Below, one piece after another: positions 1 through 64,000 of a DNA stretch of 64,000 bases (position 1 is the stretch's first letter; each line of letters opens with the position of its first letter). The notes beneath the pieces are model-generated. The model searched no databases and was not told where the DNA came from. It saw nothing but the letters and a program-made list of their open reading frames with translations. The DNA comes from Chloroflexota bacterium (GTDB taxonomy: Bacteria; Chloroflexota; UBA11872): NCBI GenBank assembly GCA_026708035.1, contig JAPOVQ010000006.1, positions 187,554 to 251,553 of the forward strand, in the 5' to 3' direction. The translations under genes were made by a program, and so were the position numbers.

Positions 1-300
1 CACCTGCGACGCAAGCAGCTGGATCGTGGCGCCCATCAGGTCCATCACGATGCCCAGGTGATTGGGGTGATCGATGAGATCGAGGAAGGCCTCGTCCTCC
101 TCGATCACGTTGAGGGTGCTCAGCCACTCGTTGCGGGAACGTCCGGCGCGCTGCGAAGCCTCGTCGAGGCGATCCACGGCGTCGCTGAGCCGCGCGATTT
201 CGTCGGACGACAGCACGCCGGGCAGCACCAAGTAGCCCTGCGTGTCCCAGTACTCACGCTGCGCCGGCGTCAGGCGCGTGAGGGTCTTGATGTCGATCAC
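1..300 (-). CDS. Phytanoyl-CoA dioxygenase (PhyH) family protein, N-terminal part, cut by window edge
   Basis: The reverse strand reads open from a GTG at 300 to the window edge, giving the first 100 residues of a protein. A strong ribosome site (GGGAGGT) lies seven bases before the GTG, which decides the start. The segment around residues 14-27 (REYWDTQGYLVLPG) is the typical opening of Fe(II)/2-oxoglutarate-dependent PhyH oxygenases and resembles the N-termini of the PhyH genes at 24402-26537. The iron-binding HxD and distal His lie beyond the edge, so activity cannot be judged. The family hydroxylates small organic substrates; the substrate here is unknown. The upstream neighbour on the same strand is an SDR. 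Confidence 0.8.
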   Translation of the reverse strand, partial: MIDIKTLTRLTPAQREYWDTQGYLVLPGVLSSDEIARLSDAVDRLDEASQRAGRSRNEWLSTLNVIEEDEAFLDLIDHPNHLGIVMDLMGATIQLLASQV

Positions 301-573
301 GGGCGCACCTCCCGGCGGGCTGCCATCCGGTGTTCGTGCCTTGGTCGGCAACAGCGTAGCGCGGGCAACCGTGGAACGTTTCGAGGCCGTCATTCCGGAC
401 GCAGCAAATGCCATTCCAAACGCCGTGAGGAGTCTAAGGACGTTCTGCCTTCTCCCCGCCCCCTGGATTTCTCGCTTCGCTCGAAAAGACATGAGCAGGG
501 CCATTGCTTCGACCTCGAAATTAAACGCCGAACGTGTATAAAAACCCCTGCCCGAGGTCCGCCCGCAGGCGCC
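301..573. other. Intergenic region between SDR and PhyH gene
   Basis: This gap lies between two reverse-strand genes. It ends in the ribosome site of the PhyH gene and has an A/T-rich patch around 520-545 that could hold a promoter. I see no coding capacity and no clear repeat. Confidence 0.4.
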
Positions 574-1335
574 CTACCAGTTGCCGTTGACCACCCAGCC
601 GCCGTCGGCGAAGAGGCAATGGCCGGTGACGAAGCTCGACTCATCCGACGCCAGGAATACGGCCGCCGCGGCGATCTCCTCGGGGGTCCCCAGGCGCCCG
701 GCCGGGACACGCAACAGCAGCGGCGCGATGGCCTCGTTGCCCTCCTCGCGGGCGCCGCGGAAGAGGGGCGTGTCGGTATAGCCGGGGCCGATGGAGTTGG
801 CCCGCACGCCATGCTCCGCCAGCTCGACCGCCATGACCTGCGTGGCCATGATGACCGCGGCTTTCGAGGTGCAGTAGGCGATGCGCTCGCTGACCGCCAG
901 ACCGCCGTATATCGAGGCGATGTTGATGATGGAGCCGGCGCCGCCGGCCACCATGCGGCGGGCCGCCGTCTGGGCACTGAAGACGACGGCGTCGAGATTG
1001 AGGTCCATCAAGCGGCGCCAGTCCTCGCGCGTGTGGTCGAGGAACATGGCTCCTATCGAAACGCCCGCGCTGCCGACCCAGACGGTGAGGCCGCCGAGGT
1101 CGCTCACGACGCCGTCGACAAAGTTGTCCAGGTCTTCCTGCCGGGTCACGTCGATCGGCATGTCCACGGCGCGTCGGCCGAGCGCCCGCACCTCGTCGGC
1201 CACGCCGGCGGCCCGTTCCGGATCGAGGTCGCCGATCGCGACGTCCGCTCCCTCGCGCGCGAATGCCAGCGCGCAGGCGCGGCCAATGCCCGAGCCGCCG
1301 CCGGTGATGGCGGCGATCTTGCCCTCCAGCCGCAT
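574..1335 (-). CDS. Short-chain dehydrogenase/reductase (SDR), classical type
   Basis: A 253-residue classical SDR expected to oxidise or reduce an alcohol/carbonyl with NAD(P)(H). Visible motifs are the TGGGSGIG nucleotide loop (residues 11-18), catalytic Ser141, Tyr154 and Lys158 (YCTSK), and a C-terminal FADGGW tail common in FabG/glucose-dehydrogenase-like members. The start is ATG at 1335 because AAGGAGG sits six to seven bases upstream; an in-frame extension to 1380 has no such site. The structural NNAG motif reads GSAG (residues 88-91), which is unusual. D37 after the second strand (IGDLD) suggests NAD(H) preference. Substrate unknown. Confidence 0.88.
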   Translation of the reverse strand: MRLEGKIAAITGGGSGIGRACALAFAREGADVAIGDLDPERAAGVADEVRALGRRAVDMPIDVTRQEDLDNFVDGVVSDLGGLTVWVGSAGVSIGAMFLDHTREDWRRLMDLNLDAVVFSAQTAARRMVAGGAGSIINIASIYGGLAVSERIAYCTSKAAVIMATQVMAVELAEHGVRANSIGPGYTDTPLFRGAREEGNEAIAPLLLRVPAGRLGTPEEIAAAAVFLASDESSFVTGHCLFADGGWVVNGNW

Positions 1336-1420
1336 GTTCAGCCTCCTTCGATCTTGGGGTGCACGGTTTGGCTGCCGCATTGTCGCGAGAATTCGCGGAC
1401 GGCGGGGATGAGTCCGGAAT

Positions 1421-1740
1421 CTCCCTCACCCTATCCCTCTCCCACGGTGGGGAGAGGGGACCGGATCGACCACCGGCCGGTGGACGGCGTCCTTCGGTGG
1501 CCCACGCTGTGTGCAGCGTGGGAGCGGCCGTCCCCCTCACCCTATCCCTCTCCCACGGAGAGAGGGGACCAGACCCGAACAGCGACGGGCTTGCTCGGTG
1601 GTCCCCAGCGGGCAAGACCAGGTCCGCGTAGGGGCAGCCCTCGTGGCTGCCCAGTTCGACCCGGACTGGCGCCCACTAGGGGCGCCCTACAAAGGCGGAG
1701 CGTTGCAGGGCCTGGATTCCGGCTTTCGCCGGAATGACGA
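1421..1740. repeat. Cluster of dispersed palindromic repeats
   Basis: The 540-base gap 1336-1875 has no gene and is largely built of repeats. Two copies of the CCTCACCCTATCCCTCTCCC...GGGAGAGGGGACC family lie at 1421-1464 and 1531-1574. A GTAGGGGCAGCCC...GGGCGCCCTAC element lies at 1628-1690, and a GGATTCCGGC-TTTC-GCCGGAATGACG element at 1711-1740. A further hairpin (CCCACGCTG...CAGCGTGGG) is at 1501-1522. All recur elsewhere in the window. Confidence 0.85.
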
Positions 1741-1875
1741 GGGGTTAGGCCAGCGACTAGCAACTGCGTCAGAAACGAACGGGCGGCCCCTCCCAGGCGC
1801 TATCCTTTGCGCAAGCGACGAGCAGCGCGCGGCCGGGAGCGGCCGCCGACGCACCCCTAAACCGGAGGATGTCCC

Positions 1876-2844
1876 ATGCCCCCTAGCAGCGAACGCGCCA
1901 TACAAGAGTTGCGCGGCCCCGCCGCCCTGGTGATGGCGCCGTTCGACGACGACTTGAGGCTGGACCTTGACGCCCTCACCTCGAACATCCAATTCCTGCT
2001 GGACGGGGGACTCGAGACCGGCAAGGGATTCATCATCTCGCCGTGCGGCAGCGGCGAGTACCTGACCCTCTCGCCGTCGGAGCACCGCGACATGGTCGCG
2101 GCCTCGGTCGAAGCCGCCGCGGGCAAGATCCCGGTGGTGGCGGGCGCCGCGAGCCTGAACCTGGACGAGGTGATCGCCCTCTCACGGGGCGCGGTGGACG
2201 CCGGCGCGGAGTACGTGATGATCTCCCCGCCCTGCTACTACCCGATCAGCCAGGAGGGCATGTACGAGTGGTACCGGATCCTCACCGAGTCGATCGACGC
2301 CGGGATCATGATCTACGACCAGTCCTGGCGGCAGGACATCGGCACGTCCCTCGGCGTGGAGCTCATCGGGCGGCTGGCCGAGTTTCCGGGCATCGTGTCG
2401 CTCAAGTACGGTGCGCCGAACATCATCGAGCCCATGGTCGAGGCGCTGGATCGCTACGCCGACCGGTTCGCCTTCATCGACAACTCGCTGGGCTACACCT
2501 CCACGCTGGCCTACATGCACGGCGCCAGCGGGTTCATCTCCGGACCGGCGACCTGGTGGCCCGAGTTCGAGCTGGAGTTCTTCCGCCTGCTCGAGGCCGG
2601 AGACTTCGCCGGCGCGGACCGCTGGCACGCGAAGATCGGGCCCTACATGTGGCTGCACCAGAGCGAGGGCGGCCCCGGATGGCGGGAGCTGCAGGACTCG
2701 GCCATCATCAAGGCCGCGTTGGACTTTGTGGGGCTGCACGGCGGACCGACCCGGCCACCGTTCCGCGGCGTCAACGACGAGGAACGACTCGTGATCAATG
2801 CGGTTCTCGATGACCTGGGCGTGCGGCAGGCGGTGCCTGTCTAG
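1876..2844 (+). CDS. Dihydrodipicolinate synthase/N-acetylneuraminate lyase (DapA) family aldolase
   Basis: A 322-residue class I aldolase of the DapA/NanA superfamily, which forms a Schiff base between Lys and a 2-oxo acid (usually pyruvate). The Schiff-base lysine is Lys177 in SLKYG and the catalytic tyrosine is Tyr147 (IYDQS). The usual DapA sequence after that tyrosine (NVPGR) is replaced, so lysine synthesis is unlikely and a catabolic lyase or dehydratase for a sugar acid or hydroxy acid is the better guess. The GSGEY segment at residues 58-62 stands where the family has its substrate-carboxylate loop. GGAGG lies eight bases before the ATG. It is convergent with the SDR downstream. Confidence 0.85.
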   Translation: MPPSSERAIQELRGPAALVMAPFDDDLRLDLDALTSNIQFLLDGGLETGKGFIISPCGSGEYLTLSPSEHRDMVAASVEAAAGKIPVVAGAASLNLDEVIALSRGAVDAGAEYVMISPPCYYPISQEGMYEWYRILTESIDAGIMIYDQSWRQDIGTSLGVELIGRLAEFPGIVSLKYGAPNIIEPMVEALDRYADRFAFIDNSLGYTSTLAYMHGASGFISGPATWWPEFELEFFRLLEAGDFAGADRWHAKIGPYMWLHQSEGGPGWRELQDSAIIKAALDFVGLHGGPTRPPFRGVNDEERLVINAVLDDLGVRQAVPV

Positions 2845-2860
2845 CGGCTGATCCGCGCGG

Positions 2861-3631
2861 TCAGCCTTGCCCTAGTGCGATGCGCACGTCTTCGGTCGTG
2901 TCGCGGAGCACGGTTGGCCGAATCGAGATTTCCTCGATGAGCGTGCGCCCGGGCGTGGCGGCGCAGAAGACGATGGCGTCGGCGACGTCGTCGGCCCCGA
3001 TCATGGTGGCGCGGTCCTCCGCCGTCGGCGGGCGCGGTCGCTGCGCGAGCAGCGGCGTGTCCACCTCGCCGGGCAGGACCGTGCAGGCGCGGATACCCCG
3101 GTTGCGGAACTCGGCGTTGACGCTGCCCATGTAGTTGAGCAGCGCCGCCTTGGACGCCGCATAGGCCGCGCCGCCCAGCGGCCCCGGGCTGTAGACCGCG
3201 AACGACGCCACGCTCACGATCGTGCCGCCGCCGCGCTCGATCATGCCGGGAATCAGCCCACGGCAGAGGATCGCCCCGGCGGTGACGTTGATGCGGAAGA
3301 GCTCATCGAGGGCGGCGTCCGCCGTCGCCGAGCTGCGGTGGGGCGAGTTGGCGCCGGCGTTGTTGACCAGCACGTCGACCCCTCCCAAGGTCTCCGTCGC
3401 CCAGCACGCGAGCGCCTCGACCTGGGATGGGTCCATGAAATCCGCGACGTAGGTCGGGACCTCGGCGCCGCTCGCGTCAGCGACGGCGGCCGCGGCGACG
3501 GCCAGGCGATCGGGGCTGCGGCTGGTGAGCGCCACCCGAGCGCCGGCGCGCACGAGCCCGAGCGCGGCGGCGGTGCCGATGGCGCCTCCGGCTCCCGTGA
3601 CCAGCGCGACCTGACCGTCCAAACGACCCAT
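2861..3631 (-). CDS. Short-chain dehydrogenase/reductase (SDR)
   Basis: A 256-residue classical SDR. It has the TGAGGAIG cofactor loop (residues 12-19), NNAG (90-93) and the triad Ser143, Tyr157, Lys161. A good ribosome site (GGAGGG) precedes the ATG. The C-terminal part (ISIRPTVLRDTTEDV) resembles sepiapterin-reductase/YdfG-like SDRs acting on serine-type or 3-hydroxy acids (IEEISIRPT is common there). A 3-hydroxy-acid dehydrogenase role is therefore plausible but unproven. The adjacent DapA-type lyase is convergent and the D-amino-acid enzyme upstream on the same strand may be co-transcribed (30-base gap). Confidence 0.87.
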   Translation of the reverse strand: MGRLDGQVALVTGAGGAIGTAAALGLVRAGARVALTSRSPDRLAVAAAAVADASGAEVPTYVADFMDPSQVEALACWATETLGGVDVLVNNAGANSPHRSSATADAALDELFRINVTAGAILCRGLIPGMIERGGGTIVSVASFAVYSPGPLGGAAYAASKAALLNYMGSVNAEFRNRGIRACTVLPGEVDTPLLAQRPRPPTAEDRATMIGADDVADAIVFCAATPGRTLIEEISIRPTVLRDTTEDVRIALGQG

Positions 3632-3661
3632 GCGTCCCTCCGCCGTGGCGACCGCGGACCG

Positions 3662-4813
3662 CTACTGGCTGCGGCCGCGCGCGGTGACGTGCCAAACGGC
3701 CTCAACGATACCCTCCCGCGCGGCGAAGGCATGGTCGTAGAGATTGACGCAGGGACAGATGTGGTTGGGAATGACGCGCAACGTCTGACCGATGGCGAAA
3801 GCGCTCGCGTCCGGCGCGGCGATCACGCCGTGCTCGTCGGACACGCTGGTGATGACGGCTTCCGGATGGCCTACCACCATGCCGTGACCGGTGTTTGCCA
3901 GCACGCCGGGGCCGCGACGGTCGGAGGTGAGCGCCTTGGCGCCGGCGTCGATGACCACCCGATCGGGCGCCGGCAGGTTCACCACCGTGGCCAGCACCGT
4001 CGCCGCGCACCACTCGGTGTGCCCCAGCAGGTGCGCGTGCGACGCGTCGTTGAACACGGCCGTGCCCGGGCGCAGCTCGTCGATGGGCGCGTGGAACGAC
4101 TCGAGCAGGAACGACGGCGACGAGCCCATGCTCACCTCGCACGGAGCACGGGTCGCAGCCCGGATCGCGTCGGCGACGCCGGTCATCAGCTGCTGGGACT
4201 CCGCGGCGGCGGCATGGACGCCGGCCGGATCCGCGGCCTGATAGTCATGCCCTTCGTGGGTGTAGATGCCGCGCAGGTTGAGGCCGTCGGTGTCGAGCGT
4301 CTGCCGCGCGAGTTCGACGGCAGCCTCGGCAGTCGCAACGCCGGTGCGACATTGGCCGGTATCGATCTCGATTGACACGTCGATCGTCGCGCTCGCCGAC
4401 GCGAAGGCCGCGCCGAGCATCCGCACGTGCTCCGCATGATCGACGCCCACGGCGAGGCGGGTGCGCTCGGCGAGCTCCACGAGGCGAATCAGGCGCGACG
4501 CGCCGACGACCTGGTTGGCGATGAAGATGTCGTCAAAGCCGGCGTCGGCAAAGGCCTCGGCCTCGCCGACCTTGGCGCAGCAGATGCCCTCGGCGCCCGC
4601 CTGCCGCAGACGCGCCGCGACCGTCGCCATGCGGTGGGTCTTGACGTGCGGACGCAGCCGCGAGCCCGCCGTGCGCGCGGTGGCCACCATGCGCGCGATA
4701 TTGGCGTCGAGCACGGCGAGGTCGATCACCAGCGCCGGGGTTTCGAGGTCCGCCACGGCTCGCCCGACGGCGGCGGAAGGCTCCCGGCTGGAGAGCACGG
4801 CTTCGGACGTCAT
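3662..4813 (-). CDS. DSD1-type D-threonine aldolase / D-serine dehydratase family PLP protein
   Basis: A 383-residue fold-type III PLP enzyme (alanine racemase-like barrel plus beta domain). The PLP lysine is Lys58 in HVKTH, the signature of eukaryotic-type D-serine dehydratase and bacterial D-threonine aldolase. Near the C-terminus the NHICP segment supplies the His and Cys that hold the Zn2+ in this family. It should cleave or dehydrate D-threonine, D-serine or a beta-hydroxy D-amino acid. An in-frame extension to 4951 runs through a dispersed repeat and is rejected; the ATG at 4813 gives the normal family length. No strong ribosome site is visible. It probably shares a transcript with the SDR downstream. 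Confidence 0.85.
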   Translation of the reverse strand: MTSEAVLSSREPSAAVGRAVADLETPALVIDLAVLDANIARMVATARTAGSRLRPHVKTHRMATVAARLRQAGAEGICCAKVGEAEAFADAGFDDIFIANQVVGASRLIRLVELAERTRLAVGVDHAEHVRMLGAAFASASATIDVSIEIDTGQCRTGVATAEAAVELARQTLDTDGLNLRGIYTHEGHDYQAADPAGVHAAAAESQQLMTGVADAIRAATRAPCEVSMGSSPSFLLESFHAPIDELRPGTAVFNDASHAHLLGHTEWCAATVLATVVNLPAPDRVVIDAGAKALTSDRRGPGVLANTGHGMVVGHPEAVITSVSDEHGVIAAPDASAFAIGQTLRVIPNHICPCVNLYDHAFAAREGIVEAVWHVTARGRSQ

Positions 4814-4880
4814 GGGTCTTCGGCGCGGTCCTGCGCTGGCCCGAGTGTACGGCCTGAGGCGCACGTGTCGGTCGTTCGGT

Positions 4881-4944
4881 GTAGGGGCAGCCCTTGTGGC
4901 TGCCCGGTTCGAGTCCGAGGGGCGCCCACAAGGGGCGCCCCTAC
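4881..4944. repeat. Dispersed GTAGGGGC...GCCCCTAC repeat
   Basis: An imperfect 64-base element with paired ends GTAGGGGCAGCCC and GGGGCGCCCCTAC lying between two divergent genes. Related copies are at 1628-1690 and 12364-12427. It contains GGTTCGAGTCC, which mimics a tRNA T-arm, but no tRNA can be folded around it. Confidence 0.85.
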
Positions 4945-5071
4945 AAGGCACTGCGCGATGGCGCGATGCCGTGGGCCAGGCGCCGGATGTCGTACCGTTC
5001 GATACGTGGATCGGGAATCATATGGGCAGCACCACGCATGAACGTCACGGGTGGTCGGAGGTTGGGTCGGC

Positions 5072-6562
5072 ATGGGCGCTGAGGTCAGGCGGCTGAGCAA
5101 CTGGATCAATGGCGAGTGGGTGGAATCGGCCAGCACCGATCGCCTGGACGCCGACAATCCGGCGACGGGCGAGGTGATCGCGAGCGTCCCGCTGTCGACC
5201 GAGTCTGAGATCGACGCGGCCGTGCAGGCGGCCAAGGCGGCCTTTCCGGCCTGGCGCGACACCCCGGCCGTCGATCGCGGACGGGTGCTATTTCGGCTGC
5301 ATTCGCTGATGCGGGACCGGTTCGAGGAGCTCTCCCGCACCGTGACCATCGAGAACGGCAAGACGCTGGAAGAAGCCCGAGGAGAGGTCTTGCGGGCCGT
5401 CGAAAATGTCGAGGTGGCCGCAGGAATCCCAACCTTGCAGCAAGGCTCGTTTTCCAGCGACATCTCGGCGGCCATCGACGAGCACTCGATCCGCGAACCG
5501 CTGGGCGTATTTGCGCAGATCGGACCGTTCAACTTTCCAGCGATGGTGCCCTTCTGGTTCGCGCCGCTGGCGGTGGCCTGCGGCAACACCTTCGTGACCA
5601 AGCCCTCGCAAAAGACGCCGCTGAGCCAGACGCTGCTCACGGAGCTGACGGCGGAAGCGGGATTCCCGCCCGGAGTGATGAACCTGGTGCATGGCGAAGG
5701 CGAGCAGGCGCAGGCGCTGAGCGCGCATCCCGACGTGGCCGGGGTGTCGTTCGTGGGCTCGACGCCGGTGGCGCGGGCGGTGTACGAAACCGCCACCCGT
5801 CACGGCAAGCGGGCGCAGTGCCAGGGCGGGGCGAAGAATCACCTGGTGGTGCTGCCGGACGCCGACCTGGACGCCGCGATTCCGAATATCTGCGGTTCGA
5901 CCTATGGCTGCGCCGGCCAAAGATGCCTGGCCGGGTCGGTGGTGGTGACGGTGGGCGACGTGCGCGAGGAGCTCACGGAACGGCTGGTCGAAGCAACATC
6001 TTCAATTCGGTTGGGTGACGGGCTCGATCCCGACACGGGCATGGGCCCGGTGATTTCCGCCGAGTCGCGCGACCGCGCGTTCACGTATATCGATCAAGCG
6101 ATCAAAGGCGGCGCTGAAATGCTGCTCGACGGGCGCGGCGCGACGGTCGAGGGGCTGCCGGGCGGCTATTGGGTGGGCGCGACGGTGCTGCACGAGGTGA
6201 CCCCCGACATGCCGGTGGTGCGCGACGAGATCTTCGGGCCGGTGGTGAGCCTGATGCACGCCGAGACGCTGCAGGACGCCATCGACATGGTAGAAGCCAG
6301 CCCCTTCGGCAACGCCGCCACGCTCTACACCAACAGCGGCGGCGCGGCGCGCGAGTTCACGCGGCAAGTGAACGTCGGCAATGTCGGCATCAACGTCGGC
6401 GTGGCGGCGCCGATGGCCTTCTATCCCTTTGGCGGACGCAAGCAATCGTTCTTCGGCGACATCCACGCCCAGTCCACCGAGCTGGTGCGGTTCTACACCG
6501 ACCCGAAGGTCGTGATCACGCGCTGGCCGGACAAGTCGGACGGCCGGGACCCGTGGGACTGA
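5072..6562 (+). CDS. mmsA: Methylmalonate-semialdehyde dehydrogenase (CoA-acylating) family
   Basis: A 496-residue aldehyde dehydrogenase that converts methylmalonate or malonate semialdehyde with CoA and NAD+ to propionyl- or acetyl-CoA, as in valine and inositol breakdown. Support comes from the catalytic cysteine Cys285 in AGQRC, the GPFNFP oxyanion Asn154, and the family-specific GAKNH stretch (residues 253-257). The Arg just before the catalytic Cys is the residue that marks CoA-acylating members. The ATG at 5072 is preceded by GGAGG with a slightly long spacing; an upstream GTG at 5051 would overlap that site. A methyltransferase gene follows after 21 bases, so the two are probably co-transcribed. 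Confidence 0.9.
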   Translation: MGAEVRRLSNWINGEWVESASTDRLDADNPATGEVIASVPLSTESEIDAAVQAAKAAFPAWRDTPAVDRGRVLFRLHSLMRDRFEELSRTVTIENGKTLEEARGEVLRAVENVEVAAGIPTLQQGSFSSDISAAIDEHSIREPLGVFAQIGPFNFPAMVPFWFAPLAVACGNTFVTKPSQKTPLSQTLLTELTAEAGFPPGVMNLVHGEGEQAQALSAHPDVAGVSFVGSTPVARAVYETATRHGKRAQCQGGAKNHLVVLPDADLDAAIPNICGSTYGCAGQRCLAGSVVVTVGDVREELTERLVEATSSIRLGDGLDPDTGMGPVISAESRDRAFTYIDQAIKGGAEMLLDGRGATVEGLPGGYWVGATVLHEVTPDMPVVRDEIFGPVVSLMHAETLQDAIDMVEASPFGNAATLYTNSGGAAREFTRQVNVGNVGINVGVAAPMAFYPFGGRKQSFFGDIHAQSTELVRFYTDPKVVITRWPDKSDGRDPWD

Positions 6563-6583
6563 GCGCGCGGGAGGAGCGGCCCA

Positions 6584-7258
6584 ATGGCGCATGAGTATCG
6601 CCACTCCGGCGAGCGGCACATTCGCGATAGCGCCTACCTGGAGCGCATCCACCCCGACATCGGTCCCGTGCTGCTCGGCATGGAGGCCGAGGCCGACCGC
6701 GACGGCCTGCCGATCACGGAACGGCCGAGCACGCGCCTGCTGTCGCTGGTCGTGCGAGCCATGGGCGCACGCCGCGCGCTGGAGATCGGCACCAACATCG
6801 GCTACTCGGCCATCGCCATCGCCTCGGCGCTGGGCGACGGCGGCGAGCTGGTCACGCTGGACATCGACCCGGAGATGCATGAGCGTGCGCGCGTCAACGC
6901 GGATCGCGCGGGGGTGGGCCATCGGGTAACGCTGGTCACCGGACCGGCGCTGGAGACGCTCGCTGGAATCGATGGACCGTTCGACTTCGCCTACGTGGAC
7001 GCCGACAAGGGCTCGTATCCGCAGTACCTCGATGCGGTGGTGGAGCGGCTGCGGCCCGGCGGCGTGGTGGCGCTGGACAACCTGCTGTGGCTGGGTCAGG
7101 CGGCGCACGAGCCGGAGGACAGCGACTTCCATCGCGAGTCGACGCCGATCATCCGCGCCTTCAACGAGGCCTTTCTTGCCGACACGCGGCTCGACAGCAC
7201 GATCGTTCAGGTCGGCGACGGCGTTGGGCTGGGCGTGAAGCGACCGTCTGTTGACTGA
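6584..7258 (+). CDS. Class I SAM-dependent O-methyltransferase (family 3, CCoAOMT-like)
   Basis: A 224-residue methyltransferase. The EIGTNIGYS motif (residues 67-75) binds S-adenosylmethionine, DIDPE (97-101) holds the ribose, and the FDFAYVDADKG segment (around 137-147) is the metal-binding and catalytic region of caffeoyl-CoA/catechol-type O-methyltransferases, followed by DNLLW. Bacterial members methylate diverse small hydroxyl compounds; the substrate is unknown. GGAGG precedes the ATG. It follows the semialdehyde dehydrogenase closely and precedes two aldolases on the same strand, so it could belong to one catabolic transcript. Confidence 0.88.
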   Translation: MAHEYRHSGERHIRDSAYLERIHPDIGPVLLGMEAEADRDGLPITERPSTRLLSLVVRAMGARRALEIGTNIGYSAIAIASALGDGGELVTLDIDPEMHERARVNADRAGVGHRVTLVTGPALETLAGIDGPFDFAYVDADKGSYPQYLDAVVERLRPGGVVALDNLLWLGQAAHEPEDSDFHRESTPIIRAFNEAFLADTRLDSTIVQVGDGVGLGVKRPSVD

Positions 7259-7316
7259 TAGCCGGATGGCGCGTAGCGTCGCGCCGCGGAACGTGCGTGC
7301 CTGAAGGAACTTCCCG

Positions 7317-8069
7317 ATGCTGACCAATCGCGCGAAGCAGCGGCTCCAGAGCGGCAAGGTGGCGCTCGGCGTCAGCTGCGGGATGGGCGCGCCGTTTCTG
7401 GCCGAGGTGCTGGCGCGCGCGGGGTTCGACTGGGTGATGGTCGACAACCAGCACGGCATGTGGGACCGGCAGTCCTCGTCCCTGGCCATGATGGGCGTGC
7501 GGGCGGGCGGGTCGACGCCCATGGTGCGCGCGCCCGAAAACGACTACTACGCCATCGGCCGGCTACTCGACGAGGGCGCATTGGGCGTGATCGTGCCCAT
7601 GGTGGAGAACCGCGAGGAGGCCGAGCGGGTGGTCCAAGCCTGCCGCTATCCGCCCGTCGGCAGCCGCTCGGACGGCGTCAGCGGCGCGAGCGTGTACGGC
7701 CCCAGCTATCGCGAGCAGGCCAACGACGAGATTCTGGTGGCGATCCAGCTCGAATCACGCGAGGCCATCGAGAGTGCCGACGCAATCATGTCGGTGGAGG
7801 GAATCGACGCCTGCTGGCTCGGACCGGCCGACCTGGCGAACTCGCTGGGCCACGCGCGCAACACGCCCGAGCACGACGCGGCGGTAAACGAGATGATCGC
7901 GGCCTGCAAGCGGCACGGAAAGGCCGCGGGCATCGCTGCGGGCAGCGTGGAGCAGGTCGAGAAGTGGGTGGCGGCCGGCTGCACCTTCGTCAGCGCCGGC
8001 GGCGACAAGATCTACGTGGGAAGCAGTGCGGCGGCGGAGTTCAACGCCCTGGCGAGCTTACGGGAGTAA
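7317..8069 (+). CDS. HpcH/HpaI family class II aldolase (copy 1)
   Basis: A 250-residue metal-dependent aldolase of the 4-hydroxy-2-oxoheptanedioate/2-dehydro-3-deoxyglucarate aldolase family, which cleaves 2-oxo-4-hydroxy acids to pyruvate and an aldehyde. Expected key residues are present: His46 (DNQHG), Arg71, metal ligands Glu146 (IQLES) and Asp172 (GPADL). Asn-Gln before the His replaces the common Glu-containing DxEHG, as in many environmental members. AAGGA lies before the ATG. The paralogue begins six bases after its stop, so the two are surely one transcript. Exact substrate unknown. Confidence 0.88.
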   Translation: MLTNRAKQRLQSGKVALGVSCGMGAPFLAEVLARAGFDWVMVDNQHGMWDRQSSSLAMMGVRAGGSTPMVRAPENDYYAIGRLLDEGALGVIVPMVENREEAERVVQACRYPPVGSRSDGVSGASVYGPSYREQANDEILVAIQLESREAIESADAIMSVEGIDACWLGPADLANSLGHARNTPEHDAAVNEMIAACKRHGKAAGIAAGSVEQVEKWVAAGCTFVSAGGDKIYVGSSAAAEFNALASLRE

Positions 8070-8075
8070 CGAGAC

Positions 8076-8858
8076 ATGGCACGCATCGACTCATTGACCA
8101 ATCCCGTCAAGGCCAAGCTGCGCCGCGGCGAGGTGGCCCTGGGCGTCGGTGTCGCGCTCGGCAGCCCAAACATCGTGGAGCTGCTCGCGCGGCAGGGGTT
8201 CGATTGGGTCTTGATCGACAATCAGCACGGCACCTGGGGGCGGGAATCCACCTCGGCGGCGTTCATGGCGGCGAGGGCCGGTGGCGCGGTGCCCATTCCC
8301 CGAGTGCTCAGCAGCGAGTACACCGCCGTCGGGCACCTGCTCGACGAGGGCTGCACCGGGATCGTCGTGCCGATGGTGGATTCGCCCGAGGAGGCGGAGC
8401 AGGTCGTGCACGCCTGCAAGTATCCGCCCGCGGGCGGCCGGTCGCTCGGCGCGGCGGGGGCGATTGCGCAGTGGCCGGAGTACATGAACCGGATCAACGA
8501 CGAGCTGCTCATCATGGTGCAGATCGAGTCCAAGCAGGCCGCCGAGGCGGCCGACGAGATCATGGCGGTGGACGGCGTCGACGGAACCTGGGTCGGCCCG
8601 GCCGACCTTGCCGCGTCGATCGGGCACGCGCAGGGAAGCACGGAGCACACGGATTGCGTCGTCGGCGTGTTCGAGGCCTGCCGGAACCAGGGCAAGATTC
8701 CGGGCATCTCCGCCGGCCCGCCCGACTCCGCGAAGCGCTGGATCGAGCACGGGGCGCGCTTCGTCACCCTCGGTGCCGACGTGCTCTACGTGCTCCAGGG
8801 CGCGCAGGCGGAGCTGGAGGCCTTCGGCCGCGAGCCGGGCTTGGGCGACTGGTCGTAG
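8076..8858 (+). CDS. HpcH/HpaI family class II aldolase (copy 2)
   Basis: A 260-residue paralogue of the gene just upstream, sharing the same motifs: His51 (DNQHG), Arg76, Glu151 (VQIES), Asp177 (GPADL). The two proteins are alike over their length but clearly diverged, so this is an old tandem duplication rather than a recent one. They may form two related enzymes with different aldehyde acceptors or a hetero-oligomer. The start is fixed by the short six-base gap and a GGAG site inside the end of the preceding gene. Confidence 0.88.
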   Translation: MARIDSLTNPVKAKLRRGEVALGVGVALGSPNIVELLARQGFDWVLIDNQHGTWGRESTSAAFMAARAGGAVPIPRVLSSEYTAVGHLLDEGCTGIVVPMVDSPEEAEQVVHACKYPPAGGRSLGAAGAIAQWPEYMNRINDELLIMVQIESKQAAEAADEIMAVDGVDGTWVGPADLAASIGHAQGSTEHTDCVVGVFEACRNQGKIPGISAGPPDSAKRWIEHGARFVTLGADVLYVLQGAQAELEAFGREPGLGDWS

Positions 8859-8917
8859 CCCAAGCGTCCGCGCCTCTGGCTCACCAGGGTGTCCAACCGT
8901 GAGATCAAGTCCCGTTC

Positions 8918-8964
8918 GTGGTGAGCCCTTCGGCAGGCTCAGGACAGACTCCGTCGAACCACGC
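8918..8964. repeat. Dispersed repeat with CCTTCGGCAGGCTCAGGACAG core
   Basis: Intergenic element bounded by CGTGGT and ACCACG with the core CCCTTCGGCAGGCTCAGGAC. This core type is a common intergenic repeat in many bacterial genomes. I see only this copy in the window. The rest of the 200-base gap holds no gene. Confidence 0.55.
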
Positions 8965-9058
8965 CCTTGGACCAGCCCAGAGCCTGCCCCGTGCTTGACA
9001 CGAGGGCGAACGGATAGCCGCCGCTCCCCCGACATCCAAAGCCGAAGCTAGCCACCCG

Positions 9059-9829
9059 ATGAGACCTGGGAGCCAGGGTCCGGGGCCGCTGAAGGTCGAT
9101 GAGGTCCGCAGGCTCCTACAGGCAATCGATGAAACGCCTGAGACGGTCATCCCGATCCACTTGCTGCGCTTCGGGACGAGCCAGGCCTACGCCGTTGGAG
9201 ACGCGGGATCGCCTGACGCGGTGGTCGTGCAGAGAGACAGCCTGCCGGAGGAGCCGTTCGGACTAGGGACCAATGCGCAGGGGCTCTGGGACCTGCTGCG
9301 CGGCCTCGACGGTTGGACGTGCGTGGAAGTGGTGCCGGCGGTGGCTCCTCGGCTGGGCGCGCTGATGAACGAAGCCACGGGAGTTCGCGTCCGCTACTAC
9401 GAGGGCGTCTACCACACTCTCACCGAGCCGGCGCCGGTATTCGAAGATTCGGCAGTCCGGCAATTGGGCATCCGTGACGCCGGCCTGCTGGCCGGCTACG
9501 GAATACACGGCGGAGACTTCGGCAGCTTGTCCAGGCTGTTGCTCGAGGGTGTGGTCGCGGGCGCGGTGGTGGATGGCCAAGTTGTCGGAACGGCCCACAC
9601 CAGCGCCGTCATCGACCGATACGCCGACATCGGGGTCGAAACGCAGGGAGCCTGGCGCGGGCGAGGATTCGCCACGGCCGCCGCGTCCATCGTGGCGAGG
9701 CGGGTCCAAGAGCAAGGTCGAATCCCCGTCTGGAGTTGCGGCGAGGACAACCTGGCGTCGCTCCGAGTCGCCGAGAAGCTGGGGTTCGAGGAAGTTTCCC
9801 GCCTCACCTACGTGATCAAGGGGACCTGA
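9059..9829 (+). CDS. GNAT family N-acetyltransferase
   Basis: A 256-residue protein whose C-terminal third is a GCN5-related acetyltransferase domain. The acetyl-CoA pyrophosphate loop is seen at RGRGFA (about residues 201-206), followed by a helix and a conserved ASLRVAEKLGF segment near the end. The N-terminal half lacks a recognisable motif, as in FR47-like two-domain members. The likely role is acetylation of a small molecule or a protein N-terminus. No ribosome site is obvious before the ATG at 9059, so the start is uncertain. Confidence 0.75.
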   Translation: MRPGSQGPGPLKVDEVRRLLQAIDETPETVIPIHLLRFGTSQAYAVGDAGSPDAVVVQRDSLPEEPFGLGTNAQGLWDLLRGLDGWTCVEVVPAVAPRLGALMNEATGVRVRYYEGVYHTLTEPAPVFEDSAVRQLGIRDAGLLAGYGIHGGDFGSLSRLLLEGVVAGAVVDGQVVGTAHTSAVIDRYADIGVETQGAWRGRGFATAAASIVARRVQEQGRIPVWSCGEDNLASLRVAEKLGFEEVSRLTYVIKGT

Positions 9830-9907
9830 AGCGATACCAGTCGCGCCCCGCGTGAATCGGGGGCAGGCTCACCTCCAGGTTTCCCATGCGCCTCCAGATT
9901 CAACCGG

Positions 9908-9937
9908 ACTGGATTCCGGCCTTCGCCGAAATGACGG
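9908..9937. repeat. Dispersed GGATTCCGGC/GCCGGAATGACG repeat
   Basis: One copy, slightly degenerate on its right arm (GCCGAAATGACG), of the short hairpin repeat seen throughout the window. It lies between convergent genes, where it could act as a bidirectional terminator stem. Confidence 0.75.
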
Positions 9938-9990
9938 CGGGGTTACACATTGGCCTCTTTCCAGGGGATAGGGACCCGGTGCAAAGTCTC

Positions 9991-10959
9991 CTACGGAATC
10001 AGCAGCAGCTTCCCGGTCGTGGCGCGGCCTTCGAGGTCGGTGTGGGCTTGCGCGGCGTCGGCCAGGGCGTATTCGCCGTGGATCTTCAGCTCCAGCGAGC
10101 CGTCCGCGACCCAGCCGAGCACGGACGAGGTGCGCCAGGCGAACTCTTCGGAGGTGATGAGATGGTGCCCAAGGCTCGGACGCGCCAGGAATAGCGAGCC
10201 CTTCTGGTTGAGGACCTGCGGGTCCATGGGCGGCACGGGCCCGCTGGCGGCGCCGAAGAGCACCATGTAGCCGCGCGGCTTGAGGCAGTCGAGCCCACGG
10301 TCGAAGGTGGCCTTTCCGACCCCGTCGTAAACCACGTCCACGCCGGTCCCGTCGGTGAGCTCGCGGACCCTGGGCAGGAAGTCCTCCTCGGTGTAGTTGA
10401 TGACGTGATCCGCGCCAACGTCGCGCGCGACTTCCGCCTTGGCGGGCGTGCCGACCGTCGTGATGACTTCCGCGCCTGCTTTCTTCGCCATCTGAATGAT
10501 CAGACGACCGGCGCCGCCGGCGCCCGCGTGCACCAATGCGGTGTGGCCGGCGCGCAGCGGAAAGCTCGACGTCGTGAGGTAGTGCGCCGTGCAGCCCTGG
10601 AGCATGACGGCAGCGGCGGTGCGGGTATCCAGCGCTTCCGGAATGCGGACCAGCCGGTCGGCCGCGACGGCCTGCAATTCGGCATTTGAACCGATTTCGG
10701 TGCCGTGCGCGACGCGATCGCCAGCCTCGAGCGTCGTCACGTCCGACCCGACCTCCACCACCACGCCCGCGCCTTCCATGCCGAGGGTGAAGGGCGGCTC
10801 AACCGGGTAGCGGCCGGTGCGCTGGTAGGTGTCGATGTAGTTCACCCCGGCGGCTTCGGTGCGCACCAGGACTTCGTTGGGCGCGGGCGACGGGTCGGGG
10901 ATGTCTTCGTAGCTGAGCGCCTCGATGCCGCCCGGCGTGTTGACGCGAATGGCTTTCAT
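9991..10959 (-). CDS. qor: NADPH:quinone oxidoreductase, zinc-independent MDR family
   Basis: A 322-residue medium-chain reductase of the quinone oxidoreductase branch, which passes electrons from NADPH to quinones or enones. Evidence is the GVNYIDTYQRTGRYP block (about residues 38-52) diagnostic of QOR, absence of the zinc-binding cysteine cluster, the Rossmann loop HAGAGGAGR near residue 145, and the closing GRATTGKLLLIP. The ATG has a GAGGA site upstream. It is divergent from the MFS carrier gene, so the 83 bases between them must hold both promoters. Confidence 0.9.
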   Translation of the reverse strand: MKAIRVNTPGGIEALSYEDIPDPSPAPNEVLVRTEAAGVNYIDTYQRTGRYPVEPPFTLGMEGAGVVVEVGSDVTTLEAGDRVAHGTEIGSNAELQAVAADRLVRIPEALDTRTAAAVMLQGCTAHYLTTSSFPLRAGHTALVHAGAGGAGRLIIQMAKKAGAEVITTVGTPAKAEVARDVGADHVINYTEEDFLPRVRELTDGTGVDVVYDGVGKATFDRGLDCLKPRGYMVLFGAASGPVPPMDPQVLNQKGSLFLARPSLGHHLITSEEFAWRTSSVLGWVADGSLELKIHGEYALADAAQAHTDLEGRATTGKLLLIP

Positions 10960-11042
10960 GGGTGTGTCCTCTGCGGCGAGAAAACGCCAGCATAGGACGC
11001 GGCGCGGCAGCGCAGGAACGCGCGTGCCTTATATTCCGGCCC

Positions 11043-12266
11043 GTGCGCATCCCCGACGTGCTTCAAACGCTGCGCCCGCTGATCGCCGGCGTGTATCTGC
11101 CGGCGTTCCTGATGTTCTTCGGCGTCGGAATGCTGACGCCCACGCTGCCGCTGTTCGCGGCGGAGCTGGGCGTGAACTACACGCTGGTGACGCTGGCGGT
11201 GGCGGTGACCGGGCTGGGCACGCTGCTCTGGAACGTCCCGGCCGGTCTGCTGCAGGCGCGCTGGAGCGAGCATCGCTCGGCGATCGTGGGACTGCTGGCG
11301 GTGGCGGCGGCGACGCTGGCGATGGGCTTCACGCGCGACTACACCTTGGTGGTGGTCTTCCGCGCGCTGGCGGGAATCGGCATGGCGACCTGGACGATCT
11401 CGCGCATGTCGCACCTGGTGGCCGCCGTGCCGCAGCACCACCGCGGACGGGCGATGTCGCTGTTCGGCGGGATCATGCGTATCAGCCTGTTTCCCAGTCC
11501 CGCCATCGGCGGCGCATTGGCGGAGCTGGTGAGCTACGAGGCGTGCTTCCTGGTGGCGGGACTCTTTGCCGCCGTCGGTGTGCTGCCGATGCTGCTGATG
11601 CGGCACCGCGTCGAGCGGCCGCTGGGCAGCGTGCCCGCGCGGCACGTGGCGCCCGCCAGCCTGTGGGCGGTGCTGCGGGGGCACTGGCGCGACCTCGCGA
11701 CCGCCGGCACGGGGCATGTGCTGGCGTCGGCCGTCCGCGCGGGACGACAGGTGATCATTCCAATCTACGGGGCATTCGTTCTCGGTCTGGACGCGGCGGA
11801 AATCGGCGTGGTGGTGAGCGCCTCGGCGGCCATCGACATGACGCTGTTCCCGGTTGCCGGCTACGTGATGGACCGGTTTGGGCGCAAGTTCACCAACGTG
11901 CCGTCCATGTTCATGCTCGGGGCGTCGATGGCCGTGCTGCCGCTGGCGCAGGACTTCGTGGGATTGATCGTGGTGGGGCTCTTCGCCGGCGTGGCCAACG
12001 GGTGGGGGTCGGGTGCCATGCTGACCCTGGGCTCGGACCTGGCGCCCCGCGAGTCGCCGGGCCCGTTCCTGGGCGTCTGGCAGTTCATGGGCAACACGGG
12101 CATGACCGGCGGGCCGCTGATCGTCGGCGTGGTGGCGGATGCCGCCGGTCCGGACGCGGCGCCGTTCTACCTGGCGGCGGCGGGGTTCGCCAGCGGGCTG
12201 ATATTCCTGCTGTTGGTGCGAGAGACGCACCGGGTGCGAGGGCAGCCGGCGACGGCGTCGGCGTAG
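11043..12266 (+). CDS. Major facilitator superfamily transporter
   Basis: A 407-residue membrane protein with about twelve hydrophobic segments and the MFS loop 2-3 signature (GLLQARWSEHRS); the equivalent loop in the second half is DRFGRKF. It probably exports a drug or metabolite or takes up a small acid. The open frame begins at 10962, but that start leaves two bases to the divergent gene; the GTG at 11043, just before the first hydrophobic helix, is preferred although no ribosome site is clear. Substrate cannot be told from sequence. Confidence 0.82.
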   Translation: MRIPDVLQTLRPLIAGVYLPAFLMFFGVGMLTPTLPLFAAELGVNYTLVTLAVAVTGLGTLLWNVPAGLLQARWSEHRSAIVGLLAVAAATLAMGFTRDYTLVVVFRALAGIGMATWTISRMSHLVAAVPQHHRGRAMSLFGGIMRISLFPSPAIGGALAELVSYEACFLVAGLFAAVGVLPMLLMRHRVERPLGSVPARHVAPASLWAVLRGHWRDLATAGTGHVLASAVRAGRQVIIPIYGAFVLGLDAAEIGVVVSASAAIDMTLFPVAGYVMDRFGRKFTNVPSMFMLGASMAVLPLAQDFVGLIVVGLFAGVANGWGSGAMLTLGSDLAPRESPGPFLGVWQFMGNTGMTGGPLIVGVVADAAGPDAAPFYLAAAGFASGLIFLLLVRETHRVRGQPATASA

Positions 12267-12290
12267 GTGGGGCCTTGGCGCCATTCGGTG

Positions 12291-12427
12291 CGGGCGGGTC
12301 TCAGACCCGCCTCTACCTGACGCTCAGTCCCACGCTGCACGCAGCGCGGGCCACCGGGCCGGTGTAGGGGTAGCCCTTGTGGCTGCCCGGATCGAACCGG
12401 ACGGGCGCCCACTAGGGGCGCCCCTAC
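12291..12427. repeat. Two adjacent dispersed palindromic repeats
   Basis: A GCGGGTCTCAGACCCGC hairpin (12291-12316) is followed by a GTAGGGGTAGCCC...GGGGCGCCCCTAC element (12364-12427). The outer end of the second element overlaps the stop codon of the enolase gene: its terminal CTA, read on the reverse strand, is that gene's TAG. Confidence 0.8.
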
Positions 12428-13536
12428 GCGGACGGGGGCGTTACCACGGCATGTCGGGTGGACATACGTTCCAGTCGCTCCGGATCGGGTTCGGGAAGGC
12501 CCTCCGTAGCCGGCGCGAAGGTCAGATCCGGTTCGATCTCAAGCGCCGGCGCCGCCAGGTCCTGGCGGTAGAACTTCGACGACGGGAACAGGTCGCCGGG
12601 ATAGGTGAAGTTGGGCAAGGTGGCCAACTCGACGCAGAGCGCCGCGCCCACGGAGCTCTCGAGCATCCCGCCGATCCATACCGGTATGCCGGCGTCGCGG
12701 CAGACGTCGTGCATGGCGACCGAATTGGTGAAGCCGCCCGCGCGGCCGGGCTTGATGTTGACGTAGTGGCAGGCGCCGATGCGGATGGCCTGCTCCACCA
12801 TCTCCAGGTCGCGCGCGGATTCGTCCAGGCAAATGGGCGTCTCGATGGCTCGCGCCAGCTCCGCATGGTCGAGGATGTCGTTCCAGCCCAGCGGCTGCTC
12901 GATGAAGGCCAACCCCAGCTCGTCGATGGCCTCGAACGTGTCGAGGTCGTCGAGGGTGTAGCCCGCGTTGCAGTCGATGTGGATGAGGTGATTCGGAAAC
13001 GTCGAGCGCACGGCACGCAGCATGTCGACGTCCCAGCCCGGCCGCACCTTGAGCTTGGTGCGCGGGAAGCCGGCGTCCACGGCCTGCTGCATGTTGCCGA
13101 TCAGCATGTCGATGGAGTCCTGCACGCCGAAGTCGGCGCCGGCGATGACCGGGCGCGTCTCGCCGCCGAGCAAGCGGTGGACCGGCGTGCCGGTGATCTT
13201 GGACTCCAGCGTCCACCAGCACAGCTCGACCGCCGCCTTGGCGAACCCGTTGCCCTTGGCGAAGGCGAGCCGGTCGTGCAGGTCCCGGGCGGTGTCGTAC
13301 TCACGCCCCACGACGTGCGGGCCGAACACCTCGGCCACCAGGTAGAAGACGCCGCCGGCGCACTCGTTCACGTAGTGCGGGGCAAAAAACGGGGTCGCCT
13401 CGGCCCAGGCCTCGTGGTCGCCGCTGGTGGCCTTCACGAGCACGGAGTCGATGTCGTGGTCCTCGCCATAGGCGGTCCGCCAGGGGTAGATGAGCGGCAT
13501 TCGGACGTAGTAGACGTCCAGGCGGTCGATGCGCAT
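12424..13536 (-). CDS. Enolase-superfamily protein, MenC/N-succinylamino-acid racemase-like
   Basis: A 370-residue enolase-superfamily enzyme that abstracts the proton alpha to a carboxylate. Catalytic lysines are Lys163 (KLK) and Lys262 (NIKPG). Mg2+ ligands are Asp188 (IDCN), Glu213 (FIEQP) and Asp238 (LDES). The GGMLES segment (289-294) and GRAGG (264-268) place it with o-succinylbenzoate synthase / N-succinylamino-acid racemase rather than mandelate racemase. Since this window encodes the futalosine route to menaquinone, a MenC role is unlikely and racemisation of an N-acyl amino acid or dehydration of another acid is favoured. GAGGAGG lies before the ATG. The stop codon is provided by an adjoining repeat. 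Confidence 0.88.
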   Translation of the reverse strand: MRIDRLDVYYVRMPLIYPWRTAYGEDHDIDSVLVKATSGDHEAWAEATPFFAPHYVNECAGGVFYLVAEVFGPHVVGREYDTARDLHDRLAFAKGNGFAKAAVELCWWTLESKITGTPVHRLLGGETRPVIAGADFGVQDSIDMLIGNMQQAVDAGFPRTKLKVRPGWDVDMLRAVRSTFPNHLIHIDCNAGYTLDDLDTFEAIDELGLAFIEQPLGWNDILDHAELARAIETPICLDESARDLEMVEQAIRIGACHYVNIKPGRAGGFTNSVAMHDVCRDAGIPVWIGGMLESSVGAALCVELATLPNFTYPGDLFPSSKFYRQDLAAPALEIEPDLTFAPATEGLPEPDPERLERMSTRHAVVTPPSA

Positions 13537-13633
13537 GCGGGCCTCCTCTGATAGGCATGGTGACGGGACGGGACACGGGATGCAATAGGAGTCCGGCGGC
13601 GAGACCCGGCGGAGACCCGCGGCTAGTTCGGAG

Positions 13634-15922
13634 CTATGGCGTGCGGCGTTTGCGGAGGGCGACCGTCGGCTTGGGCGGAGCCGCGACCGAGCCTTCCAGT
13701 CGGACTTGCGGCAGCCAGCGCAACGGTCGCGGCAGCCACCAGTTGCGCGAACCCAGCAGCTTCATCGAGGCCGGCACCAGGATGGAGCGGATGAGCGTGG
13801 CGTCGATGGCGACGGCAACCGCCAGCCCGAAGCCGATCTGCTGGAACACGACGAGGTCTCCGGAGGCGAATCCGCCGAACACCGCCACCATGATCAGGGC
13901 GGCGCCGGTGATCAGCGCGCCCGTCCGCCGCAGGCCAAACGCCACGGACTCGGCGTTGTCGCCGGTCCGTTCGAAGCGCTCGCGAATTCGGCTCAGCAGG
14001 AACACGTGATAGTCCATGGAGAGTCCGAACAGCACGGCGAAGAGCAGAATCGGCACCCAGGCCTCGATGGCCGCGACCTTCTGAAAGCCGAGCAGATCGG
14101 CGGCGAAACCCATCTGGGAGACCAGCACGATCAGGCCATAGGCGGCCCCGACCGCCAGGAGATTCATGAGGATCGCCTTGGCGGGCACGATTAGCGAGCG
14201 GAAGACGACCAGCAGCAGGACGAAGCTGATGCTGAGAACAATGCCGAAGACCACCGGGGTGTATTGGGTGGCCACGTCGAAATAGGCCACGTTCTGCGCC
14301 GTGACGCCGGTGACGTAGGCCTCGGCCTCGACATCGGCGAGCGCCCGCGGAATAACCTCGTCGCGCAGACGGCGGACGGCGTCGGCGCCGGCTCCACTGG
14401 TGGGTTCGGCGACCAGCGGCACCGTGATAAGCGCGGCCGAGCCGTCGCGGCTGATTTCGAGGCGCGAGGGACCGAAGTCCGGGGCTTCGGCGAGCGCCGT
14501 CTGCAGCCGGGCGACCGCTGCCTGCACGTCGGCAGCCGACGTGTCGCCGTCGATGACGATCTGGGCCGGCGAGACCAGGCCGCCGAGGAAGTCGCCCTGC
14601 AGCACGGCGAGCCCGTCGTGCGTCCGAGTCCCCGGCGGCAGGCTCGAAAGGCTGGAGGAGCCCGTGTTGATGCCAATGTTGGGCACCGCGGCCGCGGCCA
14701 GCAGACTCACGACGATGACCAGGCTAACGATCGGTCGGCGCATGACGGCGTATGACAAGCGGTCCCACAGCGGGCGGCCGCGCCGGCGCTTTGCCATGGC
14801 GGCGAGGCGCCCCAGAAGCGGGATGCTAAACGCATCGACGCGGTCGCCCATGAGGCTGAGAACCGCCGGGAGTAGCGTGAGCGCCGCGAACACCGCGGCG
14901 GCGACCACGAGGATCGCGCCGGCCGCGAGTCCCTGGAACACGTTGACGGGAATGACCAGCAGCCCGAGCAGGGCCACGATGACGACCAGGCCGCTGATCA
15001 GCACCGCACGGCTCGCGGTAGCTCCCATGGTCGTGATCGCATCAACGGTGTCGCGGCCCGCGCGGCGCTCCTCGCGGTAGCGGGAGACGACAAATAGCGA
15101 GTAGTCGATGCCGACGGCCAGACCCATCATCGTGACCATGTTGACCACGAAGAACGAGAGGTCGAACACTTGGCCGATCAGCGCGGTCACACCCAGGGCG
15201 ATGACGATCGCCACGCCGGCGAGAATGATCGGGAGCAACGCCGCGGCCAGGGCGCCAAAGACCAGGACAAGAATCAGAAAGGCGATTGGCAGGGCCACCA
15301 GCTCACCCTTTTGCAGGTCGCGCTCGGCAATCTCCCGGAAGTCCTGGCCGCCGGTGGCGCGACCGGTCACGTGCGTGGTGAAGCCTTCGGCTTCCATGGC
15401 GTCGACGACCGCGTGGACGTGGTGGACGTTGACGATGGCGTCCTCGAGTCCGCCGCTCATGAGCACCGGCAGCAGCAACGATCGGCGGTCCCGCGATACC
15501 AGCGAGGGATCGCCGGTCTGGTAGTAGCTGAACACGCCCTGGACCGTTGCCGGGCCGAGCGCGGTGAGGTCGGCTTGCAGTTGCTCGACCACGGCGCGGA
15601 AGGACGGCTCCTCCACGACGCCCGCCTCGGACCGCACGATCACAAGCTCGGTGACGCCGTCCGGACGGTCGAACCGTTCGGCGATGATCCGATCGCCGCG
15701 CGCGTAGTCGGGGTTGTTCGAGATCCGCTGATCGGTCGTCAGCGTGCCGCCCAGCTGCGTCGCAACCAGCGCGCTCGCCGCCACGAGCATGGCCGCCCAA
15801 ATGACGATCGTGCGCCAGGGGTGGCGCGCGCAATGGGCGGCGAGCCCTCCCAGCGAGAGCTCGGGAATAGGAATGCCGCCGCCGGCTCGAAGGCCCTGCA
15901 CGCGGCGCACAAACCGCCTCAT
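13634..15922 (-). CDS. MMPL/RND-family membrane transporter
   Basis: A 762-residue RND-type exporter of the MMPL (SSD-like) family, probably moving lipids or hydrophobic compounds across the membrane using the proton gradient. It shows the internal duplication typical of the family: helix 1, a large extracytoplasmic loop, five helices, then the same again. Each half carries the proton-relay Asp-Tyr pair (GIDYSLF and SMDYHVF). The basic C-terminus (RKRR) is cytoplasmic. No adaptor or outer-membrane partner is adjacent. A small palindrome lies about 240 bases upstream. Confidence 0.9.
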   Translation of the reverse strand: MRRFVRRVQGLRAGGGIPIPELSLGGLAAHCARHPWRTIVIWAAMLVAASALVATQLGGTLTTDQRISNNPDYARGDRIIAERFDRPDGVTELVIVRSEAGVVEEPSFRAVVEQLQADLTALGPATVQGVFSYYQTGDPSLVSRDRRSLLLPVLMSGGLEDAIVNVHHVHAVVDAMEAEGFTTHVTGRATGGQDFREIAERDLQKGELVALPIAFLILVLVFGALAAALLPIILAGVAIVIALGVTALIGQVFDLSFFVVNMVTMMGLAVGIDYSLFVVSRYREERRAGRDTVDAITTMGATASRAVLISGLVVIVALLGLLVIPVNVFQGLAAGAILVVAAAVFAALTLLPAVLSLMGDRVDAFSIPLLGRLAAMAKRRRGRPLWDRLSYAVMRRPIVSLVIVVSLLAAAAVPNIGINTGSSSLSSLPPGTRTHDGLAVLQGDFLGGLVSPAQIVIDGDTSAADVQAAVARLQTALAEAPDFGPSRLEISRDGSAALITVPLVAEPTSGAGADAVRRLRDEVIPRALADVEAEAYVTGVTAQNVAYFDVATQYTPVVFGIVLSISFVLLLVVFRSLIVPAKAILMNLLAVGAAYGLIVLVSQMGFAADLLGFQKVAAIEAWVPILLFAVLFGLSMDYHVFLLSRIRERFERTGDNAESVAFGLRRTGALITGAALIMVAVFGGFASGDLVVFQQIGFGLAVAVAIDATLIRSILVPASMKLLGSRNWWLPRPLRWLPQVRLEGSVAAPPKPTVALRKRRTP

Positions 15923-16157
15923 CGATCCGCCCCCGGGCCGCGCTTGACCAGGCTAGATTCCAACTAGCTCCCGTCTGCGCCTACGCCGCGCGTGGCACGT
16001 GCGAAACAAGAGGCGGCGCTCCCGGACGTACGCACCACGATTCTCGAGTCGCGGAGAGCGGCAATCAGAGCCGCATGCTAGGTCCAGCCAGTGTGTGGCG
16101 CGCACGGACGGCGCCTGTGTGAGTTCCGCGACGCCGAGAGCGAGCGCGCCGGCGCTT

Positions 16158-16173
16158 TGTAAGGAGACTTACA
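16158..16173. promoter_or_regulatory. Perfect palindrome TGTAAG-GAGA-CTTACA, possible operator
   Basis: Six-base perfect arms around a four-base spacer, the shape of a TetR/MarR-type operator. It sits in the 353-base gap 15923-16275 between the MMPL gene and the upstream SDR, both on the reverse strand. The gap holds no convincing gene. A link to the MMPL gene is a guess based on position. Confidence 0.35.
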
Positions 16174-16231
16174 TTGCCGATTGCGCCGCGAGGTCCGGCG
16201 CTCCCCCAGCTTGGATGCGCAGACGTGACCC

Positions 16232-16260
16232 GTAGGGGCGGGTTTGAAACCCGCCCCTAC
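16232..16260. repeat. Dispersed GTAGGGGCGGGTTTGAAACCCGCCCCTAC palindrome
   Basis: A perfect 29-base palindrome (14-base arms, one central base) sixteen bases past the stop of the reverse-strand SDR, where it could also terminate transcription. Shorter relatives are at 12291, 39005 and 39827. Confidence 0.85.
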
Positions 16261-16275
16261 CCCGAAGGCTTTCGC

Positions 16276-17037
16276 CTAGACCGGCTTGCCGCCGTGGACC
16301 ATGAGCACCTGGCCGGTAGCCAGGCGGTTGTGGACCACGAAACCCATGATTGCGTCGGCCACGTCCTCCGGTTCGCAGACGCGCTGGAGATAGGTGCCGG
16401 TGCGGGCGCGTTCGCGGTTGGTGTCGGCGTAGGTGGGGTCGGGATGGTCGTAGTGCCACTCGGTGTTGATGAACCCGGGCGCGACGCAGTTGACCCGCAC
16501 GTCGGGAGCCAGCGCCCGCGCGAGCGTGCGGGTGAGGCTGTGCACGGCGGCCTTCGAGGCGCAGTAGGGAATCGAGCTGCCGGAGTCGCCGATGCCGGCG
16601 ACCGACCCCACGTTCACGACCACGCCCGCGCCGCCGGCGCGCAGGTGGGGCGCCGCGGCGCGGGTGACGTTGAACAGACCCTGGACGTTGGTGGCGAAGA
16701 TGACCTCCCAGGCTTCGTCCTCCACGCTGTCGAGGTTCAAGACGTCGCTGAAGCGGGTGACCGCCGCGTTGTTGACCAGGATGTCGAGGCCGCCCAGGGC
16801 ATCGGCCGCCTCGGCGACGAGCGTGCGCGCGGCGTCCGGCGAGCTGACGTCCGCCGCAATGGAAACAGCGGTCACGCCGTGGGCGCGGGCCCCTTCCACG
16901 ACCGCATCGGCGCGGTCTTTCGAACGCACGTAGTTCACGGCGACGGAGGCGCCGCGCTCGGCCAGCATCTCGACCGTGGCGGCGCCGACGCCGCGGCTGC
17001 CTCCAGTGACCAGTGCGCGTTTGCCGCTGAGCGTCAT
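16276..17037 (-). CDS. Short-chain dehydrogenase/reductase (SDR), FabG-like
   Basis: A 253-residue SDR with the TGGSRGVG loop (11-18), NNAA in place of NNAG (89-92), and Ser145, Tyr158, Lys162. It ends in VHGGKPV, near the GG-containing C-terminus of FabG-type reductases. AAGGAG lies six bases before the ATG at 17037; the longer in-frame extension to 17172 crosses the divergent promoter region and is rejected. Arg15 in the loop suggests NADPH use. Substrate unknown. Confidence 0.87.
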
Positions 17038-17164
17038 TGCTGGGACTCCTTCGATCCGCCTGTTGGACTGGCATGGTACGCGTCCACCGTTGGCGGCAAG
17101 CCGGACGGCGGGTGAGAATCGGGGGCCGCCCGGACCGCCGCGCGGCTCACCGACGGGTTTCCGC

Positions 17165-19198
17165 GTGCCCAACCGCTTAGCCGCCGAGTCCAGCCCCTAC
17201 CTCTTGCAGCATCAGCACAACCCGGTGGACTGGTTTCCCTGGGGCGAAGAGGCGCTGGCCAAGTCGCGCGACGAGAACCGGCCGATCTTCCTGAGCATCG
17301 GCTACGCGGCCTGCCACTGGTGCCACGTGATGGAGCACGAGTCGTTCGAGGATGACGACACGGCGGCCTATCTCAACGAGCACTTCGTGTCGATCAAGGT
17401 GGACCGCGAGGAGCGGCCTGACCTGGATCAGATCTACATGAGCGCGGTGACGGCGATCACGGGGCACGGCGGATGGCCGATGACGGTGTTTCTGATGCCC
17501 GACGGGCGTCCGTTCCACGGCGGCACCTACTTCCCGCCCGAGCCGCGCTACGGCATGCCGTCATTCCTCCAACTGCTGCAGCAGGTATGGGAAGCCTGGG
17601 TGATTCGGCGCGACGACCTGGACAACGGCGCCCAGCAGCTCGTGGAGGCGCTGCAGCGCGTGCAGGTGGGCGCGTCGGCAAGCGAGCTCACGGAGCACAC
17701 GCTCAGCCAGGCCAGCCGCGTGCTGGCGGCCAGCCACGACCGGCAGCACGGCGGCTGGGGCGCGGCGCCCAAATTTCCGCAGCCCATGGCACTCGAGTTC
17801 CTGCTGCGTCGGCACTTGGCCACGGGCGAGGGGCTGCTGCGAGAGGTGGTGGAGCGTTCCCTGACGAAAATGGCGCGCGGCGGCATCTACGACCAGTTGG
17901 GCGGCGGCTTCCACCGCTACAGCGTCGACGCCGAGTGGCTGGCGCCCCACTTCGAAAAAATGCTCTACGACAACGCGCAGCTAGCGCGGGTGTACCTGCA
18001 CGCCTGGCAGATTACCGGCAATCCCGAGTACCGGGCGGTGGTGGAGGCGACGCTGGATTACGTGGCGCGCGAGATGACGCACCCGGCCGGCGGATTCTTC
18101 AGCACGCAGGACGCCGACTCGGAAGGCGAGGAGGGCAAGTTCTTCGTCTGGTCGCTGGCCGAGGTGGATGAGCTGCTGGGCGACGACGCGCCGCTATTCC
18201 GCGATGCCTATGACGTTTCGCCGAACGGCAACTGGGAGGGCAAAACCATCCTGCGGCGGGTGCGCGACGCCGACGTGCTGGCATCGATGCACGGTCTGGC
18301 GGCCGAGGAGGTCGAGGCGCGGCTGGCGCTGGGGCGGGCGGCGCTGCTCGCGCGGCGCGAGGGCCGCATCCGTCCCGGTCTGGACGACAAGGTGCTGACG
18401 GCGTGGAACGGCCTGATGCTGGCGACGGCGGCGGATGCGGCGCGGGTGCTCGATCGCAACGACTACCTCGACATGGCGGTGCGCGCCGGCGAGTTTGCGC
18501 TGCGCGAGCTGCGCCGTCCCAACGGACGACTGTGGCGCACGTGGCGCAACGGGCAGGCCAAGCTGAACGGCTATCTGGAGGACTACGCGTGCCTCGCATC
18601 CGGACTGGTGGAGCTTTACCAGACGACGTTCGATCCCCGATGGTTCGAGGGGGCGTGCGAGCTGGCGGACGCGATGCTGGCGCACTTCGCCGATCCCGCC
18701 GGAGGCTTCTTCGACACCAGCGAGGACCACGAAACACTAATCACCCGACCTAAAGACGTGCAGGACAACGCCACGCCGTCGGGCAACGCCATGGCGGCGA
18801 CGGTGTTGGCGCAGCTTGCCGCGCTGACGGGCGACGCCCGATACGCCGATGCGGTGGCGCAGGCGCTGCCGCTCGTGGGGCGATTTGCCGGCGAGCATGC
18901 CACCGGGTTCGGACAGTGGCTGTGCGCGGCCGATTTCACGCTCGCGGGCGCGCACGAGGTGGCGATCGTGGGCGACCTCGAGGATCCCGGCACGCGCGGG
19001 CTGATCGACGCCGCCTTCGCCACCTACCGACCGCGCCAGGTGGTCGCGGCGGCGGCGCCTTCCGAGTCGACCGCGGTGCCGCTATTGGCCGGTCGGTCGG
19101 CGGTCAATGGGGCGGCGACCGCCTATGTGTGCCGCAACTTCGCCTGCGAGTTGCCGGTCACGGATGCCGCCGGCCTCACGGCGCAACTGGCCGGATAG
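17165..19198 (+). CDS. YyaL/DUF255 protein: thioredoxin-like domain fused to an (alpha/alpha)6 barrel
   Basis: A 677-residue member of the YyaL / SPATA20 family, whose length it matches from the GTG at 17165. The N-terminal region has the family hallmark [14 protein letters not shown] followed by a thioredoxin-like Cys50-His-Trp-Cys53 motif and the DREERPD segment (from about residue 77). The rest is a six-hairpin barrel resembling N-acylglucosamine epimerases and cellulases. The biochemical role is not established; a redox or carbohydrate function has been suggested for the family. The ORF could extend upstream to 16976, but that would overlap the start of the divergent SDR. Confidence 0.88.
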
Positions 19199-19242
19199 CG
19201 CCGGGTCGGTAGGATGGGGCAAATGCGAAGTCGGGAGCTGCG

Positions 19243-20142
19243 ATGGACGTCCTGCGAATAACGCCGCGGGGATTCTGCCATGGCGTCGTGGACGCCATCC
19301 GCCTGGCGCAAGAGGCCGGTCAAACGCACGAAGGCCCCGTGTACATGCTGGGCTATCTGGTGCACAACGCCCACGTGGTGCAGGAGCTGGCCCAGTACAA
19401 CGTGAAGCTCATCGATCTTGACGATCGGTTTGCGGGGCTGGAGAAGATCGAAAGCGGCACCGTGATCCTCACGGCGCACGGCGTATCGCCGGCGGTGAAA
19501 TCCCGGGCGATGGACCGCGGGTTGACGGTGATCGACGCCACCTGCTCCGACGTCTATGTGACGCACGACCTGATCATCGACCTGGTCGACAAGGGCTACC
19601 AGATCATCTACGTGGGCAAGCCGGGCCACCCCGAGCCGGAAGGCGCAATCGGCGAAGCGCCCGACCATGTGCATCTGGTCTCGTCGACGGACGACGTGGC
19701 CAAGCTCGATCTCGGTGCGGAGCACATCGCCGTGACGACGCAAACCACGCTGAGCGTGTGGGACACCGAGGACATCATCTCCAGCATTTTGGACAAATAC
19801 CCCGACGCCGAGGTGCACAACGACATTTGCCTGGCTACCCAGGATCGCCAGGAAGCGGCCGTTGCCGCGGCCGACGAATGCGATCTGGTGCTGGTCGTGG
19901 GAAGCGAGCGCAGCTCCAACTCACGGCGCCTGGTCGAGGTGGTGCGTGACATCAAGGGCAAGCCGGCGTATCTGGTGGACACCGTCGCGGAGATCGATCT
20001 GCAGTGGTTCGTGGATACGAAGCGCGTGGGGATTACCGCCGGAGCTTCAACGCCGGCGCGGGTGACCCGCGAGGTGATCGAGTTCGTGGAGGCCTACGAG
20101 CCGGCGATCTCGGCCCCCAACGGGGGAACCGAGCAGGACTAG
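19243..20142 (+). CDS. ispH: 4-hydroxy-3-methylbut-2-enyl diphosphate reductase (IspH)
   Basis: The last enzyme of the MEP isoprenoid pathway, reducing HMBPP to IPP and DMAPP with a [4Fe-4S] cluster. All three cluster cysteines are present: Cys12 (GFCHGV), Cys101 (ATCSDV), Cys196 (NDICLAT). The catalytic Glu131 lies in GHPEPEG and the substrate His79 in TAHGV. The length of 299 residues is normal. GGGAG precedes the ATG. The gene ends tail-to-tail with the Ldh2 gene, overlapping by four bases (CTAG), so a terminator cannot lie between them. The product would feed the prenyl side chain of the menaquinone implied by the mqn genes. Confidence 0.95.
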   Translation: MDVLRITPRGFCHGVVDAIRLAQEAGQTHEGPVYMLGYLVHNAHVVQELAQYNVKLIDLDDRFAGLEKIESGTVILTAHGVSPAVKSRAMDRGLTVIDATCSDVYVTHDLIIDLVDKGYQIIYVGKPGHPEPEGAIGEAPDHVHLVSSTDDVAKLDLGAEHIAVTTQTTLSVWDTEDIISSILDKYPDAEVHNDICLATQDRQEAAVAAADECDLVLVVGSERSSNSRRLVEVVRDIKGKPAYLVDTVAEIDLQWFVDTKRVGITAGASTPARVTREVIEFVEAYEPAISAPNGGTEQD

Positions 20143-21194
20143 AGCCGCTCGGACGAACCGGTTTGCCCGGCTTCCGCGTTGAGGTCGTCGACGACAAATG
20201 GCAGCAGCGGCACACCCAGTTCGCGCGACTCGTCGAAGCGCTCCCACTCGATCTCGCCGGGCACGTAGATGCGCGACGTACCTTCCACGCGAGCACAGTC
20301 GTGGAACAGCGCGATCTGCTGATCGACGAGGGCGGTGAACGCATCGGGCGGCATGAAGGCCGCGACGTCGATGGCGTGAAACCAGTGGCCGGTGTCGCCC
20401 TGGCTCCCATCGGGCTGCGGACGCCCCACCTTGGGACCAAAGCTGGCGCCGGCGAGCACGCCGGCCAAAAGGTCGACCACTTGCGCCAGACCGATGCCTT
20501 TGGGCCCGCCGATGGAGACGCCGGAGCCTTCGGCGAGATCGGCGGGATCCCGGCTCGGCTGGCCGTGGCGGTCCAAGATCCAGCCCTCGGGCACCGTCTG
20601 CCCCAAGCGTTCGGCAATCGCCACGCGCGAGTTGGCCGAGACGGACATGGCCATGTCCAGCACGATGGGGCGCTCCCGAGCCGCGGGAATGGCGAAGGCG
20701 ATGGGGTTGTTGCCGACCATTCGCTTCCGCCCGCCAAAGGGGAACATCGTGGGCCCGGCGTTGGTGGCGGCAAACCCGATCATCCGGTGCGGCAGCGCCA
20801 TCATGGCGAAGTGGGCCGCCGCGCCGAAGTGGTTGCTCCCCCTGGTGAACCCGGTGGCCGCCCCACTGGCGCCGGCTTTCCGAATGACTGCCTGCATGGT
20901 GAAGTGGCCCGCAACCGCACCTGGGGCGCGATCACCGTCCACGTGAACCGTCGCAGGCGTCTCGCTGACGATTCGTGGCTGCGCGGTCACGTTGGTCGAT
21001 CCGCGCCGGATCTCCTTGCAGTACTTCGGCAGCATCACGTGGCCATGGGTCCGGACGCCGCGCATGTCGGCGGCAATGAGGTTATCGGCCAGGATGCCGG
21101 CGTCGTCGGCGCTCAGGCCGACACTTCGCAGAAGCGCGAGATCGAAGCGGCGGAGGTCCGCTTCGGGGATGCGGACATATTCATCGGGCGACAT
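20139..21194 (-). CDS. Ldh2-family (malate/L-lactate/ureidoglycolate) dehydrogenase, copy A
   Basis: A 351-residue NAD(P)-dependent 2-hydroxyacid dehydrogenase of the Ldh2/YlbC family, which is unrelated in fold to classical LDH. The family signature DxRGxxTHG gives catalytic His50, and SNHFG lies near residue 120. Members oxidise L-malate, L-lactate, sulfolactate, ureidoglycolate or reduce cyclic imines, so the exact substrate is open. The ATG at 21194 is chosen; the only earlier in-frame start is a TTG 48 bases upstream, and neither has a clear ribosome site. It is the most divergent of the four copies in the window. Confidence 0.85.
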   Translation of the reverse strand: MSPDEYVRIPEADLRRFDLALLRSVGLSADDAGILADNLIAADMRGVRTHGHVMLPKYCKEIRRGSTNVTAQPRIVSETPATVHVDGDRAPGAVAGHFTMQAVIRKAGASGAATGFTRGSNHFGAAAHFAMMALPHRMIGFAATNAGPTMFPFGGRKRMVGNNPIAFAIPAARERPIVLDMAMSVSANSRVAIAERLGQTVPEGWILDRHGQPSRDPADLAEGSGVSIGGPKGIGLAQVVDLLAGVLAGASFGPKVGRPQPDGSQGDTGHWFHAIDVAAFMPPDAFTALVDQQIALFHDCARVEGTSRIYVPGEIEWERFDESRELGVPLLPFVVDDLNAEAGQTGSSERL

Positions 21195-21367
21195 GATGTG
21201 GCCGATTCGGGGAATGCGGAATGCCTCAGAATCGTACGCCAAGCATGGATCGGCGAAGGCCCGGAGCGCGCGGCGCGTGCGATCTCGGTCGTGTCGGCCG
21301 GTGCGCCGCGGGCGACGCCGGTCCGGGTTGCTACGATCGTCGCCGCCGGTCCGACTGGAACAATGCC

Positions 21368-21670
21368 ATGCCCGCGCTCGACGATGCCGCCATGGAAGCC
21401 GTGGTCCAGGCGCTTTACGCGCATCCGAACCGCCGCCACGCGGTTCCGGTTGATTCCGAGGACGCCGTGGGAAGTCTGCGGCTAGGCCTAGAGGCGACGG
21501 TCACGCGGCTGCACGGAAGCGACGCCATGTGGGGTCGAGGCGTTCGGATCGAAGTCGAACGCGACGATGACGGCATACCGCATCGGGCATGGCTCTGGCG
21601 CGGACTGGTCGGTGGACAGCGACCGATGCGGGACGGTTTCAGCAGCGAGCCGCGACGCGTCCGCGCCTAG
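21368..21670 (+). CDS. Hypothetical protein, 100 residues
   Basis: An open frame from ATG 21368 giving a balanced, non-repetitive composition (MPALDDAAMEAVVQALYAHP at the start, then a strand-rich IEVERDDDG-HRAWLW segment). That looks more like protein than the arginine/alanine-rich shadow frames of this genome. No family recognised, no membrane segment or signal peptide. No ribosome site is evident. It lies between the divergent Ldh2 gene and a decayed gene fragment. Confidence 0.45.
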   Translation: MPALDDAAMEAVVQALYAHPNRRHAVPVDSEDAVGSLRLGLEATVTRLHGSDAMWGRGVRIEVERDDDGIPHRAWLWRGLVGGQRPMRDGFSSEPRRVRA

Positions 21671-21755
21671 CCTGCCGCCGCTACACAACTTCCTACCTCG
21701 CCCACCCATCCGAACCTAGGACCTGTCAATCCACCACACACTTCCCGTCATCCTC

Positions 21756-21970
21756 CTACACCCCATTTGGGAGGACAGTGCCGTCTTCCGCGGCAGTCCC
21801 GTAATCCATAACCTGCTCGACCGATTGCTTCGGGCACCCTGGCCCCACCACATCCACAAAGTCCCCGGCGGATCGTGAAGTGAAGCTCGCGCGCGGCAGC
21901 AGGCTCAGCAGGAGCCCCAAACTCACGAGGGCGAGAACCGCGGAGGCTAATCGGAACCGCAGGTTAACTT
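21756..21970 (-). pseudogene. Decayed copy of the 5' end of the neighbouring sulfatase-like gene
   Basis: Read on the reverse strand, this stretch encodes a peptide matching residues about 15-75 of the 776-residue protein at 22032-24362; roughly 42 of 61 positions are identical by eye, including a shared run of 14 residues (LALVSLGLLLSLLP). The frame has no ATG, GTG or TTG before the match and ends in TAG at 21758, so it is a dead remnant. The rest of the 361-base gap shows no gene. It implies that the sulfatase-like gene was once tandemly duplicated and the downstream copy lost everything after its first exporting helix. Confidence 0.75.
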
Positions 21971-22031
21971 TCCGACTCCCGCGTCGCCTCCTATCGACCG
22001 AGACGCTGCTCGTGCACTAACATCCGCGCGA

Positions 22032-24362
22032 TCAACCTGATTCGTCAACGACCAACCGATCATCCAAACGTCCAAGTCCAAAGTCGAAATAGTAGTCCAA
22101 TATCACTCGAAACACGTTCACCGAGGTAATCCCTGAGTAGACCGCACTCCGACCGCCTTTCGGAAGATAGTATGCCGCCAGAATATCGTGAGTATTGATG
22201 AGCTCCGGCAAATAACCGTGATCAGACATGATAACGATCATTGGCGGGGTCTCAGTCGAGTCAAGAATTGCATCGATCACATCAAGCAATTCTGAATTCA
22301 GCCAAGCGACCTGCCCATAGAAAGCACGCCCAACAGAAGGATCATGATCGTCGCTCCACTCCCGTAACTCCAGCTCCCCGTCGCTTCGAGTTGTATAGGA
22401 GGTATTGCCATATCGATCAAAATAGTAGGGGAAGTGCGGCTTCACCAAATGCGCAACCACCAGTTTTGGACTATCTCGATTGCCAATCTCTTTCATGTAT
22501 TCGATCCATTGAAGCGCCCTATGTGGATGCTCCGAACTGAATGATCCCGAGACTATACAGTTCAGACAAGGATCGCGATCGATGTGCTTTACAAGCGTCG
22601 TCTGGAGGAAATGACGCATAAATCTGTTAGAGACGTTGATTGCATTCCCAATCGTATAGGGGTAGTGGGTGATAAGATCCGTCTCCCTATATCTAGACTC
22701 GATTGGCCCTGAACTCGTAAAGTCCACCACGAGATCGGCATTGCGATTGGTGGTGGTCATGAACCACCCTGATGAGACATGAATATATTCGTATCCAATA
22801 TTGGTGAGAATCTTCCCAAGTGCATGGTCGAGGCTTGCATAGTATATCTGGTATATGTCCGTAATTGAGCTCCACCAATTGGCGGTTGCGCTTCGATTGC
22901 TCTTGTCAGTCAGATAGCTCATATTAAGCGACGATGTGGTTGAGGATGGCGTCGACGTATAGTTGCTGGTCGCTTGTGGATCTACATAAAAGCCACGGTC
23001 TTCCAGCTCACCGACAAACTCGCTGTTGTCGAATGACGCCGGCGATCCACTTCGAGGATAGGCGTCTGGGATGATGTAGTAGATATCCGGCATCTCACTC
23101 GGATCAATCCTCCCCGTAACCTCGGTGATTCGCTCGTCAATGACTATCGGGTCTTTGAGCGCTCCAACGTCCTGGGCGTCGGGTGCGGCAAAGAGGACGA
23201 GCCCGATCTGGTACAGCGGCGCCACGAGCAGGAGGCAACTGGCGTAGTTCAAGACTCGCCCGATCGCGTGCGGGAACGCCGAGCGCCCTCGCAGGACCAG
23301 GACCAGGGCGCCGATCACCGGTACTCCCAAGCCAAGCAGAAATCGACTGTCGGGATGATCCTCGGGACCAACGAAGATGTGCCCGTAGGAAAAGAAGCCC
23401 ATTCCAAGGAGTCCGGTCAGCAATGCCGCGGATGCCGCGCTCTTGAGGAGGACGCGCAGCCCGAGGAAGACGCCCGTGACACCCGCCAAAATGACCGCTC
23501 CCGGCACAATTGCTTCATGCGCTTTGAGGAGAAACAGATTGCTGGAGAGATAGTGGAGGATGGCGAACACCGGGATCAGCCATGGATAGACGTAGATCGC
23601 TCGACGCCTTGATTCAGGCGCGGCTGGCCGGCTCGTCACGCTCAGCCAGGCGCCAACCGGCCGTAGCCTCCCGGCGATCTGCCTGAATGCTCGACTGAGG
23701 CGGCGAGCAACCGGGGGGCTGAGCAGCAGCGCCAACAGCCCGGCGGCAATCCCGCCCGCGAGGCGCAACCGATCCAGCCAGGAGCCTTCCAGCGCCGCTC
23801 GCCAGCCGTCACCCCGCCATATCAATTCATACGCCAGCGGGCCCTGCTCGGTCGCATCGAGATTGAGCGTCGGTCCTCCACCCTCACCGCCGGCCGCCGT
23901 GGCGCCGAAGATGGCGTGATTCCTCCGCTCATCCGACACCCAAAGCTGCAGAATCAGCGCCTCTCCGGGCACTGGATAGTAGGGCGGGAATTCAAGCACG
24001 TATGCCTGGGGGAGATGACTGGGCTTAATCGCAACCCGGTGCTGGCGGACGACCTCTCGGTCCGGTCCTTGCACCAGCGCGGCCACCACCGGCGCCTCGC
24101 CGCGCCCCACACCGGCAGCACCCCAGATGCGAATCTCCGACACCGCGCCAATCCCGTCATCCAAGACCTGCTCGACCGAATGCTCGGGCCACACTGGGCC
24201 CACCACATCCACAATGTCATCGGCGGATCGTGCAATGAAGCTCGTGCGCGGCAACAGGCTCAGCAGCAGCCCCAGGCTGACCAGGGCGAGAAGCGCGGAG
24301 GCTAGCCGGAGACGCGAGTCAGGCAGAGGAATTGCCTCGAGGTCGGAGAGACGCAGTTGCAC
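22032..24362 (-). CDS. Membrane-anchored sulfatase/phosphotransferase-like protein (alkaline phosphatase superfamily)
   Basis: A 776-residue protein. An N-terminal anchor helix (about 20-40) is followed by an extracytoplasmic beta-rich domain, a block of membrane helices between about 195 and 390, and a C-terminal alkaline-phosphatase/sulfatase-like domain. That domain has MPDIYYIIPDAYPR (from about residue 424), DNSEF...ERGFYV-type and SSLNMSYL blocks, and SDHG near residue 710, all typical of large membrane sulfatase-like proteins that modify surface polymers. The nucleophile position after IIPDAY is Pro-Arg rather than Cys/Ser-x-Pro-x-Arg, so sulfatase chemistry is doubtful. The start is GTG with no clear ribosome site. 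The 3' half is strikingly A/T-richer than the 5' half and than all neighbours. Confidence 0.75.
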   Translation of the reverse strand: MQLRLSDLEAIPLPDSRLRLASALLALVSLGLLLSLLPRTSFIARSADDIVDVVGPVWPEHSVEQVLDDGIGAVSEIRIWGAAGVGRGEAPVVAALVQGPDREVVRQHRVAIKPSHLPQAYVLEFPPYYPVPGEALILQLWVSDERRNHAIFGATAAGGEGGGPTLNLDATEQGPLAYELIWRGDGWRAALEGSWLDRLRLAGGIAAGLLALLLSPPVARRLSRAFRQIAGRLRPVGAWLSVTSRPAAPESRRRAIYVYPWLIPVFAILHYLSSNLFLLKAHEAIVPGAVILAGVTGVFLGLRVLLKSAASAALLTGLLGMGFFSYGHIFVGPEDHPDSRFLLGLGVPVIGALVLVLRGRSAFPHAIGRVLNYASCLLLVAPLYQIGLVLFAAPDAQDVGALKDPIVIDERITEVTGRIDPSEMPDIYYIIPDAYPRSGSPASFDNSEFVGELEDRGFYVDPQATSNYTSTPSSTTSSLNMSYLTDKSNRSATANWWSSITDIYQIYYASLDHALGKILTNIGYEYIHVSSGWFMTTTNRNADLVVDFTSSGPIESRYRETDLITHYPYTIGNAINVSNRFMRHFLQTTLVKHIDRDPCLNCIVSGSFSSEHPHRALQWIEYMKEIGNRDSPKLVVAHLVKPHFPYYFDRYGNTSYTTRSDGELELREWSDDHDPSVGRAFYGQVAWLNSELLDVIDAILDSTETPPMIVIMSDHGYLPELINTHDILAAYYLPKGGRSAVYSGITSVNVFRVILDYYFDFGLGRLDDRLVVDESG

Positions 24363-24401
24363 ATCCGCGATATCGGCAGATCACGCGGGGAGGGGCACGC
24401 G

Positions 24402-25424
24402 CTAGGAGGTTTCGGCTTCCAGTGCCGCGAGCGCCTCGGCGGCCTTCTGCTTCTTGGCCGGGTCGGGATCCCGGGCGACGATGCGCTGCAGGGTGGCGCG
24501 GGCCTCGATGCCGCCTTTGGCGGCCACCTCGAAGGCCATGGCATCGCGCTTTTCGTTGTACTGCGTGTCGAACTCGCCCATGTTGAGGTCCCAGTCGCGC
24601 CAGTAGTACTGGTGCTGACCCGACGCCCAGCCGGCGTAGATGTCCTCCCACGTGACATCGGGGTCGTGTGGATTCAAGCTGCCAGGCAAGATCGGATCGG
24701 CGAGCCGCTGAAAGCGCAGGTCCACCGACAGGCGCAGCCGCATTCCTGTGGCCGGCGCGCCGCGATGGACCGTCATGCTGTGGAAGAACAGCACGTCGCC
24801 TTGCCGAAACGTGCCCCCCACCCATGTCCCATGCAGCGGGTCCGAAATCTCCGTGCCGCTGGCGCCGAGCGCCGGGACAAAGTCGAAGACGCCCTTCCGG
24901 TGCGATCCGGCGGCGATCTCGAGCCCGCCCATCTCCGACGTCAACTCGGTGAGGGGAATCCAGGCGGTGATGGTGTCGGCGGCGCCCTGCACGGGCACGA
25001 AATCCTGGTGCGCCGGGGTGGTGTAGGCCGTGCGCTCGGGAAATATCACGCGGGCGATGACGCGCGGTTGCGGCATGACGGGGGCGTCCAAGACACGCTC
25101 CATCAGGTCCATGAGCTCCGACCGGTGCTGCAGGGCGTGAAACGCGGGCACGCTGTAGAGCCGGTTGTAGACCTTCTGGTATTCCGGCTCGGGCTCAACG
25201 GCGAACGCGCTGGGATCGGCGATCTGGTCAGTCGCCGGGGAGTCGGCCGCGATCCAGCCGGAATCACGCAGCACGGGAAGGAATTGGCCGCGCAGGTCTT
25301 CGACTACGGGCGGCGGCAGAAGGCCGCGAACGAAGAGGTAGCCGTCGCGGTCGAAGCGACTACGCACATCGGCGGCGTCGCCGGCGATTTCGGTGGCGTC
25401 GAAGAATGGCCGCACGTCGTTCAT
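24402..25424 (-). CDS. Phytanoyl-CoA dioxygenase (PhyH) family protein, intact tandem copy
   Basis: A 340-residue Fe(II)/2-oxoglutarate oxygenase. The facial triad is visible as His139-x-Asp141 (AHQDF) and His220 (TVHRGAP), with Arg229 or Arg231 available to bind 2-oxoglutarate. The N-terminal FDRDGYLFVRGLL is the usual PhyH opening. It hydroxylates an unknown small molecule; bacterial members act on lipids, ectoine or phosphonates. The gene and its 50-base upstream segment are duplicated immediately upstream (25515-26580). The sulfatase-like gene follows after 39 bases on the same strand. Confidence 0.9.
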   Translation of the reverse strand: MNDVRPFFDATEIAGDAADVRSRFDRDGYLFVRGLLPPPVVEDLRGQFLPVLRDSGWIAADSPATDQIADPSAFAVEPEPEYQKVYNRLYSVPAFHALQHRSELMDLMERVLDAPVMPQPRVIARVIFPERTAYTTPAHQDFVPVQGAADTITAWIPLTELTSEMGGLEIAAGSHRKGVFDFVPALGASGTEISDPLHGTWVGGTFRQGDVLFFHSMTVHRGAPATGMRLRLSVDLRFQRLADPILPGSLNPHDPDVTWEDIYAGWASGQHQYYWRDWDLNMGEFDTQYNEKRDAMAFEVAAKGGIEARATLQRIVARDPDPAKKQKAAEALAALEAETS

Positions 25425-25514
25425 CGTCAGACTCTCAGGAGACGTGTCGTCGTGCGTGAGTGTAGCGAACGCGCTAAGGCCTGGCGCCGGCGGCTCCGCG
25501 GAAAGCGCCGCGCG

Positions 25515-26537
25515 CTATGCGGTGTCGGCTTCGAGGCCGGCGAGCGCCTCGGCGGCCTTGCGCTGCTTGGCGGGGTCGGGGTCGCGGGCGACGATGCGAA
25601 GCAGGGTGGCTCGGGCCTCGACGTCGCCCTTGGCGGCCAGCTCCAAGGCCATGGCGTCGCGCTTCTCGTTGTATTGCGTGTCAAACTCCGCAACGTCGAG
25701 GTCCCAGTCGCGCCAGAAGTATTGGTGCTGCCCCGGCGCCCATCCCTCGTAAATCTGCTCCCAGGTGACATCGGGGTCATGCGGCTTGAGGCTGCCCGGC
25801 GCGATGGGATCGGCCAGCCGCTGAAACCGCAGGTCGACCGACAGTCGCAGCCGAGCGCCCGTGGCCGGCGCCCCGCGATGGACCGTCATGCTGTGAAAGA
25901 ACAGCACGTCGCCCTGCTGGAAGGTGCCGCCCACCCAGGCGCCGTGCAGCGGATCGGTGATTTCCGTGCCGCCGGCGCCCAGCGCCGGCACGAAGTCGAA
26001 CACGCCTTTTCGGTGGGTGCCGGCCGCGATCTGGAGTCCGCCCATTTCCGGAGACAGGTCGGTGAGCGGAATCCAGGCCGTGATGGTGTCGGCCGCGCCC
26101 TGCACGGGGACGAAGTCCTGGTGCGCCGGCGTGGTGTGGGCGGTGCGATCCGGGAACAGCACCCGGGCGATGACGCGCGGCTGCGGAATCACGGGAGCGT
26201 CGAGCACCGCTCCGATGAGGTCCAGCAGCTCGGCGCGGTGCTGCAGGGCGTGAAACGCGGGCAGCCTGTAGAGCTGGTTGTAGACCTTCTGGTAGGCCGG
26301 CTCGGGCTCGACGGCGAAGGCGCGCAGGTCGGCGACTTGGTCGTCCGGCGGGGAGTCGGCGGCGATCCAGTCGGCATCGCGCAGCACGGTGAGGAATTGG
26401 CGGCGCAGGTCCTAGACCACGGGCGGCGGCAGCAGGCCGCGCACGAAGAGGTAGCCGTCGTGGTCGAAGCGGCTGCGGGCCGCGTCGGCGTCGCCGGCGA
26501 TTTCAGTGGCGTCAAAGAAGGGCCGCACGTCGCTCAT
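25515..26537 (-). pseudogene. PhyH family gene interrupted by one in-frame TAG
   Basis: A near-twin of the downstream PhyH gene, readable from ATG 26537 to the stop at 25515 except for a TAG at 26414-26412. This falls at codon 42, where the intact copy has Glu42 (GAA) in PPVVEDLR. Everything after it is well preserved, including the AHQDF and TVHRGAP iron ligands, so the mutation is recent or an assembly error. Translation could restart at a GTG at 26387, giving 290 residues without the conserved N-terminal strand. The leader before the ATG is almost identical to that of the intact copy (CATCGTCAGACTCTCAGGAG on the plus strand). Confidence 0.85.
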
Positions 26538-26584
26538 CGTCAGACTCTCAGGAGCCGTGTCGTCGTGCGTGAGTGTAGCGAGCG

Positions 26585-27421
26585 TTAGGCCGGGAGAATA
26601 TCCAGGGGCGGCACGCTTTCCAGCAGGCCGGCGTCGGTCGCGCGGCGGTAGAGCTCTTCCAGACCGGCGGCGCCCGGCGTTCCCATGTCGCGGGTCAAGT
26701 CGTTGACGTACATCCGCGTGAACGCCGCCGTGAGGTCCGAGTCAACCTCGGGCGCAAAGCTGCGGGCGTAGGCCAGCGCGGGCTCGGGATGCGCCTCGGC
26801 CCAGGCGATGGATGCGCTCAGGGCAGCCGCCAACGCGTGCTGTTCGCCCTCACCGAGTCCTCGCCGCACGACATTGAGGCCCAGCGGCAGGGGCAGACCG
26901 GTCGAGGCGAACCAGCGCTCGCCGAGGTCGACCTGCTTGGTCAGCCCGTAGTCGGCGTAGTTGAGTTGGCCCTCGTGAATCACGATCCCCGCCGTCACCG
27001 AGCCGTCCCGCACGGCGGGCAGCACGTCGGCAAAGGCCATCTCGACCGGCTGGAACGGGGGAAGCAAAATCCGGCTGAGGAGGTAGGCAGTGGTGTGCTC
27101 GCCGGGGATCGCGACCGGCGCGGCGCGAACATCGGTATCGGCGCCTCGGGCTACGACGATGGGGCCATAGTTGAGACCCATGGACGAGCCACACGCCGTG
27201 ATGCGGTAGGTGTCCGCGACATAGGGATAGGCGCCGGCCGACACCTGGGACATATCGAGATCGCCGGCGAAGGCCCGTCGATTCAACGCCTGGATATCGG
27301 CGTGGACTTCGGCATAGCCGTCGGGTTCGACGCCCTCGATTGCGACCTTGCCGTGGGCCCGCGCGTAGAACATGAAGGCGTCGTCGGCGTCGGGGCTGTG
27401 GCCCACCGTCACCCGCGTCAT
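26585..27421 (-). CDS. mqnD: 1,4-dihydroxy-6-naphthoate synthase (MqnD)
   Basis: The 278-residue enzyme that turns cyclic dehypoxanthine futalosine into 1,4-dihydroxy-6-naphthoate, the last soluble step of the futalosine menaquinone route. It has a periplasmic-binding-protein-like fold. The opening GHSPDADDAFMFYA is the MqnD signature, and IHEGQLNYADYGL (residues about 149-161) is the substrate-binding block containing the catalytic His. It is the last gene of the mqn operon, thirteen bases after mqnC. Confidence 0.93.
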   Translation of the reverse strand: MTRVTVGHSPDADDAFMFYARAHGKVAIEGVEPDGYAEVHADIQALNRRAFAGDLDMSQVSAGAYPYVADTYRITACGSSMGLNYGPIVVARGADTDVRAAPVAIPGEHTTAYLLSRILLPPFQPVEMAFADVLPAVRDGSVTAGIVIHEGQLNYADYGLTKQVDLGERWFASTGLPLPLGLNVVRRGLGEGEQHALAAALSASIAWAEAHPEPALAYARSFAPEVDSDLTAAFTRMYVNDLTRDMGTPGAAGLEELYRRATDAGLLESVPPLDILPA

Positions 27422-27434
27422 GACCGGCTGCCGG

Positions 27435-28538
27435 TCATGCGCCGTTGGGCGTCTCGTCGAAGGTGCGCAGGATCTCGTAGAAGCTGTTGCGCTGGGCCGG
27501 GACGAATCCGGCTTCGCGGATCATGGTTTGGGTCTCGGCAATGCTGGTGCGGGCGTAGTGCCCGGCTTCTTGCATCACGTTTTCCTCGAACAATGTGCCG
27601 CCGAAGTCGTCCGCCCCGAAGTGGAGCGCCACCTGCCCGACCTTCTTGCCCTCGCTGAACCACGACGCGTCCACATGGTCCACGTTGTCCAGAAACAGCC
27701 GTGACGCGGCCAGGATGCGCAGGTAGCGATTGGCCGACGCCCGCTTGCCCTTGAGTTTGCGTCCCAGCGGCGTCCCGCCGGGGGCGAAGCTCCAGGGAAT
27801 GAAGGCCGTGAACCCATCCGTCTCGTCCTGCAGGTCCCGCACGCGCGAGAGGTGCTCCACCAGGTCATCGTCGGTTTCCACATGCCCATACATCATCGTG
27901 GCGGTGCTGCGCACACCGGCGAGGTGCGCGGCGCGATGCACCGCGATCCACTCGTCGGCGTCCATCTTGAGCGGGCTGATGACGTCGCGGACGCGGTTGG
28001 TGAGCACCTCCGCGCCACCGCCCGGAAACGTGCGCTGGCCGGCCGCGAATAGCGCGGCCATGACCTCGTCGTAGCTCAGTCCCGAGACCATGGCCATCTC
28101 GTAGACCTCGGGCGCCGACCAGAAGTGGGGCGTGAGGCCGGGAAACCGCTCCCGCGTGGCGCGCACCATGTCCGTGTAGTAGTCGAACGGAAGCTCGGGG
28201 TTCAGGCCGCCCTGCATGAGCACGGTCGTGCAACCCATCTCGACCGCCGCCGCCATGCGCTCCAGCATCTCGTCGACGGTGTGCGTGTAGGCATCGGGCG
28301 CGGTGCTGGTGTGCGGTCGGTAGAAGGCGCAAAACGAGCAGTAGGCGTCGCAGAGGTTGGTGTAGTTGAGATTGGTGTCGACCACGTAGGTGACGACGGA
28401 GTCGGGATGACGCTCGAACCTGACCTCGTTGGCCAGCGCCCCCAGGTCCATGAGCGGCGCGTCGCCGAGCAGATAGGACGCGTCGGCGGTCGAGAGCCGT
28501 TGGCCCTCCCGCACCTTGGCTTCAATCGTGCGAATCAT
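27435..28538 (-). CDS. mqnC: Cyclic dehypoxanthine futalosine synthase (MqnC), radical SAM
   Basis: A 367-residue radical SAM enzyme that cyclises dehypoxanthine futalosine. The [4Fe-4S] cysteines are Cys63, Cys67 and Cys70 (CxxxCxxC). The FYRP sequence right after the cluster is characteristic of MqnC and separates it from MqnE, which has FDFAAK there. MQGGLNPELP and the closing QRNSFYEIL agree. Its ATG overlaps the mqnA stop by four bases, showing translational coupling. Confidence 0.95.
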   Translation of the reverse strand: MIRTIEAKVREGQRLSTADASYLLGDAPLMDLGALANEVRFERHPDSVVTYVVDTNLNYTNLCDAYCSFCAFYRPHTSTAPDAYTHTVDEMLERMAAAVEMGCTTVLMQGGLNPELPFDYYTDMVRATRERFPGLTPHFWSAPEVYEMAMVSGLSYDEVMAALFAAGQRTFPGGGAEVLTNRVRDVISPLKMDADEWIAVHRAAHLAGVRSTATMMYGHVETDDDLVEHLSRVRDLQDETDGFTAFIPWSFAPGGTPLGRKLKGKRASANRYLRILAASRLFLDNVDHVDASWFSEGKKVGQVALHFGADDFGGTLFEENVMQEAGHYARTSIAETQTMIREAGFVPAQRNSFYEILRTFDETPNGA

Positions 28539-29296
28539 GCGGCATCGTGCTGGACGCTCACCTGGGCATCGAGCTCCCGAAAGCGGTCGACGGCCGACCA
28601 GGCGCGCGGTCCAAAGCGGTACTCAAACGTCTGGAGGTAGCGGCGAACCGCCGCCGCGTCGAGCCCGCAGTCGGGGCGCCGCGCGGCCAGCGCCCCCAGA
28701 TCTTCAAGGTTGATGGTGAGCTGGCGATCCAGGTAGTCCACCGCCGCCGCGGCGTTCGCGGGCGCCACGCCTGCACGCTGCATCCAGGCGGCAAATACGA
28801 AGGGCAAACCGGTCCATTCGTGCCATGCCGCCGCCAGGTCGGTGACGTGGGGATAGCGGGGATCATGCGGCGATTGCAGCAGCGCGCGGTCGCCGATGAG
28901 CAAGACGGCGTCGGCCGCGACATCCAACGGCACCAGCCGGTAGCCGCCAACGGCGTAGTAGCGCTGCAACAGCACGCTCAGCAGCCGGGCTGACGTGGCC
29001 GTGTCGTCGATGACGCCAATCGGCCGGCCGCCCAAGTCGGCTGGCGGCACTTGGGAGAAGAGGAGCACGGACTTGGCGTCGGCCTGGGTGGCGATGCCCA
29101 TGTCGCCCACCGGCACGAACAGGTCGGGATGGTCGAACGAGGCGACGATCGGCAGCGGGGCCACGTCGACCTGACCGCCGCGCACCAGATCGATCATGCC
29201 CCGGGGCGTCGCCGTGCGCGCCTCGACGCGCACCGGATCATCGCCGAAGAACGGCTCGGTGTTCAGATAGGGAATGCGCCCGAGGCTAGGCAGCAT
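28535..29296 (-). CDS. mqnA: Chorismate dehydratase (MqnA)
   Basis: A 253-residue MqnA, which removes water from chorismate to give 3-enolpyruvylbenzoate, committing chorismate to menaquinone. GRIPYLNTEPFF at the N-terminus, the VDVAPLPI segment (residues 43-50) and DDTATSARLL (96-105) are the family marks. It shares the periplasmic-binding-protein fold of MqnD. The start lies eleven bases inside the end of mqnE and the stop overlaps mqnC. Confidence 0.94.
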   Translation of the reverse strand: MLPSLGRIPYLNTEPFFGDDPVRVEARTATPRGMIDLVRGGQVDVAPLPIVASFDHPDLFVPVGDMGIATQADAKSVLLFSQVPPADLGGRPIGVIDDTATSARLLSVLLQRYYAVGGYRLVPLDVAADAVLLIGDRALLQSPHDPRYPHVTDLAAAWHEWTGLPFVFAAWMQRAGVAPANAAAAVDYLDRQLTINLEDLGALAARRPDCGLDAAAVRRYLQTFEYRFGPRAWSAVDRFRELDAQVSVQHDAA

Positions 29297-30392
29297 GGGT
29301 GCGCATGACGGTGTAGGTGGCGTTGCGCTCCACCGGCACCTTGCCGGCCGAGCGAATGAGCCCTACCAGCCGCGTGCGGGCGACGCCGACCGGGCTGTCG
29401 GCCAGCGCCGCGTGCGCGATGCGCTCGGTGCCGATGGTGCCGTCCAGGTCGTCGGCGCCGAAGTTTAGGCCGATCGAGGCGGTTTCTTCGCCCGTCATCA
29501 CCCAGTAGGCCTTGATATGCGGGAAGTTGTCGAGCATCAGCCGGGCGGTGGCGATCATGCGCAGATCGTCGATGGCGCTGGCGTGACGTGGCACGAGATT
29601 CGTGGTGCCGAGCTGATACTCGAGGGGGATGAAACACAGAAACCCACCGGTCACGTCCTGAGCTTCCCGCAGGCGGATGAAGTGGTGGATGCGCTCCTCG
29701 TGCGTCTCGATGTGGCCGTAGAGCATCGTGGCGTTGGAGTGCAGGCCCATGCGGTGGGCCAGGTGGTGGATCTCGATCCAGCGGTCGGCCCCCGCCTTGC
29801 CGCGGAATAGCTCGCGGCGCACCCGCTCGGAAAATACCTCCGCCCCGCCGCCGGGCATCGAGCTGACGCCCGCGGCAATCATGCGCTCGAGCACCTCGGC
29901 GTCCGACAGCTTGAACCGTTTGTGAAAGTAGTCGACCTCGGCGGCCGTGAACGCCTTGATCTGGACGGTGGGCCGCTCGTCCTTGATCGCGCGCAGCAGG
30001 TCCTCGTACCACGCGAACGGGATGTCGGGATGGTGGCCGCCGACGATATGCACCTCGTGCACGTCCGGCGGAATCTGGCCCAGGATCTCCGAGATCGAGT
30101 ACTCGTAGGCGTGGTCGTCGCCGCGCTTGGCGGCGAAGTCGCAGAACTTGCACGACAGCACGCAGATATTCGTCGGATTGATGTGGACGTTGAGCGTGAA
30201 GTACACGCGATCGTCGGAGCGCCGGCGGGCCGCCCAATCGGCCATTCGTCCCAGGCCGACGATGTCCGGCGTCTGGAGGCAGCGGAGCCCGTCGGCCGCG
30301 CTGAGGCGACGTCCTTCGCGGACGCTGTCCCAGATGGGCTCCAGCGCGGCGTCGCGGAAGCGCATGTCGGGAGCGGTGACCGCCTCAGGCAT
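29286..30392 (-). CDS. mqnE: Aminofutalosine synthase (MqnE), radical SAM
   Basis: A 368-residue radical SAM enzyme that joins 3-enolpyruvylbenzoate to the adenosyl radical of SAM to give aminofutalosine. The cluster cysteines are Cys77, Cys81 and Cys84 (CVLSCKFC), followed by DFAAKRGD, typical of MqnE. HIVGGHHPDIPF and the closing ERNATYTVMR agree. Because MqnE makes aminofutalosine, the pathway needs a nucleosidase of the MTAN type and no MqnB is seen here. ATG at 30392 has AGGA nine bases upstream and overlaps the tetR stop by eight bases. Confidence 0.95.
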   Translation of the reverse strand: MPEAVTAPDMRFRDAALEPIWDSVREGRRLSAADGLRCLQTPDIVGLGRMADWAARRRSDDRVYFTLNVHINPTNICVLSCKFCDFAAKRGDDHAYEYSISEILGQIPPDVHEVHIVGGHHPDIPFAWYEDLLRAIKDERPTVQIKAFTAAEVDYFHKRFKLSDAEVLERMIAAGVSSMPGGGAEVFSERVRRELFRGKAGADRWIEIHHLAHRMGLHSNATMLYGHIETHEERIHHFIRLREAQDVTGGFLCFIPLEYQLGTTNLVPRHASAIDDLRMIATARLMLDNFPHIKAYWVMTGEETASIGLNFGADDLDGTIGTERIAHAALADSPVGVARTRLVGLIRSAGKVPVERNATYTVMRTHAA

Positions 30393-31035
30393 GGGCCGGA
30401 GTCCTGTCGGCCGGGAGCTGGTTGATGTCGATGCCCACGCTCTGCAGCAGCAAGTGCCGCAGCGCCGGATAGGTCATGTGCAGCGGCCCATGGTCGGGAT
30501 CGTGCAGCCAGCGGACGACGATTTCGCTGATGGCTCCGAACCAGGCGGTGGCGATGAGATCGGTGTCGCAGGGTTCGAGGGTGCCCTCGGCGACAGCGGC
30601 ATCCAGGTGCCGGCGAATCAAGGCGGCGAACTGCTGCCGGACGAAGAGCAGATCGTCGCTGAAGGCGCGGCCGGCGCCCGCGACCTCGACCAGCGTGACG
30701 CGCGCCAGCGTGCGGTGCTTGGTGAAAATGTCGATGACCGATAGCAGGGCGGCGTCGAGCCGGTGGATGGCGGTGGGCTCGTCGACAAGCTCCCGATCCA
30801 CGCGCTCGACCAGATAGGACGCCAGCTCCCGGACCAACGCGCGGAAGATGGCCTCTTTACTGGGGAAATGAAAATAGGCCGTGCCCTTGGAACGTCCGGC
30901 GCGGGTAACGATTTCGTCAACCGCGGCGCGGTGATAGCCCTTTTCGCCAAAGACGTTGAGGGCGGATTCGAGCAGCGCGCGCCGCGTGGCGTCTCGCTTG
31001 GTTCCGCGACGGGCCCCAGGCAGGCGAAGTTGCAA
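30385..31035 (-). CDS. TetR/AcrR-family transcriptional regulator heading the mqn operon
   Basis: A 216-residue TetR-type repressor if started at the TTG at 31035. The helix-turn-helix is residues about 38-58 (VDEIVTRAGRSKGTAYFHFPSK), preceded by ALLESALNVFGEKG, both canonical. The C-terminal ligand domain ends LLLQSVGIDINQLPADR. The open frame runs on to 31383, but that part lies antisense-frame over the upstream gene, and no ATG or GTG occurs between it and the HTH. The stop overlaps the mqnE start, so it is the first gene of tetR-mqnEACD. A perfect inverted repeat stands 14 bases before the TTG, suggesting autoregulation. Confidence 0.85.
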   Translation of the reverse strand: MQLRLPGARRGTKRDATRRALLESALNVFGEKGYHRAAVDEIVTRAGRSKGTAYFHFPSKEAIFRALVRELASYLVERVDRELVDEPTAIHRLDAALLSVIDIFTKHRTLARVTLVEVAGAGRAFSDDLLFVRQQFAALIRRHLDAAVAEGTLEPCDTDLIATAWFGAISEIVVRWLHDPDHGPLHMTYPALRHLLLQSVGIDINQLPADRTPAHA

Positions 31036-31048
31036 CGGCCGATCACCA

Positions 31049-31070
31049 AAACTGACTGCTGAGTCAGTTT
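31049..31070. promoter_or_regulatory. Perfect inverted repeat AAACTGACT-GCTG-AGTCAGTTT, probable TetR operator
   Basis: Nine-base perfect arms around a four-base spacer, directly upstream of the tetR gene in the 74-base gap after the preceding gene. Size, symmetry and place are those of a TetR-family operator. It would let the TetR protein control its own gene and the four mqn genes behind it. It could instead be a terminator stem for the upstream gene, although no T-run follows on the reverse strand. Confidence 0.65.
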
Positions 31071-31109
31071 GTCCCAGGTTGGATTCCGGCGTCAACTGAC
31101 GGGCTTGGC

Positions 31110-31850
31110 CTAGACCCGGATGCGGGCGAAGTTCATCCGCAACGGTGCGAGGGCATCTCGGTTGAGAATCGCGGTGGCGGGCATTGGGTCGCGCTTCTGA
31201 ACCGGCATGGCCCACGCGCCGAATCGATCTCCCAGCAGGGTGGCGCGTGTGGTGACCCACATGCGCCCGCCGTCGAACGGCGACATGAGCATGGTGCCGA
31301 TGGCTTGCTCGCCGCCGGACAGCGCGGCGGCGAAAACCAACCCCACCTGCGCGCCGGACACCGCGCCAAACGCGGAGTCCCACAGCTGGGCCATGAACTG
31401 GCGCTCGATCATGCTGGCAGCGGCGCGGCGTGGACCGCTCACGTTCACGCCCTGCGCCCGAATGCTGGCCTCGGCGGAGGCGATGAGGGTGTCACGCGAC
31501 TTGAAGAACTGGTCGCGCGCCGCTTCGACGCGGGTGCGGTAGGCCTCGGTGGGATCGAAGGGCAGCAATACCACCAGGGTGGCCGGCACGTGCCGCGGAT
31601 CGACGTCGAGCGCCACACGCACCTGATACGGCGGCGAGGGCTGGGTGCGAGCTTCGGCGTCCTTCTGGGGTTCGGTGGTCGCCGGTGGAGCATCGGCCGC
31701 CTGCGCCTCGGCAGCCGGAGGCGACTCGGACTCCGCGGGGGCCGGCGGCTCCGCGGCGGGCGGAGGCTCCGGCGGCGGAGAGGGCGCGGCCGGCAGCGGC
31801 TGGCCGCTGGGACCAAGGAGCACGGGTCGCTTGTTCCTCGACTGGGCCAC
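31110..31850 (-). CDS. Protein of unknown function with Pro/Ala/Glu-rich N-terminus
   Basis: A 246-residue protein from a GTG start. Residues about 18-70 are a low-complexity Pro/Ala/Glu linker (PPPEPPPAAEPPAPAE), and residues about 75-246 are a folded-looking domain with LVVLLPFDPTEAYR, an internal helix region and LLGDRFGAWAMP. There is no signal peptide or membrane helix. I do not recognise a family. The location just before the tetR-mqn operon does not by itself imply a role. The start is uncertain since no ribosome site is visible. Confidence 0.65.
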   Translation of the reverse strand: MAQSRNKRPVLLGPSGQPLPAAPSPPPEPPPAAEPPAPAESESPPAAEAQAADAPPATTEPQKDAEARTQPSPPYQVRVALDVDPRHVPATLVVLLPFDPTEAYRTRVEAARDQFFKSRDTLIASAEASIRAQGVNVSGPRRAAASMIERQFMAQLWDSAFGAVSGAQVGLVFAAALSGGEQAIGTMLMSPFDGGRMWVTTRATLLGDRFGAWAMPVQKRDPMPATAILNRDALAPLRMNFARIRV

Positions 31851-32005
31851 GGCATCACGTTGCGGGAGCGGTGCGGGGCATGCTACCGCACTCGCGGCCG
31901 CGGATTACCCCCAAGCCATGACGAGCGCGGCGTATTCTTGGTCGAACGTCACAGCCGGCAGCCGGCCGGCGGGTCGTTGCGACGGGCGAGAGAGGAGACG
32001 GTCCG

Positions 32006-33052
32006 ATGGCGCTGCTGCCCATGCGCGTGCTGCTCGATCACGCGGCCGCCAACAACTATGGGGTCGCGGCCTTCAACGTGAACTTCATGGAGCAGATCCA
32101 GGCCATCATGGAGGCGGCCGACGAGGCCGACGCGCCGGTGATCATCCAGGCCAGCCGCGGGGCCCGTGAGTACACCAACGACCTCTATCTGCGGCACCTG
32201 ATGCTGGCGGCCGCGGAGCTCTATCCGCAGGTGCCGATCGCCATGCACCAGGACCACGGCAATAGCCCCGCGACCTGCGCCAGCGCGATCGAGCACGGAT
32301 TCACGAGCGTGATGATGGATGGGTCGCTGGAGGCAGACGGCAAGACGCCGGCTTCGTACGAGTACAACGTGGCCGTGACGCGCGAGGTCGTGAGGCTGGC
32401 CCACGCGAAGGGCGTGACCGTCGAGGGCGAACTGGGCGTGCTGGGAAGCCTGGAGACCGGCATGGGCGACCAGGAAGACGGGCACGGGGCGGAGGGACCG
32501 ATCGATCGGGAGCAGTTGCTGACCGATCCCGCACAGGCCGAGGACTTCGTGGCCGCGACGGGCGTGGACGCGCTGGCCGTGGCTATCGGCACGAGTCACG
32601 GGGCCTACAAGTTCAGCCGAAAACCCGACGCGGGTGTGCTGGTGATGGATCGGATTCGCGAAATCCATCGCCGCTTGCCGAACACGCACCTCGTCATGCA
32701 CGGCAGCTCGTCGGTGCCGCAGCACTTGCAGGATGTGATCAATGCCAACGGCGGCGAGATGCGGCAGACGTATGGCGTGCCGATTGCCGAGATTCAGGAG
32801 GGCATTCGCCACGGCGTGCGCAAGATCAACGTGGACACCGACAACCGCATGGCCATCACGGGCGCTATTCGCCAGGTGTTTCACGAGGACCCGAGCGAGT
32901 TCGATCCGCGCAAGTACCTGGGGCCGGCGCGCGACGCGATGAAGCAGGTGTGCCTGGCGCGCATGGAGGCGTTTGGGATGGCCGGCCAGGGGTCGCGCGT
33001 GCCGCACGTGGGGCTGGACGCGATGGCCGGCGAGTACGCGGCGCTCGTTTAG
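32006..33052 (+). CDS. fba: Fructose-bisphosphate aldolase class II, Calvin-cycle subtype
   Basis: A 348-residue zinc aldolase that splits fructose-1,6-bisphosphate. Asp83 and His84 (QDHGNS) give the catalytic acid and a Zn ligand; His197 (TSHGAYKF) and His231 (MHGSSSVP) complete the site; Glu142 lies in VEGELG. The long C-terminal block (TYGVP...[12 protein letters not shown]...FDPRKYL) is that of the Calvin-cycle subtype rather than the short FbaA or tagatose forms. GAGGAG precedes the ATG. No other Calvin-cycle gene is present in the window, so the role is probably glycolysis/gluconeogenesis. Confidence 0.94.
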
Positions 33053-33069
33053 TCGGTCGCCGGATTTCG

Positions 33070-33657
33070 GTGCGAATCGATCGGGAGGCGCTGCAGGCGC
33101 TCCGCGTGTGCGGCCGGACTGCGGCCCGCGCCTGGGCGATCGGCTGCGCACGCGAAGCCCTGGACGAGATTGGCCGGTCGGCGGGTGCGCCCGAGTTTCG
33201 GAGCCCCGGAACCGAAGCGATCAGCCCCCAGGCGGCGACACACCTTGGTCGCGCCATCGCCGAGGCCCTGGGCGAAGAGGCTGATGGCAGTGAAACCACG
33301 CTGACCCTGGCCGCGGCGTTGCTCGCGTCGCCAAACCCATCCCTTCGAATGGTCGGCCCGCATCTGCTCACGCCATTGGCACGGGAGAGACCCGCCTGCG
33401 CCGGCCGCGTCATGCAGCTGGCCGATCTTTGCGCCGATCCGGCGGCTACGGCCGCTCTGGCGATCCCGTTGGCGGCGGCCGTCACGCGCGACCTTTCGGC
33501 AGCGGCGGCCAGCTTGGGACAGGCCGGGGATTCCGCGCGGCGACGATTGGCGCTGCAAGCAACTCGCCAAGCCCTCGCCACGAGGAATCCGGAGCTGGCG
33601 CGGATGTTGTCGGACGCGATTGCAAAGGCCGCTCGGAACGCGCCGCCAGCCGACTAG
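33070..33657 (+). CDS. Hypothetical alpha-helical protein
   Basis: A 195-residue frame starting at GTG 33070, seventeen bases after the aldolase stop. The sequence is Ala/Leu/Arg rich and predicts almost entirely helices, with repeating stretches such as LAAALLASPNPSLRMVGPHL that recall HEAT-like or DNA-alkylation-repair-like helical repeats. No catalytic motif, signal peptide or membrane helix. It may be co-transcribed with fba. Its stop overlaps the end of the convergent DUF971 gene by four bases. Real coding is likely but not certain, because this genome makes many long shadow frames. Confidence 0.55.
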   Translation: MRIDREALQALRVCGRTAARAWAIGCAREALDEIGRSAGAPEFRSPGTEAISPQAATHLGRAIAEALGEEADGSETTLTLAAALLASPNPSLRMVGPHLLTPLARERPACAGRVMQLADLCADPAATAALAIPLAAAVTRDLSAAAASLGQAGDSARRRLALQATRQALATRNPELARMLSDAIAKAARNAPPAD

Positions 33658-33986
33658 GCGTCACCCTCCTGCGTGGCGCCAAAGCCGTCGGCCAAGGCTC
33701 GCAAGCTCTCCCAGGGATAGATGCCCGTGGCGTGGCCGTCCGTCCAGGTGAAGGTGAGGGCGTAGTGGCCAACCGGCGCGATGCGCACCGCGCCGATGTC
33801 GGCCGGGACCGTGTCCGGATCGAGCTGCGGCGCGCCCGTGACCTCGTTGACGCACACCGCGCAACCGCAGGCCAGGCGGATTTCGCGCAAGGGCAAGGTT
33901 GACTCGGCGCCGTCGGCCCAGGTGATGCCCAGCGCCTGCTCACCCACCCGTCGCAAGCCGGTCGCCGTCGTCGCCGCGCTGGTCAT
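33654..33986 (-). CDS. DUF971 (gamma-butyrobetaine hydroxylase N-terminal-like) protein
   Basis: A 110-residue single-domain protein. The [15 protein letters not shown] segment (residues 37-51) holds the three cysteines that bind zinc or an Fe-S cluster in this family, and the C-terminal [17 protein letters not shown] is its second hallmark. Free-standing bacterial DUF971 proteins are often found with Fe-S cluster genes, and a role in iron-sulfur metabolism has been proposed; none is proven. Its ATG overlaps the stop of the upstream GDP-mannose pyrophosphorylase fusion by four bases, so it is translated from that transcript. Confidence 0.9.
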
Positions 33987-36487
33987 GCCGGGCGAGCGTC
34001 CGCGCCATTGCGCGCCGCGCGTGCGACGAACGAGCCGATCTCATCGGCCAGCGTCTCCGCCAGGGCTTGCGTGCCGGCTTCGGCCAGAATGCGAAACGCC
34101 GGCTCGTCGACATCCGGAACGACGACCGCGCGCTCGCCGGGGGCGCCGATGACCACGCCGTCCAGCGGGCCCTCGTCGCGGCGCCGGCTGTGGCTGTTGA
34201 GGCGCCGCATGACGGCCCCGCGGCGCTCCCAGTCCACGCGAATCTCGCGACGGGCGACGGTGAATGCCGGCAGCGCCGCCACATAGGCGCTTACCGGCCG
34301 CTCCGCGCCGGCCAGCCCGGCCACGAGGCGGACGACCGTCGCCATGGGGTCGGGTCCGGCGTGCAGCGACGGGAAGCCGAAGGCGTCGCGGCCGTTGATG
34401 GTGAGCACGGCGTCGCGCTGCATCGCCGCGCGCATCATCGCGGCGGCGTTCGTGGGCGTGCGGTGGGGCGCAAACCCCAGATCCGCGGCGTGGTTGAACA
34501 CGCTATCCGGCACCGTGACCGGGAGCGCGACCGTGCCCGCAAGCCCGGCCTCGCGCAGCACCGCCACCACCAGACCGGCCGCCTCGAGCGCGTCCAGCGC
34601 CCGGCCGCGCTCGTCCGTGATCCAGACGCGGTTGCCATCCGCATCGATAAGGGCCCCGAACGCCGCCCCGACGGCCGGCACGATGCGCCCCAGACGGGCG
34701 CGCCGCGCCTCGATATCGGCGGGCGTGGGCAGGGACGCGCTGCTTGACGAGGCGTCGATGGCCGTCTCGCGCACCCCCAACCTCGCGAGCAGCGGCGGCA
34801 GAACTTCGCCGCAGGCGCCGCCCATGTAGTCCACGACCAGTCCCAGCGTCCGTTCGAGCGGTTGCGGAATCTCGCTCAGCAGCGCATCCCCGTAGTCGCT
34901 CGCCGGATCGGCCAAGGTGATCTCGGCAATCTCGGCGGCGCCGACGCGGCGAAAGTCCTCACGGCTGAAGGTGGTTTCGATCTTGCGCTCGTCGCTCGGG
35001 CGAATGTCGATGCCGCGCTCGTCCAAAAAACGAACGTCAATGGCATCCGGGTCATAGGGCGAGCGCCGAATGTGGATGCAGCCGGCGGCGTCGAATTGCT
35101 GGGTGGCGAAGCGCGCCACGGGAAACGGCATGGCGCCGATGTCGACGGTTCGGACACCGACCGAGGCCAGGCCGGCCATGAGCGCCCGCTTGAACATTCG
35201 CGCGGGCCGCGTCTCGTCGCGGTTGGCGGCCACGGTCGATCCGGGGGCCAGCGCCGAGCCCCAGGCAGACCCGAGCCGCGCCGCGAACTCCGGGGTGAGC
35301 TCGACATTGGCCAACCCGGCCACTCCGCCGTGCACGAAGATCGTGCGACGCGCCCGACTGCCGTGGACCAGATTGCGGTCAATCACCACACGGTCTTCCA
35401 CGAACTTTCGCGGCCAGACGCTGATGCCGGCCCGCACGTTGACTTCGGCCCCGAGCGTGGTCCCGTCGCCGACCACCGCGCCCTGCCCGACGGCAGCGGC
35501 TCGGCCGAGACGGCAGTGGCGCCCGATGACGCAACGATCGAGATTGGCGCCGACGCCGATGTAGGCGTTACTCAGCACGGTGGATTCGTGCACCTCGGCC
35601 CGCTCGTCCACCAGCGTGCGGTCGCCGACCATCGCGGGGCCGCGCACGAGGGCGCCGGCGCGAACCTCGGCCTCCCGGCCAACGTAGACCGCGCCCTCGA
35701 TCAGGGCCGAGGGATCCACGCGGGCCGTGGGGTCGATGGTGGGGCGCGTCGCGCTATAGCCGGGCGCGCTCGGAACCCGCACCCGGCCGCTGACCAGATC
35801 GGCATTGGCCTGCCGGTAGGCGTCCAGCATGCCGACGTCGGTCCAATACCCGTCGGCCACGTAGCCGTAGACGGCCTCGCCGCGCCGCAGCATGGCCGGG
35901 AATACGTCGAGGCTGAAATCCACCTCGCGCCCGGGCGGAATGTCGTCGAGCGCCGACGGATGCAGCGCGTAGATACCCGTGTTGACGGTGTCGCTGAGCA
36001 CCTCGCCCCAGGAGGGCTTTTCCTGGAATTGCCGCACCCGGCCGTCGTCGTCGGTGATGACCACGCCGTACTCGAGGGGATTCTCCACGCGATAGAGCAG
36101 CAAGGCAGCCTGCGCGGACCGCTCGGTGAAAAAGCTCGCGAAGGCGGAGAGATCGACATCGGTCAGCGCGTCGCCGGAGATCACCAGGAACGGCTCGTCC
36201 AGCACGTCGCGGGCAAGCGCGACGCTTCCGGCAGTCCCAAGCGGTCGGTCCTCGTGCGTGTAGGTGATGTTGACGCCGAGCTCCTCCCCGGTCCTGAAGT
36301 AGTCCTCGATGACCGACCCGAGGTAGTGGAGCGAGATGACGATGTCGGTGATGCCGTGATGCTTGAGCAGGCGCAGGATGTGCTCAATGGCCGGGGCGTG
36401 GCCCAGGGTGATCATGGGCTTGGGCCGCTCGAGGGTGAGCGGTCGAAGGCGGGAGCCTTCGCCGCCGGCCATGACCACCGCTTTCAT
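33983..36487 (-). CDS. Mannose-1-phosphate guanylyltransferase fused to a phosphomutase-like domain
   Basis: An 834-residue three-part protein. Residues 1-230 are a nucleotidyltransferase ([27 protein letters not shown]) that makes GDP-mannose or another NDP-sugar. Residues about 250-375 are a left-handed beta-helix of hexapeptide repeats. The remainder matches phosphomannomutase/phosphoglucomutase domains. The mutase part lacks the phospho-serine loop (TASHNP): at that place it reads [15 protein letters not shown], and the DGDADR metal loop reads DADGNR. It is therefore probably not a mutase but regulatory or structural, as in other fusions of this type. A separate intact mutase lies at 49472-50896. 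Confidence 0.9.
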
Positions 36488-36624
36488 GCGGGATCACGCG
36501 CTGCACGATGGGACTGGAGTTCCAGCATGCGGGACCCGATGGCGCGGACCTTCATCCGAGTCTAGCGACTGCGAGCGTCGGCGCTCGCGGTAATTCCCAC
36601 CAAAGCCGTCGACAAGGACCGGCG

Positions 36625-37509
36625 TTAGCCGGCGTCCGCCACAGCCTCATGGTCGTCGTGCCGGGCGGCCGCCAACTCCGCATAGATCTGGGTCGTGGCC
36701 AGACTGGCGTGCCCGAGCATCCGCTGGACCTGCCGCACGTTGCCGTCCGCCCGCAGCCGATGCTCGGCAAACGAATGCCGCAGCGTGTGGGGCGTGATGT
36801 GGGCCTTGATTCCAGCACGCCGGGCATACGTCTTGACGATGAGCCAGAAGCCCTGGCGCGTGAGCCGGGCGCCGCGGTGATTGAGAAAGAGCGCCGGTTC
36901 GTCGGCGCTGGGCTTGAGTCTGGCGCGGCCGGCCGCGAGATAGTCCTCGACCGCAGCCAGGGCGCGGCCGCGGAGCGGCACGCGGCGTTCGCCGGCGCCG
37001 TTGCGCGCCAGGGTGATCGTTTCCTCGGCCTGGTCCACGTCGGCAAGGTCGAGCGCCGCCAGCTCGGAGACGCGCATGCCGGTGGCGTACAGCGCCTCGA
37101 GCATGGCGCGGTCGCGCAGGTTGTCCGGTTCACGGCCGCGGGCCGCTTCTTGCAGCACACGCTCGACCTGAGCCCGGCTGAGCGTCTGCGGCAGGCGCTT
37201 CTTGACCCGCGCCCCATCGAGTCCCGCCGTGGGATCACTGCTCACCACGCCCGAGCTCAGCAGATAGCGGTACAGGGATTTGAGCGCCGCCAGCTTGCGC
37301 GCCTGCGATGAGGGTTCGTATTCGCGTTGCACCAACTCGTTCATAAACTGGCGCACGAACGCCGGAGGGACGCTCCACGAGCCGCGCTCGGCGCGAGCCA
37401 TGTACTCGCGAAACTGGTTGAGATCGCTGCGATACGCGGACAGCGTGTTCGCCGACAGCCCACGCTCGATGCGCAGGTGTTCGACGAAGTCCTCGATCGT
37501 GGCGTCCAT
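36625..37509 (-). CDS. Tyrosine recombinase of the XerC/XerD type
   Basis: A 294-residue site-specific recombinase with an N-terminal SAM-like DNA-binding domain (to about 95) and a C-terminal catalytic domain. Visible catalytic residues are Arg146 (ATGMRVSEL), His241 and Arg244 (HTLRH), His267 (LGHAS) and nucleophile Tyr276 (QIYAEL). The beta-hairpin lysine of XerD (GKGNKER) aligns with Gly173 here (RNGAGERR), which is unusual. The start is ATG 37509, giving the usual Xer length; the frame extends to 37626 but without support. It could be the chromosome-dimer recombinase. A XerD-half-site-like sequence lies about 100 bases upstream. Confidence 0.88.
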   Translation of the reverse strand: MDATIEDFVEHLRIERGLSANTLSAYRSDLNQFREYMARAERGSWSVPPAFVRQFMNELVQREYEPSSQARKLAALKSLYRYLLSSGVVSSDPTAGLDGARVKKRLPQTLSRAQVERVLQEAARGREPDNLRDRAMLEALYATGMRVSELAALDLADVDQAEETITLARNGAGERRVPLRGRALAAVEDYLAAGRARLKPSADEPALFLNHRGARLTRQGFWLIVKTYARRAGIKAHITPHTLRHSFAEHRLRADGNVRQVQRMLGHASLATTQIYAELAAARHDDHEAVADAG

Positions 37510-37597
37510 CGCACCGCTTTCAGCAAAATGGGGGCATCTCGAGGCGGTGGTCCGAGGGCCCGCGATCGCCCCGCCGCAGGCTATCCCCCACGGGGAT

Positions 37598-37613
37598 ATT
37601 ATGTTAACACAAT
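37598..37613. promoter_or_regulatory. Near-palindrome ATTATGTTAACACAAT, XerD-box-like
   Basis: A conspicuous A/T-rich 16-mer in a GC-rich setting, in the gap between the divergent recombinase and larA-like genes. It is symmetrical around GTTAAC at all but one pair. TTATGTTAA matches the right arm of the E. coli dif site. The matching left arm, six bases further off, is not seen on either side. It may be a recombinase site, an operator or a promoter element; a TACAAT -10-like hexamer for the forward gene is at 37642-37647. Confidence 0.4.
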
Positions 37614-37674
37614 CGCGAATGGGCATCGGTCAAGCGGTGCTTACAATCTCCCGACATTTGGCGGAGGATCGACA

Positions 37675-38934
37675 GTGCGCGTGACCCTGGCCTACGGAAC
37701 CACCGGCTTGCCGGTGGACTTTGGGCGCCCGGTTGACGTGATCGAGCCAACGGGCGGTGAACCGCTGGAAGACTCGCGCGAGTCGCTGCGTACGGCGCTG
37801 CGCCACCCGATCGAATCCCGTCCGCTGCGTGAGCTCGCGGCGCCGGGCGATCAGGTCGTGATCGTCATGTGCGACGTCACCCGCCCCGCGCCCAACCGCG
37901 CCATGGTCCGGGCGCTGCTGCACGAGCTGGCGCACGTGCCGCCGGATCGGATCACGCTGCTAATCGCCACGGGCCTGCACCGGCCGTGCACGCCCGCGGA
38001 GATCGAAGGCATGCTCGGGGCCGATATCGCGTCGGCCTATGCGGTCCGCAATCACGACGCAGAGGCCGAGGACTCATGCCGATCAATCGGGCGCACGTCG
38101 TCGGGACGCCCGGTGGCGATCAATCGCGCCTATCTGGACGCGGACGTGCGCATCACGGCGGGGCTCATCGAGCCGCATTTCTTCGCCGGGTTCAGCGGCG
38201 GCGCCAAGCTGGTGCTGCCGGGCGTGGCCGCCGCCAAAAGCATCATGAGCAACCACGACGCCACGCTCATCGGCGACCCGATGGCGCGCTGGGGCCAACT
38301 GGCCGGCAACCCCATCCATCGCGAGCAGCGCGAGGCAGCACGCCTGGCCGGGTGCGAGTTCGCGCTCAACGTGACGGTCAATCCGGCGCGTCAAATCACC
38401 GGCATCTACGCGGGGGCGTTGGAACCGGCGCACGATGCCGGGTGCCAGGCGCTGGCCCGCGAAGTGATGCGCGGCGTGGATGAGCCCTACGACGTGGTGG
38501 TGACCACGAATAGCGGGTTTCCGCTCGACCTCAACCTGTATCAGGCGGTCAAGGGCATGGACGCGGGCGCCCAGGTGGTGCGCGACGGCGGCCACGTGGT
38601 GTGCGCGGCGGAGTGCCGGGAGGGGGCCGGCCACGGAGCGTTCGTGCACATGCTGCGTGACCACGAGTCTCCGTCCGACATGCTGGCGAGCATCGTGGCG
38701 CCGGGGCATCACCAAGTGGACCAGTGGCAGAACCAGATCTTCGCGCGCGTCTTGGACCGGGCCACGGTGCACCTGCACGCCGAAGGCCTGGACGATGCGG
38801 CGGTGCGCGAGGCGTTCTGCGAGCCGTGCCCAGACATCGCCGAGCGAGTGGAAGAGCTGGCCGGCGGCGAGGGCCGGGTGTGCGTGCTGCCACGAGGACC
38901 GGAAACGATCCCCTACGTGGAGACCAGTCGCTAA
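37675..38934 (+). CDS. larA: LarA-family nickel-dependent lactate racemase-like protein
   Basis: A 419-residue LarA (DUF2088) protein that racemises or epimerises a 2-hydroxy acid using the nickel-pincer nucleotide cofactor. Residues known from Lactobacillus plantarum LarA are all present with a constant offset of six: His102, His168, Lys178 (cofactor attachment) and His194 (Ni ligand). GTG at 37675 is the start, with GGAGG seven bases before it. The cofactor genes larB, larC and larE are not in the window. Many environmental LarA homologues act on sugar acids or other hydroxy acids, so lactate is only one option. The last codons and stop lie in a repeat that recurs at 39743. Confidence 0.88.
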   Translation: MRVTLAYGTTGLPVDFGRPVDVIEPTGGEPLEDSRESLRTALRHPIESRPLRELAAPGDQVVIVMCDVTRPAPNRAMVRALLHELAHVPPDRITLLIATGLHRPCTPAEIEGMLGADIASAYAVRNHDAEAEDSCRSIGRTSSGRPVAINRAYLDADVRITAGLIEPHFFAGFSGGAKLVLPGVAAAKSIMSNHDATLIGDPMARWGQLAGNPIHREQREAARLAGCEFALNVTVNPARQITGIYAGALEPAHDAGCQALAREVMRGVDEPYDVVVTTNSGFPLDLNLYQAVKGMDAGAQVVRDGGHVVCAAECREGAGHGAFVHMLRDHESPSDMLASIVAPGHHQVDQWQNQIFARVLDRATVHLHAEGLDDAAVREAFCEPCPDIAERVEELAGGEGRVCVLPRGPETIPYVETSR

Positions 38935-39032
38935 CCCCTCCGTCATTCCGGCGGAGGCCGGAATCCAGTCCGGTCGAATCTAGAGGCGCGACGGATGCTT
39001 GGCGTCGGGCGGGTCTGAGACCCGCCCCTACC
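38921..39032. repeat. 112-base direct repeat, upstream copy (covers larA stop)
   Basis: Nearly identical (about 107 of 112 bases) to 39743-39854 in the same orientation. It is a composite of the CATTCCGG...CCGGAATCC hairpin and the GCGGGTCTGAGACCCGC hairpin. It begins within the last codons of the larA-like gene, including its TAA. The two copies bracket the CoA-binding protein gene. Confidence 0.9.
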
Positions 39033-39068
39033 CGATTCTGCGAAGGGCGTCTCGACGGCGGAGACCGG

Positions 39069-39107
39069 TTCCCTCTCCCTCTTGATGGGAGAGGGTTAGG
39101 GTGAGGG
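39069..39107. repeat. Dispersed CCCTCTCCC...GGGAGAGGG repeat, reverse orientation
   Basis: A copy of the TCACCCTAACCCTCTCCC family, here read as its complement, downstream of the CoA-binding protein gene. Its stem could help terminate that gene. Confidence 0.75.
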
Positions 39108-39177
39108 TGATCCGGGGCGTGGCACGTCGATCACCTTTTCGATGGTCTCTACGCGGAGGCGGCCCGAACCGCCGGCT

Positions 39178-39594
39178 TCAGCGCCGGCGCAGCAGCCGCT
39201 GGAACTCGACGCGCAAGCAGCGGTCCTGCACGGCCTTCAAGCCTCCGGCCTCGGCAATCGCCATCGCCTCGTCATTGCGAATGCCCTGCTGGAGCCAGAG
39301 CGCGCCGGCCCCAATCTCGACCGCCGCCCGCGCAATGTCCGCACAGTATTCGGGCCGCCGGAACACATTCACCATGTCCACCGGACCGTCGATCTGCCCG
39401 AGGTCCGCGACCGCATCCGCCCCGAGCACGACGGTTTCGTTGGGATTGACGGGCACGATGTCGAAGCCTCTGGCCTTGAGGAACAGCGCCACGCCGTTGC
39501 TCGGGCGCGCGGAATTGCTGGAAAGTCCGACGACGGCGATGCGGTGGCTGTGCTCGATGACTTCGCGCAGGTCGTCGTCACTGGTGACGGGCAT
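39178..39594 (-). CDS. CoA-binding domain protein (YccU-like)
   Basis: A 138-residue single Rossmann-like CoA-binding domain. IAVVGLSSNSARPSNGVA (residues about 20-37) is the nucleotide loop, VNPNE, VNVFRRPE and LWLQQGIRNDEA are further family blocks, and it ends DRCLRVEFQRLL. Such small proteins bind CoA or acyl-CoA and are thought to be regulators; none has a firm enzymatic role. The ATG at 39594 has GAGGT seven bases upstream; a longer frame to 39645 is rejected. The gene is bracketed by two 112-base direct repeats. Confidence 0.9.
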   Translation of the reverse strand: MPVTSDDDLREVIEHSHRIAVVGLSSNSARPSNGVALFLKARGFDIVPVNPNETVVLGADAVADLGQIDGPVDMVNVFRRPEYCADIARAAVEIGAGALWLQQGIRNDEAMAIAEAGGLKAVQDRCLRVEFQRLLRRR

Positions 39595-39742
39595 GCGTGG
39601 GACCTCGATTCCCCAGCGACGACCGGCGCCGCCGTCTGTCAACAACTACGAAGCCTGCACCCATCTGGTTCCCGGGCGCCACACACGCGCCGGACGCTCT
39701 CCATCTCTCGGTTGACACGCGGGGATGGATTCCCGCCTTCCC

Positions 39743-39854
39743 AGACTAGTCGGTAACCCCTCCGTCATTCCGGCGGAAGCCGGAATCCAGTCCGGTCGAA
39801 TCTGGAGGTGCGACGGATGCTTGGCGTCGGGCGGGTCTGAGACCCGCCCCTACC
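39743..39854. repeat. 112-base direct repeat, downstream copy
   Basis: Second copy of the unit at 38921-39032, in the same direction, with about five differences. It retains the sequence corresponding to the last codons and stop of the larA-like gene although no gene ends here. Confidence 0.9.
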
Positions 39855-39983
39855 GGACTTTGCAACAGCCTCCCTTCGCGGGGACGACCAAAGACTAACC
39901 CGGCACTCGCCTCATATGGGTGCGAGGGTCAAGGGGTAGACTGCGAGCGGCGCGGCGCGCGCACCCGACGAGAGGTTGTCCCC

Positions 39984-40181
39984 GTGGCTGACGAGCCCCA
40001 CGAGCACATCTTCCAAGAGATCTACCAGAGCGATACGGTCGCGATCTCCGAGGAGACGACCCACCAGACGATCACCGTGGAGCTGTTCGACCGCGGCGTC
40101 GTCATCCACATGGAACGCGACGAAGCGCTCGAGTTGGCGCGGGCGTTCACGGCCGCCAGCCGCTATCTCGACGAGACTTAA
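39984..40181 (+). CDS. Small conserved-looking protein, 65 residues
   Basis: A short acidic protein from a GTG at 39984 with GAGAGG upstream. Its composition (Thr/Ile/Val strands such as TVAISEETTHQTITVELFDRG, then a helix MERDEALELARAF) looks like a small strand-helix fold and not like a shadow frame. No family recognised. It lies upstream of groES on the same strand but with a separate promoter between them. Confidence 0.6.
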   Translation: MADEPHEHIFQEIYQSDTVAISEETTHQTITVELFDRGVVIHMERDEALELARAFTAASRYLDET

Positions 40182-40223
40182 CGCCGGGTTGGGGGGCGGG
40201 AGCGCGAATTCCACGCTTGCCCA

Positions 40224-40252
40224 TTGAGCCAGCCACGGGTCTTGGATAGAAT
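40224..40252 (+). promoter_or_regulatory. Sigma-70-like promoter for groES
   Basis: TTGAGC (40224-40229), 17 bases, then TAGAAT (40247-40252), about 95 bases before the groES ATG. The -10 box matches the consensus at five of six positions. Overlapping its end is TTGGCACTC, one half of a CIRCE element (HrcA operator), but the matching second half is absent. Confidence 0.55.
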
Positions 40253-40346
40253 TGGCACTCGCCCGGTTCGGCGACCACCCAACCAAGCACGCGCGTTCGC
40301 GCGACGCCGTCCCGGAAAGTCAGCGTGTTGTACGGAGGAGATCTGA

Positions 40347-40649
40347 ATGTCTGAAGTGGCGACGAAGGTCCGCCCGATGGGTGACCGCATCCTCATCCGA
40401 ACCGTGAGCCGTGAGGAAACGACCAAGAGCGGGCTGGTGCTGCCGGATACCGCTAAAGAGAAGCCCATGGAGGGCGAGGTGATCGCGGTCGGCCGCGGCC
40501 GGACGACGGACGACGGCAACGTGATCGAAGTGGACGTGAAGGAAGGCGACCGGGTGCTGTTCGCCAAGTACTCGGGCACCGAAGTTCGAATCGATGACTC
40601 AGACCTTCTCATCATTGCGGAGCGCGACCTGCTGGCGGTCCTCAGCTAG
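40347..40649 (+). CDS. groES: Co-chaperonin GroES (Cpn10)
   Basis: A 100-residue GroES, the heptameric lid of the GroEL folding chamber. PMGDRILIR near the N-terminus, the mobile loop EETTKSGLVLPDTAKEKP (residues 23-40) with the Gly-Leu-Val-Leu contact to GroEL, and the GDRVLFAKYSGTEV block are all standard. GGAGGAGA precedes the ATG. The groEL frame follows with its ribosome site 14 bases after the groES stop. Confidence 0.97.
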   Translation: MSEVATKVRPMGDRILIRTVSREETTKSGLVLPDTAKEKPMEGEVIAVGRGRTTDDGNVIEVDVKEGDRVLFAKYSGTEVRIDDSDLLIIAERDLLAVLS

Positions 40650-40738
40650 CCCGCCGTTCCGCGGAGGCCGCAGCGGTCGCTTCCCCTAGCACCGCGCGGC
40701 CGAAGCTCGTTCGCTTTGGCGCGCCCGCTCGCGAGGCA

Positions 40739-42331
40739 TTGCGAGCGGGCGTAGACCTTGCCGCCAATCTCATCGGGGCCACGCTCGGGCCGGGCGGGCG
40801 CAACGTGGCCTACGCGCGCAGCATGGGCGCCCCACGGTTGACCAACGACGGGGCCACCATCGCGAACGAGCTGGAAGAGGTGCGCGATCCGGTCCTGGAT
40901 CTCGGCCTGCAACTCATGCGGCGCGCGGCGCAGACCGCCGACGATGCCGGGGGCGACGGCACCACGACCGCGGTGGTGCTGGCCCAGGCCATCGTCCATC
41001 GAGGTCTCTACAACATAGCGGCCGGCGCCAACGGCATGCGCCTGCGCGAGGGGCTGGAGCGCGGATTCGCGGCGGCGGCGGCGGCGCTGCGGGACCTTGC
41101 ACGCCCGGCGGAGTCGACCGAGCAGCTGCGGCACGTGGCGACGGTGTCGTCGGAAGACCCGCCCATGGGACGTCTGATCGCGGACATGGCCACGGCGGTC
41201 GGTCCGGACGGACTGATCCTGGCCGACTATCACCGCGGCACCAAGCGCCTCGAGGCGCGCTACATCGACGGCATGCAGATCGACCGCGGCTGGCTCTCGC
41301 CGCTCTTCAACGAAGGGGCCAATCGCATCCAGGTGACGCTGGAACAGCCGTACGTGCTCCTGACGGATCGCGACCTGGACCATGAGCGCGACCTGGTGCC
41401 GGTGCTCGACCAGGTGCGCGCCAGCGGACCGGCGACGATCCTGGTCGTGGCCCGGAACGTGCGGGACCGCGCGCTGCACCTGCTGCTGCAAAACCGCGCC
41501 CAGGGACGGCTCAACGTCATCGCCGTCAAGGCCCCCTCGTTCGGCACGGAGATGCTCGAGATGCTGGAAGACCTGGCGGCCCTGACCGGCGCCACCGTCG
41601 TTTCGGAAGGCGTGGGCGCGACCTGGGACGACGTGCCGCTGGAATGGCTGGGCCGCTGTCGTCGCGCCGTGGTGAATCGGACGACCACGGTGATCCTGGA
41701 AGGCGAGGGGCGCGAGCCCGAGATCCGGGACCGGCAACGGCAAATCCGGGCGCAGGTCGCGCAAGCGCTCACCGACGTGGACCGGCGGCGGCTCGAGCGC
41801 CGCGTCGCGCGCTTGGGCGAAGCGGTGGGCATGATGCTGGTCGGCGGCATCACCGAGCAGGAACGCCGGGCGCGCAAGGACAAGGCCGACGATGCCGTGG
41901 CCGCGGTGCGCCGCGCCCGGGAGTCCGGGGTGGTGCCCGGCGGCGGCGCGGCCTATCTGCGCGCGCAGGACGCGGTCGCCCGCGCGGCCGAGGCGCTCAC
42001 CGGGGACGCCGCCACCGGCGCGCGCACCCTGCACGACGCGCTGGAAGCCCCGATCCGGCGGATCGCCAGAAACGCCGGGGAGCGGCCGTCCGTGGTCCTG
42101 GACCGCGTGCGGCGGATGGAGCCGTGGGGCACCTGGGACGCGCTGCGGCGCGACTACGTCGACGCCTATGCTGGCGGCCTCCTCGATCCGCTGGCGACGA
42201 AGCTCTCCTCGCTGCAAGCCGCGGTCAGCGTGGGCCAAATGGTGCTCACCACCGACGCCATCGTCTGCGAAAAGCGATCGGTGCCGGTCCCGCGAGCTCC
42301 CCGCGCCGCCGCCACGCGCGGGCCGTTCTAA
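40739..42331 (+). CDS. groEL: Divergent chaperonin GroEL (Cpn60); true start upstream and non-canonical
   Basis: A 530-residue GroEL from the first usable start, TTG 40739. It has LGPGGRNV and the ATPase loop GDGTTT with Asp73. It has a typical apical domain (GMQIDRGWLSPLF) and the late VVPGGGAAYLRA and LLDPLATK blocks. The Gly/Met-rich tail is missing. Homology continues at least 13 residues upstream of the TTG (KLVRFGAPAREALRAGVD matches the GroEL N-terminus), but no ATG, GTG or TTG exists there back to the in-frame TGA at 40595. GGAGG at 40663-40667 stands eight bases before a GTC at 40676, a likely mutated or unusual start. Many positions differ from ordinary GroEL, so this may be a specialised second chaperonin. 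Confidence 0.85.
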   Translation: MRAGVDLAANLIGATLGPGGRNVAYARSMGAPRLTNDGATIANELEEVRDPVLDLGLQLMRRAAQTADDAGGDGTTTAVVLAQAIVHRGLYNIAAGANGMRLREGLERGFAAAAAALRDLARPAESTEQLRHVATVSSEDPPMGRLIADMATAVGPDGLILADYHRGTKRLEARYIDGMQIDRGWLSPLFNEGANRIQVTLEQPYVLLTDRDLDHERDLVPVLDQVRASGPATILVVARNVRDRALHLLLQNRAQGRLNVIAVKAPSFGTEMLEMLEDLAALTGATVVSEGVGATWDDVPLEWLGRCRRAVVNRTTTVILEGEGREPEIRDRQRQIRAQVAQALTDVDRRRLERRVARLGEAVGMMLVGGITEQERRARKDKADDAVAAVRRARESGVVPGGGAAYLRAQDAVARAAEALTGDAATGARTLHDALEAPIRRIARNAGERPSVVLDRVRRMEPWGTWDALRRDYVDAYAGGLLDPLATKLSSLQAAVSVGQMVLTTDAIVCEKRSVPVPRAPRAAATRGPF

Positions 42332-42344
42332 GGCAGCTCAGACA

Positions 42345-42577
42345 GAATTCCAGCAGAGGCCGGAATCCAGTCCAGGCGAATCTCGCACCAGGAAAGTGAC
42401 TCTGGACCCCGGCCTTCGCCGGGGTGAGGGACGGGACGCGGGTATGGCGGGGAACCCCTCACCCCGACCCTCTCCCCAAGGGAGAGGGCGCCGGACTCGA
42501 ACGGAGAGAGCAATGGAGAGCCGTCGACCGGGCGTTTTCCCCCTCACCCCAGCACTCGCCCTCCAGGGGAGAGGGAG
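42345..42577. repeat. Cluster of dispersed palindromic repeats
   Basis: The 376-base gap after groEL contains no gene but four repeat copies: two of the CCGGAATCC / CCCCGGCCTTCGCCGGGG type (42350-42372 and 42402-42425) and two of the CCTCACCCC...CTCTCCCC...GGGGAGAGGG type (about 42455-42497 and 42539-42577). Confidence 0.85.
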
Positions 42578-42707
42578 TTTGCCCGCCCGTGTGCCACGAT
42601 GACGCCGCGCGCCGTGCTTTCACCTGAGGCGACCCCAACTGCCGGAACCATTTGACTTCGAGCCGTCGCTGAGCGCCGCCGGGCGGCGGCGTGGGCGCGG
42701 CAGCGCG

Positions 42708-43895
42708 ATGGTGACGCCGAGTCGCTCGGACGGTGCCCTGGTGGCGGATCTGACGGTGGGTCAGCCCGCGGTTGACGTGCTGCCGCTGGAAGAGCTGGCG
42801 GAGGCGGCGCGAGCCGCGCTGCCCGGCAATCCCAAGGCGCTGCTGTATACGCACACCGAAGGCGCGGCGGAGCTGATCGACGTGGTCCGGGCCAAGCTGC
42901 GGCACTACGAGGGGCTGGACCTTGGCCGCGACCAGATTGCGATCACCAACGGCTCGAGCCAGGCGCTCGACCTGGTGCTCCGGACCTTCACCGAACTCGA
43001 CGGGCCGTTGGCCATGGACGAAGTGTCGTACGGGGCCATTCCGGCGCGTCGGCTGACCGGTCGCGTCGACCACATTCCGTTCGACGACGACGGACCGCAG
43101 CCGGAGGCCGTCGCCCGGCATGCGCGGGCGCTCGACCGGCCGTTCGTGTTCTACACCATGCCAACCTTCCAGAATCCGACGGGCCTGACCGTCGGCGTGA
43201 CCCGCCGACGCGAACTGCTCGACGTATGCCGCGCGGAGGGCGTTCCGATCCTGGAGGACGACGCCTACTACGAGCTGCGTTACGAGGGCGAGCGGGTGCC
43301 GTCGCTCTTGGAGCTGGACGGCGGCAGCGGGCTCGTGGTGCGCACCGGCACGTTCTCGAAGATCCTCGGGGCCGGTATTCGCCTCGGGTGGATGGCAAGC
43401 TCGGCGCCCCTGATCAACCGGGTGCTGCGGCTGAAGCCGGACAGCGGCACCAGCCCCTTCGCCTCGGCCATTGCGGCGCGGTTCATGCAGGACCACATGG
43501 AATCGCAGATCGCGCGGGTGCGGGCCTTCTATCGCGACAAGCGCGACCTGATCATGGAGGCGCTCGACCGACATCTCGAGGATCGGGCGACCTGGCGGAC
43601 TCCCGAGGGCGGGTTCTTCGTGTGGATCACGTTCGACCCGTCGCGCGACGTGGCGGCGATCGTGCGTGAATGCGCCGAGCGCGGCGTGCGCGTCCGCAGC
43701 GGCGCGGAATTCCGAGTGGACGGGGACACGCGCCACGCCATTCGGCTGGCGTTCAGTCACACTGAGCCGCAGGCTATCGAGAGAGGCGTGGAAATCCTGG
43801 GCGAGGTGGTGGCGGAGAACCCCTCACCCCAACCCTCTCCCTCAAGGGGAGAGGGAGTCGGACTCAAGGAGAGTGGGAGTCGGGCGGAGGAATGA
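42708..43895 (+). CDS. PLP-dependent aminotransferase, class I/II (MocR/2-aminoadipate-type)
   Basis: A 395-residue fold-type I aminotransferase. The PLP lysine is Lys218 (TFSKILGAGIRLGW), Asn156 lies in FQNPTG, and EDDAYYEL (183-190) supplies the Asp and Tyr that contact the cofactor ring. The SKILGAGIRLGW stretch and overall layout fit the 2-aminoadipate/valine-pyruvate branch. In-frame sequence upstream of the ATG (PEPFDFEP) looks like normal N-terminus for this branch but has no start codon before a TGA. The last 25 residues (from about NPSPQPSPSRGEG) are encoded by a dispersed repeat that has run into the gene. Confidence 0.87.
   Translation: MVTPSRSDGALVADLTVGQPAVDVLPLEELAEAARAALPGNPKALLYTHTEGAAELIDVVRAKLRHYEGLDLGRDQIAITNGSSQALDLVLRTFTELDGPLAMDEVSYGAIPARRLTGRVDHIPFDDDGPQPEAVARHARALDRPFVFYTMPTFQNPTGLTVGVTRRRELLDVCRAEGVPILEDDAYYELRYEGERVPSLLELDGGSGLVVRTGTFSKILGAGIRLGWMASSAPLINRVLRLKPDSGTSPFASAIAARFMQDHMESQIARVRAFYRDKRDLIMEALDRHLEDRATWRTPEGGFFVWITFDPSRDVAAIVRECAERGVRVRSGAEFRVDGDTRHAIRLAFSHTEPQAIERGVEILGEVVAENPSPQPSPSRGEGVGLKESGSRAEE
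43818..43863. repeat. Dispersed CCTCACCCC...GGGGAGAGGG repeat inside a coding region
   Basis: A full copy of the CCTCACCCCAACCCTCTCCC...GGGGAGAGGGAG element lying in frame within the 3' end of the aminotransferase gene, where it encodes a Ser/Pro-rich tail. Confidence 0.88.
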
Positions 43896-43905
43896 CTGAA
43901 CCACA

Positions 43906-44946
43906 ATGACCTGTGACCCTCGCATGGACCACCAAACCATGCGGACGTTCGCCGCCGACGTGATGGCCGCCGCCGGATGCTCGGCGGCGGAGGCGGCGAG
44001 CGTCGCCGACATGCTGGTGGAAGCCGACCTGCGCGGCTTGTTCTCGCACGGCGTGATGCGGCTGACGATCTACACCGACTGGATTCGCGAAGGCCGGATG
44101 CGCCCCGGCGCCGAGATCCGTGAAGTCGTTTCGGGACCTGCGGTGGCCGTCTTGGACGCCGACGGGGCCCTGGGCCCGGTGTCCGCCGCTCGCGGCGTCG
44201 ACCGCGCCGTTGAGCTTGCCCTGGCGGGCGCCGCGGCGTTCGTCTTCGTGAAGAACGGCACCCACTTCGGGCCGGCGGCGCATTGGGCGCTGCGAGCGGC
44301 CGAGCACGACTGCATCGGATTCTGCTCCAGCAACGGCGGCGGCGTGGCCGGCGTGCTGGCCTACGGCAGCCGCGAGGTGGCCCTGACCAACGGTCCCATC
44401 GCCTGGGCATTGCCGGCGGCCAGGCACCCGGCGCTGGTGGCCGACATGGCCGTGGGCGCGGCCGCGATGGGCAAAGTGCGGGTGGCGCGGGCGGCCGGAA
44501 CGCCGATTCCGGACGACTGGGGCGTGGATGCAGACGGCAATCCGACCACCGACCCGGCCGCGCTCGTCAACCTGATTCCGTTCGCGGGACCCAAGGGCTA
44601 CGGCATGGGCATCGTGACCGAGACGCTGGCGGGAATCCTGGCGGGCGCGGTGGCGCGGGTGAACCGGAAGCCCGACGATCCGCAGCCGGTCGGGCAAGTG
44701 TTTGGCGCGATCAACATTGCCGCGTTCCGGCCCGTGTCGGAGTTCATGGCGGATGTCGACGATGCCATCGACCGGCTCCACGCCATCCCGCCGGCGGAGG
44801 GATCCGACGGAGTGATGGCTCCCGGCGAACCGGAGTGGCGAAAGCGTGAGCGGTCGGTGGCTGACGGCATCGAGTATCCGGACGGCCTGCTCGACGACCT
44901 GGCCGTCACCGCGCGAGGCCTGGGCGTCGCCCCGGCCTGGAGCTGA
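43906..44946 (+). CDS. Ldh2-family (malate/L-lactate-type) dehydrogenase, copy B
   Basis: A 346-residue NAD(P)-dependent dehydrogenase with the family signature DLRGLFSHGV and catalytic His48. GTHFGPAAHWA (residue about 107 on) replaces the common NxHFG/SNHxG, and PKGYGMGIVTE is the C-terminal conserved block. The following gene, a paralogue, begins four bases after this stop, so the two are one transcript. Only ten bases separate it from the upstream aminotransferase, which also makes co-transcription likely. That suggests a pathway in which a 2-oxo acid or imine passes between them. Confidence 0.87.
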   Translation: MTCDPRMDHQTMRTFAADVMAAAGCSAAEAASVADMLVEADLRGLFSHGVMRLTIYTDWIREGRMRPGAEIREVVSGPAVAVLDADGALGPVSAARGVDRAVELALAGAAAFVFVKNGTHFGPAAHWALRAAEHDCIGFCSSNGGGVAGVLAYGSREVALTNGPIAWALPAARHPALVADMAVGAAAMGKVRVARAAGTPIPDDWGVDADGNPTTDPAALVNLIPFAGPKGYGMGIVTETLAGILAGAVARVNRKPDDPQPVGQVFGAINIAAFRPVSEFMADVDDAIDRLHAIPPAEGSDGVMAPGEPEWRKRERSVADGIEYPDGLLDDLAVTARGLGVAPAWS

Positions 44947-44950
44947 TCCC

Positions 44951-46027
44951 ATGGGCGCCGCGACACACACCACCTACGACACCAGCGGCCCGCGGGTCGC
45001 GCGCGGTGAGCTCGAGGCGTTCGCGGGCAAGCTGCTGGAAGCCGTGGGGGTGGACGCGGCGGGCGCTGCTCTGACGGCCCGGACGCTGGTGCACGCGGAC
45101 CTGCGCGGGGTGCACTCGCACGGCGTGCGGATGCTGCCCCTTTATCTCAGGACGCTTGCGAACAAATCCCTGAATCCCAGGCCGACGGTGCGGGAAGTCA
45201 GCAGCGGTCCGGGCCACGCGACGTTCGACGGCGACAACGGGATGGGTCAGGTCGCGTCCGAGATCGCGATGGGCCGGGCGATTGAGCTGGCGCACGAATT
45301 CGGCGTGGGAATGACGATCGTCGACAACACCGGCCACTTCGGCGCGGCCGGCTATTGGGTCATCATGGCGGCGGAGGCCGGTTGCATGGGCTATTGCGCC
45401 AGCAACCTGCGCGGCCCCGTGCTGCTGGCGACCGGGGGACGCGGCGGGGCCGCCGGCAACAACCCGCTGGCCTGGGCCTTTCCCGGCCGGCGCCACCGTC
45501 CCACGGTGCTGGACATGGCAACGGGAGCGGTGGCGCTGGGCAAGATCGCGGCGCTGGGCGAGGGCGGATTCCTAGCGCCGGAGGGCGTCGCGGCCGACGC
45601 CGAGGGCCGGCCCACCCGCGATCCGGCCAAGGTGGCCTTTGTGGCGCCAGCCGCGGGTCCCAAGGGATATGCGCTGGCCGTGGTGCACGACGTGCTGGTG
45701 GGCGCGCTGACCGGCGGCGGATCGGCGCTGCAGAAGGAGCCGCTGGTGCTCGGCGGTCCGCTGGACGGCGGCCTGTTCTTCATGGCCATGGACATATCGG
45801 CGGTCATGCCGCTGGCGGACTTCACCGTCGCCATGGACGCGCAGACCGACGCGGTGAACGGCCTCGAACCCGCCGCAGGCGTGGATCGGGTGAGCATGCC
45901 GGGGCAGATCGAGTGGGACCTCTACGACGAGCGCGTCGTGACGGGCATTCCATTCCCGGCGGGCGTGCTCGATCCCCTGGCCGGGGTCGCGGCGCAGTAC
46001 GGCGTGGCCGCGCCGTGGGTCGGATAG
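44951..46027 (+). CDS. Ldh2-family (malate/L-lactate-type) dehydrogenase, copy C
   Basis: A 358-residue paralogue of copy B. DLRGVHSHGV gives catalytic His57, TGHFGAAGYW the second conserved His, NNPLAWAFP the substrate region, and GPKGYALA the C-terminal block. The ATG at 44951 is four bases after the preceding stop; the longer frame to 44846 would overlap that gene and is rejected. As a tandem pair with copy B it may have split substrate range or form mixed dimers. Confidence 0.88.
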   Translation: MGAATHTTYDTSGPRVARGELEAFAGKLLEAVGVDAAGAALTARTLVHADLRGVHSHGVRMLPLYLRTLANKSLNPRPTVREVSSGPGHATFDGDNGMGQVASEIAMGRAIELAHEFGVGMTIVDNTGHFGAAGYWVIMAAEAGCMGYCASNLRGPVLLATGGRGGAAGNNPLAWAFPGRRHRPTVLDMATGAVALGKIAALGEGGFLAPEGVAADAEGRPTRDPAKVAFVAPAAGPKGYALAVVHDVLVGALTGGGSALQKEPLVLGGPLDGGLFFMAMDISAVMPLADFTVAMDAQTDAVNGLEPAAGVDRVSMPGQIEWDLYDERVVTGIPFPAGVLDPLAGVAAQYGVAAPWVG

Positions 46028-46123
46028 GCGCCGTGTCTCCCAGGCAAATGCTTGTGATGGCCCAGTCTGGGGCAATTCAGCGGGCCGACGGACCAGTCGC
46101 ACGCGGGCTGTCGGAAGCCGCTT

Positions 46124-46215
46124 CGTCACCCCGGCGAAGGCCGGGGTCCAGAGTCCTTGCCCCGGCGCGAGATGCGACCGGACTGGATTCCGGCTTTCGC
46201 CGGAATGACGGAGGG
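46124..46215. repeat. Two dispersed hairpin repeats
   Basis: CACCCCGGCGAAGGCCGGGGTCC (about 46126-46149) and GGATTCCGGCTTTCGCCGGAATGACG (about 46184-46210) in the gap after the Ldh2 pair; either stem may terminate that transcript. The rest of the gap up to the next ribosome site shows no gene. Confidence 0.82.
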
Positions 46216-46283
46216 TATTCGCAAAGCTCTCGTTTAGGAGAGAAGGAACTCAATCAGAGGACTTCAATGGCCGGAGGTTTGCG

Positions 46284-47255
46284 ATGACCACCGCGCGCAC
46301 GGACGGGAACCTCGATTCCGTGCTGGGCGCGATCGGCAATACGCCGGTCGTGACGCTGTCGCGTCTGACGCGGGGGCTGCCGGGGCGCCTGGTGGTCAAG
46401 CTGGACTACTTGCAGCCCGGGTTTTCGAAGAAGGACCGCGTGGCGCTGCGGATGATCGAGGACGCCGAGGCCAGCGGCGAGCTGCGGCCCGGGCAGCCCG
46501 TGGTGGAGCTGACCAGCGGCAACGCCGGCACGGGATTCTCCATCGTCTGCGCGATCAAGGGCTATCAGTTCGTGGCGGTGATGTCGCGCGGGAACTCGGA
46601 GGAGCGGGCGCGCATGATGCGCGCGCTCGGCGCCGAAGTGGTGCTGGTGGACCAGCTGCCCGAATCGACGCCGGGCAAAGTCTCGGGGGCGGACCTCGAC
46701 CTGGTGGAGGCGGAAGCCCAGCGCATCGTGCGGGAGCGCGGGGCCTTTCGACCGGACCAATTCCGCTTGCAGAGCAACTTCCGGGCGCACCGGGACACGA
46801 CCGGTCCGGAGCTGGTGGCGCAGACCGGCGGGGCCATCGACGCGTTCTGCGACATGGCCGGGTCGGGTGGAACCGTGGGCGGCACGTCCGCGGCGCTCAA
46901 GCAAGCGATTCCAGGCGTCAAGTGCTTCGTGGTGGAGCCGGCCGGCGCCGCCGTCCTCGCGGGGAAGCCAATCGTGAACGCGGATCACCGCATCCAAGGC
47001 GCGGGCTATTCGCGCGCGGAGCTCGCGAACATTCCGTCGGAGGTGGTGGACGGATTTCTGACCATCGACGACGAGGCGGCGACGGAAATGACGCGTCGTC
47101 TGGCGCGCGAGGAAGGGATCTTCGCCGGCTTCTCGTCTGGAGCGAACGTTTCGGCGGCCCTGGAGCTATTGCAGGGCGAGTTCCAGGGCGGCACGGTGGC
47201 CACGATCATCAACGACTCGGGACTCAAGTACCTCAGCACGGACCTCTGGGACTAG
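46284..47255 (+). CDS. Cysteine synthase / PLP-dependent beta-family enzyme
   Basis: A 323-residue fold-type II PLP enzyme of the cysteine synthase family. The PLP lysine is Lys50 (KKDR, where CysK has VKDR), the substrate loop is TSGNAGTG (77-84) in place of TSGNTGIG, and GSGGTVGGT (about 193-201) binds the cofactor phosphate. These shifts suggest it is not a housekeeping CysK; it may be a beta-replacing enzyme or a threonine/serine-type lyase. GGAGG six bases before the ATG fixes the start. A cupin gene follows 128 bases later. Confidence 0.85.
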   Translation: MTTARTDGNLDSVLGAIGNTPVVTLSRLTRGLPGRLVVKLDYLQPGFSKKDRVALRMIEDAEASGELRPGQPVVELTSGNAGTGFSIVCAIKGYQFVAVMSRGNSEERARMMRALGAEVVLVDQLPESTPGKVSGADLDLVEAEAQRIVRERGAFRPDQFRLQSNFRAHRDTTGPELVAQTGGAIDAFCDMAGSGGTVGGTSAALKQAIPGVKCFVVEPAGAAVLAGKPIVNADHRIQGAGYSRAELANIPSEVVDGFLTIDDEAATEMTRRLAREEGIFAGFSSGANVSAALELLQGEFQGGTVATIINDSGLKYLSTDLWD

Positions 47256-47383
47256 CCCGAGCACGGGCGGCCGATTGACCGTGGGTCGTGATCCGCGCGC
47301 ATCTGCGACACAATGGCGGCCATCGACATCGAGCGGGCGCTGAGACCGCCCACCACCCATCCGAGGCCCAAGGAGCAGACACG

Positions 47384-47710
47384 ATGAGCATCAACCACCG
47401 AGACGACCGCCCGATCATCGACATGGGCGACGGCATACAGCGCCGCACGATGGTGTGGGGCGACCGCATGTTGCTGGCGGAGATTCACATGGAGACCGGC
47501 GGCACCGTGCCGCGGCACGATCACGTCTACGAGCAAATCGGCTATTGCATCAGCGGCAGCCTGGAGCTTGACGTGGGCGACGACACGACCGTGGTCGGGG
47601 CCAACACGTCGTGGGTGATTCCGGGCGACGTGCCGCACGGGGCGCGGGCCTTGGAGCCGTGCTTCGTGATCGAAATCTGGAACCCGGCGCGCGACGACTA
47701 CAAGGACTAG
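47384..47710 (+). CDS. Small cupin-domain protein
   Basis: A 108-residue single-domain cupin. PRHDHVYEQIGYCISGSLEL (residues about 45-64) is cupin motif 1, with His46, His48 and Glu51-type metal ligands, and IPGDVPHGAR is motif 2 with the last His. Such proteins bind Fe, Mn or Zn and act as isomerases, oxygenases or sensors. AAGGAG precedes the ATG at 47384; an in-frame extension to 47288 is low-complexity and rejected. Role unknown. Confidence 0.85.
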   Translation: MSINHRDDRPIIDMGDGIQRRTMVWGDRMLLAEIHMETGGTVPRHDHVYEQIGYCISGSLELDVGDDTTVVGANTSWVIPGDVPHGARALEPCFVIEIWNPARDDYKD

Positions 47711-47807
47711 CGCCGGCTTCCATCACAGTGCCCCTCATGCCGATTGAACCGGCGTCGCGGCGGATGGACGCGGCCGATTGAGCACGCGTGGCGGCGTCGC
47801 CGGGCGT

Positions 47808-49064
47808 ATGTCGCGCGCGACCATCGAGATCCTGCGCGATAACCTGACGCTCATACCCTTCGTCACCGCGGGTGGGCTGGCGGCCGCGGGGTTCCAGGTT
47901 TTCCTGTCGCGCACCCTCGAGAAGACGGTCTACGGCGAGACGTTTGTCGTGCTCGGGGTGCTTTCCGTGCTGGGGGCGTCCACCCTGGTCATCCAGACCG
48001 TCATCGCGCGAAGCAGCGCGCGGCTCTTCGCGTTGGAGCGGCTGGCGGATATGCGCCTGGCGGCGTGGACCGCCGGCCGGCGGCTGACGATTGCGGCGAT
48101 CCTGCTCACCGCGATTCTCGCCGCGCTCACACCACTGCTGGTGCGCGCCCTTCAACTGACCAGCCCCTGGCCCATGCTGGTGGCCGCGGTCGGGGCCGGC
48201 TTGGGGCTGGTGGAGCCGCTGTTCCGCGGCATCACGCAAGGGGCGAGGGACTTCGTGGCGCACGGCGCCGTCGTGGCAATGCATGGGTTTGGCCGGCTGG
48301 GCGTCGGTACCGTCGGCGTGCTGGCCGGCGGTGGTTCAACCGGCGCGCTGCTGGCAGGTCCCGGAGGCGCACTCGCCTCCATAGGCATGGGTGTGGTCGC
48401 GCTGCGACGTCTGCTGCGCGGCGATTCCGAGCCGGCCGACGCGGCGAAGTCAGGCGAGCCGCCGTGGGTGCACATTCGCGTTGGCCTGATCGTCACCATC
48501 ATGGTCGCCATGCTGCACCTGGACGGGCTGGCGATGCGCGTGTTCCATCCCCCGGACGTCGCCGCCGACTACGCCGTGCTCGCGGTCATCGGCCGGATGG
48601 TCTACTGGAGCGGGATCACGATCGGGCTGGTGCTGCTCCCCTTTGTGGTCCAGGCCGCCACGCGCGGTGAGGACTACGTGCGGGCCTACCTGATCAGCGT
48701 GGGGCTGATGGTGTTTGCCGGGTCAATCGTGGCGGTAGTCGTGCTGCTGCGGCCCGAGTTCGTCTACAGCGTGGCGTTTCGAGACGAATACACGCTCAAC
48801 ACGGCGCTGCTGCCGAAGTACGTCGCCGCGGCGGCGATGCTGGCCATCGCGACGATGACGGCGAGTCTCCACATCGGCGCATCCAATCTGCGAGTGTGGC
48901 TCCCCTTGGCGGTCTTGGTGGCGGCGACCCTCGTTGCATTTGCCGTGGCGCATGAAAGCGCGCGCCAGGTGGTGACGGTCATCCTGGTGGCGGACGCCGT
49001 GGCCTTCGTCTACCTGCTTGGCGAAGCCGCGTTGTTGGCTCGAAGGCCCCCGGCGCCTGCGTAG
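47808..49064 (+). CDS. Polytopic membrane protein, polysaccharide flippase-like (MOP superfamily)
   Basis: A 418-residue integral membrane protein with about ten to twelve hydrophobic helices and few charged loops. The arrangement and the N-terminal GGLAAAGFQVFLSRTLEKTVYG block (helix then FG/YG with acidic-aromatic loop) resemble O-antigen/polysaccharide flippases. The adjacent GDP-sugar genes, although on the other strand, support a role in moving lipid-linked glycans across the membrane. The ATG at 47808 is preferred over a TTG at 47778; neither has a clear ribosome site. Confidence 0.75.
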   Translation: MSRATIEILRDNLTLIPFVTAGGLAAAGFQVFLSRTLEKTVYGETFVVLGVLSVLGASTLVIQTVIARSSARLFALERLADMRLAAWTAGRRLTIAAILLTAILAALTPLLVRALQLTSPWPMLVAAVGAGLGLVEPLFRGITQGARDFVAHGAVVAMHGFGRLGVGTVGVLAGGGSTGALLAGPGGALASIGMGVVALRRLLRGDSEPADAAKSGEPPWVHIRVGLIVTIMVAMLHLDGLAMRVFHPPDVAADYAVLAVIGRMVYWSGITIGLVLLPFVVQAATRGEDYVRAYLISVGLMVFAGSIVAVVVLLRPEFVYSVAFRDEYTLNTALLPKYVAAAAMLAIATMTASLHIGASNLRVWLPLAVLVAATLVAFAVAHESARQVVTVILVADAVAFVYLLGEAALLARRPPAPA

Positions 49065-49103
49065 CGTCCGCTCGGGCGGCGGCCCCGAGCGACGCTGCCG
49101 AAT

Positions 49104-49475
49104 CTAGTCGGGCGAGCGGCCGTAGTCGTCGGAAAAGCGCACTACGTCGTCGGGGTGTGGGGTGGACACTTCGAGCACCCGCACGTCGCCGTAGGGGGCG
49201 GCGAAGCGATGCACGGTCCCGGCTCGCACACGGAAGGCCTGGCCGGACTCCATGTCGCGGGTCTGCACCGTCTCCGGCGCGGAACCGACGGTCAGGGCAA
49301 GTCTTCCGTCAAGCACGTAGATCGTCTCGTCCTTCTCCACGTGCGCTTGCAGGCTGAGCCGGTGGCCCTCGCTGATCTCGATCACCTTGCCCAGGTAGTG
49401 CTCGCAGCTGGCGTAGATGATCTCGCGACCCCAGGGCTTGTCCACGATGGTGACGTCGTCCGAGGGTGCGCTCAT
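49104..49475 (-). CDS. Free-standing mannose-6-phosphate isomerase-type cupin
   Basis: A 123-residue cupin that matches the C-terminal domain of type II phosphomannose isomerases: KPWGREIIY at the start, GHRLSLQAHVEKDETIYVL (residues about 36-54, His and Gln metal ligands) and VHRFAAP near the end. It may interconvert fructose-6-P and mannose-6-P and so feed the GDP-mannose genes beside it, or only bind a sugar phosphate. ATG 49475 overlaps the stop of the phosphomutase gene by four bases. The longer frame to 49676 is a shadow of that gene. Confidence 0.85.
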   Translation of the reverse strand: MSAPSDDVTIVDKPWGREIIYASCEHYLGKVIEISEGHRLSLQAHVEKDETIYVLDGRLALTVGSAPETVQTRDMESGQAFRVRAGTVHRFAAPYGDVRVLEVSTPHPDDVVRFSDDYGRSPD

Positions 49476-50896
49476 GGGACCCCGGCGGCGGACCGCCCAA
49501 TGTCGAGCAGCCGATCCACGCGATCGGCGGATGTCGTCTCGCAATAGATGCGGAGCAGCGGCTCGGTGCCCGAGAAGCGCACCAGCAGCCAGCTTTCGTC
49601 GGCCAGGTAGTACTTGAAGCCGTCGAAGTCGCCGCGTCGAGCCACGGGCGTGCCGTCGATGCTCTCGGGCGCCCAAGCCTCCATGCGGGACATGATCGCC
49701 GCTCGCTCCTCGGCCGGAAAGCGCAGGTCCAGGCGGCGGTAGTGGTACTCGCGTCCGAGCTTCTCGAAGAGCATCCGGACGAGCTGCGACGGGGTCTTGT
49801 CCTCGCAGATCATGAGGTCGAGGAAGAACAGGCCGGCGACGATGCCGTCGCGCTCGGGCATGTGCAGGCCGAACACATAGCCGCCGCTCTCCTCGCCGCC
49901 CATCACCGCGTTGGTGTCGCGCATGGTCGGGGCCACGTATTTCATGCCCACGCCGGTCTCGTGCACCGGCACGTCATAGAGCCGCCCGAGCCGCTCCAGC
50001 ATCGCGGACGTGGTGAGCGTCTTCACGAGGGGCCGGCGGTCGTCGCGATGCTCCAGCATGTAGTAGGCCAGCAGCGCGATGGTGCGAAGCTGATCCACGA
50101 ACTGGCCGTGCTCGTCGACCACGCCCAGGCGGTCGGCGTCGCCGTCGACCGCCAAGCCCACGGCGGCCCGCGCCTCGCGGACCGCGTCCCCAAGGGCGTC
50201 CGTTTGGGGCGGGATGGGCTCTGGTCGCGCCAGACCCGGAAACGCCGGGTTCCACTCGGAGTGGATCTCCTGCACCCGGAGCTTGCCGCCTTGGAGCAAG
50301 CGCGGCAGCCAGCCGGCGCCCGAGCCGTACATGGCGTCCACGACCACGCGGCGGTCGCGCTGCCGCAGTCCGGGCAGGTCGAGCAGGTTCGGCACGTGCC
50401 TGAGATAGGCAGAGCCCGGGTCGAAGGTCTTGACCTGACCGGCCTGGGGCGCGCCGAGGTTGCGAATCGACTCCGGCGTGACGCGGGCGACGGCCGCCTC
50501 GACCTTCTCCAGGCTCGCGGGCGGAAGGGCGGCGCCGCTGGCGGTGCGGATCTTGAAGCCGTTGTCGCTGGGCGGATTGTGGCTGGCGGTGATCATCACG
50601 GCGCCCGCCGCGCCCACGCCGGCGATGCTGAACGCCGCGACGGGGGTGGGACAGGGCCGGTCCACGAGGAAGGCCGGGATGCCGTTGGCGCCCAGCACGT
50701 CGGCCACGGCGCGGGCGAACTCAGGCGATCCGAAGCGGCGGTCGTAGCCGACGACGATGCCGTTTTGCCAGGACCACTCGCGGCGCACGAAGTGGGCGAA
50801 TCCCTGGGCGACGCGGCGCACGTTGGCAAAGGTGTATTCGTCGGCGATGCCCGCGCGCCAGCCGTCGGTGCCGAAGCGGATCGTTTCGGCGGTCAT
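49472..50896 (-). CDS. manB: Phosphoglucomutase/phosphomannomutase
   Basis: A 474-residue alpha-D-phosphohexomutase, expected to convert mannose-6-P to mannose-1-P (or the glucose equivalents). All active-site loops are intact: phosphoserine Ser105 in TASHNP, Mg2+ loop DGDADR (251-256), sugar loop GGEESGG, and phosphate loop RFSGTEP near the C-terminus. This contrasts with the degenerate mutase domain in the fusion at 33983-36487. It lies in the order gmd, rmd-like, manB, cupin on one strand with 22 bases to the upstream gene. Confidence 0.92.
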   Translation of the reverse strand: MTAETIRFGTDGWRAGIADEYTFANVRRVAQGFAHFVRREWSWQNGIVVGYDRRFGSPEFARAVADVLGANGIPAFLVDRPCPTPVAAFSIAGVGAAGAVMITASHNPPSDNGFKIRTASGAALPPASLEKVEAAVARVTPESIRNLGAPQAGQVKTFDPGSAYLRHVPNLLDLPGLRQRDRRVVVDAMYGSGAGWLPRLLQGGKLRVQEIHSEWNPAFPGLARPEPIPPQTDALGDAVREARAAVGLAVDGDADRLGVVDEHGQFVDQLRTIALLAYYMLEHRDDRRPLVKTLTTSAMLERLGRLYDVPVHETGVGMKYVAPTMRDTNAVMGGEESGGYVFGLHMPERDGIVAGLFFLDLMICEDKTPSQLVRMLFEKLGREYHYRRLDLRFPAEERAAIMSRMEAWAPESIDGTPVARRGDFDGFKYYLADESWLLVRFSGTEPLLRIYCETTSADRVDRLLDIGRSAAGVP

Positions 50897-50918
50897 GGCT
50901 GCCTTGGGACGGCGCGGC

Positions 50919-51881
50919 TCACGCGACGATCGGCACGGACGAGGCGAGGCGCTCGCGCACTTCGGTCAGGCCATCTCGCAGCGAGTCGTCCACGGTCCGG
51001 CTGACGCGCCAGCCGGTGTCGCGGGCAATCAGGGACGGGTCGCCGACGACGACGCGGCCCTGTGCCGCTGCATTCGACCCACCTTCTTGAATCTCGGCTT
51101 GAATGCCGGCGATCTCGATGAGCCGGTCGACCACCGCGCGCAGGGGCGTCGCCTGCCCGGAGGCGACGTTGTAGGCGGCGCCGGTCCGCCCACGCGCCGC
51201 AACGGCCTGAATGGCGTCGGCGGCGTCGCGCACGTCAACGAAATCCAGGGTGTCGCGAAGGCTCAGGGTGCGAATCAGCGCTGGGGCGCCACGGTCCAGG
51301 ATCTCGGCGGCCTGCCTGATTTGCGGGGCGGGGAAGTACTCCTCGGGCCGGCCGGGACCGATGACGTTGAAGAGGCGCAGCCGGACGATGTCCAGGCCGT
51401 CGGAGCGGTGGTGCTGGGCGGCCTGCACGTCCGCCGCCGCCTTGGTCGTGGCATACACCCCTTCGGGTCGCTGGGGATCGTCTTCGCGGACCGGACGGTC
51501 ATGTCCGTCCCGGCCATATTGCAGCGCCGAGCCGAGGACGATCAGCCGCGCATCCGGGGCCAGCTCGCGCAGGGCCAGAATGACCCGCAGCTGCCCGAGG
51601 ACGTTCACGTCGTAGGCCGCCAGGGGGTCGGCCTCGGCCTGTCGCGGATCGGCGACGGCGGCGAGGTTGATCACGACCGCGGGCTGTGTCGATTCAATCG
51701 CCGCACGGACGGTGTCACCGTCGCGCAGGTCCAGCTTGGCGTCGGCATCCCCGCCGCGGTCGGCGGCGATGACCTCAGCGCCGGTTGCCTCCAAGCCCGC
51801 GACGAGATGCCGGCCGATGAATCCGCGAGCCCCGGTGACCAGCACCCGGGCGCCGTCCCACGAGCACTCGGCCGCGCTCAC
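50919..51881 (-). CDS. GDP-6-deoxy-D-mannose reductase-like NAD-dependent epimerase
   Basis: A 320-residue extended [17 protein letters not shown] is the cofactor loop, SALQYG holds the catalytic Ser region, and YATTK carries the catalytic Tyr and Lys. [16 protein letters not shown] and the [12 protein letters not shown] block fit the GDP-6-deoxy-4-keto-mannose reductase (RMD) branch. Directly after gmd this gives GDP-D-rhamnose. The GTG at 51881 overlaps the gmd stop (GTGA), showing coupling; the longer frame to 52232 is a shadow of gmd. An epimerase of another nucleotide sugar is the alternative. Confidence 0.87.
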
Positions 51882-52879
51882 GCGCCGTGCCGCGACGCCA
51901 TGATCTGCGCGTGCGCCAGCTCGCTCCCCACCAGCTCCATGTCGGCATCGACCATGATGGTCACGAGCTCTTTGAAGGTAACGCTCGGCTCCCAGCCCAG
52001 CTTCTCGCGGGCCTTGGTCGGGTCGCCGATCAAGCGGTCGACCTCGGCGGGCCGAAACAGGTCTTCGCTGGTGTAGATGTGATCGCGGGCGTCCAGGCCG
52101 AGATGCCCGAAGGCCAGCTCGGCAAACTCCTCGCCGGAATGCGTCTCGCCCGTCGCCAGCACGTAGTCGTCGGGCTCGGGCTGCTGCAGCATGAGCCACA
52201 TGGCCCGCACGTAGTCGGGCGCATAGCCCCAATCACGCGTGGTCGTGAGATTGCCGAAGGGCACCTTGTCGATGATCTCGTGGTGCACGCGGGCGGCGTT
52301 GTAGCTGATCTTGCGGGTGACGAACTCGAGCCCGCGGCGCGGCGACTCGTGGTTGAAGCAGATGCCCGAGCAGGCGTACATGTCGAAGCTCTCGCGGTAG
52401 TTGATGGTGATCCAGTGGGCGTAGAGCTTGGCGACGCCGTAGGGACTGCGCGGATAGAAGGGCGTGGACTCGCTCTGCGGCCACTCCTGCACGGCGCCGA
52501 ACATCTCGCTGCTGGAGGCCTGGTAGAAGCGGATGCTGGGATCGACCGCGCGCACGGCCTCCAGCATGCGCGTGGCGCCGAGGGCCGTGACCTCGCCGGT
52601 GAGCACCGGCTGGTACCACGAGGTCTGCACGAACGACTGGGCCGCCAGGTTGTAGACCTCGTCGGGCCGGTGCTTCTTGAGAATCTCGATCAGCGAGTAC
52701 TGGTCGTGCAGATCGCCGGGTTCGAGCGTGATGTCGTCCTGGATGTGCGCGATGCGGCCGTTGTTCTCGGTGCTCGTGCGGCGCACGATTCCGACGACGT
52801 GGTAGCCGCGCTCGAGGAGAAACTCGGCCATGTAGGAGCCGTCTTGGCCGGTGATTCCGGTGACGATGGCGGTCGGCAT
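51878..52879 (-). CDS. gmd: GDP-mannose 4,6-dehydratase
   Basis: A 333-residue extended SDR that converts GDP-mannose to GDP-4-keto-6-deoxymannose, the branch point to D-rhamnose and L-fucose. [15 protein letters not shown] is the exact GMD opening; the catalytic set is SSSEMFG (122-128) and YGVAK (Tyr147, Lys151). NHESPRRG and the DWGYAPDYV segment are GMD-specific. It is somewhat shorter than the usual 345-370 residues because of a trimmed C-terminus. No L-fucose synthase is beside it, but an RMD-like gene is. Confidence 0.95.
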
Positions 52880-52937
52880 CAGTTGCGTGTCTCGATGCTC
52901 GGTTACGCGTTCAGTGTACGCGGCCCCACGGTCTGGC

Positions 52938-54026
52938 CTACGCCGACCCGTCCAGGGGCGACGGAAACTCCACGCCGACGGCGGCGCCGGTTTCGGTGAG
53001 GGTGGCGATGATGTCGTCGGTGAGCGGGCAGCCGTTGGCCTCGCGGTCGGCGGCGTTGGCGGCCTCGATGTCGCCGGGGGCGAAGACCTGGTCGAATCCC
53101 GGCCGCCGGGCCACCTCGCGCATGGCCGCCAGGGTGCCGGCCACCCGGGACTTGAATTCCTCGAGCGGCATCATGCGCGACACGTCGACGGCCAGGAAGC
53201 AATGCCCGACGCGCTGGGGACGGTCCTTGTGCTGCCAGTACATGCTGCCCACGTCGACGGTGGACGCGGCGCCGGAGAGGATGCCGGCCATGACGTCGAT
53301 GAGCAGCGAGAGCCCGGCGCCCTTGTATCCGCCCAGGGGCAGCAGCGAGCCGCCGTCGAGAAAGGCCGCCGGGTCCGTCGTGTCGTTGCCGTCGGCGTCG
53401 AGCGCCCAGCCCTCCGGGATCGGCTCGCCGCGGCTCTGCGCCAGGAAAATGTGGCCGGCGGCGACCTGGGTGGTGGCCATGTCGAGCACCAGCTCGTCGG
53501 GCGGATCGGTGGGCATGGCGATGCAGATGGGGTTGGTGGAGACGAACTTCTCGCTGCCGCCCCAGGGCGCGACGATGGCCTCACCGTTGGTGAAGGCCCA
53601 GGTCATCAGGCCGGCGCGCGCGCCGCGCAGCGCCCAATAGCCCTGCGAGCCGTTGTGGTTGGACTCGCGGATGCCGGTCCAGCAGGCGCCGTTGGCCTTG
53701 GCACGCTCGATGGTGGCGTCGATGGCGAAGTCGCACACCACGTGCCCGAGCCCGTTGTCGCCGTCGACCGCGACGGTGGTGGGCGATTCGGTGACGATCC
53801 GGGGCCGGGCTTGGGCGTTGACCAGACCCGCGTGGAGCCGCTCCAGGTAGATGGGTATGCGCGTGATGCCGTGCGTATCGACCCCGCGCAGGTTCGAGTC
53901 CACCAGCCCGTGCGCCACGACCCGCGCGTCCTTGTCCGCGACGCCCGCGGTGCGGAAGATGGCGGCGGTGAACGCGCGGAGATCGTCCGCGCTGAATCGC
54001 TGCGCTGGGGGTGAAGCGGTGCCCAT
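52938..54026 (-). CDS. Ldh2-family (malate/L-lactate-type) dehydrogenase, copy D
   Basis: A 362-residue NAD(P)-dependent dehydrogenase of the Ldh2 family: [10 protein letters not shown] with His52, [10 protein letters not shown] as second motif, TNPICIAMP, and [10 protein letters not shown] near the C-terminus. AAGGAG precedes the ATG. It lies 58 bases upstream of nothing related: the next gene on the strand is gmd, so a metabolic link there is not implied. One of four family members in the window; substrates not deducible. Confidence 0.88.
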
Positions 54027-54098
54027 CGATCACTCCTTCGCCGAGATCGGTCGGCGAACCATGCCGCCGCCGGCCGCCTCCCGGTTTGGCTGCGGCTG

Positions 54099-54866
54099 AT
54101 GCCTCATCGGGAACTCAGGCCAGTTGACGTGGCGAGCATAGCGGCGCCTGGCGACATCGTCGCCATCGTGGGCGCCGGTGGCAAGACTTCGACCATGTTC
54201 GCGCTGAGCCGCGCGCTGGCCGCGGCGGGGCGGCGCGTGCTGACGACCAAGTCCACGATCATCTATCGACCGACGATGGCCCAAAGTCCCGGCGTGGTGG
54301 AGATTCCGCCGGAGCGCTGGGCCACCGAGCTGCGCGGTCTGCTGGACCTTCGGCGCGAGGTGACGGTGGTGACTGGATCGGCGGGACCCGATCGCTGGCA
54401 GGGCGTGTCGGCGGACCGGGCGTCGGAGCTGCGGGACGCGGCGCGGGCCGACTGCGTGATCGTGGAGGCCGACGGGGCGCGGGGAAGACTGCTCAAGGCC
54501 CCGGCGGACCACGAACCGTCGATGCCCGCCAGTGCGTCGCTAGTGATGCCGGTCGTGAACCTGCGGGCCGTGGGGCGGCGAATTGATTCCGAGCAGGTGC
54601 ACCGGCCGGAGCAGGTGGCGGCGCTGCTGGGAATCTCGGTGGACGGCGTGATTGGCCCGGAGCACGTGCCGAGGGTGTTGCTGGACGAATCGGGCGGTCT
54701 CAAGCGGGCGCCGGAGAACGCCCGCGTGTGGCCGGTGCTCGCGGGCGTGGACGCCGTGGAACTGCCGGAGGTTGAGGCGTTGCTTCGGCGACTGGTTGAG
54801 CATCCGCGGGTCGTCGGGGTGGTCATGGCCGATCGGGAGTGGCGGTATTCGGCGTTGGTGCCCTGA
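54099..54866 (+). CDS. yqeC: YqeC-family putative selenium-dependent hydroxylase accessory protein
   Basis: A 255-residue P-loop protein. GAGGKTS (residues 25-31) is the nucleotide loop, and VEADGARGRLLKAPADHEP (122-140) is the block that defines YqeC. In other bacteria YqeC occurs with selenium-dependent molybdenum hydroxylases (xanthine dehydrogenase-like) and is thought to help mature them; its exact reaction is unknown. No molybdenum hydroxylase, selD or yqeB is in the window, so it is an orphan here. It is divergent from the Ldh2 gene. Confidence 0.85.
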   Translation: MPHRELRPVDVASIAAPGDIVAIVGAGGKTSTMFALSRALAAAGRRVLTTKSTIIYRPTMAQSPGVVEIPPERWATELRGLLDLRREVTVVTGSAGPDRWQGVSADRASELRDAARADCVIVEADGARGRLLKAPADHEPSMPASASLVMPVVNLRAVGRRIDSEQVHRPEQVAALLGISVDGVIGPEHVPRVLLDESGGLKRAPENARVWPVLAGVDAVELPEVEALLRRLVEHPRVVGVVMADREWRYSALVP

Positions 54867-54896
54867 CGGCATGGCCCAGAGCGTCGTTCCGATGGG

Positions 54897-55086
54897 TCCC
54901 CCTCACCCTAGCCCTCTCCCATCGAGGGAGAGGGGACCGGACAGCTCCCCTCCGACTGAGAGCGAGCCTGGCTGGATTCCGGCTTGCGCCGGAATGACGG
55001 AGGGAGCGCATGTTCGGGCGCGTGGACGGGGTGGGATGACCCTCACCCCAGCCCTCTCCCTTCCAGGGAGAGGGAGCCGGACCCGG
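54897..55086. repeat. Three dispersed palindromic repeats
   Basis: Two copies of the CCTCACCC...CCTCTCCC...GGGAGAGGG family (54897-54942 and 55038-55086) with a GGATTCCGGCTTGCGCCGGAATGACGG copy between them (about 54973-55003). They fill the 231-base gap between convergent yqeC and the ABC permease; no gene there. Confidence 0.88.
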
Positions 55087-55097
55087 TCGAAGCTAAA

Positions 55098-56327
55098 TCA
55101 GCCGCGCACCGCGCGGAGGATGTCGCCCAGGCGCAGGCGCCGGCCGTATACCAGCAGGCCGATGCGGAAGACTCGCGTGCTGATCCAGAGGCCGATGGGG
55201 ACGCAGGCGGCCAGGATCCCCACGCTGATCGCCAGTGACAGCGTGTCATGCGAACCGGCCGCCACGCGCAGCAGTCCGCCGACGGGCGCGGTGATGGGAA
55301 TCCAGCTGAGCACCACGGCCAGCGTGCCGTCGGGGTCTCCCTGGATAAACGCGCTCAGCATGAAGGGGACGATGGACGGCAGGATGAGGTACGCGGCGAG
55401 CTGCTGGCTCTCCTTGAAGGTGGTGGTCATGGACCCCACGGTGGCGTAGAACGCCGCGAACAACAGGTAGCCGAGCAGCAAGTAGGCCAGGGCGAGCGGG
55501 AGCACCGCGAGGTTGAAGGTCAGGTCGCCGAGGTCGTCGAACTGGGCGAGCAGCACCGGCACCAGCACGAGCGCGGGGAGCACCCACGCCAGCAGCTGCG
55601 TGAGGCCGGCCAAGGCCTGACCGGCCACCTTGCCGAGCAGCAACTGGTCGGGCGTGACCGACGACAGCACGACCTCGATGACCCGGGTCTCCTTCTCCTC
55701 GCTCACGCCTTCCAGGAGGTATCCGGCGCTGGTGAAGACGACGATCATGAAGAGAATGGCGGCCACGTAGGGCACCACGGAGTCGAAAATCACTCCGGCG
55801 CCAAATCCTCGCGGCGGGGAGCCGTCCACGTTCGAGGCACGCAGCGCGACGGGCTGCTGGATGCGGGGCGCGATCTCGGGCGCCACGTGCACCTCAAGCA
55901 GCGCGTCGAGAAGCACGGAACGGATGGCGCGGCGGGCATCACCCTCGCGCTCGCCGAACGTGCCGAACTCCTCGGCCACGAAGCGCACGTCGCCGGACGC
56001 CATGTAGTCCTCGCCGACCACGAAATAGCCGTCGACGGCTCCCTGTGAAAGCGCCGCGCGCGCCGCCGCCTCGTCGGCAAAGCGCTCCAGTCCCGGCGCT
56101 AGCTCGCGCCCTTCCAACACGCCGGCCTGATCAATCAGCCCGTAGCCGTCGGCGGGTTCCGACGTCGTCGCCTCGGCGGCCGCCGCCCCGATGCGGTCGC
56201 CGAAGATTACGAAGACCAGGACCGTGATCAGCAGCAGCACGGGCACGGTGGCCGTGCTGATGAGAAAGCCCTTGCGACCCACCGTGCGCCGCAGCTCCCA
56301 GGCGGCCACCACGGCCGCGTTACGCAT
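55098..56327 (-). CDS. ABC-2-type exporter permease (NatB-like)
   Basis: A 409-residue permease with the NatB layout: one N-terminal helix (about 20-42), a large extracytoplasmic domain (about 45-185), then five to six helices. The EGVSEEKETRVIEVVLSSVTPDQLLLGKV block before helix 3 is the hallmark of ABC-2 Na+/drug-type exporters. The ATG at 56327 overlaps the ATPase stop by eight bases; the longer frame to 56537 is a shadow. Substrate may be Na+, a drug or a peptide. Confidence 0.88.
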   Translation of the reverse strand: MRNAAVVAAWELRRTVGRKGFLISTATVPVLLLITVLVFVIFGDRIGAAAAEATTSEPADGYGLIDQAGVLEGRELAPGLERFADEAAARAALSQGAVDGYFVVGEDYMASGDVRFVAEEFGTFGEREGDARRAIRSVLLDALLEVHVAPEIAPRIQQPVALRASNVDGSPPRGFGAGVIFDSVVPYVAAILFMIVVFTSAGYLLEGVSEEKETRVIEVVLSSVTPDQLLLGKVAGQALAGLTQLLAWVLPALVLVPVLLAQFDDLGDLTFNLAVLPLALAYLLLGYLLFAAFYATVGSMTTTFKESQQLAAYLILPSIVPFMLSAFIQGDPDGTLAVVLSWIPITAPVGGLLRVAAGSHDTLSLAISVGILAACVPIGLWISTRVFRIGLLVYGRRLRLGDILRAVRG

Positions 56328-57222
56328 CGCGGCCCGCCCCGCGCACGGCCTGGATGAACACGTCGTCGAGCGAGGCCAGCGCGCGCTCGAAGCGGTCGAT
56401 GCGCACGCCGCGCTGCACCAACTCACGCAGGACAGTCTCGGGCGCGACGCCCTCGTCGAGCACGGCGTAGTAGGCGCCGTCCTCCTCGCGAAGCTCGTCC
56501 ACGCCGGGAAGATTGGCGACGCGATCGGGCGATACAAACCGAACGGCGTTGGGGGCGTAGGCGCGACGGACGTCCGCCACGCGGCCCTCGATCACACCGC
56601 GGCCGTCAGCGATGAGGTAGATGCGGTCGGCCAGGTCCTCGACCTGGCTCATGACGTGGGTGCTGATGACGATGGCGGCGCCTGCGTCGCGGCGCTCGCG
56701 GATGATGTCGAGCAAGAGCTTGACGTTGATCGGGTCCAGGTTCTGCGTCGGTTCGTCCAAGATCAGGATGTCCGGGTCGGTGAGCAGCGTGGCCGCGATC
56801 TGCGCTTTCTGCGCCATGCCACGGCTGAGCTCATCGGTTTTTCGAGAGGTCGCGTCACCAAGGTCAAGCCGCCCGAGCCAGGACTCGGCGCGGTAGCGGG
56901 CCTGGGCTCGGCCGAGCCCCTTGAGCCGGGCGAGGTATTCCACGGCGTCCAACGTGCGCACGCCGCGATGGAGCCCGCGTTCCTCCGGGAGATAGCCGAT
57001 GCGGCGTCTGAGCTCGATGGACGGCGTCTGGCCATGAATGCTGATGTCTCCGGCGTCGGGCGCCACGATGCCCATGACGGCGCGAATGGTGGTGGTCTTA
57101 CCGGCGCCGTTGGGTCCGAGCAGACCAAGAATCTCGCCCGGATTGACGGTGAGCGACACGTCGCGAACGGCGGTCACGTCCGCGAACGACTTGCGCAGTC
57201 CTCGAATCTCAAGCGCGGGCAT
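56320..57222 (-). CDS. ABC transporter ATPase (NatA-like)
   Basis: A 300-residue ATPase. Walker A is GPNGAGKT (36-43), signature LSRGM (132-136), Walker B ILILDEP (152-158) followed by TQNLDP, and the switch His is in ISTHVM. The C-terminal 80 residues form the extra domain seen in NatA-type exporters. It pairs with the permease downstream through an eight-base overlap. The gene is divergent from the peptidase gene at 57317. Confidence 0.92.
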   Translation of the reverse strand: MPALEIRGLRKSFADVTAVRDVSLTVNPGEILGLLGPNGAGKTTTIRAVMGIVAPDAGDISIHGQTPSIELRRRIGYLPEERGLHRGVRTLDAVEYLARLKGLGRAQARYRAESWLGRLDLGDATSRKTDELSRGMAQKAQIAATLLTDPDILILDEPTQNLDPINVKLLLDIIRERRDAGAAIVISTHVMSQVEDLADRIYLIADGRGVIEGRVADVRRAYAPNAVRFVSPDRVANLPGVDELREEDGAYYAVLDEGVAPETVLRELVQRGVRIDRFERALASLDDVFIQAVRGAGRDA

Positions 57223-57316
57223 GGCGCATGTTTAGCACGCCCCGTGTGCCAAAAGCTGCTTACATCGGCCAAATCAGCCAAAATGCGCTGTTTGGTCCCG
57301 CGGAGACCCAAGGCCC

Positions 57317-58420
57317 ATGCCCGATCTCGTCCCCATCGATCACGACCGCCTGCTGAAGACGTTCCTGCGCCTGGTGCGCATCGACAGCTATCACGGCCAC
57401 GAGGATCGGATCGTGGAAGTCCTCGAACCGATGCTTCACGCGGTGGGCCTGACGACGGAGGTCGACGCCCACGGAAATCTCATCGCCCGCTGGGACGCCC
57501 AGGACAGCGACGCCGCGCCGTTGATGCTCAACGCACACATGGACACCGTGTGGCCGACGCCGGGCATGGAACCCGTGGTGACGGACGAGGGCGTTGCGTC
57601 GGACGGCTCGAGCGTTCTCGGCGCGGACGACAAGGCGGGCGTGGCGGTCATCATGGAGGGCGTGCAGGCAGTGGCGGACGCGGGCCTGCCGCACGGGCCA
57701 ATCGAGCTGGTTTTCACGGTCGGCGAGGACGTGGGACATATCGGGTCACGCGCGTTCGATCCCGAAACCATCGAATCGCGCCGGGGGCTGGTGTTCGACG
57801 GTGACGGGCCGGTCGGCACGGTGGTGACGGAGGGTCCGTCGGCGCAGGCGTTCACGGCGGTGTTTCGCGGGCGCGCGGCGCACGCCGGCGTCGAACCCGA
57901 GAACGGCATCAGCGCCATCGCCATGGCGGCGCGGGCCATCGACCGGATGAAGCTGGGACGCATCACGCGTTACACCGTGGCCAACATCGGCACGATCAAC
58001 GGCGGGCAAGCGATGAACATCGTGCCGCCGGAGGTGACACTGGTCGGCCAGGCGCGCAGTTTGCGCCCGAGGGCCCTCGAGCAGCAGATCGCGCACATGC
58101 GCGAGGTCATGGAAGAGGCGGCCAGCGAGTTCGGCGGCACGGTGGAATATGAGGAAACCATGCGAATCGACGCGTTTGGCTTCAACCAACAGAACCCAGT
58201 CGTTCTGTGGGCCAACCGCGCGATTCGGGCGGCCGGACTCGAGCCGTCGCCCGTCTTCACGGTCGGCGGCAGCGACGCGCACGAGTTCAACGCCAAGGGC
58301 ATCTGGTCGGTCATGCTGGGCATGGGCTGCACCGGGGCGCACTCCGTGGAAGAGTTCGCGCCGCACGAGGCGCTGCGGCAGCTGGCGCAGGTCGCGGCGC
58401 AGGCGATCGTCGTTGGGTAG
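57317..58420 (+). CDS. M20 family metallopeptidase (PepT-like), copy 1
   Basis: A 367-residue M20 zinc peptidase or amidohydrolase. Metal ligands His74 and Asp104 with Asp76 (NAHMDTV, GADDK) are in place. The catalytic Glu pair reads Glu137-Asp138 (GEDVG) in place of Glu-Glu, so one zinc ligand is replaced by Asp. The dimerisation domain (RAAHAGVEPENGISAI) and the late GGSDAHEFN are normal and fit the tripeptidase T-like branch. A similar gene follows 47 bases later. Likely cytoplasmic peptide or acyl-amino-acid hydrolysis. Confidence 0.88.
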   Translation: MPDLVPIDHDRLLKTFLRLVRIDSYHGHEDRIVEVLEPMLHAVGLTTEVDAHGNLIARWDAQDSDAAPLMLNAHMDTVWPTPGMEPVVTDEGVASDGSSVLGADDKAGVAVIMEGVQAVADAGLPHGPIELVFTVGEDVGHIGSRAFDPETIESRRGLVFDGDGPVGTVVTEGPSAQAFTAVFRGRAAHAGVEPENGISAIAMAARAIDRMKLGRITRYTVANIGTINGGQAMNIVPPEVTLVGQARSLRPRALEQQIAHMREVMEEAASEFGGTVEYEETMRIDAFGFNQQNPVVLWANRAIRAAGLEPSPVFTVGGSDAHEFNAKGIWSVMLGMGCTGAHSVEEFAPHEALRQLAQVAAQAIVVG

Positions 58421-58467
58421 TCAGCACCAAGGCCGGCTGCCCGGTTGCCGCGCGCCGGAGCAACGCG

Positions 58468-59580
58468 ATGCCTGAAAGCCCGGGCCTGGTGCCGATCAAC
58501 TGGGACCGCATGCTCGACAACTTCATCAACATGCTCTCGGTCGACAGCTACTACGGTGACGAGGAGCGCGTGGCGGCGATCATTCGACCCGCGCTGGAGC
58601 CATTGGGCATCCGGTTTCGGCAGGACGAGATCGGAAATCTGATCGGGCGCTGGGCGGGCCGTGGACGCAGCGATGGGCTCATCATGCTCAACGCGCACAT
58701 GGACACCGTGCAGCCGACGCCGGGCATGCGGCCGGTGGTGGACGCCGACGGGGTGCGGTCCGATGGGTCGAGCGTGCTGGGCGCGGACGATAAGGCCGGG
58801 TTGGCCGCGATCATCGAAGCCGTCCGCGCGATTGACGAGACCGGTCTGGATCACGCGCCCATCGAGCTGGTGATTACCGTGGGCGAGGAAGTCGGGCACA
58901 TCGGGTCGAAGGCCTTTGACCCGCAGTCCATCGAGGCTCGTACGTCATTCGTGTTCGACGCCGGCGGGCCGGTTGGCACCGTGGTGATGCGCGCGCCGGG
59001 CCAGATTCGCTGCACGGCCACGCTGCACGGACGCGCGGCGCACGCGGGGATCGAGCCGGAACTGGGCATCAGCGCCATCAGCCTGCTGGCGCGGGCGGTG
59101 GACCGCATGCCGCTGGGACGCGTTGACGCCGAAACGACCGCCAACATCGGACGCATCGAGGGCGGGCAGCAGTCGAACATCGTGGCGCCCACGGCACGGA
59201 TCGAGGCCGAGGCGCGCAGTCTCAGCGAGGACCGGCTCGCGGCGCAGATCGACGCGATGCGAACGGCGGTCGCCGACGCGGCGACCGACCTGGGCGGCTC
59301 ATTCGACTTCGAGGAGCGCCGGTTCTACGTGGCGTATCAATTGGCGGAGGACGAGCCGGCCGTGCAGCTGGCCGACCGCGCCGTCCTGGCGTCGGGGCTG
59401 ACGCCGCGGCACGTCAGCACGGGCGGCGGGAGCGACGCGCATGAATTCAACCTCAACGGCATCACGTCGGTATGCCTGGGGGTCGGCTACATCGACGTGC
59501 ACACCACCGACGAGTTCATGCCGCACAACGCCCTGCGCGACATCACCCAGGTGGCGGCGCAGCTCATCACCCAGGCCTGA
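58468..59580 (+). CDS. M20 family metallopeptidase (PepT-like), copy 2
   Basis: A 370-residue paralogue of the gene just upstream, with His77, Asp79, Asp107 and the normal Glu140-Glu141 pair (GEEVG). RAAHAGIEPELGISAI and GGSDAHEFNLNGI are conserved. Divergence between the copies is spread along the whole length, so the duplication is old. ATG at 58468 has GGAG upstream; the frame extends to 58207 only as a shadow of copy 1. It is convergent with the anti-sigma gene. Confidence 0.9.
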   Translation: MPESPGLVPINWDRMLDNFINMLSVDSYYGDEERVAAIIRPALEPLGIRFRQDEIGNLIGRWAGRGRSDGLIMLNAHMDTVQPTPGMRPVVDADGVRSDGSSVLGADDKAGLAAIIEAVRAIDETGLDHAPIELVITVGEEVGHIGSKAFDPQSIEARTSFVFDAGGPVGTVVMRAPGQIRCTATLHGRAAHAGIEPELGISAISLLARAVDRMPLGRVDAETTANIGRIEGGQQSNIVAPTARIEAEARSLSEDRLAAQIDAMRTAVADAATDLGGSFDFEERRFYVAYQLAEDEPAVQLADRAVLASGLTPRHVSTGGGSDAHEFNLNGITSVCLGVGYIDVHTTDEFMPHNALRDITQVAAQLITQA

Positions 59581-59600
59581 TCCGAGCACCGGGCCGGCTG

Positions 59601-60347
59601 CTACTGCGGCATCGTCCCGTGGAGCATGGGGGGGCCGGTGGGGCTGCTCGGGCTTTCGTGCATCGGCTCCTCGGTGACCTCGAACGCGTGGAAGACGTGC
59701 ACGGGGTGGTCGCTCACCACCAACACCACGGCGCTGCCCGCGTGGTCGGTGCTGAAGTTGGCGCCGCTGACGCGGGCACCGCTCTCGTCAACCATCCAGA
59801 AGTGATAGACGTGCTGGTCGCGCGGGGCGTGAAGGCCGTCCACCACGAGCATGACCTCGGAGCCCGCGTCGTCGAAGATCAGTTGCGCCCAGGCGTCGTC
59901 GGCCCCAGGCATACCGTGCAGCGTGACGATGTGGGGTTGCTCCGCATGAATGCCGACGAGCGCGGCGCTCTGGGCCGACAGCTCGTCCTGCATGTCGTCA
60001 ACCGTCTGCTGGAGATCGCCGATTCGCAGCGCGAGCACGATGACCGCCGCGACCGCCGCCGTGCCGACCGTGGACATGCCCGCGAATCCAAGCATGGGCC
60101 ATGACGGCATTCGGAGGCGTCGCCTGGGCGGCGCGGCGACCGCCATGACCCGACCGCGGAGGTCCGCCGGCGGGGCTTGAGCGCCCGCGTCGAGCGCCAA
60201 CGTCTCAAGCGCCTGGCGCACGGCTTCGGCCTCGCGGCGCAGCGCGGGATCGCGCGCCAGGACCGCCTCGAGCTCGCGGGCTTCGGACGCGTTGAGGTCG
60301 TCGAGCGCGTAGCCGCCGATGAGGTCGTGGATGTCCGGTGAGGCCAT
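59601..60347 (-). CDS. RskA-type anti-sigma factor, single-pass membrane protein
   Basis: A 248-residue anti-sigma-K-type protein. Residues 1-60 form the cytoplasmic helical sigma-binding domain (DIHDLIGGYALDDLNASEARELE), about 84-109 is one membrane helix, about 110-131 a short coiled coil, and the rest an extracytoplasmic RskA C-terminal domain with a His/Met-rich tail (HVYHFWM, HVFHAFEV, MLHGTMPQ) that might bind a metal. It lies five bases after the sigma gene and should hold that factor at the membrane until a signal triggers cleavage. The longer frame to 60821 is a shadow. Confidence 0.88.
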   Translation of the reverse strand: MASPDIHDLIGGYALDDLNASEARELEAVLARDPALRREAEAVRQALETLALDAGAQAPPADLRGRVMAVAAPPRRRLRMPSWPMLGFAGMSTVGTAAVAAVIVLALRIGDLQQTVDDMQDELSAQSAALVGIHAEQPHIVTLHGMPGADDAWAQLIFDDAGSEVMLVVDGLHAPRDQHVYHFWMVDESGARVSGANFSTDHAGSAVVLVVSDHPVHVFHAFEVTEEPMHESPSSPTGPPMLHGTMPQ

Positions 60348-60352
60348 GAGCG

Positions 60353-60937
60353 CTAGCCCAGCAGGTCCTGGTCGCCCAGGCGTTCGCGCAACTTTCGCAA
60401 GCCGGCGCGCGTGCGCGTCTTGACCGTGCCCAGCGGCACGTCCAGGCGCTTCGAGATTTCCGATTGGGTGTAGCCGAAATACGCCAGCCAAAGCACGTCC
60501 TGCTCGGTCTGACTCAGGCCCTGGATCGCCTGGCGCAGCTTCTGCCGGCGCTCGGCGAGCCAGGCGTGCTCCCACGGGGCGGGCTCGCCGTCGGCCTGCT
60601 GCCGAGCGTCGAGATCGACCTCGTAGGGATAGAGCTGGGGACGGGCGTTGGCGGCGCGAATGGTGTCGGTGATGCGGTTGCGCGCGATGCGCAGCACCCA
60701 GGCGGCGAGCGAGCCGCGCGACTCGTCGAACTGGTGGCGGCGCGTCCAGACCTGCATGAATACGTCCTGCACGACATCCTCGGCAACCGCCTGGGGAAAG
60801 GCTCGCCGCGCCATGGACCACACCGTTGGGCTGAGCAAGTCGTAGACGCCGCCCAGCGCGTCCGGTTCGTTGCGCACCAGGCGACGCCCGAGGATCGCGT
60901 CGGGGCGTTCGGCCGGTTCCGTGCGTTCGCTAGTCAT
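60353..60937 (-). CDS. ECF RNA polymerase sigma factor (SigK-like)
   Basis: A 194-residue ECF sigma-70 factor. Region 2 (about 25-97) includes AEDVVQDVFMQVW and WVLRIARNRITDTIR for -10 recognition; region 4 (about 131-186) includes LAYFGYTQSEISKRLDVPLGTVKTR, the -35 helix-turn-helix. The ATG at 60937 gives the usual length; the frame to 61090 has no support. Paired with the downstream anti-sigma gene, it probably responds to envelope or redox stress and may activate its own operon. Confidence 0.92.
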   Translation of the reverse strand: MTSERTEPAERPDAILGRRLVRNEPDALGGVYDLLSPTVWSMARRAFPQAVAEDVVQDVFMQVWTRRHQFDESRGSLAAWVLRIARNRITDTIRAANARPQLYPYEVDLDARQQADGEPAPWEHAWLAERRQKLRQAIQGLSQTEQDVLWLAYFGYTQSEISKRLDVPLGTVKTRTRAGLRKLRERLGDQDLLG

Positions 60938-61235
60938 GCGCGCTGGCGCTAGAGTGCCACGCCACTCGACCGGACCTATAACGAGGCGTCGCGGGAAGGG
61001 AAGCCTCAGCGCGGGCGCGCCCGCGCTAAGTCCGGCAAGGCCCGGAAGTTCAGCGGCGATGGCGTCGCCGGTCACGCCGCCAACAGTCACGCGGCTGCCG
61101 CTCCGGATTTCGCCATGCGTCCGGGGCCCGCATGACCCGTCGTCGATACCTCGGTCGCGCGGTGTCGATCATGGAGCGGCGGCATAGGCGACAGTGCGGC
61201 GACAGGCCGCGGCGTGAAAGGGGGTTCGTGGACTG
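60938..61235. other. Intergenic region upstream of the sigma factor gene
   Basis: About 300 bases between two reverse-strand genes, very GC-rich. I find no credible gene, repeat copy or clear promoter; some inverted sequences such as GCGGGCGCGCCCGC at about 61014 may form a stem. Confidence 0.4.
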
Positions 61236-62810
61236 CTACGTAGGTTTCGTCACCGCGGATTGGCTGCCGCGTGCGCGGAGCAGGGCGTACTCGTAGCTGT
61301 CCTTCAACGCCAACCACGAGGCCTCGATGATGTTGGCCGAGCTGCCCACCGTGCCCCACTCGCCGTCGCCGTCCGACGACTGGATGAGCACGCGCACCGC
61401 CGCGTCCGTGGCGGCGCTGGAATTTAGGATGCGGACCTTGTAGTCGGCCAGATGCATGGCGCCCAGCTCCGGGAAGAACCGCTCCAGCGCCTTGCGGGCG
61501 GCGCGGTCGAGGGCGCTGACGGGGCCGTTGCCCTCGGCGGCGGTGTGGAAAATCTCCTCGCCCACGCGGATTTTCACCATGGCCTCGGAGAGCATGTCGC
61601 GCCCGCCCCGGGTCTCCGCCAACACGAGGAAGTCCACGAAGGCAAACGGCGGCTCGTAGTCCCCGGACAGACGACGAAGCAATAGCTCGAACGACGCTTC
61701 GGCGCCCTCGAACTGGAAGCCGCGCTCTTCGAGCGCCTTCAACTCGTCGACGACCTGCGCGGCGTCGGTGTCGGAGCCCAGGCCCAACGCGTCGGCTCGA
61801 GCCACGACCGAGCTGCGCCCGGCCAGTTCGGAAATCAGGATGCGGGAGTCGTTGCCGACCAGCAGCGGGTCGATGTGCTGATAGGCGTCGCTGTGCTTGC
61901 GCATGCCGCTGCCGTGATAGCCCGCCTTGTGCGCAAAGGCGCTGTGGCCGGCGAACGGCGTCTGGGGGTCGAGCGTCACGTTGGCGATCTCTGCGATATA
62001 GCGCGCCAACGCGGCGGTCTGTTGAAGCTGAGCGGGCGCGACGCAGTCGTGGCCAAGCTTGAGCTGGAGCGTCGGGATCAGGGTGAGCAGGTTGGCGTTG
62101 CCGCAGCGCTCGCCGAGTCCATTGGCCGTGCCCTGGACCTGGCGCGCGCCGGCCTCGACTCCGGCCAGGGCGTTGGCCTCGGCCAGGTCCAAATCGTCGT
62201 GGGTGTGAATGCCCAACGGCAGCTCCGTCCAGGCCGCGGCCGCCAATGTTCCCTCCTGGATTCCGGCGGGCAGCGACCCGCCGTTGGTATCGCAGAGCAC
62301 CAGCCAATCGGCGGCGGAAGCGGCGCGCACGCACTGCTCCACGTAGGCGCGGTCGTGATCGAGGCCGTCGAAATAGTGCTCCGCGTCCACGATGACCTCG
62401 CGGCCGGCGCTCTTGAGGAAGGCCACCGAGTCGCGAATCATCGCCAGGTTCTCGTCGGGCGTGGTCTCGAGCACCGACTCGGCCTGGAACCGCGAGAACT
62501 TGGCCACAATGGTCACCGTGGGCGTTTCACTGGCCAGCAACGCTTGCAGGTTCTCGTCCGACTCGGCGCGGATGCCCTTATAGCGCGTGGCGCCGAACGC
62601 GGTGATGCGCGCGTGCTTCCAGGATCGTTCGGCGGCGCGGGTGAAGAATTCGCGGTCCTTGGGGTTGGATCCCGGGAAGCCGCCTTCGATGTAGTGCACG
62701 CCGTACGCATCGAGGCGCTCGGCGATGCGGAGCTTGTCCTCGGCGGAAAACGAGATGCCCTCGGTCTGCGCGCCGTCGCGCAGCGTGGTGTCGTAGAGCG
62801 AGAGTTGCAT
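61236..62810 (-). CDS. cimA: (R)-citramalate synthase (CimA)
   Basis: A 524-residue enzyme that joins pyruvate and acetyl-CoA to citramalate, the threonine-independent route to isoleucine. The N-terminal HMGL-like barrel shows YDTTLRDGAQTEG, EGGFPGSNPKD and the metal motif IHTHDDLDLAEAN; GLGERCGNANL follows. The C-terminal 130 residues are the LeuA-type regulatory domain that normally binds the end product. EGGFPGSNPKD separates CimA from LeuA, which has IEAGFP. GAGGA precedes the ATG. Upstream lies a possible leader peptide with hairpins, and leuD follows the usual order further upstream. Confidence 0.93.
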   Translation of the reverse strand: MQLSLYDTTLRDGAQTEGISFSAEDKLRIAERLDAYGVHYIEGGFPGSNPKDREFFTRAAERSWKHARITAFGATRYKGIRAESDENLQALLASETPTVTIVAKFSRFQAESVLETTPDENLAMIRDSVAFLKSAGREVIVDAEHYFDGLDHDRAYVEQCVRAASAADWLVLCDTNGGSLPAGIQEGTLAAAAWTELPLGIHTHDDLDLAEANALAGVEAGARQVQGTANGLGERCGNANLLTLIPTLQLKLGHDCVAPAQLQQTAALARYIAEIANVTLDPQTPFAGHSAFAHKAGYHGSGMRKHSDAYQHIDPLLVGNDSRILISELAGRSSVVARADALGLGSDTDAAQVVDELKALEERGFQFEGAEASFELLLRRLSGDYEPPFAFVDFLVLAETRGGRDMLSEAMVKIRVGEEIFHTAAEGNGPVSALDRAARKALERFFPELGAMHLADYKVRILNSSAATDAAVRVLIQSSDGDGEWGTVGSSANIIEASWLALKDSYEYALLRARGSQSAVTKPT

Positions 62811-62846
62811 GCGGAAATTCCTCGGCAGGTGTGGAGGGTTGAGAAC

Positions 62847-62898
62847 CCGAACGGGTGTGGGCCGTGGCCCACCGGCCGGCGGTTCGGCTAGCGAGCCG
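62847..62898 (-). promoter_or_regulatory. Overlapping hairpins between a leader ORF and cimA, possible attenuator
   Basis: On the reverse strand, CCGAAC (62887-62882) pairs with GTTCGG (62852-62847) around an inner perfect stem GTGGGCC-AC-GGCCCAC (62872-62857). An alternative stem CGGCT-CGCT-AGCCG (62898-62885) uses part of the same bases and the leader stop codon. Mutually exclusive stems placed right behind a short ORF are the layout of an amino-acid attenuator. No clear T-run follows, so control of translation rather than termination is possible. Confidence 0.4.
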
Positions 62899-62983
62899 CC
62901 ACGCGGACTGCCGCGGCAATGTCGACCGCGCCCGTGAATGTGGACTTCACGGGTCGCGGAGAATCCTTGCGTCGGGCAGTCAT
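62888..62983 (-). CDS. Putative 31-residue leader peptide of cimA
   Basis: An ATG-to-TAG frame upstream of cimA on the same strand. Its second half (TGAVDIAAAVRVAAR) is rich in Val, Ala and Ile, with four Val and one Ile codon in the last sixteen, the amino acids related to the branched-chain pathway. The stop lies inside one of two competing hairpins. No strong ribosome site is seen. It is too short to judge by composition alone. Confidence 0.35.
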   Translation of the reverse strand: MTARRKDSPRPVKSTFTGAVDIAAAVRVAAR

Positions 62984-63051
62984 GGACTTGGGCCTGTCTC
63001 GATCAGTGAGGCGGGCGCTGCCGCCGAGGGCATTGTAAGGCGTCGCACGCC

Positions 63052-63327
63052 GCCCCCTCACCCTATCCCTCTCCCCAGGGAGAGGGAACCGGCCCGTCGC
63101 TGCGGGCCCGCGGGTGACAGCAAGACATTCTTGGTGGATTCGCTGCCAGCCCGGCAGCTAGTCCGGCTCCTTCTCCCCAGGGGAGAAGGGTGGGATGAGG
63201 GGACGGAATCGCCGATGCGCATATTGTCGCCCTCACCCCTGGATCAGGTCCGGGGCAGGCTCTTCGTCCGAATGACGGAGGGTGTTGCCCGTCGGCCTGG
63301 ATTCAGGCTTTGGCCGGAATGACGGAG
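63052..63327. repeat. Dispersed repeats in the cimA-leuD gap
   Basis: The 377-base gap upstream of the leader contains a CCTCACCCTATCCCTCTCCCCAGGGAGAGGGAACC copy (63052-63095), a degenerate TTCTCCCCAGGGGAGAAGGG stem (about 63170-63190), and a GGATTCAGGCTTTGGCCGGAATGACGG copy (about 63299-63327). No gene is visible there. Confidence 0.8.
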
Positions 63328-63360
63328 AAGGGACCGGACTGGCGGCGCGCCGGATGCCAA

Positions 63361-63975
63361 TTACGAGGACTCGCCGCCGAAGCCGGTGAGGTACGGCAGG
63401 CGGTCGCTCGTCGCGCGGACCTCGTCGGCGTTTTCGAGAAGCTGTCCCAGGGCGTCCCAGCGGCCCGTCAGGAAGCTCGCGCGGGCGCTGGCGGGGATCG
63501 AGGCCGGGTAGGCGCCCTGGTCCGTCACGATGCGCTCCGCCTCCACGTCGACGGTGAGCTCAGTGTCCGGCGCCTCCTCGAGCAGCGCTTGCAGGGCATC
63601 GGCGTGCTCGGGAGTCGTCGTCAGGCAGGGCAGACCAATCGCCACGCAGTTGCCAAAGAAGATCTCGGCGAAGCTCTCGCCGACGATCGCCTTGATGCCG
63701 CGACGAAGCAACGCCTGCGGCGCATGCTCGCGGCTCGACCCACAGCCGAAATTCTCGTTCACGACCAGCACACCGGCGCCGTCGAAGCGCGGATCGTCCA
63801 GCGGGTGCGCGCCGTTGAGGGCGCGGCGGTCGTCCTCGAAGGCATGCGGGCCGAGGCCTTCGAACGTGATCTCGCGCAGATAGCGCGCCGGAATGATCCG
63901 GTCGGTGTCGATGTCATTGCCCCGCACCGGCACGCCGCGGCCGACGATGCGGTCGATGACTGCCTCGTCGCTCAT
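63361..63975 (-). CDS. leuD: 3-isopropylmalate/(R)-citramalate dehydratase small subunit (LeuD)
   Basis: A 204-residue small subunit of the aconitase-family isomerase of leucine (and citramalate) biosynthesis. NDIDTDRIIPARYL near the N-terminus and NENFGCGSSREHAP (residues about 73-86) are the swivel-domain signatures. With cimA downstream, the same dehydratase could serve both the leucine and the citramalate-isoleucine branch. Its ATG overlaps the stop of the upstream large-subunit gene by four bases (ATGA). Confidence 0.94.
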   Translation of the reverse strand: MSDEAVIDRIVGRGVPVRGNDIDTDRIIPARYLREITFEGLGPHAFEDDRRALNGAHPLDDPRFDGAGVLVVNENFGCGSSREHAPQALLRRGIKAIVGESFAEIFFGNCVAIGLPCLTTTPEHADALQALLEEAPDTELTVDVEAERIVTDQGAYPASIPASARASFLTGRWDALGQLLENADEVRATSDRLPYLTGFGGESS

Positions 63976-64000
63976 GACGCAACCATCCGCCGCACGTCGG
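63972..64000 (-). CDS. leuC: C-terminal end of the large subunit LeuC, cut by window edge
   Basis: The last eight codons before a TGA that overlaps the leuD start, reading DVRRMVAS. A DVR-containing tail is usual for LeuC, and leuC directly upstream of leuD with a four-base overlap is the standard order. The fragment is too short for proof from sequence alone. Confidence 0.55.

Follow-up and report, generated by a model that had tools for sequence, protein, structure and literature searches.

The tetR-mqn locus and its putative operator

The window (the whole stretch of 64,000 nucleotides that was analyzed) encodes on its minus strand a TetR family regulator followed, in this order, by mqnE, mqnA, mqnC and mqnD, and belongs to a Chloroflexota MAG of 3.46 Mb (36 contigs, 96% complete). 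The tetR gene (30385-31035) encodes a protein of 216 aa with the domains TetR_N and TetR_C_24. Its TTG start is backed by the motif M-x-L-x-L-P-G, which is kept from that codon onward in the family; relatives use ATG, GTG or TTG. The complete futalosine gene set is present at the locus. Two of its products exceed the equivalog cut-offs, namely the aminofutalosine synthase MqnE (29286-30392; TIGR03700, 444.6 bits, cut-off 434.55) and the cyclic dehypoxanthinyl futalosine synthase MqnC (27435-28538; TIGR03699, 448.3 bits, cut-off 428.1). The other two (28535-29296 and 26585-27421) were assigned to their family by VitK2_biosynth and, based on gene order and a sequence motif, are taken to be the chorismate dehydratase MqnA and the 1,4-dihydroxy-6-naphthoate synthase MqnD, respectively. 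The genes are tightly packed, with overlaps of 8 bp between tetR and mqnE (30385-30392), 11 bp between mqnE and mqnA (29286-29296) and 4 bp between mqnA and mqnC (28535-28538), and a gap of 13 bp before mqnD (27422-27434). This gene set, its order on one strand and the junctions had been proposed in an initial annotation; Pfam and NCBIfam profiles upheld the names and the coordinates agree.

Regarding the flanking genes, a PhyH-type dioxygenase is encoded downstream of mqnD on the same strand (25515-26387), and a second copy, 83% identical, adjoins it in the genome's locus (L096). A gene for a proline-rich protein (31110-31850), for which no match was obtained in Pfam or NCBIfam, lies upstream of tetR throughout the family.

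Upstream of tetR, a palindrome of 22 bp with perfect 9-bp arms and a 4-bp centre occupies positions 31049-31070 (AAACTGACTCAGCAGTCAGTTT on the minus strand, AAACTGACTGCTGAGTCAGTTT on the plus strand) and represents a putative operator. The inverted repeat was seen as initially annotated; its distance to the TTG start, first given as 14 bases, measures 13 bp. At up to three mismatches the palindrome has one match within the whole window and none in 100 dinucleotide shuffles. In the genome as a whole the site is single at up to two mismatches, the sites with zero or one mismatch being confined to the tetR-mqn operon, and the number of sites with three mismatches equals the control pattern, so that no signal of a wider regulon was detected in this genome. 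One recurring site with three mismatches (G000:C21) was discarded as a target, as it lies inside a long coding sequence resembling a tRNA synthetase.

The surroundings of the palindrome evidence the layout expected for a repressor. A putative -35 element (TTGACG, 31090-31095, minus strand) occupies a position at which TTGAC is kept in the mqn loci, 24-27 bp upstream of the operator in 20 of 21 of them, and in these loci a -10 hexamer (TACAAA or TAAAAA) overlaps the first bases of the operator. This spacing, together with the overlap, suggests the geometry of a repressor site and the layout of an autorepressor. In the window the corresponding putative -10 element (GACAAA, 31068-31073, minus strand) is weak, and it is poor in the window's own genus; a generic scan of the locus called no promoter or terminator. 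Both observations count against the autorepressor view.

Conservation in the order and menaquinone pathway content

Adjacency of tetR and mqnE in relatives and conservation of the palindrome were examined in the order to which the genome belongs. mqnE is found directly downstream of tetR in 22/22 TetR-bearing loci (18 in the family and 4 in a sister family), and a palindrome precedes tetR in every one of them, those of L018 and L024 having diverged further. Neither of the two genomic grounds for refutation named at the outset, lack of the link or of the palindrome in relatives, applies. The operator scored above all shuffles and in-locus controls in 21/21 mqn loci. In most loci of the order it reads AAACCGACYGACCAGTCGGTTT or close to it, and in the window's genus AAACTGACY...RGTCAGTTT; both arms change together between genera and still match each other. 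Two genomes of the window's genus carry a mixed operator that combines a CTGAC arm with a GTCGG arm. In G019, which has mqnE and lacks tetR, no operator was found near mqnE, nor was one found at the mqnE of three more distant genomes of the same class. The 8-bp overlap between tetR and mqnE is shared by 15 of 17 family loci and was not seen in the sister family; thus, the translational coupling suggested in the initial annotation would be a common arrangement in the family but not an essential one. The named relatives are all Chloroflexota MAGs, and for some of them the isolate name seems to suggest a sponge or marine source.

With respect to the pathway, the best menD score in the window's genome is 63.6 bits (cut-off 244.2), which indicates that the classical route is absent, and no genome of the order except G017 had a menD above the cut-off. 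The order therefore apparently relies on the futalosine route only. The menD of G017 exceeds the family cut-off in a futalosine-type family and is located on a separate contig of its own (G017:C34:120-1451), and may possibly be a contamination. In the window's genome the late genes, ubiD and UbiA, lie side by side on another contig; no operator was found upstream of them.

The same TetR and operator before classical men genes

When 84,980 genomes were scanned with the TetR alignment, 79 loci were obtained, of which 17 from the family and 4 from the sister family contain mqn genes. In most of the loci without mqn genes, menF is found next to tetR, and behind it come menD and some of menH, menB, menE and menA. 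Gene content was tallied over 86 loci plus the window, representatives being assigned by NCBIfam and the remaining loci by tblastn against the representatives. This resulted in 48 loci with men genes, 22 with mqn genes (including the window), 3 with late genes, 6 with an NMT1-like ABC transporter, 2 with a branched-chain-type ABC transporter and 6 that are other or cut off. The men representatives scored above the NCBIfam cut-offs (given in parentheses): 431 bits for menD (244), 196 for menA (102), 266 for menH (209), 410 for menE (330) and 309 for isochorismate synthase (225), while menB reached 406 bits against PRK07396 (380). The late genes are menA in L130 and an SCO4490-type decarboxylase (ubiD) in L126 and, as assigned by similarity, in L115.

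With an operator weight matrix trained on mqn sites only, sites that outscored all shuffles and all controls from within the locus were found at 44 of 47 men tetRs and at all 3 late-gene loci. It also detected a site at both branched-chain loci and at one of the six NMT1 loci. The search for the motif before other genes, proposed at the outset, gave essentially one site in the window's own genome and, in other Chloroflexota, men operons preceded by the motif. The idea of a TetR dedicated to this operon holds as far as gene linkage and conservation of the palindrome are concerned, but the regulator is not specific to the futalosine pathway, as it heads men operons too. It appears, from the gene and site content of these loci, that one regulator serves two different and enzymatically unrelated pathways to menaquinone (vitamin K2).

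Some members of the subfamily stand in other contexts. In L086-L089, L091 and L092, which belong to family f3 of the same class, the TetR heads an operon for the NMT1-like ABC transporter, mostly without the operator, and in L146 and L149, one of them from an Acetothermia MAG, the TetR together with a similar operator heads an operon for the branched-chain-type transporter. These 8 loci indicate that the subfamily, most of whose members occur in Chloroflexota, can also head genes of other kinds and does not act in menaquinone regulation exclusively. In L157 and L160, one of which is recorded under the name Thermoflexus hugenholtzii, the TetR precedes a gene resembling a site-2 protease, and no operator was found at these two loci. 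A tetR-menF-menD locus of the Chloroflexota kind also occurs on contigs labelled Deltaproteobacteria (L125 and L133), a finding that may reflect either transfer or misbinning.

In the phylogeny, the TetRs of mqn loci group together (SH-aLRT 93-94), and one set of men TetRs is placed next to them (support 80-90). The tree favours an origin of the mqn TetRs within the men TetRs but does not establish it, as a single clade of all non-mqn rows (men, late, branched-chain and other) was not rejected (AU p = 0.33). It looks as if this menaquinone regulator persists even where the enzymes encoded below it are different.

Proposed regulation and comparison with known TetR regulators

Based on the available evidence, the TetR is very probably an autorepressor of the menaquinone operon, belonging to a subfamily that would serve menaquinone synthesis whichever pathway is used. 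What points in this direction is the set of parts at the locus, their conservation, a nearly unique site per genome, the fact that site and TetR occur together, and the occurrence of the pair before both pathways. In the proposed mechanism, a TetR dimer would bind the 22-bp palindrome, which overlaps the putative -10 element and the start of the operon promoter, and would thereby shut off tetR-mqnE-A-C-D until a ligand releases it; in other lineages the same subfamily would act at the head of the classical menF-D-... operons. The ABC-transporter loci (8, two with the operator, L146 and L149) argue against a role restricted to menaquinone, and the late genes ubiD/UbiA of the window's genome, which carry no operator, argue against the autorepressor view.

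Both routes to menaquinone start from chorismate and end with a common prenylation and methylation. The residues F104, R108, F125, F136, W165 and W176 of the ligand domain are kept in the mqn and men types, suggesting a ligand that is probably lipophilic and shared by the two routes. As the routes have these first and last steps in common, a futalosine intermediate is less likely than a common ligand or a general lipid signal such as acyl-CoA, as with MftR. Among single candidates, a long-chain acyl-CoA is put forward tentatively, and it is a possible ligand also for an autorepressor dedicated to menaquinone; menaquinone or another quinone is a more doubtful candidate, and chorismate is unlikely, as is any other compound. 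It can further be hypothesized that the pair was kept through an exchange of the non-homologous men and mqn pathways and that the TetR is a direct transcriptional sensor of menaquinone or its state, although this is rather unlikely.

The alternatives are of low probability. The first sees in the protein a FadR-type acyl-CoA regulator whose regulon has come to include the menaquinone genes, tying quinone supply to beta-oxidation. The structure model (pLDDT 89) has an all-helical TetR fold of nine helices with a ligand domain and matches many TetR proteins with Z about 20, and the nearest folds are Bacillus FadR (Z 20.7-20.9), Rv0078 and EthR2; FadR (TetR type, Bacillus subtilis/halodurans) is also the best profile match among solved structures. 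The helix-turn-helix domain TetR_N scores 58.4 bits (Pfam cut-off 24). Nevertheless, the protein reaches only 74.4 bits against NF053878 (cut-off 200), and the key conformational residue R109 of FadR is replaced by Ala (A119; motif from PMC13176608), so that the window's TetR is not FadR itself; this replacement would also speak against a FadR-like acyl-CoA switch. FadR itself controls genes of fatty-acid degradation. The operator occurs essentially once per genome and no sign of a fatty-acid regulon was seen, which makes this explanation improbable.

That the TetR responds to a futalosine-specific compound (aminofutalosine, dehypoxanthine futalosine or 1,4-dihydroxy-6-naphthoate) would fit the strict linkage of tetR and mqn genes inside the order, but is very improbable given that in 48 loci the subfamily heads genes of the men pathway, which does not produce these compounds, with the operator present in nearly all of them, and that the conserved ligand-domain residues are identical in both types. 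Least probable of all are the readings in which the TetR acts as an activator or is a passenger gene without relation to the operon, and the palindrome serves something else, because, in spite of the activator FasR being the third-best NCBIfam match (far below its cut-off), the palindrome overlaps the -10 region, tracks the TetR across pathways and lineages and is missing where the TetR is missing.

Autorepression of the menaquinone operon by this TetR thus remains the preferred reading. Searches of titles and abstracts in an open-access library retrieved no paper on a TetR protein that regulates menaquinone synthesis or the futalosine genes, and little was found on the transcriptional adjustment of bacterial menaquinone supply. 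A factor common to the classical and futalosine routes would point to a signal common to both, which a comparison of mqn-type and men-type proteins makes directly testable. The system would also illustrate how a regulatory element can persist above differing sets of target enzymes, and the operator motif can be used for annotating menaquinone genes across Chloroflexota.

Among known systems, MftR is a TetR-type regulator of Mycobacterium that exerts acyl-CoA control, through a palindromic operator, over the biosynthesis operon of the redox cofactor mycofactocin (PMC8728441), and is as such a precedent for the FadR-kind explanation as well. It differs in cofactor and phylum, and the window's TetR, with 33 bits against TIGR03968 (cut-off 224.9), is not MftR. 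A further comparison is with a pair from Thermus thermophilus, SbtR (TTHA0167) and PfmR (TTHB023), the latter with a structure (3vpr) among the fold matches of the model. Their published sites are of the consensus TGACYrnnyRGTCA and CTGACCGATCGGTCAG type, and the reported targets include fatty-acid genes, with no menaquinone operon seen among them (PMC7022988). The TGAC/GTCA core is common to these sites and the operator of the window, suggesting that the mode in which this TetR would read DNA is probably of a known kind.
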